This document shows positions 1 through 34,899 of a DNA stretch of 34,899 nt, one piece after another. Every line of letters starts with the position of its first letter. Position 1 is the stretch's first letter. The notes under the pieces were generated by a model. That model did not search any database. It was not told the DNA's origin and saw nothing but the letters and a program-made list of their open reading frames with translations. Made by a program: the position numbers and the translations under genes. Location of the stretch: contig CACHRU010000007.1 in NCBI GenBank assembly GCA_902582345.1, forward strand, positions 1 to 34,899, read 5' to 3'. The stretch is from an uncultured Pelagibacteraceae bacterium. GTDB taxonomy: Bacteria; Pseudomonadota; Alphaproteobacteria; Pelagibacterales; Pelagibacteraceae.

Positions 1-660
1 AAAATATCAATGGAGTTATATCCAGGAGAAATAGTCGGGCTTCTTGGACCAAATGGTTCCGGCAAATCAACTTTGTATAGTATTATTATAGGTGAAAATC
101 ACGCTGACTCTGGAAAGATTTTAATTAATAATAAAAATATATCGGAAAATCCTATTCATGAGAGAGCAAAATCAGGAATAGGTTATTTAAGCCAGCAACG
201 AAGTGTGTTTGGTTTGTCAGTTTACGACAATTTACTTGGCGTTTGTCAGCTTTCAATTAAAGGAACAGATAATCAGATTGCGATGGTAGAAAAACTTTTA
301 GATGAGTTTAATTTACAGCATTTAAGAAATATTCAAAGCAATGTTCTTAGCGGTGGTGAAGTAAGAAGACTGATGATGGCTAGAATTTTAATCAATAAAC
401 CAAGTGTAATTTTGTTAGATGAGCCTATGGCCGCTCTTGATCCTATCGTTGTTCAAGACATACAAAAATATATTTTAAAAATTCAGTCATACGGTTGCGC
501 AATTTTAGTTACGGACCACCAGGTTAGGAATTTGTTTGATATTGTAGATAGAGCTTATGTTTTAGGAGAACAATCGATAATTGCTCAAGGCACACCGAAT
601 GAAATTCTTAAATCTTCGAAAGCCATCGAATTGTATTTCGGAAAACAATACAACAATTAA
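1..660 (+). CDS. lptB: LPS export ABC transporter ATPase LptB (5' end outside window)
   Basis: This is the cytoplasmic ATPase of the LptB2FGC complex, which extracts lipopolysaccharide from the inner membrane and drives it towards the outer membrane. The frame is open to the window edge, so a few N-terminal codons are missing; an internal ATG at 10 is unlikely to be the true start. Visible motifs are a Walker A (GPNGSGKST) near the start, a Q-loop region, the ABC signature LSGGE at about residue 115, Walker B ending LLDEP, and the H-loop histidine in TDH. The segment after the H-loop (VRNLFDIVDRAYVL, then QGTPNEIL) is the LptB pattern rather than that of amino-acid importers. In many alphaproteobacteria lptB sits near rpoN/hpf; here aroA follows after 8 bases, apparently in the same operon. 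Confidence 0.9.
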   Translation, partial: KISMELYPGEIVGLLGPNGSGKSTLYSIIIGENHADSGKILINNKNISENPIHERAKSGIGYLSQQRSVFGLSVYDNLLGVCQLSIKGTDNQIAMVEKLLDEFNLQHLRNIQSNVLSGGEVRRLMMARILINKPSVILLDEPMAALDPIVVQDIQKYILKIQSYGCAILVTDHQVRNLFDIVDRAYVLGEQSIIAQGTPNEILKSSKAIELYFGKQYNN

Positions 661-668
661 TATAGTTA

Positions 669-2015
669 ATGGCGATCAAAAGTTTTTCATTAATTGTTAA
701 GAAACCGATTAAAGACTTTAAAAAAAAAATAAAAGCAGATAGCGATAAATCACTTTCAATAAGGTCTTTTTTAATAGGAGCAATAAGCCAAGATATTTCA
801 AAGATTAGAAATGTTTTAGAATCTGAAGATGTATTTTCAACAATTGAATGTTTGAAAAAGCTTGGGGTAAAAATAATTAACAGAGGGAAAGGTGAATACC
901 ATATTTATGGTAAAGGTCTTGGATCTCTTTTTGCAAATAAAAATGCTGCTCTTAATTGTGGAAATTCAGGTACTTTAGCTCGACTTTTGATAGGCATTTT
1001 ATCTACTACACCAAACATAAATGTAAAAATTTACGGTGACAAATCTTTGAATAATAGAAGTATGGAAAAATTATTTAAATTAATGGAGAATTTTGGCGCA
1101 GAGTTTCTTCCACATAACAAGACCAAGTTCCCAATAAATTTAAATTCTTCCTCTTTGCCAATAGGCATTGATTATGCGGCTGGTAGTTCAGCGCAATTAA
1201 AGAGTGCAGTTATACTAGCTGGTTTAAATTCCTTCGGGTGTACAAATATCTTGGAAAAACAAAAAAGTAGAAATCACACAGAAAATATCTTAGCCAAATC
1301 TTCAAATGTAATTAAATTTAAGAAAAAAAATAATACAAATTTTATCACGATTTATGGAAAAAAATATCTTGATGCAATAAAGTTTTCTGTACCATCAGAT
1401 CCATCAAATGCTGCTTTTTATGTAGCATTAACATTATTGAAAAAAAAATCATCTATTAGAATAAATAATCTTAATCTTAATGAGTCAAGAATCGGATTTT
1501 ATTCATTGATGAAAAAGCATGGGGCAAAAATTAAATTTATAAATCTTAAAAAGAATAATATTGAAAAAGTTGGGGATTTAATTGTAAAAAGTTGTAAAAT
1601 TAAACCCATTAGAGCAAGTAAAGAATATTATGTATCTTCGACTGATGAATATCCAATTATGTTTGTTATTGCAGCTTTAACAAAAGGTATTTCTGTCTTT
1701 AAGGGAATTTCAGATTTAGCTAATAAGGAGAGTAACAGAATTAATGAAATGAAAAAAATACTAAAGCAAATAGGAGTAAAGTGTGTTACCAAAAAAGACG
1801 AAATGAAAATATATGGATTGAAAGAAATTAAAAATCAAAAAAAAATAATCAAAGTACCTAATCTTGGAGATCATAGAATTTGTATGAGTGCAGTAATTCT
1901 ATCATTAGTAACAGGAATAAAAGCTGAAATTAAAAATTTTGAGACTGTGGCAACTTCTTCGCCCTCTTTTTTGAATATAATAAAAAAACTTGGAGGAAAA
2001 TTTGAAATTAGATAA
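669..2015 (+). CDS. aroA: 3-phosphoshikimate 1-carboxyvinyltransferase (EPSP synthase)
   Basis: EPSP synthase joins phosphoenolpyruvate to shikimate-3-phosphate, the sixth shikimate-pathway step towards chorismate. The 448 residues match the usual length. Recognisable elements are the substrate-binding DKS (about residues 26-28) with Arg 32, GNSGT-ARLL near 98, SAQLKSAVILAGL near 178, DEYP near 325, KES near 350 and DHRICMS near 402. Several motif positions differ from the family norm: the usual PGDKS reads SDKS, the second-domain KESDR reads KESNR, and RDHTE reads RNHTE. The main binding residues (K, R, Q, D/E, H, R) remain, so I expect it to be active. ATG at 669 follows lptB by 8 bases with no clear Shine-Dalgarno. 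The 3' end contains the start of cmk. Confidence 0.93.
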   Translation: MAIKSFSLIVKKPIKDFKKKIKADSDKSLSIRSFLIGAISQDISKIRNVLESEDVFSTIECLKKLGVKIINRGKGEYHIYGKGLGSLFANKNAALNCGNSGTLARLLIGILSTTPNINVKIYGDKSLNNRSMEKLFKLMENFGAEFLPHNKTKFPINLNSSSLPIGIDYAAGSSAQLKSAVILAGLNSFGCTNILEKQKSRNHTENILAKSSNVIKFKKKNNTNFITIYGKKYLDAIKFSVPSDPSNAAFYVALTLLKKKSSIRINNLNLNESRIGFYSLMKKHGAKIKFINLKKNNIEKVGDLIVKSCKIKPIRASKEYYVSSTDEYPIMFVIAALTKGISVFKGISDLANKESNRINEMKKILKQIGVKCVTKKDEMKIYGLKEIKNQKKIIKVPNLGDHRICMSAVILSLVTGIKAEIKNFETVATSSPSFLNIIKKLGGKFEIR

Positions 2016-2661
2016 AAGATTTAAATTTTCTGTTGCATGTGATGGTGGAGCTGCAAGTGGAAAAACAACAGGGGCCAAAATTATTGCAAAAAAGTATGGT
2101 TTAAATTTTCTTTCTTCAGGAAGTCTTTATCGTTATGCTGGCTATAGAGTATTAAAAGATAAACCTAAAAATAAGATTAATTTTCTTAAAAAAATTTTTA
2201 AAAATTTAAAAATTAAAAAATTAAATAAAATTAATCTCAATACTTCTAAAATTTCAGATTATACTTCATTATTAGCAAAAGATAGAAGAGTCAGAATTAT
2301 TTTAAAAAAATATCAACAAAAATTTGCTAAAGAAAATACTAAGCCAATAATCGAGGGCAGAGATATTTCAACGGTAATTTTACCAAAAGCTGATGTAAAA
2401 TTTTTCTTTAAATGTAGTTTAGATGTAGCAGCAAAGAGACGGTTTAAAGAATTTAGAAAAAAAAAATACAAGATTACTTTTAATGAAGTAAAAAAGGCAA
2501 TAAAAATAAGGGATTATAGAGATAAAAATAGAGCAATTTCTCCTTTGATTCAGGCAAAAGATGCGGTAATTGTCCAGTCTGATAAATTAAATATTTTTGA
2601 CATGACGAATAAAATGTCAAAGTTTATAGAAAGGAAATTAAAAAAGAAATATGGTAGCTGA
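2002..2661 (+). CDS. cmk: Cytidylate kinase
   Basis: Cytidylate kinase phosphorylates CMP and dCMP with ATP in pyrimidine nucleotide metabolism. The P-loop is GGAASGKTT near residues 15-23, and the GRDISTVILPKADVKFF segment with the later KAIKIRDYRDKNR is the CMK pattern. I chose the TTG at 2002 instead of an in-frame TTG at 1990 because GGAGG at 1992-1996 lies five bases before it, a good Shine-Dalgarno, and because the protein then starts at the usual distance from the P-loop. The product is 219 residues, the normal size. The start lies 14 bases inside aroA and the stop overlaps rpsA, so aroA-cmk-rpsA look translationally coupled, an order common in proteobacteria. Confidence 0.92.
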   Translation: MKLDKRFKFSVACDGGAASGKTTGAKIIAKKYGLNFLSSGSLYRYAGYRVLKDKPKNKINFLKKIFKNLKIKKLNKINLNTSKISDYTSLLAKDRRVRIILKKYQQKFAKENTKPIIEGRDISTVILPKADVKFFFKCSLDVAAKRRFKEFRKKKYKITFNEVKKAIKIRDYRDKNRAISPLIQAKDAVIVQSDKLNIFDMTNKMSKFIERKLKKKYGS

Positions 2662-4366
2662 AGTTGAAGCTAAAAAACTAAAAGGTTCTCAAAAAGAATT
2701 TGAAAATCTTCTTAATGAAGATTTTAAAGATAGAAAATTAAAAGAGAACGAAATTATTAAAGCCACAGTAACTGAAATTACAAAAAATTTCATAGTAGTC
2801 GATTGCAAAGCTAAAATGGAAGGCATGATTCCTGTAGAAGAGTTTAAGGATGAGATGAAAAATATTAAAGTTGGCTCAGAAGTAGAGGTTTACTTAGAAA
2901 GAATAGAAAGCTTTAAAGGTGAAATCATTATATCTAGAGAAAAAGCTAGAAGAATGAATGCTTGGAAAAAAATGGAGAGGGTATTTGAAACTCAACAAGA
3001 ACTGACTGGGTACATTACTGGTAGAGTAAAAGGAGGATTTATTTGTACGGTGGATGGACTGCCGACTTTTATGCCTGCAAGTCAAATTGATATAAGGCCC
3101 TTAAAACGTGTCGATCATTTAATGAATACTCCTGTAAAAGTTGTAGCTACTCGAATCGATAAAAATAGAGGAAATGTATGTACAAGTAGAAGAGCAGTTT
3201 TAGAAAAAAGTAAAAATGCTGAAGTAAAAGAGGCTTTAAAAAATCTTAAAGAAGGTGATATAATTAATAACGCTAAAGTAAAAGCAACAACTGACTGGGG
3301 AATTTTTCTGGACATTAACGGTATCGATGCATTACTTCACGTAAGTGACTTATCGCATGGAAGAGTAAAAAAACCTTCTGACCTTGTCACTATTGGCCAG
3401 AAAATAAAAGTTAAGATCACAAAAATTGATCCGAAAACTAACAGAGTGTCTGCTTCTGTTAAAGCTTTAACGGAAGATCCATATCAAAATATTGAGAAGA
3501 AATATAAAGTTGGTGAGATTTATGATGGTACATGTACAAAATTAATGGACTATGGAGCTTTTGTGAAATTAGAGGAAGGTGTAGAAGGTTTAATTCATAA
3601 TAGTGAATTGTCTTGGACAAATAGAAACGTTCAGCCTAGTAAAATTTTATCTCCGTCACAAACTATTAAAGTAAAAATTGTCTCGATCGAAGCAGAAAAC
3701 AAAAGAATATCTCTTTCTTACAAGGAGACTATTAAAAATCCTTGGAAAAAAATTAATGAGCAAATTGGCAAAACTATAGAAGTGAAAGTAAAAAATATCA
3801 CAGACAAAGCAATTTTTGCTGAACTAAATAATGGATTAACAGGTATGTTGCATTACAAAGAAATTTCTTTTGATGAAAATCAAGATAATCTCAAAAACTA
3901 CAAAAAAAACGATTTAATCAAAGTTAAACTAGTAGAGATTAAAGATGAAAAAATAAGATTGTCGGCAAGAGCGCTTCAAAGAGATCCGATGTCATGGTTT
4001 GAGGAAAATGGTAAAAAGGTTGGCGATGTAATTACAACTAGAGTAGTTGAGGTTATGAAGGGTGGGGTTAAAGTTTCTATTGATAAAGATAAAAAACTTG
4101 TGACTACTATTAAAAAATCTCAATTAGCAAAAGAAGCTAGTGATGCAAGACCAGAGGTATTTTCACCTGGAAATGCTCTGGACGCTAAAATAACTGAATT
4201 GGACTCATCAACAAGAAAAATCGTTTTAAGTGTAAAAGCTGCACAAATTGCAGAAGAGGAAAGTTTGGTTGCTAAATTTGGAAAAGGTGCAACAAAATCT
4301 GGTGCAACTCTTAAAGGGATTTTTGAGAAAGCATTAAGCGGAAGAAAAAAGAAAAAAGATAAATAA
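2651..4366 (+). CDS. rpsA: 30S ribosomal protein S1
   Basis: S1 binds mRNA on the small subunit and helps initiation on messages with weak Shine-Dalgarno sites. The 571 residues hold six OB-fold S1 repeats. The better conserved ones show the GxVxxxxxxGxFV..DG..GxxHxS pattern, for example near residues 200-270 (TDWGIFLDINGIDALLHVSD) and 290-355 (DYGAFVKLEEGVEGLIHNSE). The C-terminal tail is basic (GRKKKKDK). ATG at 2651 overlaps the end of cmk by 11 bases, and ihfB begins directly after the stop. Nothing unusual is seen. An intact six-domain S1 fits a genome in which many starts lack a Shine-Dalgarno. Confidence 0.97.
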   Translation: MVAEVEAKKLKGSQKEFENLLNEDFKDRKLKENEIIKATVTEITKNFIVVDCKAKMEGMIPVEEFKDEMKNIKVGSEVEVYLERIESFKGEIIISREKARRMNAWKKMERVFETQQELTGYITGRVKGGFICTVDGLPTFMPASQIDIRPLKRVDHLMNTPVKVVATRIDKNRGNVCTSRRAVLEKSKNAEVKEALKNLKEGDIINNAKVKATTDWGIFLDINGIDALLHVSDLSHGRVKKPSDLVTIGQKIKVKITKIDPKTNRVSASVKALTEDPYQNIEKKYKVGEIYDGTCTKLMDYGAFVKLEEGVEGLIHNSELSWTNRNVQPSKILSPSQTIKVKIVSIEAENKRISLSYKETIKNPWKKINEQIGKTIEVKVKNITDKAIFAELNNGLTGMLHYKEISFDENQDNLKNYKKNDLIKVKLVEIKDEKIRLSARALQRDPMSWFEENGKKVGDVITTRVVEVMKGGVKVSIDKDKKLVTTIKKSQLAKEASDARPEVFSPGNALDAKITELDSSTRKIVLSVKAAQIAEEESLVAKFGKGATKSGATLKGIFEKALSGRKKKKDK

Positions 4367-4654
4367 TTGGCTAATTTAAAAATAATATCCAGCCTAAAAA
4401 AAAATAACCCAAAAATTAAAATCAGCGATTTAAATAATATTATTTCTTCAATATTCAGACATATCGAAGATAATCTAATAGAAGGCAATACAGTTGAAAT
4501 AAGAAATTTCGGAAGATGGTCTTTAAAAACTCTTAAAGCAAGATATAATTCTAGAAACCCAAAAACAGGAGAAATAGTTTTTGTGCCAAAAAGAAAGAAA
4601 GTTTCTTTCAAAATGTCAAATAAATTAAAAAAAGAAATAAATGATGAAAAATAA
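4367..4654 (+). CDS. ihfB: Integration host factor beta subunit (HU/IHF family)
   Basis: This is a 95-residue HU/IHF-family DNA-bending protein. The family core is visible: an N-terminal helical part, EIRNFGRWSLK near residues 44-54, and the DNA-contacting arm with RNPKTGE near 62-68, whose proline intercalates into DNA in IHF and HU. Its place right after rpsA is the standard location of ihfB in proteobacteria, which is why I prefer IHF beta to HU. The start is a TTG whose first base directly follows the rpsA stop. No strong Shine-Dalgarno is seen, so translation probably depends on rpsA. The end overlaps pyrF by 14 bases (11 if pyrF starts at its second ATG). Confidence 0.9.
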   Translation: MANLKIISSLKKNNPKIKISDLNNIISSIFRHIEDNLIEGNTVEIRNFGRWSLKTLKARYNSRNPKTGEIVFVPKRKKVSFKMSNKLKKEINDEK

Positions 4655-5303
4655 AAAAAAAATATTTATAGCTGTAGATACTACTGACATTAAGAAAGTA
4701 AATAAAATAATTTCTCAGTCTCAAACCAATAGAATAAAGATCGGCTATAAATTTGGACTAGAATTTATGAACTCTAAAAAAGGGAGGCAGTTTGTTTCAA
4801 AATTAAAAAATAAAATTATTTTTGTTGATTTAAAATTAAACGATACAGTAAACACAATGTTGTCAGCAGTGAAGGCGTTAAAAGATTTAAAAATAAATTA
4901 TCTTACAGTCCATATTTCTTCAGGTTTAGCCGCTTTAAAGGCTGTGAAAAAAGTTTCACGATGTAAGATTGTTGGTGTGTCTACTTTAACATCTCTAAAT
5001 AACAAAGATTTAAAAACAATAGGGTATAATAGATCTGTAAAAAATCTGGTAGCTCATCAGGCGAAATTGGCTAATAAAGCAAAGTTAGATGCTTTAGTTT
5101 GTAGCCCTTATGAAGTTAATATAGTGAGAAAGATCTTTAAAAAAGAGATCATTACTCCTGGTATCCAAATCGGAAAAAGAAATTATGATCAAAAACGTTC
5201 TATGGAAGCTAAAAATGTAAAATCAGATTGGATGGTTATTGGCCGCTCAGTAACGAGTGGAAATATCAAGAAAAATATTCAAAAGCTGATAAAATCGTTA
5301 TAA
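4641..5303 (+). CDS. pyrF: Orotidine 5'-phosphate decarboxylase
   Basis: PyrF decarboxylates OMP to UMP, the last step of de novo pyrimidine synthesis. The catalytic D-x-K-x-x-D motif is present as DLKLND at residues 63-68. Other family blocks are VGVSTLTS near 112, VCSPYEV near 151, ITPGIQ near 170 and a C-terminal phosphate-binding GRSVTSG. At 220 residues it is slightly shorter than many homologues. Two adjacent ATG codons (4641 and 4644) could start it; both lie inside the ihfB end. trpB follows after 11 bases. In many alphaproteobacteria trpF lies between pyrF and trpB, and it is absent here. Confidence 0.92.
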   Translation: MMKNKKKIFIAVDTTDIKKVNKIISQSQTNRIKIGYKFGLEFMNSKKGRQFVSKLKNKIIFVDLKLNDTVNTMLSAVKALKDLKINYLTVHISSGLAALKAVKKVSRCKIVGVSTLTSLNNKDLKTIGYNRSVKNLVAHQAKLANKAKLDALVCSPYEVNIVRKIFKKEIITPGIQIGKRNYDQKRSMEAKNVKSDWMVIGRSVTSGNIKKNIQKLIKSL

Positions 5304-5314
5304 AAGAGTTAATA

Positions 5315-6551
5315 ATGAAAATTAAAAAAGGCATACCGCTAATCGATCAGCATGATAAAAACTATTTGTATGGTGGTAAGTTTGGTGGCAATTTTATTCC
5401 CGAGACACTAAAAAAACCGATAGACGATCTAACAATATTATTTAAAAAGTTAAGAAAAGATAAAAAATTTTTAAAAGAAAGAGATTATCATTTTAAAAAC
5501 TATGTCGGAGCTCCTACTCCTTTTATCAAACTTGAAAATTTAACGAAGCATCTAGGAGGAGCAAAAATCTATGCGAAGGTAGTATCTGAAGCTAATGGTG
5601 GCGCTCATAAAATTTATAATGCAACAGTTCATTGTTTAATAGCTCGAAGAGCTGGACTTCGTGAGATTGTGGGGGATACCAGGCGCAGGTTATGCAGGGA
5701 AAATGCTTTCTATGGCAGCTAAGAAATTTGGTTTAAAATGCAAAATATTCATGGGTGCCAAGGATATTAAAAGACAAAGACCAAATGTGGAAGCCATGAA
5801 AAAAAATGGTGCTAAAATTGTACCAGTTACAACTGGAAGTCAAACTTTAGTTGATGCTGTAAGTGAATGTATGAGATATTGGGTATCAAATTGCGACACT
5901 ACACACATGTGTGTTGGTTCTACAGTAGGGCCTAACATCTTTATTAAGATTTGTGCTTGGAGTACAGCTCAGATTTCAAGGGAATTGATTAAACAAATTA
6001 AAGAGGAATTCGGTAAGTTTCCAAAAAAAGTTAAATTAATTAACTGTGTGGGTGGAGGAAGTTCAGCTATGGGTTTTTGGAATGAATTTATGGATTTTGA
6101 TAGAAATCAAGTAGAATTTATTGGCGTTGAAGCTGGTGGACCAAAAAAAAGTAAATATCATGCAGCACCACTTACAAATAATTCAAAAATTGGTATTTTA
6201 CATGGTGCAGCACAGTATGTGATTCAAAACAGTCATGGACAAATAGGAAAAACAGAGTCAATAAGCGCTGGATTAGACTATCCTGGAATTTCTCCATTAC
6301 ATTGTTTTTTGAAAGACACTAAAAGGGCAAGATATACATCTGCAACTGACGAAGAGGCTTTAGCTGCGCATAAAATTGTATCAAAGTTTGAAAATATTTC
6401 GCCATCATTAGAACCATCCCATGCATTTGCTGAGGCTATAAAAATTGCACGAAAATTAAAAAAATCTGATGTAATTGTTGTAAATAGTTGTGGTGACTCA
6501 ATTAAAGATAAAGATATTATCAAAAGAAAGTTAGGTAAATACATAAGATGA
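5315..6551 (+). pseudogene. trpB: Tryptophan synthase beta chain, divergent, with one-base frameshift
   Basis: TrpB is a PLP enzyme that condenses indole with serine. The N-terminal part (ATG at 5315, weak AGAG upstream) reads to about 5680, then the frame shifts by one extra base near 5679-5681 and continues to 6551. Removing that base gives about 411 residues, the normal length. Family features are FGGNFIPE, the PLP-lysine motif GGAHK, MGAKDIKRQ, GGGSSAMG and SAGLDYPG. Many active-site positions differ from the norm: the usual KREDL before GGAHK is absent, ETGAGQHG reads DTGAGYAG after repair, GPHP reads GPNI, and the PLP-contact segment SGRGDKD is replaced by a CGDSIKDKD-type segment. It overlaps trpA by ATGA. 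It is a repaired or decaying gene, or an intact one with a sequencing error. Confidence 0.82.
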
Positions 6552-7348
6552 GAAATGCTATCCAAACTGTATTCAACAATATTAAAAAAGAAAATAGACC
6601 TGCTTTACTAACATTTACAGTAGCGGGAGACAATTCATTAAAAAAATCTCAAGAGATTATTGAAAAAATTTCTAATAATGCAGATATCATTGAATTAGGA
6701 TTTCCTCATAATACCCCAATTGCTGACGGAGGACAAATTCAACAAAGTTCTTACAGAGCTCTTCAGAACAATATAAATCTTAACGATATTTTCAAAATGG
6801 TAAAAAAATTCAAAAAAAAAATTAAAAATAGGCCATTAATATTAATGGGTTACTATAACCTGATTTACCGATACGGTGAAAATCGCTTTTTGTCAAATTG
6901 TAAAAAATTCAAGGTCGATGGAATAATTGTAGTAGATCTTCCTTGGCCTGAAAATAAAAAATTAGCTAAAAAGGCAAAAAGTAAAAATATTTGTTTTGTC
7001 CAGCTTGTTTCTCCAACGACTTCAAGATCACGAGTAAAGAAAATTTTAAAGGATTCCCATGAAATGGTTTATTACATAAGTATGCTGTCAACTACTGGTG
7101 GAAAGTTAAAAATTTCACCGAAGAAAATAATAGATAATTATAATATTATAAAAAGATGTGGTCCAAAAAAAAACATTGTAATCGGCTTTGGGATAACAAC
7201 GAAGAATATTAAAAGTCTAAAAAAGGCTGATGGACTAGTAATTGGCTCAGAATTGTGTAAAACAATATCAAAAAGTTTGAAAAAAAGACAAAATCCTGTC
7301 ACAAATGTTAGTAGGATAGTAAAAGAATTAAAAAGGAAAATATCTTGA
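6548..7348 (+). CDS. trpA: Tryptophan synthase alpha chain, divergent
   Basis: TrpA splits indole-3-glycerol phosphate to indole and glyceraldehyde-3-phosphate and hands indole to TrpB. The 266 residues fit a TIM barrel of the usual length. The catalytic pair is conserved at exactly the classical numbering, Glu49 (IIELG) and Asp60 (IADGG), and the phosphate site GFGI with a later GSEL is present. Two loops differ strongly: the usual PFSDPxADGP reads PHNTPIADGG, and the mobile loop 6 SxxGxTG reads SMLSTTGG, keeping only the Thr-Gly. These loops contact the beta subunit in known complexes, and the partner trpB is also altered. ATGA overlap with trpB and TTGA overlap with accD indicate coupled translation. 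Confidence 0.88.
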   Translation: MRNAIQTVFNNIKKENRPALLTFTVAGDNSLKKSQEIIEKISNNADIIELGFPHNTPIADGGQIQQSSYRALQNNINLNDIFKMVKKFKKKIKNRPLILMGYYNLIYRYGENRFLSNCKKFKVDGIIVVDLPWPENKKLAKKAKSKNICFVQLVSPTTSRSRVKKILKDSHEMVYYISMLSTTGGKLKISPKKIIDNYNIIKRCGPKKNIVIGFGITTKNIKSLKKADGLVIGSELCKTISKSLKKRQNPVTNVSRIVKELKRKIS

Positions 7349-8265
7349 ATTGGATATCAAAATTTATAAAACCAAAAATTAAGTCACTTTTTAAAAAAAG
7401 GTCTTTAAAAAATGAGGAAACACTATGGACCACATGTGGGTGTAAAAACTTAATTTATAAGGAAGATTTAAAATCTAACTTAAATTGTTGCCCAAAGTGT
7501 GGTGCACATCATAAGCTTTCATGCAAAGAAAGATTTAAAATTTTCTTTGATAACGGGGAGTATGAAACAATTGATGCTCCAGTCCCTTATGATGATCCAC
7601 TTAATTTTGTTGATAATAAAAAATACACAGACAGACTTAAGACTGCCAGAAAATTGACGCAGCAAGATGATGCTGTATCGATTGCAACAGGAAAAGTACA
7701 AAATATTAAAGTAGTAGTAGGTGCTCAGGATTTTAGATTTATAGGAGGATCTTTTGGTGCCGCTTCTGGTGAAGCTTTTATTGCGGGAGTACAACACTCA
7801 ATAGAAAATAAAATGCCTTTTATTTTTTTTAGTTGTAGCGGTGGACAAAGAATGATGGAGTCTTCAATTGCTTTAATGCAAATGTCGAGAACTTCTTTAG
7901 CAGTAAATGAGTTAAAAAAAAACAAAATACCATATATCGTTGTTTTTACTGACCCCACTACTGGCGGAGTAACCGCTTCATGGGCAATGTTAGGTGATAT
8001 TTTAATTTCAGAACCTAAAGCTACGATAGGTTTTGCTGGCAGAAGAGTTATACAAAATACTGTTAGGGAAACTTTGCCTGAAGAGTTTCAAACAGCTGAA
8101 TATGTAAAGGATCACGGAGGAATCGACCTTGTTGTTGAAAGAAAATATTTAAATTCAACTATTGGTACCTTGTTAAGTGTCTTATTGAAAAAAACCGAGA
8201 TTGAGTCTAAAACTGAGACTACTAATGTCGTTTCAATCGATAAAAATTTACAATCAGCTAGCTAA
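7345..8265 (+). CDS. accD: Acetyl-CoA carboxylase carboxyltransferase subunit beta
   Basis: AccD with AccA transfers the carboxyl group from biotin to acetyl-CoA, the first step of fatty acid synthesis. The crotonase-like domain is clear: GGSFGAASGEAF, SGGQRM, TDPTTGGVTASWAMLGD and GFAGRRVIQNTVRETLPEEFQ (usually GFAGPRV). The N-terminal zinc ribbon is odd: the first knuckle is Cys-Gly-Cys (codons at 7435 and 7441) instead of Cys-x2-Cys, while the second is CCPKC with codons at 7486, 7489 and 7498. The start is TTG at 7345, with AAGGA seven bases upstream, overlapping the trpA stop as TTGA. The alternative is that zinc binding is lost or rearranged. Family assignment is secure. Confidence 0.93.
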   Translation: MNWISKFIKPKIKSLFKKRSLKNEETLWTTCGCKNLIYKEDLKSNLNCCPKCGAHHKLSCKERFKIFFDNGEYETIDAPVPYDDPLNFVDNKKYTDRLKTARKLTQQDDAVSIATGKVQNIKVVVGAQDFRFIGGSFGAASGEAFIAGVQHSIENKMPFIFFSCSGGQRMMESSIALMQMSRTSLAVNELKKNKIPYIVVFTDPTTGGVTASWAMLGDILISEPKATIGFAGRRVIQNTVRETLPEEFQTAEYVKDHGGIDLVVERKYLNSTIGTLLSVLLKKTEIESKTETTNVVSIDKNLQSAS

Positions 8266-9487
8266 CGACGATCTCTTTAGAAAAACAATAAATTTTGATC
8301 TTAAAAGAATAAAAAAGGTCTTAAAAAAATTTGGAAATCCAGAAAGAAAACTTCAAAATGTTATTAATATAATTGGTTCTGACGGCAAATATTCACTTCT
8401 TACCTCCCTTAAACATTTTTTAGAGTCTAATAAAAAGACTGTATCAACATATACATCTCCGAGTTTAAAAGATATAAGAGAGAGGTTTTGGATGGGAAAA
8501 AGAAATCTTTCCTACAAAGAAATAAAAAAAACAATTAAATTTATAAAAAATCAAAAAATAAAACTTACAATCTTTGAGGTCCTAACGGTAATATTTATTA
8601 TACACGCAGCTAAGATTAATCGTGATTATAATTTGCTTGAAGCTGGTGCTCTTTTTGCAAAGGACAGCACCAATCTTTTTGAAAATCCTTTATTACAAGC
8701 AGTTGTTAATATAAATAAACAACATTTAAATTTTTTAAAAAAGAAAACTTTAGATGAAGTAATATATCAAAAAGTTGGTTTTTTAAGTAATAAAACTAAA
8801 ATCTATATTGGTAAACAAAATAAAAATGTAAAAACTAAAATAAAAAAATATCTAAAAAATAACAAAAGTTCCAAAATATTTTCAAATAGTTGGAAATTAA
8901 TAAAGAAAAATAAAAACTATTTTTATCAAGAGGGAAATTTTAAAATCAAGATACAGAATAAATTTATACACTCAAAAGGTCTTCTCGAAAACGTGGCTAT
9001 GGCAATAAAGATAGCTAAAGACTTAGGTATAAAAAAAAAGATAATTAAAAGGGCTTTACCCAAAATAAAGTTTACTGGAAGAATTGATTACTTGCGAAAA
9101 GGAAAATTAGTAAAAAAACTTCAAAAGAGAGAAAAACTACTTATAGATGGTTGTCACTCTGAAGTAAGTGCAAAAAATTTAGCGAATCATTTAAGAACAT
9201 TAAATTATCCAATTTATGGAATTTTAGGAATGTCTAAAAACAAAAATCCAAACTTATTTATTAAACAGTTTAAAAAGGTCTTTAAAAAATTATTTGTAGT
9301 TCGAATAACTAATGAAAACTCTATTAGCAATCAATATTTATACAAAATAGCGAAAGACAATAATATCAAAGTTTTTAAAGAGAAAAATTTCCTAAAAGCG
9401 ATAAAAAAAATTACATCTAAAGAAAAAAAGTTAATTTGTATATTTGGATCATTATACTTATGCGGAGAAGTGCTAAATAATAATTAA
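8225..9487 (+). CDS. folC: Folylpolyglutamate/dihydrofolate synthase, divergent
   Basis: FolC adds glutamate to dihydropteroate or folate. I place the start at ATG 8225 (420 residues), 41 bases inside accD; an in-frame TTG at 8201 is less convincing. The Mur-ligase-like order is recognisable: P-loop region at 8375-8395, TYTSPSL, FEVLTV, the LLEAG metal-binding glutamate region, QHLNFL, IDGCHSEVSA and GMSKNKN. However the P-loop normally GTNGKGS reads GSDGKYS, the EVGLGGRLDATN block reads EAGALFAKDSTN, and DGAHNP reads DGCHSE. Position after accD is the usual alphaproteobacterial place, so orthology is likely, but activity is uncertain. The stop overlaps the convergent trxA stop by four bases. 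Confidence 0.8.
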   Translation: MSFQSIKIYNQLANDDLFRKTINFDLKRIKKVLKKFGNPERKLQNVINIIGSDGKYSLLTSLKHFLESNKKTVSTYTSPSLKDIRERFWMGKRNLSYKEIKKTIKFIKNQKIKLTIFEVLTVIFIIHAAKINRDYNLLEAGALFAKDSTNLFENPLLQAVVNINKQHLNFLKKKTLDEVIYQKVGFLSNKTKIYIGKQNKNVKTKIKKYLKNNKSSKIFSNSWKLIKKNKNYFYQEGNFKIKIQNKFIHSKGLLENVAMAIKIAKDLGIKKKIIKRALPKIKFTGRIDYLRKGKLVKKLQKREKLLIDGCHSEVSAKNLANHLRTLNYPIYGILGMSKNKNPNLFIKQFKKVFKKLFVVRITNENSISNQYLYKIAKDNNIKVFKEKNFLKAIKKITSKEKKLICIFGSLYLCGEVLNNN

Positions 9488-9801
9488 ATATTCTCTTTTA
9501 TCCAAGCAACGATATTTGACTTAGTAGTTGCTCCAACTTTAGTTGCTTTTAATTGTCCGTCTTTAAATAAAAGCATTGTTGGGATCCCTCTTATTCCGTA
9601 TTTAGTAGGTGTATTTGGTTCTTGATCAATGTTGTGTTTTGCTATTACAAGTTGGTCTTTCATTTCATCCGAAATTTCTTCAAGTATAGGTCCGATCTGC
9701 TTACATGGTCCACACCACTCTGCCCAGAAATCACAAACTAAAACTTTATTCTTTTTAATTTCATTATCAAAATTTTCATCTGTTATTTGAATTGTAGCCA
9801 T
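9484..9801 (-). CDS. trxA: Thioredoxin
   Basis: This is a small cytoplasmic disulfide reductase of 105 residues, with active site WCGPC near residues 29-33 and the conserved cis-proline motif GIPTM near 73-77. Both length and spacing are those of classic thioredoxin 1. It often lies next to folC in alphaproteobacteria, there usually in the same direction or with addA/addB between; here it is convergent with folC, the two stops sharing TTAA. A TTGACT at about -35 with an AT-rich -10 upstream suggests its own promoter. Confidence 0.96.
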   Translation of the reverse strand: MATIQITDENFDNEIKKNKVLVCDFWAEWCGPCKQIGPILEEISDEMKDQLVIAKHNIDQEPNTPTKYGIRGIPTMLLFKDGQLKATKVGATTKSNIVAWIKENI

Positions 9802-9835
9802 ATTTTGTAATTAAGTATTTTTTAGTTAAAGTCAA

Positions 9836-11257
9836 CTATACACTTGAGTAAAATTTTTCAAGATCTTCAACGTATGCGTTAATTTCATCAAGGATTGTTA
9901 AATTTTCATTTTTACCCTCTTTTTCGTACTTAATCCGCAAAGTATCAATTTCAGAATAAGTTCGAGGTATTGTGTTCCATTTTTCATTATTCTTACTTAA
10001 AAGCCTTTTAGCAGTATCTTTATGAATTTTAGTATATAAATCTTTTGAAAGAGATTCTGGTTTTTCTTGATAAAGAATCTTCTGACCAAAATACTTTAAC
10101 CTTTCATCTTTAAAATTTTGAATTATTTTTGATCTATCAGACCATTCTGCCTCATGAAATTTCGCCATAAGAATATTATCTTCATTGGGTGAAAATTTTT
10201 TATATATACTTTCCTCTGTATATATATCCTCTTGAGATTTTGAATTTTCTTTTTCATCTGCCTCATCTAAAAGAATTGAAGATATTTTTTCTGCAAATTT
10301 TTTATCATTTCGAATTTTTTTTGCCCTTTCAGAAAGTTTTTCAATCCCCAATTCTTTATATCCCTCAAAGTTTACAGCGTATGATTGGTTCATTATAACA
10401 GGATGTTTGTTATGTCTGATGGTTCTAAGAAACTTTGGTTGCTTTTTCATTGACTCTTTTAAAGAATTTCTATCCATTTTAAGATACGGTTCAGGATCAT
10501 GTTTTAAATCAAAACATTTTGCCCATTTATAAACTGGGTGTTCGCAAACAAAAGTCTCAACAAAAGGTCTTGTTTTCCCGTAAAAAAATTCGTCCACACA
10601 AAAAAATGACTCTTTTTTAATAATATCCATAGTTTTTATCTTATCTGTCGTCAGTTGGCTGGCTTTCCAAACGTTTGGGGCTTTTTTAAATATTATTTTT
10701 GCGATTTCCATCGTTGCTATACAATCTCCAATCGCAGAATGTGCATCATCATGTTGTATTCCATTTAATGGCGCCATTTGATCTAGTTTGTAAACTGCAT
10801 TTCCCTTTTCGTTTAGAGAATTTTTAAGAGTTTTAGGATAATAAAAATTTGCTGATCTAGATAAACTAAGCATATCACCTCTTGCGTTACCATTGGTGCT
10901 TGTAATATATGGGTATTCGAGATTTTGAAATAATGTATTTCTCAAAAATTCCTCGTCAAAATCAATACTGTTAAAACCTATATATGTAGCTTTTCCCCAA
11001 CCTCTTAAAACTTTAATAAACTGTCTTATCATTTCATAATGTGACAGGTTAGCTCCCTTGAGAAGTTTAGGTGAGGTTTTGTTGACAATTAGTGCCATAG
11101 CCTCAGGAATAACTCCAGTTTTTAATCTACAACGAGCTTCATAACGATCTAATTCTTGAAGTTCATCATTAGTGAGTACTGCACCAATTTGAATAATTTG
11201 CCCCCAATATTTATTTGATGAACTGGTTTCAAAATCGTAGAAAATAAAATTAGCCAT
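9836..11257 (-). CDS. sbcB: Exodeoxyribonuclease I
   Basis: Exonuclease I degrades single-stranded DNA 3' to 5' and acts in recombination and mismatch repair. The N-terminal DEDDh exonuclease domain shows YDFET near residues 7-11, FNSIDFDEEFLR near 94-105 and HDDAHSAIGDC near 165-175. The C-terminal ExoI-specific region follows, including the WNTIPRTYSE segment. The 473 residues agree with the ExoI length. It lies downstream of rmuC on the same strand, about 26 bases apart, forming a two-gene DNA maintenance group. No Shine-Dalgarno is obvious. Confidence 0.93.
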   Translation of the reverse strand: MANFIFYDFETSSSNKYWGQIIQIGAVLTNDELQELDRYEARCRLKTGVIPEAMALIVNKTSPKLLKGANLSHYEMIRQFIKVLRGWGKATYIGFNSIDFDEEFLRNTLFQNLEYPYITSTNGNARGDMLSLSRSANFYYPKTLKNSLNEKGNAVYKLDQMAPLNGIQHDDAHSAIGDCIATMEIAKIIFKKAPNVWKASQLTTDKIKTMDIIKKESFFCVDEFFYGKTRPFVETFVCEHPVYKWAKCFDLKHDPEPYLKMDRNSLKESMKKQPKFLRTIRHNKHPVIMNQSYAVNFEGYKELGIEKLSERAKKIRNDKKFAEKISSILLDEADEKENSKSQEDIYTEESIYKKFSPNEDNILMAKFHEAEWSDRSKIIQNFKDERLKYFGQKILYQEKPESLSKDLYTKIHKDTAKRLLSKNNEKWNTIPRTYSEIDTLRIKYEKEGKNENLTILDEINAYVEDLEKFYSSV

Positions 11258-11283
11258 TTAATTTTTGTTTTTCTTCATTAAAG

Positions 11284-12321
11284 CTATTTTAAAATTTTAA
11301 TTTTTTCAGGAGTTTGATTGATTGATTTATTTACAACTTCAGGATCTTTTATATTACCTAAAGTATTCATGATAGATCTAGCGTCTCTTCCGAAGCCATC
11401 AACAGTGGTAATTGTTTGCTCTAATTTTTTCCTCAAATCTTTTATTCCCTCAAAATGTTTTTCAAATCTATTAGAGATATTTCTTAAATCACCGTAGATT
11501 TGTGTTGCATGTTGTTGAACCCTTAAAGTTTGAAATCCAAGATGATAAGATTGTAATAAAGCCGAAAGAGTATTTGGTCCTGCAATAGTTACCTTATATT
11601 TTGTTCTCAACTCATTTAAAAGTAATTCTTTTGTCTTAGGGTCTCTATAACTTGATAACTCAGCATACAATCCTTCTGTTGGTGCATATACTATAGCAAA
11701 ATCTGTCGTCTTAGGTGGGGCTATGTATTTACTGCTCACTGATTTTGATTTATTTTTAAATGCTAACGCTAAATCTTTTCTAGCTTCAGCCAACGCTTGT
11801 TTATCCTTTTTTAAATAAGCCTCGTCTATTGCTTTAAATTTTTCTATTGGCCAATGACTGTCTATTGGAACAAGGACATCCTGAAGTTTTACCGCAAACT
11901 CAACTGTATCAGAGGTCTCATCTGGTTTCATTTTTACGTTTTCTAAATACTGTGATGCTGGTAAAAGATCATTTAGCATTGAGCCCAATGTAAACTCAGC
12001 AAGAACACCGTATTGCTTAACACCAGATAAAATTCTACTAAAATTCTCTTGACTTCGATTTAGTTCATTTACCTGTTTATTAAAAAAACCTACTTTTTCA
12101 TCAACTCTGGTCAAGGCTCCGGTCATATCTTTTGCAATATCCTTTGTCATTGAGCTAAAAGAATTATTGAAACTATTTTTTAGAACATTTATTTCATCTT
12201 TTAAATTGGTGGCATTATTAATTTCAAAACCTTCCTCTTTTTTCCTGCGAAATAAAAGAAATAAAATTCCTACGTTTAAAAAAGTGAGTAAAAATAAAGC
12301 GATTAAAATAAACGATTCCAT
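11284..12321 (-). CDS. rmuC: DNA recombination protein RmuC homologue
   Basis: RmuC-family proteins carry a PD-(D/E)xK nuclease-like domain and limit DNA inversions. Here an N-terminal membrane segment (about residues 3-25) precedes a basic RRKK stretch, a coiled-coil region to about residue 95, then the conserved core GVLAEFTLGSMLNDLLP, a PIDSHWPIEKF block with the predicted catalytic Asp, and DFAIVYAPTEGLYAEL. The 345 residues are short to average for the family. It is probably membrane-tethered facing the cytoplasm. TATAAT at 12330-12335 lies only eight bases before the ATG, suggesting a nearly leaderless message. sbcB follows in the same direction. Confidence 0.9.
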   Translation of the reverse strand: MESFILIALFLLTFLNVGILFLLFRRKKEEGFEINNATNLKDEINVLKNSFNNSFSSMTKDIAKDMTGALTRVDEKVGFFNKQVNELNRSQENFSRILSGVKQYGVLAEFTLGSMLNDLLPASQYLENVKMKPDETSDTVEFAVKLQDVLVPIDSHWPIEKFKAIDEAYLKKDKQALAEARKDLALAFKNKSKSVSSKYIAPPKTTDFAIVYAPTEGLYAELSSYRDPKTKELLLNELRTKYKVTIAGPNTLSALLQSYHLGFQTLRVQQHATQIYGDLRNISNRFEKHFEGIKDLRKKLEQTITTVDGFGRDARSIMNTLGNIKDPEVVNKSINQTPEKIKILK

Positions 12322-12329
12322 TATAACAA

Positions 12330-12335
12330 ATTATA
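12330..12335 (-). promoter_or_regulatory. Candidate -10 box of rmuC
   Basis: A perfect TATAAT on the minus strand ends eight bases before the rmuC ATG, and no Shine-Dalgarno lies between. Transcription would begin at or within a few bases of the start codon. No good -35 is seen at 16-18 bases. Confidence 0.4.
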
Positions 12336-12369
12336 TGTTTATGAATAAAAAAACAACTTGAGTAAATTT

Positions 12370-12398
12370 AAAAAGGGGGTAAGTTTAAGCTCACCCCC
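12370..12398 (-). terminator. Rho-independent terminator of the 63-residue gene
   Basis: Read on the minus strand, GGGGGTGAG pairs with CTTACCCCC with one mismatch around a six-base loop, followed by a run of five T. It lies eight bases after the stop of the small gene at 12406-12597 and before rmuC, so it would separate that gene from rmuC transcription. The G/C stem stands out sharply from the AT-rich surroundings. Confidence 0.85.
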
Positions 12399-12405
12399 AC
12401 AAGAG

Positions 12406-12597
12406 TTAAATATTTTCTGGCGTTTTTTTTAAATGTTTTAGTATTTTTCCAGCATTCGTGCCCTCTTTAATTTTATAGCCCGAAGTTCCATTGGCGTTGA
12501 TTTCAACTGCTTTTCTAGATTTCTGGATTTTATTTATAAAGTCAGCCTTGTTTTTCTCTAGGCTGAATTCTTTTAACATTTTTGTATGTCTAGTCAT
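12406..12597 (-). CDS. Small basic protein of unknown function (63 residues)
   Basis: I do not recognise this protein. It is 63 residues, rich in Lys and Asn, with an N-terminal charged helical part and a Gly-containing middle (NANGTSGYKIKEG), and has no membrane segment or signal peptide. The start is ATG 12597, chosen over TTG 12603 because GGAGG at 12604-12608 sits six bases upstream. It has a TTGACA-type promoter at 12679-12708, a leader of roughly 70 bases, and a strong terminator just after its stop, so it is a self-contained, probably well-expressed unit. A nucleic-acid-binding or translation-associated role is possible but only a guess from charge and size. Confidence 0.75.
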   Translation of the reverse strand: MTRHTKMLKEFSLEKNKADFINKIQKSRKAVEINANGTSGYKIKEGTNAGKILKHLKKTPENI

Positions 12598-12678
12598 AGA
12601 CAACCTCCGTGTTATTTATTCAACCTACTTTTAACTCATGTAGATGAGCCACTTTATCACCATGTGGATGGCGCTTTT

Positions 12679-12708
12679 ATAATATTATACTATAATCACT
12701 GGTGTCAA
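12679..12708 (-). promoter_or_regulatory. Promoter of the 63-residue gene
   Basis: On the minus strand TTGACA (12703-12708) is followed after 18 bases by TATTAT (12679-12684); an overlapping TATAAT at 12684-12689 has a 13-base spacer. Transcription would start near 12672. The leader then contains CTCAT-CTAC-ATGAG, able to form a small hairpin, and two similar copies of a ten-base word (CATGTAGATG and CATGTGGATG on the plus strand). A plus-strand TATAAT at 12691-12696 overlaps, so the region may fire both ways. Confidence 0.6.
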
Positions 12709-12722
12709 TACAGGATATTTGT

Positions 12723-12857
12723 ATGAAAAATAAAAACATTGGACTAATACTGGTTTTGCTTGGGGTACTAACGATTTTTGTTGAGCATAAAAGCGCTTGG
12801 ATAGTATCTGCATTACTTATCGGTGGAGGAACTGGTCTATTTTTCTGGAAAGATTAA
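12723..12857 (+). CDS. Small membrane protein (44 residues)
   Basis: This 44-codon frame starts at ATG 12723 about 27 bases after a TATAAT (12691-12696). It encodes two hydrophobic stretches, roughly residues 6-20 and 27-41, separated by a short charged turn (EHKSA) and ending FFWKD. The second stretch contains a GGGTG run, typical of packed helices. I do not recognise the family. It is followed after two bases by another small membrane protein on the same strand, suggesting a two-gene unit. It is below the size at which gene callers are reliable. Confidence 0.55.
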   Translation: MKNKNIGLILVLLGVLTIFVEHKSAWIVSALLIGGGTGLFFWKD

Positions 12858-12859
12858 AT

Positions 12860-13078
12860 TTGAAAAATTTGAAATTTTTTTTTCTTAATGGTGCGGTAGG
12901 GGCTTTAATATTTTATTATTTTGTTAGAAAAATACAGACTAATTACAATGTTGATCCCAGTATAGACCCATACGGATTGATGGGTGCAGCCTATTATGGG
13001 CTAATATTAGGATTTATCTTTGGAGTAAAATTTGTTGATATTGAAAAAATTATTTCCTTTTTTAAAAAAAAGAAATAA
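12860..13078 (+). CDS. Small membrane protein (about 72 residues)
   Basis: The frame is open further upstream, but the likely start is TTG 12860 (next in-frame TTG 12869), just after the 44-residue gene. The product has two hydrophobic segments, about residues 6-22 (LNGAVGALIFYYFV) and 45-58 (YYGLILGFIFGVKF), linked by a polar loop with DPSIDPYG, and a basic FKKKK end. The topology suggests a small inner-membrane protein with both ends inside. I cannot assign a function. Proximity suggests co-transcription with the 44-residue gene. Confidence 0.6.
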   Translation: MKNLKFFFLNGAVGALIFYYFVRKIQTNYNVDPSIDPYGLMGAAYYGLILGFIFGVKFVDIEKIISFFKKKK

Positions 13079-13170
13079 AATTTCAATCATTTATTAAGAA
13101 ATACTTGATTTCCTTCTTTTTGACCTAATTAAGCCATTTTATCTTCAAAATTTTTAATTTTAATGAAATA

Positions 13171-13368
13171 ATGAAAATAATAACAACATTAATGCTATTT
13201 ATTTTTTTAACTCATTGCTCAACACAAAGCGTAAAGTTAGGAAAACGTTGCACAGTTGCTGGGCAGGACGGAAGTTTTGAGAAGTCTTTTATATGGTTAG
13301 TTGATAAAAGCGCAATACAGAACTTTGATAAAAAAATAAATAAAGAAAATTGTAAAAAAAATAGTTAA
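13171..13368 (+). CDS. Small predicted lipoprotein (65 residues)
   Basis: A short signal peptide with hydrophobic core MKIITTLMLFIFLT ends in a lipobox-like LTHC, which would place the lipidated cysteine at residue 16. The mature part is about 50 residues, with Cys at 27 and 60 that could form a disulfide. I know no family for it. ATG 13171 lacks a Shine-Dalgarno. The structured stretch at 13394-13468 lies directly downstream and may end its message. Confidence 0.6.
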   Translation: MKIITTLMLFIFLTHCSTQSVKLGKRCTVAGQDGSFEKSFIWLVDKSAIQNFDKKINKENCKKNS

Positions 13369-13393
13369 CAAAATAATTTGTTATCTCAAATAC

Positions 13394-13468
13394 GTGCTAT
13401 TAAGCGAAAATTGCCTTAAAATCTGAAAATTGCGTCTTAATAGCACTTAGATTAAAATTGATCTAAGT
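13394..13468. other. Two adjacent hairpins in the gap before the metallo-hydrolase gene
   Basis: A perfect 11-base inverted repeat, GTGCTATTAAG (13394-13404) and CTTAATAGCAC (13436-13446), encloses a 31-base loop that carries GAAAATTGC twice (13406-13414 and 13425-13433). It is followed, with a two-base overlap, by ACTTAGAT (13445-13452) and ATCTAAGT (13461-13468), a perfect eight-base inverted repeat with an eight-base loop. No T-run follows directly, so a simple terminator is doubtful. It could be a small RNA, a leader element of the gene at 13505, or the end of the lipoprotein message. Confidence 0.6.
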
Positions 13469-13504
13469 CCTCTAAAGTTTTATTACTCTTAATATTTTTT
13501 AAAA

Positions 13505-14551
13505 ATGAAAAAAAAAATTATTTTAGTTTTTTTCTTTTGTCTATTATGGTCAAATATAAATACTATGGAAAAACCTTTTCACCATTTACCTGATGGATCT
13601 TTTAGAAATCCAGAGGGATCTCCAGAAAGAGATCCGAATATTAAATGGTCGTATAAAATTTTCAATGACGAAAGAAAAAAAATTAAAATAGATTTTCCTA
13701 AAGATCATGTGGTTCCAAGGACTGAAGTTTTAAAAAACTTAGAAAAATTCAAAGATGAGGGCTATATTGCTTGGATTGGTCATGCAACTTTCTTAATAAA
13801 GCTTGGAAACTATACAATTATAACTGATCCTCTTTTTTCAAAGAATACTGGACCGTTAATTTTTGGTCCTAAAAGGTATGTCAATCCAGCTATCAAACTA
13901 AATGAAATTCCCAAAGTTGATTTATTTTTATTAACTCACAATCATTATGATCATCAAGATATGTCAACTATTAGAAATTTTCCCTACAAGACTGCAAAAG
14001 TTATTACCCCTCTTAGATTATCTAAATATTTTAAAAGATATAAAGATATTAAAGAACTCGATTGGTATCAAAAAATTGAAATTGATGAAAATCTAAAAAT
14101 TACTTTATTGCCAGCCGTGCACTGGTCAAAAAGAGGATTATTCGACTCTAATAAAACTTTGTGGGGAAATTTTTTGATAGAATATAAAAACAAAAAAATT
14201 TTATTTGCTTGCGATACGGGAGTTGGTGATATTTATAAAGAGCTTGGGGAAAAATATGGTCCAATCGATTTAACTTTTATCAATATAGGTGCATATAATT
14301 TTTTTCCTATAATGCCTGTCAAAGATAAATCTGTTTATCATACTAATCCTGAAGAAGCTTTAAAAGTAGCTAGAGATCTTAAAAGTAAAAAAGTAATTGG
14401 GATGCACTGGGGTACGGTTATTTTGTCTTTAGAGCCAATAATGGAACCCCCAAAACGGTTTAAGGCTGGGGCCAAACAATTTGGTTTTTCAAAAGATGAC
14501 GCGATTGTTTTCAAAATTGGGGAAGTTAAACCGTTAAAAGATTTTTTTTAG
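13505..14551 (+). CDS. Metallo-beta-lactamase-fold hydrolase, NAPE-PLD/UlaG-like, exported
   Basis: The protein has a hydrophobic signal-like N-terminus (about residues 3-20), then an MBL fold: WIGHATFLIKLGNYTIITDP opening the fold, the metal-binding THNHYDHQD near residues 144-152, LPAVHWSKRG, CDTGVGD and a late GMHWGT. The order and the HWS and MHWGT motifs match the NAPE-PLD-like branch, which includes phospholipid hydrolases and proteins of unknown substrate. The 348 residues are typical. Periplasmic location is inferred from the N-terminus, which has no lipobox. Substrate is unknown; a phosphodiester in membrane lipids is plausible. Its stop overlaps the convergent neighbour by four bases. 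Confidence 0.85.
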   Translation: MKKKIILVFFFCLLWSNINTMEKPFHHLPDGSFRNPEGSPERDPNIKWSYKIFNDERKKIKIDFPKDHVVPRTEVLKNLEKFKDEGYIAWIGHATFLIKLGNYTIITDPLFSKNTGPLIFGPKRYVNPAIKLNEIPKVDLFLLTHNHYDHQDMSTIRNFPYKTAKVITPLRLSKYFKRYKDIKELDWYQKIEIDENLKITLLPAVHWSKRGLFDSNKTLWGNFLIEYKNKKILFACDTGVGDIYKELGEKYGPIDLTFINIGAYNFFPIMPVKDKSVYHTNPEEALKVARDLKSKKVIGMHWGTVILSLEPIMEPPKRFKAGAKQFGFSKDDAIVFKIGEVKPLKDFF

Positions 14552-15702
14552 TTATTTTTTCTTTTTTCTCTCTCCCTATCTAAAAGCTTTGTGAGAGAAT
14601 CCACCATCAAATCAGAAGCCTTAAATATTTCATTGGTTTGAAATTCATTAGAGGTATTTTTTTCAGGATCAGTTTTATCTTCGATTATTATTCCCTCATC
14701 AGGAGAGTTGTTTTTAATATAAATTAATAATAGCCAATCCTCATCTGGATGATCGTCCCATTTGATAAATATTTCTCCAGTTTCAAATCTTCTATCAATT
14801 ACCCTCATAATACTTAAATATTTTGGAATATATCTTTTATTAATCTGAAAACATAAGCTATGCGCTGATCTGTAGAAACTTTCCAAAGCGAATTCAATTT
14901 TTTGTCTCTCCTCATTATATTTTTTCTCTTTTTCTAAAAGAGCTTGGCGATCGTCACTCTCACTAACTTCTACACCGAGCTGTTCGACCCTTTCTCTAAT
15001 CTTTTGATCTCTTAGTTTTTGGTATTTTTCGCGAATTTTGTCAATTCTAACTTGCACTTCTTCATAAGACTCTCTTTCTTGGCTTAGAACAAATTTTTCA
15101 AGACTTTTTATTTCAAGTGCTTCACGTTTTCTAAACTGGACAATCCTTTTTTCTAACTTAATTTGTTCAAGAAATTTTCTTTGTTTTTCTGCTTGTTCTC
15201 TTCTTACTTCAGCTTGTTCCAAACGAATAAATTTTTTAAGTTCTTTTTTTCTTTCTTTATTAAGTTTTAATTCTTCTCTTAATTCTTGTTCTTTATTTTT
15301 GAGAGCCATTAGTCCTGCTAATTTTGATCGTTTTACATCTTCGAGTTTTTCATCTTTCATTTTTTTTATTTTTAATTGCCTCTTTCTTTCTTTTTCTTCT
15401 TCTATAATTTTTTTAATATTTTCTATTTTATCAGAAATACCTTTGAAGAAATTTTGAAGACCGCTGTCTATAGTGGAGAAAACATTTTTTCTGAATTTAA
15501 ATTTATCTGTAAACCTTAAGATTTTTATAATTGTTTCTCTTGAACTTTTTTTTAAGGGTTTAATTTTTCTTTTAAAAGTTATATTGCCTTTTCTTGTTTT
15601 GCTTTTTTTTGATTTTTTTAATCTACGCTTATTTTTTTTAATTTTTATTCTTTTATTTTTTTTAGAAAGCTTCTTTTTTTTTACTTTTTTCTTTTTTTTC
15701 AT
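14548..15702 (-). CDS. Lysine-rich coiled-coil protein of unknown function
   Basis: I do not recognise a family. The first 55 or so residues are almost entirely Lys/Arg with runs of K; residues about 85-270 are a long, highly charged helical region (repeats of KERKKELKK and REQAEKQRK type) expected to form a coiled coil; the last 110 residues look globular (SLCFQINKRYIPKYLSIMRVID, then IKWDDHPDEDWLLLIYI) and end acidic-to-basic. There is no signal peptide or membrane segment, so it is probably cytoplasmic; the basic tail would suit binding to nucleic acid or membrane phosphate. It lies 25 bases downstream of cfa on the same strand. The AT-rich K codons (AAA/AAG) make the N-terminus sensitive to indel errors. 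Confidence 0.75.
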   Translation of the reverse strand: MKKKKKVKKKKLSKKNKRIKIKKNKRRLKKSKKSKTRKGNITFKRKIKPLKKSSRETIIKILRFTDKFKFRKNVFSTIDSGLQNFFKGISDKIENIKKIIEEEKERKRQLKIKKMKDEKLEDVKRSKLAGLMALKNKEQELREELKLNKERKKELKKFIRLEQAEVRREQAEKQRKFLEQIKLEKRIVQFRKREALEIKSLEKFVLSQERESYEEVQVRIDKIREKYQKLRDQKIRERVEQLGVEVSESDDRQALLEKEKKYNEERQKIEFALESFYRSAHSLCFQINKRYIPKYLSIMRVIDRRFETGEIFIKWDDHPDEDWLLLIYIKNNSPDEGIIIEDKTDPEKNTSNEFQTNEIFKASDLMVDSLTKLLDREREKRKNN

Positions 15703-15727
15703 GCGCTATACAAGTAAATAGCAGTTT

Positions 15728-16936
15728 TTATGAATAAATATAGTCTCTTCGATTACTTGGAATTGCATCAAAATTCTTCACAAGCTGTAATTGAAATACT
15801 ACAAGATCTCTATATTTAAAAGCTGATGCACAACTAGCTAAATAAAATTCCCAGCACTTTACAAACTTTTCGCTAAATAGGTCTTTTATTTCAGATCTTT
15901 TCCCTAAAAATCTTTTCAGCCAACTTTCTAGGGTTTTATCATAATGTCTTATGAGAGTTTCAACATCTGAAACAATTAACCCTGTTTTTTCAAGAGGCTT
16001 AATAATTTGTGAATAAGATGGAACTACTCCACCAGGGAAAATATATTTTGTTATAAACGGTGAGCCTGGTTGTGGTTTATCAATAGAGCCTATAGTGTGC
16101 AATAATGCAATTCCATCTCTATTTAATAAGTTATTCACCTGTCTAAAAAAGGTTTTATAAAATTTAATTCCAACATGTTCGAACATCCCTACAGAAACTA
16201 TCCGATCAAAAGATCCCTTTAACTCTCTGTAATCTACTAATTCAAACTTAACTTGATTATCCAAATTTAATTCTTTTGCTTTTTTTTTACAATATTGAAT
16301 TTGATTTTTGCTTAATGATATGCCTACTACCTCACAATTTTTTTGTTTTGCAATTTCAAAAGTCATGCCTCCCCAGCCACAGCCTATATCTAATATTTTC
16401 TGACCGGGTTTGATATTTAATTTAGTAATAATATGGTTTAATTTATTTTGCTGTGCTTGTTCCAAACTCTCATTGACATCTTTCCAATAAGCACATGAAT
16501 ATTGTCTATGTTTTTTATCTAAAAAAATGTCATATAATTTTTCTCCTTTTTCTCCTCCAACATCGTAATGATGCTCTATATCTTTACGAGATTTAAATGG
16601 AAGATTGTAATTGCTCAAATATCTCCAAGTTTGAAGTATTTTTTTAAACAAAAATCCAGAAGTCGTTATCTCTTTTCTGCCAATATTTTTGAAAACTAAA
16701 TTTAAAAATTCACTAAGACTTGCATTTTCAATTTTAATTTCATCATTCATGTAGGCCTCGGGGAAAGATAGATCGGGATTGAGCACTAATTTCCAATTTA
16801 AATTTTTTTTCATTAGTTTTATTGTAATCGGATTTTTATTTTTTGGTTCCCCGCATATATATTTCTGCCCATCATAATCTATGAGAATAACACCATCGTC
16901 CTTAAAAATTTTTGATAATAACTTTGCTACTAACAT
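15728..16936 (-). CDS. cfa: Cyclopropane-fatty-acyl-phospholipid synthase
   Basis: Cfa adds a methylene from S-adenosylmethionine to double bonds of phospholipid acyl chains, or belongs to the related methyltransferase group. Visible are the family entry HYDVGGEKGEKLYDIFLD, YSCAYW, the SAM-binding DIGCGWGG, GISLSKNQ, VDYRELKGSFDRIVSVGMFEHVG with the conserved glutamate, and HTIGSIDKP. The 402 residues are full-length. It begins directly after the stop of the aldolase-like gene (TAAATG), so they are co-transcribed. Assignment to the family is firm; whether it makes cyclopropane or another methyl lipid cannot be told. Confidence 0.92.
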   Translation of the reverse strand: MLVAKLLSKIFKDDGVILIDYDGQKYICGEPKNKNPITIKLMKKNLNWKLVLNPDLSFPEAYMNDEIKIENASLSEFLNLVFKNIGRKEITTSGFLFKKILQTWRYLSNYNLPFKSRKDIEHHYDVGGEKGEKLYDIFLDKKHRQYSCAYWKDVNESLEQAQQNKLNHIITKLNIKPGQKILDIGCGWGGMTFEIAKQKNCEVVGISLSKNQIQYCKKKAKELNLDNQVKFELVDYRELKGSFDRIVSVGMFEHVGIKFYKTFFRQVNNLLNRDGIALLHTIGSIDKPQPGSPFITKYIFPGGVVPSYSQIIKPLEKTGLIVSDVETLIRHYDKTLESWLKRFLGKRSEIKDLFSEKFVKCWEFYLASCASAFKYRDLVVFQLQLVKNFDAIPSNRRDYIYS

Positions 16937-17821
16937 TTACGCTGCAATTCCTTTCTTGGGTAAAAAATTTAAATTTTCTAATTCTGTAATTAATGCCTTA
17001 CCTTTTTCTTGGCTAAGAAAAGTAAGTGGAGGTAAAAGAGTGTTAAATCTTTCATTTTCATAAGTCATGAAATAATGAACAGCTGAAATTAAATTATATT
17101 TATCAAATATTTTTCTTACTAATATGAGTTTTTCATTTAAGGTTTGGTCTTTTTTATTTTCAAAATCGTCAAAAACTTTTCTTGCTAAAGAATGTGTAAC
17201 ATTTGTTACTGCAGAAATACAACCAGCACATCCTAGTTCGAGACCCTTCAGTAATTTTGCTTCAGAACCCGGAAATATCAAAAAATCGTCAATCTTTAAT
17301 TTTTCGAATAAGTTGTAACTTGAGTCTTTGCATCCAATAATGTTTTTTGGAAATGTTTTTTTAAGATTTTTAATCAGTTCATCTGAAAACAAAAAACCAC
17401 TTAGTTTTTCAAAATTATATATAATAATTTTTATTTTTGGGCATTCCTTAATAAGTTCTTTGTAAAATAAAAATACACCATGATTTTCATTAGCTTTGTA
17501 GTAAGCAGGTGGCATTATTAGAAAAGTATTAAAACCATATTCCATAGAGTATTGAATAAAATCAATATTTTCTTTCAGAGAATTGCATCCTGTCCCAAGA
17601 AAAAAATATTTTTTAAGTTTGTGCGTTGATAATGAAGAGACTAATTCTTTTTTTTCGTTCATTGAAATTAATTGACTTTGCCCTGTAGATCCAAAGAAAA
17701 ATACTCCGTGAAGTCCCTCTTTAATTAGATTTTCTGCGTGATTGATTGTTTCAGGTATATTTAAAGACAAATTATTATTAATCACACTAAGACTAGCCGC
17801 ATATACACCTTTTTTTATCAT
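16937..17821 (-). CDS. DapA/NanA-family aldolase, not a typical DHDPS
   Basis: The 294 residues form a class I TIM-barrel aldolase/lyase of the dihydrodipicolinate synthase/N-acetylneuraminate lyase family. The Schiff-base lysine is in GCKDSS near residue 164, and the conserved Tyr is in IYN near 136. The substrate-carboxylate motif usually GTTGE reads GSTGQ, and the YNxPxR arginine typical of DHDPS is missing (YNFEKLSG). I therefore do not call it dapA; a sugar-acid or hydroxy-acid aldolase is more likely. It is the first gene of a unit with cfa and possibly the coiled-coil protein, and is divergent from the GT9 gene across a 47-base gap. Confidence 0.82.
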   Translation of the reverse strand: MIKKGVYAASLSVINNNLSLNIPETINHAENLIKEGLHGVFFFGSTGQSQLISMNEKKELVSSLSTHKLKKYFFLGTGCNSLKENIDFIQYSMEYGFNTFLIMPPAYYKANENHGVFLFYKELIKECPKIKIIIYNFEKLSGFLFSDELIKNLKKTFPKNIIGCKDSSYNLFEKLKIDDFLIFPGSEAKLLKGLELGCAGCISAVTNVTHSLARKVFDDFENKKDQTLNEKLILVRKIFDKYNLISAVHYFMTYENERFNTLLPPLTFLSQEKGKALITELENLNFLPKKGIAA

Positions 17822-17868
17822 AATCTTACCTAAATTTATTAGTCTAAGTTATAATATTAGAAATCAAA

Positions 17869-18814
17869 ATGAAAGTTCTTGTTATACAACAAAGGTACGG
17901 TATTGGTGATATGGTAATATTCACTCCATATTTTCAAGCTTTATCAGAGAAAATTGGCCACCCATTAACAGTTCTAGCAAAAAAAAGTTCAAGGGCTTCA
18001 GATTTATTTGAAGATGATAAGCATATAAATAATATAATTGATCTTAATTATGAAAAAGATGGTATCAAAGGTTTTTTAAATTTGTCTAAAGAAATAAGAA
18101 AATGGAATTTTGACAAAGTTTTTATATTTAATGGATCTTTAAGATATTTCTTGCTTGCAAAATTTTGTGGTATTAAAGAAATTCATCAATACCCATTATT
18201 TACTTCTAAAGATGTAATTTTCCAAACTGCAAAAGTTTTCACTGAAAGATATTTAAACAAGGTTATATCAAGTCAGCCAAAAATAAATTTAAATTCTTCT
18301 AGAATAGAAGAGGTAATGAAAAATTTTAATTTCAATAAAAAATTTTAAACACGTTGTTCTCGGGGTTTCTGCATCGGGCCCAACAAAAAGATGGGCTATC
18401 AATAATTATTTAGAGCTTGCAAGAAAGGTCTCATCGAAAATAAATTGTAAATTTTATATTGCTGGAGGTCCAGATGATGAGAACATAATAAGAAAAATAT
18501 CTGAGTCGGAAATAAAAAATGATTGCATCTCTTTAAGTAAATTATCAATAAAAGAAATTCTTCCGATAATTAAGAATTGTGATCTTTATGTTGGTAATGA
18601 TACTGGTTTTCTCCATATAAGTTCTGCTCTAGGGATCAAATGTATTGCCTTATTTGTTGACTCACCTGCATATAGTTACAGCGCCTATTCTAATAACATA
18701 AAAGTAATTGTGCCTGAAGGTGAAACAATTCATAGTACCTCTCACGACACGCTTGGAAGAGACAAAATTTCTTTCGACAAAGTTTTGTCTGAAACTAAAA
18801 AAGCATTAGTTTAA
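17869..18814 (+). pseudogene. GT9-family heptosyltransferase-like glycosyltransferase, frameshifted
   Basis: ADP-heptose:LPS heptosyltransferase-type enzymes transfer a sugar to LPS core. The N-terminal half (MKVLVIQQRYGIGDMVIFTP, the GT9 start pattern) runs to a stop at 18346. Shifting one base in the run AAAAAATTTT near 18337-18346 continues with VSASGPTKRW, YIAGGPDDE and the GT9 motif GNDTGFLHISSALG to TAA at 18812-18814, about 314 residues in all. So one extra base breaks an otherwise complete gene. TATAAT at 17850-17855 may be its promoter. Its end overlaps the dnaJ-like stop. It is either a recent pseudogene, a slippage-decoded gene, or a sequencing error in a homopolymer. Confidence 0.85.
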
Positions 18815-19323
18815 GAGAAATCTGATTTTAAAATTTTTTCTTTTGCTTCGTTAACTATTTGACTCAATCTTTCTGTATTTACATCTCTATTCATATCAGG
18901 GTGAATTTTTTTTTGTAATTTAGCGGCTGAATTCAGGACTTCTTCTTTTGAACAACCTTTCTTTAAACCTAAAAGTTTATAAGCTTCCTCTAAAGTAATA
19001 CTCGATGATCCAGATCTAGAGGATCTAAATTGATTTTGCGAAAACTTTCCCGAATTTCTTATATATTGTATTAATCTCCAGAGTTGGAACATTTGCAAAG
19101 CTGTGAGGCCTTTAATCTTTAACCCAGACAACAGAATTAATAAAAACGGAATTGAAAATAAATATTTCCCCCCGACAGCAAGAATTGTAGCTAAGAAAAT
19201 GGATAAAATTATTGCTAATCTTTTCAAAAATTGAGCGATTTTTTTGCTACTTGTTTTGGCAAACCAGTTTAAAAATAAATAAATAATGACAAAAATGATA
19301 ATTCCAGCTAAAAATAAATTCAT
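18811..19323 (-). CDS. Membrane-anchored J-domain protein (TIM14/DnaJ-like)
   Basis: Two hydrophobic segments (about residues 3-20 and 35-65) precede a linker rich in Ser and a C-terminal J domain: LEEAYKLLGLKKGCSKEEV with HPD at about residues 140-142 (KIHPDMNRD). The J domain lies at the C-terminus after the membrane part, as in the mitochondrial TIM14/Pam18 import subunit and its alphaproteobacterial relatives. It likely recruits DnaK to the inner membrane; the client is unknown. At 170 residues it is typical. An AGAGGA Shine-Dalgarno lies six bases before ATG 19323, only 13 bases from the divergent ptrB ATG. Confidence 0.86.
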   Translation of the reverse strand: MNLFLAGIIIFVIIYLFLNWFAKTSSKKIAQFLKRLAIILSIFLATILAVGGKYLFSIPFLLILLSGLKIKGLTALQMFQLWRLIQYIRNSGKFSQNQFRSSRSGSSSITLEEAYKLLGLKKGCSKEEVLNSAAKLQKKIHPDMNRDVNTERLSQIVNEAKEKILKSDFS

Positions 19324-19328
19324 ATAAT
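19323..19328 (+). promoter_or_regulatory. Candidate -10 box of the oligopeptidase gene
   Basis: TATAAT ends eight bases before ATG 19337 and overlaps the start codon of the divergent dnaJ-like gene. With no Shine-Dalgarno between, the message would be leaderless or nearly so. A convincing -35 is not visible. Confidence 0.4.
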
Positions 19329-19336
19329 TTCCTCTT

Positions 19337-21421
19337 ATGAGTATACCAAAATTAAAAAAAATCGAGAATGTAAAAAAATATCACGGAATTGAATTAATGG
19401 ATGAATATTCGTGGGTAGATCAATCAAATATATTAGATGTACTAAAAGATGGTAATAAAATTTTACCTGAAGTCAAAGAGTACATAGATAAAAATAATAA
19501 TTTATGTAATGATTTTTTTTCAAATATTAAAAATTTTCAAGATGAATTATTTAAAGAAATTAAGGGAAAAATAAAACTTGATGACACATCTTTAAAATTT
19601 AAAGATAAAAAATATTTCTATTGGACAAAAACCGATGTTAATAGTAATTACTCAAAAAAAATAAGACAATTAATAGATAAATCAAAAGATCCAGAAGTTT
19701 ATTTTGACGGTGATGTCGAAAAGAAAAAATATGGTTCAAAATATTTTGGAGTAGGGGCAATAAGCGTATCGCATTGTGATAAAATTTTAGCTTATTCTTT
19801 AGATCTGCAAGGTTCTGAATATTACACAATTTATTTAAGAAATTTGGAGAATAATGAAAAAATTTCAGATGAAATTAAAAATACTAATGGATCTATAACT
19901 TGGTCATTGGATAGCAAAAGTTTTTTTTACGTTAAGTTAGATAAATTTCATAGAGCAAGAAGTATTTTTAAACATGAAATTGGAAAAAAAAGTTCAGAAG
20001 ATCAGCTGATCTTTGAAGAAAAAGATGACACTTTCACATGTAACATTAGCTTAAGTGCTGACGAGAAATTTTTTATAATATCTACATCTGACCATATAAC
20101 AACAGAAGAGTATTTTTTTCCTTCAGATCAAAAAAATATTTTACCAAAATTATTTAGAAAGAGAGAGCAAAATATTAGATATTCTATAGATAGTTGGAAA
20201 GGATATTTTTATATTCATACTAATCATAATGCTAAGGATAATAAAATACAAAGATGCAAAATTAACAATTTAGAAACGCTAGAAGATTATATACCAGCAA
20301 AAAAAGAAACAGTTATAGGTGACGTCGAATTTTTGGATGATTACATCATAAGATCAGAAAAATCAGATGCAATACAAAAAATTTTTATAAGGAATATAAA
20401 AGATAACAAGGAAGAACAAATTAAGATTTCAAAAGAGTCTATAGGAGTCCCGGGGGCTGCAATGATGCAGAAAGATCCGAATACAACAAAAATAAGGTTA
20501 AGCTGGGAAAGTATGGCAACGCCAAGCAAAATATATGAGTATGATATAGTCACAAAAGAGAAAAAATTAGTAAAGGAGCTTGAAATACCTTCAGGTCATG
20601 ATCCTGAAAAATATGTAGTTGAGAGATTAAAAGCTAAATCGCATGATGGTCGAATGATTCCAATTACTCTCATAAGAAAAAAAGATTTTAAAAGGGATGG
20701 AAACTCAAAAATTGTTTTATACTCATACGGAGCTTACAAACATAGTTTAACGCCTTCTTTTAGCGCTTCTAGATTTATTTTAATTGATAGGGGAATAGTT
20801 TTTGCATTAGCACATGTTAGAGGTGGTGGTGATTTAGGAGACGTTTGGCATGAAGAAGCCAAAAAAAAACAAAAGAAGAATACTTTTGAAGATTATATTG
20901 CATGTGCAGATTTTTTGATAAAGAATAAATACACTCATAAAGGTGGGTTTTGTTTTTATGGTGGTTCAGCCGGTGGCTTAACTGGTGGCGCTGTTATAAA
21001 TATGAGACCAGATTTATTTTTTTCGGCATTACTTCTTGTCCCATTCGTTGACACTCTTACTACCATGTTAAATGAGAAATTGCCTCTTACTCCAGCGGAA
21101 TGGGAGCTTTGGGGTAATCCAATTAAAGATAAAGATTTTTTTAAATATATTGAGTCTTATTCTCCTTACAATAATATCAAAAGTGTTAATTACCCAAATA
21201 TGTTAATTACTACCTCTCTTTTTGATAATCGAGTTTTATATTCTGAACCAATAAAATACATCGCCCGTCTTAGAGACAGAAAGAAGGACAAAAATATACA
21301 GTTATTAAAATGTAAGACCGAAGCAGCAGGCCATGGAGGTATGAGCGGAAGAGATAATGCAATTAGAGAACTAGCAGAAGAATTTAGCTTTATTCTAAAA
21401 ACAAGTAATATTTTAAAATAG
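19337..21421 (+). CDS. ptrB: Oligopeptidase B (S9A prolyl oligopeptidase family)
   Basis: A serine peptidase of 694 residues that cleaves short peptides after basic residues if it is true oligopeptidase B. The N-terminal part (about 1-410) is the beta-propeller that filters substrates; the C-terminal alpha/beta hydrolase has GGSAGG with the nucleophile near residue 544, an Asp in TSLFDNRV near 630, and His in GHGG near 666. The block AHVRGGGDLGDVWHEEAKK is diagnostic of the S9A branch. No signal peptide is seen, so it is probably cytoplasmic. A sigma-32-like element begins four bases after its stop, belonging to the next gene. Confidence 0.92.
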   Translation: MSIPKLKKIENVKKYHGIELMDEYSWVDQSNILDVLKDGNKILPEVKEYIDKNNNLCNDFFSNIKNFQDELFKEIKGKIKLDDTSLKFKDKKYFYWTKTDVNSNYSKKIRQLIDKSKDPEVYFDGDVEKKKYGSKYFGVGAISVSHCDKILAYSLDLQGSEYYTIYLRNLENNEKISDEIKNTNGSITWSLDSKSFFYVKLDKFHRARSIFKHEIGKKSSEDQLIFEEKDDTFTCNISLSADEKFFIISTSDHITTEEYFFPSDQKNILPKLFRKREQNIRYSIDSWKGYFYIHTNHNAKDNKIQRCKINNLETLEDYIPAKKETVIGDVEFLDDYIIRSEKSDAIQKIFIRNIKDNKEEQIKISKESIGVPGAAMMQKDPNTTKIRLSWESMATPSKIYEYDIVTKEKKLVKELEIPSGHDPEKYVVERLKAKSHDGRMIPITLIRKKDFKRDGNSKIVLYSYGAYKHSLTPSFSASRFILIDRGIVFALAHVRGGGDLGDVWHEEAKKKQKKNTFEDYIACADFLIKNKYTHKGGFCFYGGSAGGLTGGAVINMRPDLFFSALLLVPFVDTLTTMLNEKLPLTPAEWELWGNPIKDKDFFKYIESYSPYNNIKSVNYPNMLITTSLFDNRVLYSEPIKYIARLRDRKKDKNIQLLKCKTEAAGHGGMSGRDNAIRELAEEFSFILKTSNILK

Positions 21422-21424
21422 ATC

Positions 21425-21452
21425 CTTGAAATAAAAAATTTAATTCATATAT
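21425..21452 (+). promoter_or_regulatory. Sigma-32-type heat-shock promoter of hsp20
   Basis: CTTGAA (21425-21430) followed by CATATAT (21446-21452) matches the alphaproteobacterial RpoH pattern CTTG, 17-18 bases, CYTATNT in all but one position, with 17 bases between CTTG and CATATAT. Transcription would begin near 21458, at the first hairpin of the leader. Confidence 0.6.
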
Positions 21453-21456
21453 AAAA

Positions 21457-21510
21457 ATTGTCATTCGCCAGTTGGGAATGATAATTAACCTTGCTAACAA
21501 AGGAGGAAAA
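21457..21510 (+). promoter_or_regulatory. ROSE-like RNA thermometer in the hsp20 leader
   Basis: Hairpin 1: ATTGTCATTC (21457-21466) pairs with GAATGATAAT (21476-21485) with one G-U pair, plus an inner CC/GG around AGTT. Hairpin 2: CTTGCT (21490-21495) can face the Shine-Dalgarno AGGAGG (21501-21506) across a short AACAA loop, with the G of TTGCT bulged. TTGCT opposite the Shine-Dalgarno is the conserved signature of ROSE thermometers, which control small heat-shock genes in alphaproteobacteria. The element is much shorter than described ROSE leaders. Pairing is worked out by hand. Confidence 0.55.
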
Positions 21511-21954
21511 ATGACAAGTAAGGATATTTCGATCTTTAATTCTCTAAAACCTTTTAGTGTGGGCTTTGATGATATGTTTGATCAGTTTGAGTCTATGCTA
21601 GGGAGCGGTGGACTTTCGATGCAAAGTAACTATCCACCTTACAACATTAGAAGAGCTGGTAAAGACAAATACGCTATCGAAGTAGCTGTTGCCGGGTTCA
21701 ATAAGAAAGATGTTGAGGTCGAGTTTGAAGACAATCTTTTGACTATTAGAACAAAAAAAATAGAAAAAGATGAACAAAAAAAGGGCGATGAAGTAATACA
21801 TAGAGGCATTTCACAAAGATCTTTTGTAAGATCTTTTTCAATTGCTGATGATGTAAAAGTTAATGACGCCGAACTTAGGGATGGTTTATTGACAATTTCT
21901 TGTGAGAAAATTATTCCTGAAACAAAAAAAAAAAGACTTATTGAAATAAAATAA
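21511..21954 (+). CDS. Hsp20/alpha-crystallin small heat-shock protein (IbpA-like)
   Basis: An ATP-independent holdase that keeps unfolding proteins refoldable. ATG 21511 follows AAAGGAGG by four bases, far better than an in-frame TTG-type start near 21472, giving 147 residues. The alpha-crystallin domain runs from YNIRRAGKDKYAIEVAVAGF (about residues 45-65) to LRDGLLTISCEK near 127-138, with the conserved GLL motif; the C-terminal IEIK stretch is close to the family I-x-I/V tail. The N-terminus (SIFNSLKPFSVGFDDMF) is like IbpA of alphaproteobacteria. Regulation appears double: a sigma-32-like promoter and a leader able to mask the Shine-Dalgarno. Confidence 0.93.
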   Translation: MTSKDISIFNSLKPFSVGFDDMFDQFESMLGSGGLSMQSNYPPYNIRRAGKDKYAIEVAVAGFNKKDVEVEFEDNLLTIRTKKIEKDEQKKGDEVIHRGISQRSFVRSFSIADDVKVNDAELRDGLLTISCEKIIPETKKKRLIEIK

Positions 21955-21961
21955 GTTGCCT

Positions 21962-21988
21962 TACTTGCGGAGAGTTTCTCCGCAAGTA
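21962..21988. terminator. Hairpin between hsp20 and a convergent lipoprotein gene
   Basis: TACTTGCGGAGA and TCTCCGCAAGTA form a perfect 12-base stem with a GTT loop, between the hsp20 stop (21954) and the stop of the minus-strand lipoprotein (21992). No T-run follows on either strand, so it is a hairpin stop or 3'-end stabiliser rather than a textbook terminator. AAGCAA-TTT-TTGCTT (21996-22010) lies just beyond, inside the lipoprotein gene. Confidence 0.7.
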
Positions 21989-21991
21989 TAC

Positions 21992-22291
21992 TTAAAAGCA
22001 ATTTTTGCTTGTATATCCAATAACAAAATTTTTTTCATTGATCTCAAAAATCCTTTGACATTTAATTTTGAGTTTTTTTTTAGTATATTTATAAAATCTA
22101 TTTGGAGAATTATCTTTAAAATAAATTTCATCTGGTTTACCAAACTCGATTTTTAACTCGCTCTCTGATTTATTTAACCATTTAGAAAGTTTTTTTTCTT
22201 CCTTGTTTACATTTTCATCTATTTTGTTTGACACGGATTGACAGGACAACAAAAAGAATATCAAAATTGTAAAAATCAAAAAATTTTTCAT
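21992..22291 (-). CDS. Small predicted lipoprotein (99 residues)
   Basis: The start is ATG 22291, two codons inside a TTG-started frame. A hydrophobic signal (FLIFTILIFFLL) ends in the lipobox LLSC, followed by a Lys/Glu-rich linker and a small domain with LSKWLNKSESELKIEFGKP, which resembles the first helix of SmpA/OmlA-type lipoproteins (a short helix followed by GxPD). Cys 78 and 98 may form a disulfide. I do not assign a function; an envelope role is likely. Confidence 0.7.
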   Translation of the reverse strand: MKNFLIFTILIFFLLSCQSVSNKIDENVNKEEKKLSKWLNKSESELKIEFGKPDEIYFKDNSPNRFYKYTKKKLKIKCQRIFEINEKNFVIGYTSKNCF

Positions 22292-22347
22292 TTTCAACTA
22301 AATTTAGAATATACTCAAATTTTATAAACAGAAATATTTATCATAGG

Positions 22348-22407
22348 TTGTAATTAGCTTTTTACTTAGATTTTTAAAAGATTTATGGAGAGAATCATTG
22401 TAATTAC
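22348..22407 (+). repeat. Paired TTGTAATTA words upstream of azgA
   Basis: TTGTAATTA occurs at 22348-22356 and TTGTAATTA again at 22398-22406, the second extended to the palindrome GTAATTAC. Their starts are exactly 50 bases apart in the leader or promoter region of the purine permease gene. They could be operator sites. No purine riboswitch consensus is present. Confidence 0.3.
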
Positions 22408-22425
22408 AGACTTAAAGGAGGCTTT

Positions 22426-23736
22426 ATGCTTGAAAAATATTTTGAATATAAAAAACACAAAACTAATTTTAGAACAGAAGTAATTGCTGGAGTAACAACA
22501 TTTCTTACTATGGCTTACATAATGTTCTTAAATCCCTTTATTTTATCCGGCGAATTCGCTGGACCAGAAAAGGGTTTCTTTGAATTCGGCGCTGTTTTTA
22601 CTGCAACAATAGTTGCGACCGCAATAGCTTGTTTTATAATGGCTTTTTACGGAAAAACTTGGCCGATTGGATTAGCTCCCGGAATGGGTATTAATGCATT
22701 TGTAGCTTTTGGAGTTGTAGCTGGGATGGGTTATACGCCACAACAAGCTCTGGGTGCTGTTTTAGTTGCTGGAGTCCTATTTTTATTAATTTCTTTAACG
22801 CCAATTAGAGCATGGTTAATTAATTCAATTCCAAGAAGTTTAAAACTTGGTATTGGTGCTGGAATTGGTTTCTTCTTAGCAATTATAGGTTTGGAAATTA
22901 TGGGAGTAGTTGGAGATCACCCTGTAACATTAGTAACTTTGGGAGATCTTAAAAATCCTTTAGTTTTACTTGGGTGTTTAGCATTTGTATCCATGATTGT
23001 AATGGAGAAGATGAAAATTAAAGGTAACATAATAATAGGTATCTTATTATTTAGTGTAATAGCTTGGATTACTGGTCTTGCTAAATTCAATGGAGTGGTA
23101 AGCACGCCACCTCCAATGACTTATCTTTTTGACTTTGATCTTGGTGCAGCTTTTACCGCTGGAATGTCTACTGTTATCTTTACATTATTGTTCATAGACT
23201 TTTTTGACACCGCGGGGACATTGACGTCTGTAGCTAATGTTGCTGGCAAAGTTGATAAAAGTGGAAAAGTACAGGATATAAATAAAGCTATGTTGTCTGA
23301 TAGTGGGGGAACTGTTTTCGGCGCTTTGCTTGGTACAACGACAGTAACAAGTTATGTTGAGTCAGGTGCTGGTGTAAAAGCAGGTGGAAGAACCGGTATG
23401 ACTTCATTAGTTATCGGTGTTTTATTTTTAGCATGTCTGTTCTTTTCTCCATTAGCAACTAGTTTGCCTAAAGAGATCGATGGAGCTGCATTACTTTATG
23501 TTGCAGTATTATTCGTAAGAAATATTACTGACATTGACTGGGATGACATTTCAGAGTCTGCTCCAGCAGTACTAGCTATGGTAACAATGCCTCTAACCTA
23601 CAGTATATCTCACGGTATTGCTTTATCATTTATAGCTTACGCTTTAATAAAAATATTTACGGGAAAATTTAGCTCTACTTCTCCAGCTATTTGGCTAATA
23701 GCTGTTTTAAGTGTAGCTAGTTTCGCTGTAGCCTAA
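22426..23736 (+). CDS. azgA: Purine permease of the AzgA/PbuG type
   Basis: An inner-membrane importer of adenine, guanine or hypoxanthine with proton symport. The 436 residues have about 12-14 hydrophobic segments. Family signatures are VTTFLTMAYIMFLNPFIL near residues 23-42, GMGINAFVAFGVV near 88-100, FFDTAGTLTSVANVAG near 260-275 and ESGAGVKAGGRTGMT near 313-327. AAAGGAGG lies seven bases before ATG 22426. It is followed by a strong bidirectional terminator and the convergent purine phosphoribosyltransferase gene, so uptake and salvage genes lie together. Exact base preference cannot be read from sequence. Confidence 0.93.
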   Translation: MLEKYFEYKKHKTNFRTEVIAGVTTFLTMAYIMFLNPFILSGEFAGPEKGFFEFGAVFTATIVATAIACFIMAFYGKTWPIGLAPGMGINAFVAFGVVAGMGYTPQQALGAVLVAGVLFLLISLTPIRAWLINSIPRSLKLGIGAGIGFFLAIIGLEIMGVVGDHPVTLVTLGDLKNPLVLLGCLAFVSMIVMEKMKIKGNIIIGILLFSVIAWITGLAKFNGVVSTPPPMTYLFDFDLGAAFTAGMSTVIFTLLFIDFFDTAGTLTSVANVAGKVDKSGKVQDINKAMLSDSGGTVFGALLGTTTVTSYVESGAGVKAGGRTGMTSLVIGVLFLACLFFSPLATSLPKEIDGAALLYVAVLFVRNITDIDWDDISESAPAVLAMVTMPLTYSISHGIALSFIAYALIKIFTGKFSSTSPAIWLIAVLSVASFAVA

Positions 23737-23741
23737 GAATT

Positions 23742-23767
23742 AAAAGGGCCGGGCTACCGGCCCTTTT
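23742..23767. terminator. Bidirectional Rho-independent terminator, azgA / phosphoribosyltransferase
   Basis: AAAAGGGCCGG (23742-23752), loop GCTA, and CCGGCCCTTTT (23757-23767) form a perfect 11-base stem with T-runs on both strands. It lies six bases after the azgA stop and touches the stop codon of the convergent phosphoribosyltransferase gene. Confidence 0.95.
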
Positions 23768-24288
23768 TAATTATGGTTTTTTTTTAAATCCTCTACTCTA
23801 ATTTCCTCATATTTTTCAAAAGGTTGGACTATCCAAGGATTGTCTTTTAATCGTTGAGCACAAAAATCTGGTTCAAAAGTTGAGTCTGCTTTTTTCCACA
23901 ATACAGCTGTTTTAATTGATTTAATTTTACCTTTAAGAGGTGGATATTTTTGTAACCAATCTATACTTCTATTTAAAGTAACTCCTGTATCTGATAAATC
24001 ATCACATAGTAAAATGTTTCCACTCATATCTTGCGCTGTTGAACTTAGCTCCCGAGAAAAAACCAATTCTCCTTGTTGATCTTCTATGTTTTCACCTGAA
24101 TATGATTCTACTGCCAAATAAGCACACTTAAGTTTAAACACTCTACTTAAAACATCTATTATTGGGGCGCCCCCTCTCATTATACCAATGAGGATATTGG
24201 GTTTATATCCGCTTTCATGAATCTGTATTGCAAGTTTTTCCACTATTAGATTATACTCTTTCCAATCTATGATTAATTTCTTAGCCAT
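23767..24288 (-). CDS. Purine phosphoribosyltransferase (Gpt/Hpt-like)
   Basis: It joins a purine base to PRPP. The 173 residues have the type I PRTase core: IGIMRGGAPIIDVL near residues 34-47 and the PRPP motif LLCDDLSDTGVTL near 93-105. The length and the late VLWKKADSTFEPDF block with PW after it resemble xanthine-guanine or hypoxanthine phosphoribosyltransferases. The neighbouring purine permease supports purine salvage. Start at ATG 24288 lacks a Shine-Dalgarno. Which base it uses is unknown, so I give no symbol. Confidence 0.87.
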   Translation of the reverse strand: MAKKLIIDWKEYNLIVEKLAIQIHESGYKPNILIGIMRGGAPIIDVLSRVFKLKCAYLAVESYSGENIEDQQGELVFSRELSSTAQDMSGNILLCDDLSDTGVTLNRSIDWLQKYPPLKGKIKSIKTAVLWKKADSTFEPDFCAQRLKDNPWIVQPFEKYEEIRVEDLKKNHN

Positions 24289-24321
24289 AAAAAAAACTAA
24301 TTTATTTTAAAGGAGTTGTAA

Positions 24322-24609
24322 ATGAAAGGATACGTTGTTTGTGTTTATAAAAATATTACTAACCAAGAAAAGTTAAAAGAATACGCGATCGAAGCTAAAG
24401 CAGCGGTTGAAAAACATAAGGGTCAATTTTTAATTAGAGGTGGACAATCAACAATTAAAGAAGGGGATAAATCTCCACGTACTGTGGTTATCGAATTTCC
24501 ATCATATAATGCGGCAAATACTTTTTATCAATCAGAAGAGTATCAGAAAGCACATTCTATTTTAAAAGGCCATGTTGAACGTCAATTTCAAATAGTGGAA
24601 GGCAATTAA
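24322..24609 (+). CDS. DUF1330 family protein
   Basis: A 95-residue dimeric alpha-beta barrel-like protein of the DUF1330 family. Visible features are a beta strand GYVVCVYKNIT, then helix, RGGQS, RTVVIEFPSYNAANTFYQSEEYQ and a C-terminal strand. The function of the family is unknown. ATG 24322 is preceded by AAAGGAG at a good distance, one of few strong Shine-Dalgarno sites here, so it may be well expressed. The stop shares TTAA with the convergent alkA-like gene. Confidence 0.88.
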   Translation: MKGYVVCVYKNITNQEKLKEYAIEAKAAVEKHKGQFLIRGGQSTIKEGDKSPRTVVIEFPSYNAANTFYQSEEYQKAHSILKGHVERQFQIVEGN

Positions 24610-25233
24610 TATTGTATTGGTTCTTTGTCAATCGAACGCCATAAATACCATGTTGCAACAGAGCAGTAAGGTGAAAATTTTTTATAAAGTTCGTTAAGAA
24701 ATTTTTTCGGAGGAAAATATTTTTTGTTATAGTTATTAGAAATTGCACGTAATAAACCTATATCTTGTAATGGCCAAATATTTGATCTGTTGAATGTAAA
24801 TAATAAAATCATTTCGGCTGACCATTTACCTATTTGTCTTAAATTTGATAAATATTCTATTGCTTCCTCATCGCTCATAGTTTTGATTAGTTGAGGTTTA
24901 AACTCTTTTGAAATTAGTTTTTTTTGCAAGTTCTTTGATGCCTTTTGCTTTTTGTCTGCTTAAACCACAACTTTTCAAACTTTGGGTTGACAATTTATAA
25001 ACGATTTTAGGATTTATTTTTCCTTTGCACTTTTTTTTAAATTTTAAAAAAACTGAATTAGCAGCTGCTACACTAATTTGTTGTCCAATAATACTTTTGC
25101 ATAAAGAAAAAAATACATCATTTCTGGAAATTAAAGATCCATCTTTATAATTTGAAATTAGTTTCGCCATTACTTTATCTCTTTTAGCTAATATTTTTTT
25201 GGCTTTGTTCCAATAAATTGGGGTTTTACTCAT
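24606..25233 (-). pseudogene. AlkA-type DNA-3-methyladenine glycosylase, frameshifted
   Basis: A base-excision repair glycosylase of the HhH-GPD superfamily. The first part (ATG 25233) has SIIGQQISVAAA and GLSRQKAKGIKELA, then ends at a stop near 24898. Removing one A from the A8 run (24918-24925, T8 on the plus strand) restores the frame: QIGKWSAEMILLF followed by the catalytic Asp in WPLQDIGL, to the end at 24606, about 208 residues, a normal size. It overlaps the EamA gene by ATGA and so is co-transcribed. It may be a sequencing error, a slippage-expressed gene or a true break. Confidence 0.85.
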
Positions 25234-26129
25234 GCTCTTGGATTTATAATTTGTTTTTTAAGTTTATTTTCTCTCGTAAAAATTATAAGGGAGCTGGCTA
25301 TAACTAAAAGTGCTCCTAAAAGTGTCAATATTTTTGGTATTTCGTTCCAAATTAAAAAACCAAAAACTATTGCAAAAACTAAACTCAAATACTTTATAGG
25401 GGTAACCAAAGAAGCCTCTGCTAATCTGTAACTTTGAGTAAGTAACAAGTTAGCAACACTACCGCATAAACCCATTACAATAAAAATTATCAAATCTATT
25501 TTTGCGGGTAATATCCAATCTCCTTTGAAGAAAGTTGCTAGACCCAAGATTGAACAAAGAACGGTAAAATAAAAAGCAATTCTATAATTTGGTTCAGTTT
25601 TAGACAATGATCTAACGCTTATGGCTACACAAGCGAAAAAAATACAAAACACAATTGGAGTTATATAATAAAAATTTAAATCAATGAAAGCTGGCTGAAC
25701 AATTAACAACATTCCAACAAAACCTAAAAATACAGCTGACCATCTTTTAATTCTAACTTTCTCAGATAGAAAGAAAATTGAAGCCACAGTAACAAATATT
25801 GGTCCTCCAAAAGTTAGTGATACCACATCGGCTAAAGGCAATTCTCTTAATCCGATAAATAATGCGATGATAGCTGCTGCACCTGTAGCTGCCCGGAAAG
25901 CGTGGAGCCCTGGTCTAGAGGTTTTATAAAAATCTAATAATTTATCTTTCGGAATAATAAAAAAAATTGGTATAAAACCAATAAAGAATCTCAGAAATAA
26001 AACTTGTCCTACAGGGTAGTAGTCGAGCCACTTTACACAGATATCCATTATGGAGAAGCAAACTACACTTCCGACCATGTACAATACGCCTATTTGATTT
26101 TTGGTAAGCAATTTATTATTCTCCTTCAC
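25230..26129 (-). CDS. EamA-family drug/metabolite transporter
   Basis: A 10-helix exporter-type inner-membrane protein of 299 residues made of two repeated EamA halves. The first half starts at GVLYMVGSVVCFSIMDICVK; the second contains LCGSVANLLLTQSYRLAEASL and ends in a basic cytoplasmic tail. The pattern resembles the RhaT/S-adenosylmethionine-type branch of alphaproteobacteria, but substrate is unknown. The start is GTG 26129; ATG at 26133 is out of frame. It heads a two-gene unit with the alkA-like gene and is divergent from msrA across 21 bases. Confidence 0.87.
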   Translation of the reverse strand: MKENNKLLTKNQIGVLYMVGSVVCFSIMDICVKWLDYYPVGQVLFLRFFIGFIPIFFIIPKDKLLDFYKTSRPGLHAFRAATGAAAIIALFIGLRELPLADVVSLTFGGPIFVTVASIFFLSEKVRIKRWSAVFLGFVGMLLIVQPAFIDLNFYYITPIVFCIFFACVAISVRSLSKTEPNYRIAFYFTVLCSILGLATFFKGDWILPAKIDLIIFIVMGLCGSVANLLLTQSYRLAEASLVTPIKYLSLVFAIVFGFLIWNEIPKILTLLGALLVIASSLIIFTRENKLKKQIINPRA

Positions 26130-26137
26130 TCATAACA

Positions 26138-26143
26138 TATAAA
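26138..26143 (+). promoter_or_regulatory. Candidate -10 box of msrA
   Basis: TATAAA ends seven bases before ATG 26151 with no Shine-Dalgarno between, suggesting a leaderless message. It lies in the 21-base gap shared with the divergent EamA gene. Confidence 0.35.
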
Positions 26144-26150
26144 TAATATT

Positions 26151-26600
26151 ATGCAAAAATGCTACTTAGCTCTTGGATGTTTTTGGAAACCTGAGGAAAA
26201 TTTTAAAAATAAGCCTGGTATAATTGAAACTGAAGTTGGATATGCGGGTGGGGATAAGCTTGGTGTGACTTATAAGGAGGTTTGCGGAGGTAAAACGGGA
26301 CATGCTGAAACCGTTAAACTAACGTTCGACGAGAAGATCATATCCTTTGAAAAAATACTTGATCTTTTTTTTAAAATGCACGATCCAACACAAAAAGATA
26401 TGCAATTTCCAGACGTGGGGACACAATATAGAAGTGAAATTTTTTATATTGATGAAATTCAAAAAAAAACTGCTGAAAAAATTAAAAATATTTATAATAA
26501 AATTCATGGAGGAAAAGTTGAAACTAATATTTCTGAAATGAAAAATTATACAAAAGCTGAAGAATACCACCAAAGATATATTCAAAAAAATAGTAGATGA
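26151..26600 (+). CDS. msrA: Peptide methionine sulfoxide reductase A
   Basis: MsrA reduces methionine-S-sulfoxide in proteins. The catalytic GCFW is at residues 8-11, followed by EVGYAGG, VCGGKTGHAE (usually VCTGxTGHAE), HDPTQKDMQFPDVGTQYRS and AEEYHQ. The 149 residues are a short, core-only MsrA. The stop overlaps the next gene as ATGA. The pairing with a sulfurtransferase suggests a small sulfur/oxidative-stress unit. Confidence 0.94.
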   Translation: MQKCYLALGCFWKPEENFKNKPGIIETEVGYAGGDKLGVTYKEVCGGKTGHAETVKLTFDEKIISFEKILDLFFKMHDPTQKDMQFPDVGTQYRSEIFYIDEIQKKTAEKIKNIYNKIHGGKVETNISEMKNYTKAEEYHQRYIQKNSR

Positions 26601-27409
26601 AACCTTTAGTATCAACAGGCTGGTTAGAAAAAAATTTAACTAAAGTCAGGATTATCGATGGTTCTTGGCATATGCCAGACTCTAATAGAAATTCTCTTGA
26701 GGAATTTAAGAAAAACCATATTCAAAATTCAGTTTTTTTTGATTTAGATAAAAACTCTAATCAAAGTTCAGATTTGCCACATATGCTGCCAGAAAAGACA
26801 CAATGGGAAAGACTTAATTCAGATCATGGAATTAAAAATAGTGATCATATAATAATTTATGATAATTCAGATGTTATAAGTTCGTGTAGATGGTGGTTCA
26901 GCTATTTATTTTTTGGTCATGATCCTGATTTAGTTTCTGTTTTAGATGGCGGTTATAAGAAATGGGTGGGAGAGAGAAAAAAAGTTACAAACGAGATCAA
27001 AGTTTTTGAAAAATCTAAATACGTAGCTCAGGAAAAAAAATTAGTTTTTAATAAACAACAAATTATAGAAAATATTAATGTAAAAAAATTTTTAGTTGTT
27101 GATGCTAGAGGCGCAAAAAGATTTCATGGAATTAGTCCGGAACCAAGAAAAGGATTAAAAAGTGGAAACATTGAGGGGTCGAAAAATCTACCATTTCAAA
27201 ATTGTATTAATTTGAAAGATAACTCTTTTAAAAATAAAGAAGAATTAAAAAGAATATTTAATGACTTTATGATCCTAAATACAAAAGAAAAGGTATTTTC
27301 TTGTGGTTCGGGCGTGACTGCATGTATTTTGGGTCTAGCTAATTCTATTATAAGTGGTAAAACTCCATTAGTTTATGACGGATCATGGGCTGATTATGGT
27401 CGAGAATAA
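26597..27409 (+). CDS. sseA: 3-mercaptopyruvate-type sulfurtransferase
   Basis: Two rhodanese domains in 270 residues. The N-terminal one (STGWLEKNLTKVRIIDGSW, CRWWFSYLFFGH, VLDGGYKKW) is inactive as usual; the C-terminal one has VVDARGAKRFHG and the active-site loop CGSGVTA near 237-243, the 3-mercaptopyruvate sulfurtransferase signature, then YDGSWADYG. It would move sulfur from 3-mercaptopyruvate to an acceptor. Translation is coupled to msrA by ATGA. The RND adaptor gene starts two bases after its stop. Confidence 0.92.
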   Translation: MKPLVSTGWLEKNLTKVRIIDGSWHMPDSNRNSLEEFKKNHIQNSVFFDLDKNSNQSSDLPHMLPEKTQWERLNSDHGIKNSDHIIIYDNSDVISSCRWWFSYLFFGHDPDLVSVLDGGYKKWVGERKKVTNEIKVFEKSKYVAQEKKLVFNKQQIIENINVKKFLVVDARGAKRFHGISPEPRKGLKSGNIEGSKNLPFQNCINLKDNSFKNKEELKRIFNDFMILNTKEKVFSCGSGVTACILGLANSIISGKTPLVYDGSWADYGRE

Positions 27410-27411
27410 TT

Positions 27412-28284
27412 ATGAAAACATCAACTAAGATTAAATCTTTCTTAATAGTATTTTTACTTGCAGTATTTGCGGTAATTACTGCTAGACATTTTATTGGTTT
27501 ACACTTTCAAAAAAAATTCAGCGTAAGACCTGCGCCAGGTATAATTATTAAAACTGCAGAAAAGTCTTTATTTTACAAAAGTGTAGAAACATTCGGAACA
27601 GCTTTAGCTCAAAGTTCAAAAACTTATAGAATTAAAAAAGAAGATATAGTTGGTAATTTTAATATTGATGGACGTTTTGTTAAAAAGGGAGAAATAATTG
27701 CTGCTTTAAAAGATAATGAAAAAATCATCGCTGATTTTTCAGGAAAGCTTGGTAAAAGAGAAATTGCTCAGGGAGTACTAGGTTCTGAAAGTTTAATTAT
27801 AACTTTAGATGATCTAAAAAAAATTATTATAGATATAAAAGTACCTGAAAGTTACGTTGGTATTTTAAAAAAAGGACTTAAAGCAGAAATTTCCTCAAAT
27901 ACATTAAAAAAAATATTCAAGGGTAAAATAGAGTCTTTAAGTTCAAGGATCGATCCTTCAACCAGATCGATTTTGGCCAGAGTTGTTGTTAATAATGCTA
28001 ATTATAAGATTATTCCAGGTCAACTTATGACAGTCAAAATTATTTATGATGAGATTAATCAAATTGGGGTGCCTGAAAGCGCGGTCACTATTCAAGGTAA
28101 AAAAGCTTTTGTTTATATTGTAAGAGGAGAAATTGCAGAAAAGAGAGATGTAGTCTTAGGAAAAAGAAACTTTGGTAAAGTTTCAGTTTTATCTGGGATT
28201 GATTTAGGTGATAAAGTGATCGTTGAAGGAATTTCAAAAGTAAGAGATAAGTCAAAAGTCAAGGTTATAAAAATTTTAGATTAA
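27412..28284 (+). CDS. RND efflux periplasmic adaptor without coiled-coil hairpin
   Basis: The N-terminal anchor (about residues 9-25) is followed by the lipoyl half-motif (SKTYRIKKEDIVGNF, VKKGEIIAAL), then directly the second half (IIADFSGKLG, usually IxAPFDG) at about residue 105, and the beta-barrel and membrane-proximal parts (KVPESYVGIL, RIDPSTRSILARVVV, GQLMTVKI, VPESAVTIQG). In usual adaptors an alpha-hairpin of some 60-70 residues sits between the lipoyl halves; here only about six residues are there. Length 290 instead of about 350-400 agrees. It pairs with the RND pump seven bases downstream. Docking to a TolC-type channel would have to be different. Confidence 0.88.
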   Translation: MKTSTKIKSFLIVFLLAVFAVITARHFIGLHFQKKFSVRPAPGIIIKTAEKSLFYKSVETFGTALAQSSKTYRIKKEDIVGNFNIDGRFVKKGEIIAALKDNEKIIADFSGKLGKREIAQGVLGSESLIITLDDLKKIIIDIKVPESYVGILKKGLKAEISSNTLKKIFKGKIESLSSRIDPSTRSILARVVVNNANYKIIPGQLMTVKIIYDEINQIGVPESAVTIQGKKAFVYIVRGEIAEKRDVVLGKRNFGKVSVLSGIDLGDKVIVEGISKVRDKSKVKVIKILD

Positions 28285-28291
28285 TTTAAAA

Positions 28292-31200
28292 ATGTTTTTA
28301 ACAGATATATCAATTAAGAGACCAGTTGTTGCATCCGTAATGAGCTTAGTCTTAGTGATTTTTGGTTTAGTCACTTTTCAAGAAATTCCAACAGATGAAT
28401 TACCCGACGTACAACCACCAGTAATTACAATTCAAACTGAATACAGGGGAGCCTCGGCAGAAGTTGTGGATACTCAAATTACCCAAAAAATTGAGGATTT
28501 TGTTGGAGGAACCCCAGGGCTTGAAACCATTGATTCTTTTAGTGAAGATGAAAGTTCAAGAATAACATTAACTTTTGACACTGGTCTTGATTTAGATGAT
28601 GTTGCTAATGATGTAAGAAGTTCGGTCTCAAGGGTTTTGGACAATTTACCCGATGAAGCGAGCCCCCCTGAAATTTTTAAGCAAAGTGCAGGGATGAGAA
28701 CAACGATGTGGCTATCATTTAGTTCGGAGAATTTATCTGATCTAGAGTTAACGGATTACGCAGATAGATATCTTACAGATAGATTTTCCACTGTTAAAGG
28801 TGTCGGTAGAGTAAGATTGGGTGGGGAAAGAGAAATTTCTTTAAGAGTTTGGCTTGATCCAGTTGCAATGGCAGCTAGAGATATTACAACCGAAGAAATT
28901 GAGAGTTCTCTACTTAAAGAAAATGTTGAATTTCCTGCAGGTCGTATTGAATCAAAGGATGTTGACTTAACAATAAAATTAGATAAAGCCTATCAAAATT
29001 TAGAAAATTATAAAAAACTACCGCTTAAAAGATCTAGAGATGGTTCAATTATTACCTTGAGTGATGTATCTAAAATTGAACTTGGCGCAGAGTCTACAAG
29101 AACATTATTTAAAGGAAATGGAAAACAAGTTGTCGGAATAGGGATTTATCAGCAATCTGATGCTAATACAATTGAAGTAGCTAATGGAATTAAAAAAACA
29201 TTGGAGGAAATCAAGCCTACTCTTCCTCCAAATACTAAACTTGAAGTATCGTTTGACAGAAGTAATTATATAAAAAGTGCAATTAAAGAAGTTTATAAGA
29301 CATTAATAATAGCATTAATTTTAGTCACTTTAATTATTTACTTTTTTCTTGGGAATATAAGGGCGCTCATAATCCCAATAATAGCTCTTCCCGTATCATT
29401 AATCTCAACTTTTTTATCTATATATTTTTTCGGTTTCTCAATAAATCTTTTTACATTGATGGCTTTGGTCCTAGCAATCGGTATTGTGGTTGATGATGCT
29501 ATAGTTATGCTCGAGAATATTGTTAGAAGAATAGAAATGGGAGAAAGTCCATTAGTAGCTGCTTATAAAGGTGCGAAGCAAGTTTCGTTTGCTATTATAG
29601 CTACCACTGTAGTTTTAGTGGCAGTTTTTATTCCGCTTATATTTATAAAAGGTGTTACTGGAGTTTTATTTACTCAAACTGCGATAACTCTTGCGTCTGC
29701 AGTAGTAATTTCAAGTTTTGTAGCTCTTTCTCTAAGTCCAATGCTTGGGAGCAAATTTCTTAAAAAGAACATGAAAAAAAACAATTTGGTAATAAAATTT
29801 GAAAGATCACTTAAAAATTTATCTTATGTTTATAAAATTTCACTATTAAATTGGATAAATAAAAAAAAATTAGTTATTTCATTTCTAGTTGTAGTACTTT
29901 CTTTAACTGTATTCTTATTTAATTTTGCTAAAAAAGAACTTATAGCTTCAGAAGATAGGGGCGCTTTTTTTGTAATTATCAAAGCACCACAAGGATCAGG
30001 ATTTAACTTTACTAAAAATAAAGCGGAAGAAATAGAAAAATTATTACTTCCAGATGTAGGTAAAGGGGAATACAGAAAATTAATAATGAGAGTCCCTGGA
30101 TTTGGGAAATCTGCTAAACAAGTAAATAGTGGTTTTATAATTGTTCTTCTTGAACATTGGTCAAAAAGAGACCGACACGGAGTAAAAATAATGAGAGAGT
30201 CCTTTGGTAAAATTTCTAAAGTGCCGGGTGTTCTTGCGTTTCCTGTAATGCCTCAAGGAATAAGGACAGGAGGTATAGAAAGTCCAGTGCAGTTTGTTCT
30301 GTTAGGAAATACTTATGAAGAATTAATCAAATGGAAAGAAGCCATAAAACAGGAAGCGAGAAAAAATCCTGGATTAACAGCTATTCAAGATGATTTCGAT
30401 CTAAATAAGCCTCAATTAAATATTAAAATTGATCAAGAAAAGGCTGCGGATTTGGGAGTTTCTACAGTTGATATCGGAAAAACAATAGAAACAATTTTTG
30501 GATCAAAAGTAGTAACAAAATTTACACGTGATGGTAAGGAGTACTCTATTATCCTACAAGGAGATATTAAAGATAGACAAGAACCTGATAGCATTAGTAA
30601 AATTTTTGTAAGATCTAAAAACAATAATAAACTTATTTCAATTGCAAATTTAGTCGATTATGAAGAAGAGGGAAAATCTCCTTTTTTATCAAGATTTAAT
30701 CGACAAAAAGCTGTTACTATTTCAGCAAAACTAGTCGGTGATTACTCTTTAGATGAAGCATTAAAATTTTTAGTTAATACTGTTGATTTAGTGGCTCCAG
30801 GAGCTGGAATTGCATACAAAGGGGAAAGCGAGGAATATAAAAAAACTAATTACGAGCTTTATACAATTTTTATTTTAGCTTTAATAACAGCCTATTTGGC
30901 TATGAGTGCTCAATTTGAAAGTTGGAGACATCCATTAACAATAATGCTGACTGTGCCTCTTGCTATTTTAGGAGGGTTGTTAGGATTATTGGTAGTTGGT
31001 TCATCTTTAAATATATACAGTCAAATAGCTCTTATAATTTTAATCGGCCTTTCAGCAAAAAATGGAATTCTTATTGTTGAGTTCGCAAATCAATTAAGAA
31101 AAGAAGGTACCAAAATTGAGAATGCAATAATTGAAGCTGCAACTACTAGATTTAGACCTATATTAATGACAAGTTTATCAACAATTTTTGGTGTATTACC

Positions 31201-31387
31201 ATTGATTATCGGTTCGGGTCCAGGTGCTGCTAGTAGGCTAACAGTTGGTATAACGATATTTGGTGGGATGTTGTTTTCTACTTTTTTTACTTTGTTTGTT
31301 ATACCAATCATATATTCCATAATTGGAAAAAATACCAAAAGAATTGATTCAATTGAAATAGAATTAAGAAAACAACTTAAAAAATAA
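28292..31387 (+). CDS. RND-family efflux permease (AcrB/HAE1-like)
   Basis: The 1031-residue inner-membrane trimeric pump has 12 predicted membrane helices and two large periplasmic loops. The proton relay is intact: GIVVDDAIVMLEN near residue 400 with two Asp, and SAKNGILIVEFANQLR near 922 with the Lys. The start pattern MFLTDISIKRPVVA and the PVxTIQTEYRGAS block are typical of HAE1 pumps. Its only nearby partner is the adaptor upstream; an outer-membrane channel gene is not in the window. Substrate is unknown. The stop overlaps the convergent transglycosylase gene by 11 bases. Confidence 0.95.
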   Translation: MFLTDISIKRPVVASVMSLVLVIFGLVTFQEIPTDELPDVQPPVITIQTEYRGASAEVVDTQITQKIEDFVGGTPGLETIDSFSEDESSRITLTFDTGLDLDDVANDVRSSVSRVLDNLPDEASPPEIFKQSAGMRTTMWLSFSSENLSDLELTDYADRYLTDRFSTVKGVGRVRLGGEREISLRVWLDPVAMAARDITTEEIESSLLKENVEFPAGRIESKDVDLTIKLDKAYQNLENYKKLPLKRSRDGSIITLSDVSKIELGAESTRTLFKGNGKQVVGIGIYQQSDANTIEVANGIKKTLEEIKPTLPPNTKLEVSFDRSNYIKSAIKEVYKTLIIALILVTLIIYFFLGNIRALIIPIIALPVSLISTFLSIYFFGFSINLFTLMALVLAIGIVVDDAIVMLENIVRRIEMGESPLVAAYKGAKQVSFAIIATTVVLVAVFIPLIFIKGVTGVLFTQTAITLASAVVISSFVALSLSPMLGSKFLKKNMKKNNLVIKFERSLKNLSYVYKISLLNWINKKKLVISFLVVVLSLTVFLFNFAKKELIASEDRGAFFVIIKAPQGSGFNFTKNKAEEIEKLLLPDVGKGEYRKLIMRVPGFGKSAKQVNSGFIIVLLEHWSKRDRHGVKIMRESFGKISKVPGVLAFPVMPQGIRTGGIESPVQFVLLGNTYEELIKWKEAIKQEARKNPGLTAIQDDFDLNKPQLNIKIDQEKAADLGVSTVDIGKTIETIFGSKVVTKFTRDGKEYSIILQGDIKDRQEPDSISKIFVRSKNNNKLISIANLVDYEEEGKSPFLSRFNRQKAVTISAKLVGDYSLDEALKFLVNTVDLVAPGAGIAYKGESEEYKKTNYELYTIFILALITAYLAMSAQFESWRHPLTIMLTVPLAILGGLLGLLVVGSSLNIYSQIALIILIGLSAKNGILIVEFANQLRKEGTKIENAIIEAATTRFRPILMTSLSTIFGVLPLIIGSGPGAASRLTVGITIFGGMLFSTFFTLFVIPIIYSIIGKNTKRIDSIEIELRKQLKK

Positions 31388-31976
31388 TATATTTATTTTT
31401 ATCAAGGTTTTTTTTGCATAAAGTAAGCTGTTTTCTATATTTGTCAGACATATCTTTTACTGATCGGGCGTAGATCACTGCTTTTTTGTCTTTAGAATAA
31501 TTTTTATAATCACCCCATCCTTTATAGTAAGCTAAATACTGCCTGTAAGCATCTTTTTTTGAAATTTTTAATAATTTAGTTGTTTTATTTACGTACCAAC
31601 CAATAAAATCTACTGAGTCTTTAAATCTTGCTCTTGTCGCAAGAGGATTATCCGTTTCATTTTTATACTGCTCCCAAGTACCTTTAACAGCTTGTGAGTA
31701 ACCGAAAGAGCTAGAAGGTCTTTTAAAAGGGATTATTTTAAATAATTTTTCTCTTGGAGGTTTGGCAAGCCAATTAAAATCACTTTCTTTTTTTATAAAT
31801 GCTAATTGAATATGAATCGGTACACCCCATTTCTCGTAAGTTCTCTTTGAATATTTGTACCACAAATACCTTTCTTCAAAAATAGCACAACTATTTTGTG
31901 TATTTTTTGGAATTGAGGAGCATGAAGTTATGAAGATAAAAATTATTAGAATAAATTTTTTTTGAAAATGAATCAC
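31377..31976 (-). CDS. Lytic-transglycosylase-like lipoprotein
   Basis: The start is GTG 31976. A signal with lipobox ITSC at about residues 16-19 is followed by an SLT-like domain: IQLAFIKKESDFNW with the likely catalytic Glu, and SSSFGYSQAVKGTWEQYK, the part that in this family lies next to the substrate groove; AYRQYLAYYKGWGDY closes the domain. Such enzymes cleave peptidoglycan to anhydro-muropeptides in the periplasm. The 199 residues form a compact single domain. TATAAA six bases upstream could start a leaderless message. It is 19 bases downstream of the nuclease gene. Confidence 0.82.
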   Translation of the reverse strand: MIHFQKKFILIIFIFITSCSSIPKNTQNSCAIFEERYLWYKYSKRTYEKWGVPIHIQLAFIKKESDFNWLAKPPREKLFKIIPFKRPSSSFGYSQAVKGTWEQYKNETDNPLATRARFKDSVDFIGWYVNKTTKLLKISKKDAYRQYLAYYKGWGDYKNYSKDKKAVIYARSVKDMSDKYRKQLTLCKKNLDKNKYIIF

Positions 31977-31995
31977 ATTATATTTATACTAAAAT

Positions 31996-32490
31996 TCATC
32001 GAAGCTTTCTCCATTTTTCTGGTTCTATAAATGGCCCTCTCCACAAACCTAAGCGTTGTTTTTTTGCAAGATTTTCATCCTGAACATATTTTTTTGAATA
32101 TTTTTTATACGCGATAGCGTAACCATTTCTTACCATCCATTTATTTAAATTAATTTTATCTAAATAACAGGTGGCCAAATATCTTTTATATCTATCTATT
32201 GAGTCAAATTTACATTTAATTTTTTTGTTACTTATTTTCTTTTTAAGTTTAATTTTGGAAACTAAACCACAGTCATATCTTTTATAAAATTTATAACTTA
32301 TTATAAAAGAGATTGTAAAAAAATCCTTTTTACATTTTTGTTTTATTTCGGGAGAATCTATTCCCTCTAGTCTTATTTTATAAGAATTGATATGAACTGT
32401 ATCGCCATCTATAATTTTTGGATTACCATATACCTCATCGGCAGAGGCATTTTGAATAAATAAAATAAAAATTATAAATACTCTAATCAT
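31996..32490 (-). CDS. Secreted thermonuclease-like nuclease (SNase family)
   Basis: A signal peptide (about residues 1-17, ending ASA) precedes a staphylococcal-nuclease fold: KIIDGDTVHI, IRLEGIDSPEIKQKC with the metal Asp and catalytic Arg, SIDRYKRYLATCYL with the second Arg, and MVRNGYAIAY then GLWRG. The 164 residues contain four or more Cys that could form disulfides, unlike the classic cytoplasm-free enzyme. It probably degrades nucleic acid in the periplasm or outside. It overlaps the VanZ-like gene by ATGA. Confidence 0.87.
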   Translation of the reverse strand: MIRVFIIFILFIQNASADEVYGNPKIIDGDTVHINSYKIRLEGIDSPEIKQKCKKDFFTISFIISYKFYKRYDCGLVSKIKLKKKISNKKIKCKFDSIDRYKRYLATCYLDKINLNKWMVRNGYAIAYKKYSKKYVQDENLAKKQRLGLWRGPFIEPEKWRKLR

Positions 32491-32888
32491 TTTAAAAGCT
32501 TTCTTAAAAGAATAACTGCTACCACTCCCATCATATTTCCTAATAAATCATAAAATTCAAAAGCTCTATTAGGAATAAAATAGTGTAAAATTTCATAAAA
32601 AAGCGAGATGCAAAGCAAAAAAACTAAACTATTAATAAAATATTTTTTTTTATATCTAAAAATTTCTGATTGTACTGACAGAAAAAAGAATGCAAAAAAA
32701 TGGTTTAAAGAACTTCCAAAAGTATTTTGTATCAAAATTGGTTGTTGATCAAAATTACCATAAATGAAATACCCAAGTAAACTTCCTGGAAAAAGATAAA
32801 GTATTGTTAAAATAGATAGGGAAAAATAGTAAATATATTCTATTATAAAAAAAAAATAATTTTTCATTATTGAATTAATATAGTACAT
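32487..32888 (-). CDS. VanZ-like membrane protein
   Basis: A 133-residue protein with four hydrophobic segments and the C-terminal VanZ-type motif E-x-x-x-YFIPNRAFEFYDLLGNMMGV (Glu, Pro-x-Arg, Asp, Asn-x-x-Gly). The family function outside glycopeptide resistance is unknown. The start may be ATG 32888 or the later ATG 32867, which would remove seven residues. It is the first gene of a three-gene group with the nuclease and transglycosylase, divergent from gpmA across 21 bases. Confidence 0.75.
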   Translation of the reverse strand: MYYINSIMKNYFFFIIEYIYYFSLSILTILYLFPGSLLGYFIYGNFDQQPILIQNTFGSSLNHFFAFFFLSVQSEIFRYKKKYFINSLVFLLCISLFYEILHYFIPNRAFEFYDLLGNMMGVVAVILLRKLLK

Positions 32889-32897
32889 AATATCCTA

Positions 32898-32903
32898 TAT
32901 AAT
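32898..32903 (+). promoter_or_regulatory. Candidate -10 box of gpmA
   Basis: TATAAT ends six bases before ATG 32910 with no Shine-Dalgarno, the tightest of the apparent leaderless starts. It lies in the 21-base divergent gap with the VanZ-like gene. Confidence 0.42.
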
Positions 32904-32909
32904 TCTTAT

Positions 32910-33620
32910 ATGAGCAAATTAATACTTACTAGACATGGTCAAAGTGTATGGAATGCAGAAAATAGATTTACAGGCTGGGTCGATGTAGATCTTTCAGAAA
33001 AAGGAGTAAAAGAGGCAGAAAAATCAGGAGAGTTACTAAGAAAACTAAACATAAAAATTGATATTTCTTATACTTCTTATCTTAAAAGAGCTATTAGAAC
33101 TTTAACCACAATACTTCAAAAAAATAAGCTTGAGCTTAAATTTAATACCGCGTGGCAATTAAATGAGAGACATTACGGATCTTTAACTGGTCTCAACAAA
33201 GAGGAAACTAAAAAAGAATTAGGAGAAGAGCAATTTAAAAAGTATCGAAGATCATGGGATGTATCTCCGCCGCCAATGCCTGAAAATAGTAAATATCAAT
33301 CAAATTTTAGTCCGCTCAATAGTAGTATTCCAGTAGGTATGACACCATTTACTGAGTCTTTAAAAAATACTTATGAAAGAGTAGTTCCTTTTTATGATAA
33401 AGAAATTAAAAAAAATCTTTTAACAGGAAAAAATATCCTTATTTCAGCACATGGAAATTCTTTAAGAGCACTTTGTAAATTTATATTTAAGATTTCAGAT
33501 AAAAAAATTAATGAGTTAGAAATTCCAACTGGAAACCCATTAATAATTGAATTTGATAAGGATTTAAATATTCAAAAATATTTTTACTTAGATAAAGCAA
33601 GAGCAAAAAATATCATCTAA
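32910..33620 (+). CDS. gpmA: 2,3-bisphosphoglycerate-dependent phosphoglycerate mutase
   Basis: It interconverts 3- and 2-phosphoglycerate in glycolysis and gluconeogenesis. The 236 residues begin with the phosphohistidine motif LTRHGQSVWN near residues 6-15, followed by ENRFTGWVDVDLSEKG, ERHYGSLTG with the catalytic Glu near 86, and SAHGNSLRAL near 180 with the second His. Blocks RRSWDVSPPPM and PTGNPL are those of GpmA rather than of small phosphatases. Its stop overlaps the convergent murU stop by eight bases. Confidence 0.95.
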   Translation: MSKLILTRHGQSVWNAENRFTGWVDVDLSEKGVKEAEKSGELLRKLNIKIDISYTSYLKRAIRTLTTILQKNKLELKFNTAWQLNERHYGSLTGLNKEETKKELGEEQFKKYRRSWDVSPPPMPENSKYQSNFSPLNSSIPVGMTPFTESLKNTYERVVPFYDKEIKKNLLTGKNILISAHGNSLRALCKFIFKISDKKINELEIPTGNPLIIEFDKDLNIQKYFYLDKARAKNII

Positions 33621-34317
33621 AATCTTTTCTGATTAAACTTGAAATTTTTTTATACATTTCTTCAGTATTAATGTGGTAAAATTTTTGTTTACTCTCTATA
33701 CCGAGAAGCTTTTTCGCTTTAATCAATTTGTCCCAAACTTCATTCATTGAAAAAATCTTTTTATCGATTAAATTTAAACCTTCTCTATCTATTAACTGAA
33801 GCCCGGTAAAAATGAATTCGTTTGTCACACCTTTTAAAACTAAATTTTCTTTTAGATTAAAATCTCCTTTAAAAGATGTGTCTAATGATAATTTCTTATC
33901 AACTAGCAGTAAACAAGGTTTTTTATTTTTAAAATAGATTTGCTCTAATAATTCCATCTCTTTTAAATAATAGTTTTCCCAAAGTGTATCGGGATTAATA
34001 ACGAAAAATGGTTTTTTTTCAAAGAGTTTTGTTCCGTTTTTTACTCCACCTCCTGTATCTAGCAATAATTCTTTTTCATTTGAAATAATTATTTTAGCCC
34101 TAGTGTTATAACTGGAAATAAAGTTTTCTATTTGATCCGCTAAATGATGAACATTAATAATAATTTGATTTATACCGTAGCTATCGAGCAAGTCTATTGC
34201 TCTTTGAAGTAAATTTTTTTTGCCTATCTCAAGAAGTGGTTTTGGCGTATTTATGGAAAGAGGTCGCATTCGTGTCCCAAGACCTGCAGCAAGTATCATT
34301 GCATGCTTTACTTTCAT
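33613..34317 (-). CDS. murU: N-acetylmuramate 1-phosphate uridylyltransferase (MurU-like)
   Basis: A 234-residue nucleotidyltransferase with the entry motif MILAAGLGTRMRPLSINTPKPLL at the N-terminus, then HHLADQIENFI, LLDTGGGVKNG near residue 95 and FFVINPDTLW with the Asp for metal. In Pseudomonas and many alphaproteobacteria MurU and AmgK turn MurNAc into UDP-MurNAc, bypassing the fosfomycin target. Here murU is translationally coupled (ATGA) to an AmgK-like kinase, which supports this function over a general sugar nucleotidyltransferase. Confidence 0.87.
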   Translation of the reverse strand: MKVKHAMILAAGLGTRMRPLSINTPKPLLEIGKKNLLQRAIDLLDSYGINQIIINVHHLADQIENFISSYNTRAKIIISNEKELLLDTGGGVKNGTKLFEKKPFFVINPDTLWENYYLKEMELLEQIYFKNKKPCLLLVDKKLSLDTSFKGDFNLKENLVLKGVTNEFIFTGLQLIDREGLNLIDKKIFSMNEVWDKLIKAKKLLGIESKQKFYHINTEEMYKKISSLIRKDFR

Positions 34318-34899
34318 AAACTATTAATTTTCCTCAGTTTTTTAATTTTAAGATATTTTTTTAAAATGGTATTTAAATTTTTAAAAATAGGATTTTGTAA
34401 TCGTTTCTCAATTAAGTTCCAAGTATTAGGTAGGTATTTTAAATAATTAGATTTATTATCTCTTATATAAAGTCTTACAAATATTCCTAGGATTTTAAGA
34501 TTTCTCTGAATTGAAAGTATGTCATAATCATTTTTTAGATGTTGAAAGTCTTGCTTTTTTAATTTTGAATTTAAATGATAAAATTTAAGCATATCATCCT
34601 GTAGATTGTTTTTAAGTTTTAATCTTACATCATCAAGACAAGACACAACATCGTATAATGGGTTTCCAATTATTGCGTCCTGACTATCAATTAAACCTAA
34701 TAACTTTTTATTAATCATGATATTTGATGCATGAAAATCTCTATGAACGAATGTGTCATTTTTGAAAAAAAGCTTTTTATAAATAGAATTAAGCTCCTTT
34801 TTAAAAATTTTTTTAATTCGATAAAGTTTTTTATTTTTTGAACAATATTTAAGATACCAATCAAAAAATAAATCGGACTCTTTGTGAAGAGTTTGAATA
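34314..34899 (-). CDS. amgK: AmgK-like sugar kinase, cut by window edge
   Basis: An aminoglycoside-phosphotransferase-fold kinase; the N-terminus lies beyond 34899. The frame is open to the window edge. The catalytic loop FVHRDFHASNIM and the metal-binding GLIDSQDAIIGNPLYD are both visible, and the remainder is helical. In the AmgK-MurU route it phosphorylates the anomeric carbon of MurNAc/GlcNAc. A start at an internal ATG near 34718 would drop the catalytic loop and is not real. It overlaps murU as ATGA. Confidence 0.85.
   Translation of the reverse strand, partial: IQTLHKESDLFFDWYLKYCSKNKKLYRIKKIFKKELNSIYKKLFFKNDTFVHRDFHASNIMINKKLLGLIDSQDAIIGNPLYDVVSCLDDVRLKLKNNLQDDMLKFYHLNSKLKKQDFQHLKNDYDILSIQRNLKILGIFVRLYIRDNKSNYLKYLPNTWNLIEKRLQNPIFKNLNTILKKYLKIKKLRKINSL

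Follow-up and report, generated by a model that had tools for sequence, protein, structure and literature searches.

The closest described systems to the leader considered here are the functional two-hairpin ROSE-like RNA thermometers that lie before the sigma-32-dependent ibpA gene of Pseudomonas, for which a temperature response has been measured (Krajewski et al., 2013; PMC3669281). The available text of that paper cites approximately -5 to -6 kcal/mol as the stability needed in the second hairpin for inhibition. Classical ROSE elements, as represented by the Rfam family RF00435, are longer than the SAR11 leader described below; they contain additional hairpins, and their sensing hairpin is stronger. 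ROSE-like and ROSE-G thermometers have also been reported before ABC transporter genes (PMC11342760; PMC12857270) and, in the available text, share U(U/C)GCU, with a bulged G and a U-G wobble as the labile core; the opposed Gs of ROSE-G resemble the 1x1 G-G register that the folding model prefers in genus g3 of the present sample. These latter systems concern other genes in other bacteria, and the main texts of the two papers do not name Pelagibacter. No report of an RNA thermometer in SAR11 or Pelagibacter was found in the main text of the open-licence papers searched, and the main text of a survey of Pelagibacter structured RNAs published in 2009 (PMC2704228) contains none of the terms thermometer, heat shock, hsp or ibpA.

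The window, meaning the whole stretch of 34,899 nucleotides that was analysed, belongs to a 978-kb assembly of 27 contigs that is 85% complete. The upstream gene, which looks like an S9 peptidase when its sequence is judged by eye, has its stop at 21421, from where 89 bases lead to the ATG of hsp20 at 21511. The hsp20 product was matched by PF00011 (E 2e-18) and its best NCBIfam model was IbpA (E 4e-29, under that model's cut-off), such that the leader of approximately 50 nt, with its two hairpins, stands before a small heat shock gene. On rechecking the sequence and fold, the coordinates of the earlier note (21425-21510) were correct. The features are:

21425 to 21452, + strand: RpoH (sigma-32)-like promoter, CTTGAA at 21425-21430 and CATATAT at 21446-21452 (pattern match and conserved place)
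21457 to 21485, + strand: hairpin 1, 12 pairs, bulged G at 21467, loop AGTT (fold and covariation)
21489 to 21495, + strand: anti-Shine-Dalgarno (anti-SD) strand CCTTGCT, with the ROSE motif TTGCT at 21491-21495 (motif kept across leaders)
21489 to 21506, + strand: hairpin 2, the putative sensing hairpin, CCTTGCT with AGGAGG, loop AACAA (G21493 bulged in the ROSE register; a CCUU:AAGG register competes)
21501 to 21506, + strand: Shine-Dalgarno (SD) AGGAGG (sequence)
21511 to 21954, + strand: hsp20, 147 aa, IbpA-like small heat shock protein (PF00011 and IbpA model)
21517 to 21523, + strand: AGTAAGG in codons 3-5, complement of CCTTGCT, 7 pairs of which one is G-U (folds and codon invariance)

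Set against the available text of the Pseudomonas study, it is the two-hairpin ibpA leaders that this leader most resembles. Both have a stable first hairpin, a short second hairpin in which U(U/C)GCU faces the SD, a flanking G-C pair, a sigma-32-type promoter and a small heat shock gene. The claim that known ROSE leaders are longer and have more stems was therefore wrong, as two-hairpin leaders had already been published (PMC3669281). The two systems differ in the second hairpin, which has -4.1 to -7.6 kcal/mol in Pseudomonas and approximately -2.9 kcal/mol at 37 °C in the window's family (f1); measured against the cited -5 to -6 kcal/mol, this counts against the thermometer explanation. They also differ in that the SAR11 anti-SD strand has a complement just inside the coding region, in codons that are fixed, a feature of which no mention was seen in the available text of PMC3669281. 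The short two-hairpin ROSE-like kind is thus already known; as far as that source goes, what is new, and testable, is the coding-region complement, and the complementarity of the anti-SD strand to codons 3-5, as read from the sequence, is newly described here and had escaped the earlier note.

A total of 136 leaders were collected, 125 from f1 and 11 from its sister family (f2). Two of them (L001 and L004) are the window itself, and 125 are distinct. The search for related loci kept the best 80 of at least 547 confirmed, so the sample leans toward near relatives; the closest named hsp20 relatives among these best 80 are Pelagibacteraceae. Left out before counting were L002 and L003, which are not hsp20, and L069, L130, L134, L142, L143 and L177, in which the leader or start was missing or cut. 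In the MAFFT alignment (A1), the motif of one subgroup was offset from that of another by a single base, and pairs in hairpin 2 were therefore counted by anchoring on the motif.

T(T/C)GCT together with GGAG was found within the last 45 bases of all 136 leaders, 122 with TTGCT (all f1) and 14 with TCGCT (11 of them f2). The earlier note had named an absence of TTGCT conservation as an outcome that would refute it, and the opposite was seen. Within the window's genome, YTYGCTN3-8AGGAG has seven matches, of which only that of hsp20 has an ATG within 30 bases; AGGAG-N4-9-ATG occurs 139 times vs 116 in the reversed control. Across the order, hsp20 was detectable in 342 of 397 genomes (302 f1 and 40 f2 by row count) and CTTGCT-N5-10-GGAG-N4-9-ATGACAAGTAAG was present in 278 of the 397, with a reversed control of 0 in every row among those listed. 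Together with the named relatives, this spread bears out the earlier description of the host as a streamlined ocean bacterium. Eleven g3 genomes with hsp20 were picked for absence of the exact string and inspected; one has its start cut off, and the ten further leaders of the others all keep UUGCU and GGAG. Among the rows listed, 16 g1 genomes (83-90% complete) had no detectable hsp20, whether through loss or assembly gaps.

The promoter rests on several observations. Its spacing, CTTG-N17-CATATAT by pattern match, is presumably in agreement with the alphaproteobacterial RpoH consensus. The pattern is not rare alone (5 matches vs 4 in the reversed control). CTTGAA stands at the conserved place in 107 of 125 distinct f1 leaders, and RpoH is encoded in the window's genome (354.7 bits, cut-off 323.1). 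A sigma-32-type promoter, proposed earlier, is thus backed by pattern, conservation and the presence of the rpoH gene, and the site would qualify as the RpoH-type promoter expected of a short ROSE-like thermometer. A similar promoter-like site, CTTGAA...CATATAT, was observed before another gene (L163; G000:C3:64803-64830), which from its protein sequence looks like rho. In another alphaproteobacterial family, an rpoH gene (TIGR02392, 328.7 bits) immediately follows a leader of two hairpins that contains UUGCU and has a G bulged in its first hairpin (L186; G645:C86:8455-8527, minus strand). No second leader before rpoH was found in three genomes of that family, and other places were weak (E 0.14-0.59). 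If L186 is real, the heat-shock sigma factor would itself be under a ROSE-like leader.

Covariation among relatives, put forward earlier as a check, separated the two hairpins: hairpin 1 covaries, while hairpin 2 has little to show, its SD side hardly varying. In 115 distinct f1 leaders, 93.6% of hairpin 1 cells are paired, and both sides have changed in 7 of 11 pairs; the covariation score is 0.394, vs 0.241 after shuffling and no more than 0.112 after sliding. Of five measures, one was less clear, as the count of pairs changed on both sides was reached by 20 of 500 shuffles. RNAalifold recovers hairpin 1 in f1 leaders and does not predict hairpin 2. The core pairs of the latter (U-A, C-G, U-G or C-G, U-A, C-G) are possible in 115/115 f1 leaders, with U-G replaced by C-G in three, so that the evidence for hairpin 2 is conservation more than covariation because the SD side is fixed. 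The motif in every leader and the covariation of hairpin 1 bear out the earlier proposal of a compact ROSE-like leader before hsp20; judged by its sequence, the leader is real, conserved and of the short ROSE-like kind, and the model predicts two hairpins of which the first is stable. The leader sequence has no U run after hairpin 1, a point against an attenuator.

The earlier note also had TTGCT facing the SD with a bulged G. The window sequence does allow UUGCU to face AGGA, with G21493 bulged and two flanking C-G pairs, so that the motif could pair with the SD via one bulged G, though this is not the best register of the window in the nearest-neighbour model (-1.3 kcal/mol at 37 °C vs -2.9 for CCUU:AAGG). 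Mean hairpin 2 energies at 37 °C were -2.9 kcal/mol in f1 (125), -4.3 in f2 (10) and -8.0 in RF00435 matches (8), from stretches that were cut differently; a weaker sensing hairpin would suit a cooler habitat. When leaders were folded with 6 nt of coding sequence, the anti-SD strand paired with the SD region (mean above 0.5) in 111-113 of 115 f1 leaders from 5 to 45 °C.

Rfam gave no useful match at gathering or relaxed thresholds; RF00435 did not match the window leader even at E 10, nor 12 of its relatives. The model matches just 8 of 289 genomes of the class, one of them above cut-off, and its failure to match SAR11 is therefore weak evidence. The class matches share UYGCU before the start codon (8/8) and a CTTGA visible upstream (6/8), and in three of the six that were folded, the first hairpin resembles the SAR11 one in having two or three C-G pairs above a bulged G. 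The extra middle hairpins of classical ROSE were not found in f1 leaders, which have two hairpins; in all four f2 leaders that were folded, a middle hairpin is present and the sensing hairpin is longer. A loss of middle hairpins in the history of f1 is plausible. The register of f2 also differs from that of f1: in leaders such as L133 and L136, the AGGA lying downstream in AAGGAGGAUU is a possible partner of UCGCU, flanked by A-U pairs. A covariance model of f1 leaders found 17 of the 289 class genomes at E ≤0.1, three being f1 with the window included. Among the 14 matches outside f1, seven show a start codon preceded by UYGCU and both hairpins, an arrangement that the other seven lack. Four of the proteins behind the former seven were scanned, giving IbpA as the best model for three (below cut-off) and RpoH for one, and the remaining three look like Hsp20 by eye. 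The short form is thus not confined to SAR11.

When the leader was folded together with the first 18 nt of hsp20, the anti-SD strand took a different partner. CCUUGCU pairs with AGUAAGG of codons 3-5 (7 pairs, one G-U), closing a 21-nt loop that holds the SD and AUG. In the window, this coding helix has -5.1 kcal/mol at 37 °C vs -2.9 and -1.3 for the two SD registers, and -8.7 at 15 °C vs -5.7 and -4.1. With 24 nt of coding sequence at 15 °C, its probability was 0.90 in the window and 0.25-0.99 in the seven leaders tried. With 45 nt it was absent from the window fold (0.00-0.04), the SD pairing elsewhere, and exceeded 0.5 in only 15-25 of 115 f1 leaders.

Codons 2-4 are constrained at the RNA or DNA level. 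They read ACA AGT AAG in 103/103 full-length MTSK genes (102 distinct), while codon entropy at other conserved residues averages 0.90 bits. A single codon accounts for ≥99% in only 5 of 96 conserved columns, codons 2-4 being three of these. A tree was built with the first 12 codons left out; on it, codons 2, 3, 4 and 5 show 2, 1, 6 and 2 changes, whereas the 93 remaining conserved-residue columns average 12.0 (three or fewer in seven of them); codons 2-4 and 3-5 are the lowest two of 51 three-codon stretches. Ten genes added to this tree had been picked for absence of the exact pattern, a selection that works against the result. Codon usage does not account for the spelling, given that AAA outnumbers AAG overall in these genes (1153 vs 388) and that outside codon 3, where AGC never appears, AGC and AGT are nearly equal (90 vs 84). 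Synonymous variation is seen at the start of a neighbouring permease gene (75 distinct starts). We infer pairing with the anti-SD strand as the cause of the constraint, and likewise its effect on the ribosome. In the model, the natural spelling ranks 11th-15th of 96 synonymous spellings for anti-SD pairing, and the four best among those listed all use AGC. A middle pairing strength thus seems to be kept.

The bases flanking the motif are linked, with C before and A after in 56 leaders, A before and U after in 56, and A on both sides in two (n = 114). On the tree, the two positions show at least four and five changes, and six when taken jointly. Whichever state is present, as many pairs with the codons remain possible; for pairs with the SD, this holds if G stands at SD position 5. 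An upstream C faces G at this position in 56/56 distinct f1 leaders and an upstream A in 55/69. AGTAAG is found in 108 of 125 distinct f1 starts, the others having AGTAAA (6), AGTAAT (4), AGTAGG or AGTAGA (3), GGTAAG (1) or none of these (3), and it is absent from all 10 f2 starts. In 4 of the 10 g3 exceptions, codon 4 is AAA and the pairing weaker. As UYGCU is kept in all leaders where the coding complement is altered or absent, the ROSE motif is more widespread than the coding complement, which is an addition in part of f1.

Predicted SD opening with temperature gave shallow curves in all groups, including RF00435 matches and the ibpA and ibpB leaders of E. coli. Since the curves are shallow even for known ROSE elements, they are not diagnostic, and the energy model appears to be a poor judge of this property. 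With 18 nt of coding sequence, mean SD openness was 0.59-0.71 in real leaders vs 0.14-0.32 with a shuffled anti-SD segment; the window SD is open in these folds because codons 3-5 capture the anti-SD strand. That real leaders are more open than shuffled ones argues against simple masking in an SD hairpin, unless the coding helix itself blocks ribosomes.

We consider a short ROSE-like thermometer on an RpoH-transcribed hsp20 mRNA, overlaid by pairing with the coding region, to be the best explanation, with a probability of roughly 0.6. By analogy with characterised elements, a thermometer function of the leader is likely. Heat or misfolding would increase RpoH-driven transcription of hsp20, and hairpin 1, whose structure is supported, may serve as a stable 5′ element. 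When cool, the UUGCU strand would pair weakly with the SD and so mask the start region, which would be freed on warming, as in characterised ROSE. In most of f1, the anti-SD strand would also pair with codons 3-5, placing the SD and AUG in the 21-nt loop; in our view this helix would reinforce the block at low temperature, given how weak the SD hairpin is by itself. The absence of the coding helix from 45-nt folds slightly lowers our confidence in the full explanation. More tentatively, the system of most f1 members could be bistable, CUUGCU choosing between the SD and codons 3-5, with AAG and AGT fixing a middle strength and a switching range for the cool ocean. A plain short ROSE-like thermometer, with codons 2-4 fixed for another reason, for example to keep pyrimidine-rich partners away from the SD or through a start-codon effect, would fit the retention of UYGCU in groups with an incomplete coding complement or none (g4, g7, g8, one of two g5, and f2), the 45-nt fold of the window, and the pairing of added pyrimidine runs with the SD in hand-made synonymous variants in the model. 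However, this leaves the invariant AAG at codon 4 and AGT at codon 3 unexplained, and the synonymous variation of the permease starts also speaks against it; we regard it as rather unlikely.

The openness of the SD bears on a different possibility, that codons 3-5, once transcribed, strip the anti-SD strand off the SD and that a bistable balance, not simple melting, sets translation. Both the unpaired SD seen when 18-24 nt of hsp20 are folded with the leader (0.84 in the window at 15 °C) and its greater openness in real than in shuffled leaders would agree with this. However, the coding helix is stronger in the cold (-10.3 kcal/mol at 5 °C), which would favour translation at low temperature, an odd outcome for a heat-shock gene, and an SD and AUG closed within a 21-nt loop may remain blocked to ribosomes; we therefore think it improbable. 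Least probable of all is that the leader does not act as a thermometer here and serves mainly to stabilise the mRNA or as a binding site of the chaperone. E. coli IbpA has been reported to repress itself via its 5′ leader (PMC10474464, available text), and hairpin 1 is the strongest and best-supported structure, hairpin 2 being weak. Against this, UYGCU does not vary save for its U/C step in both sampled families and is found in the genome at the hsp20 start only. A leader that stabilises mRNA or binds IbpA could moreover work alongside the preferred thermometer with its coding-region overlay.

SAR11 bacteria rank with the most abundant cells of the ocean, and their set of regulators is considered small. 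If almost every hsp20-bearing member has retained a thermometer, it would be a direct link from temperature to protein in this group, and the variation of its leader across species a natural experiment on sensor tuning. If codons 3-5 belong to the thermometer, studies of leaders alone may miss a working part. Outside SAR11, in the RF00435 match L145 (G472:C25:23772-23869), an anti-SD GUUGC was seen by eye to have the complement GCAAC just inside the coding region.
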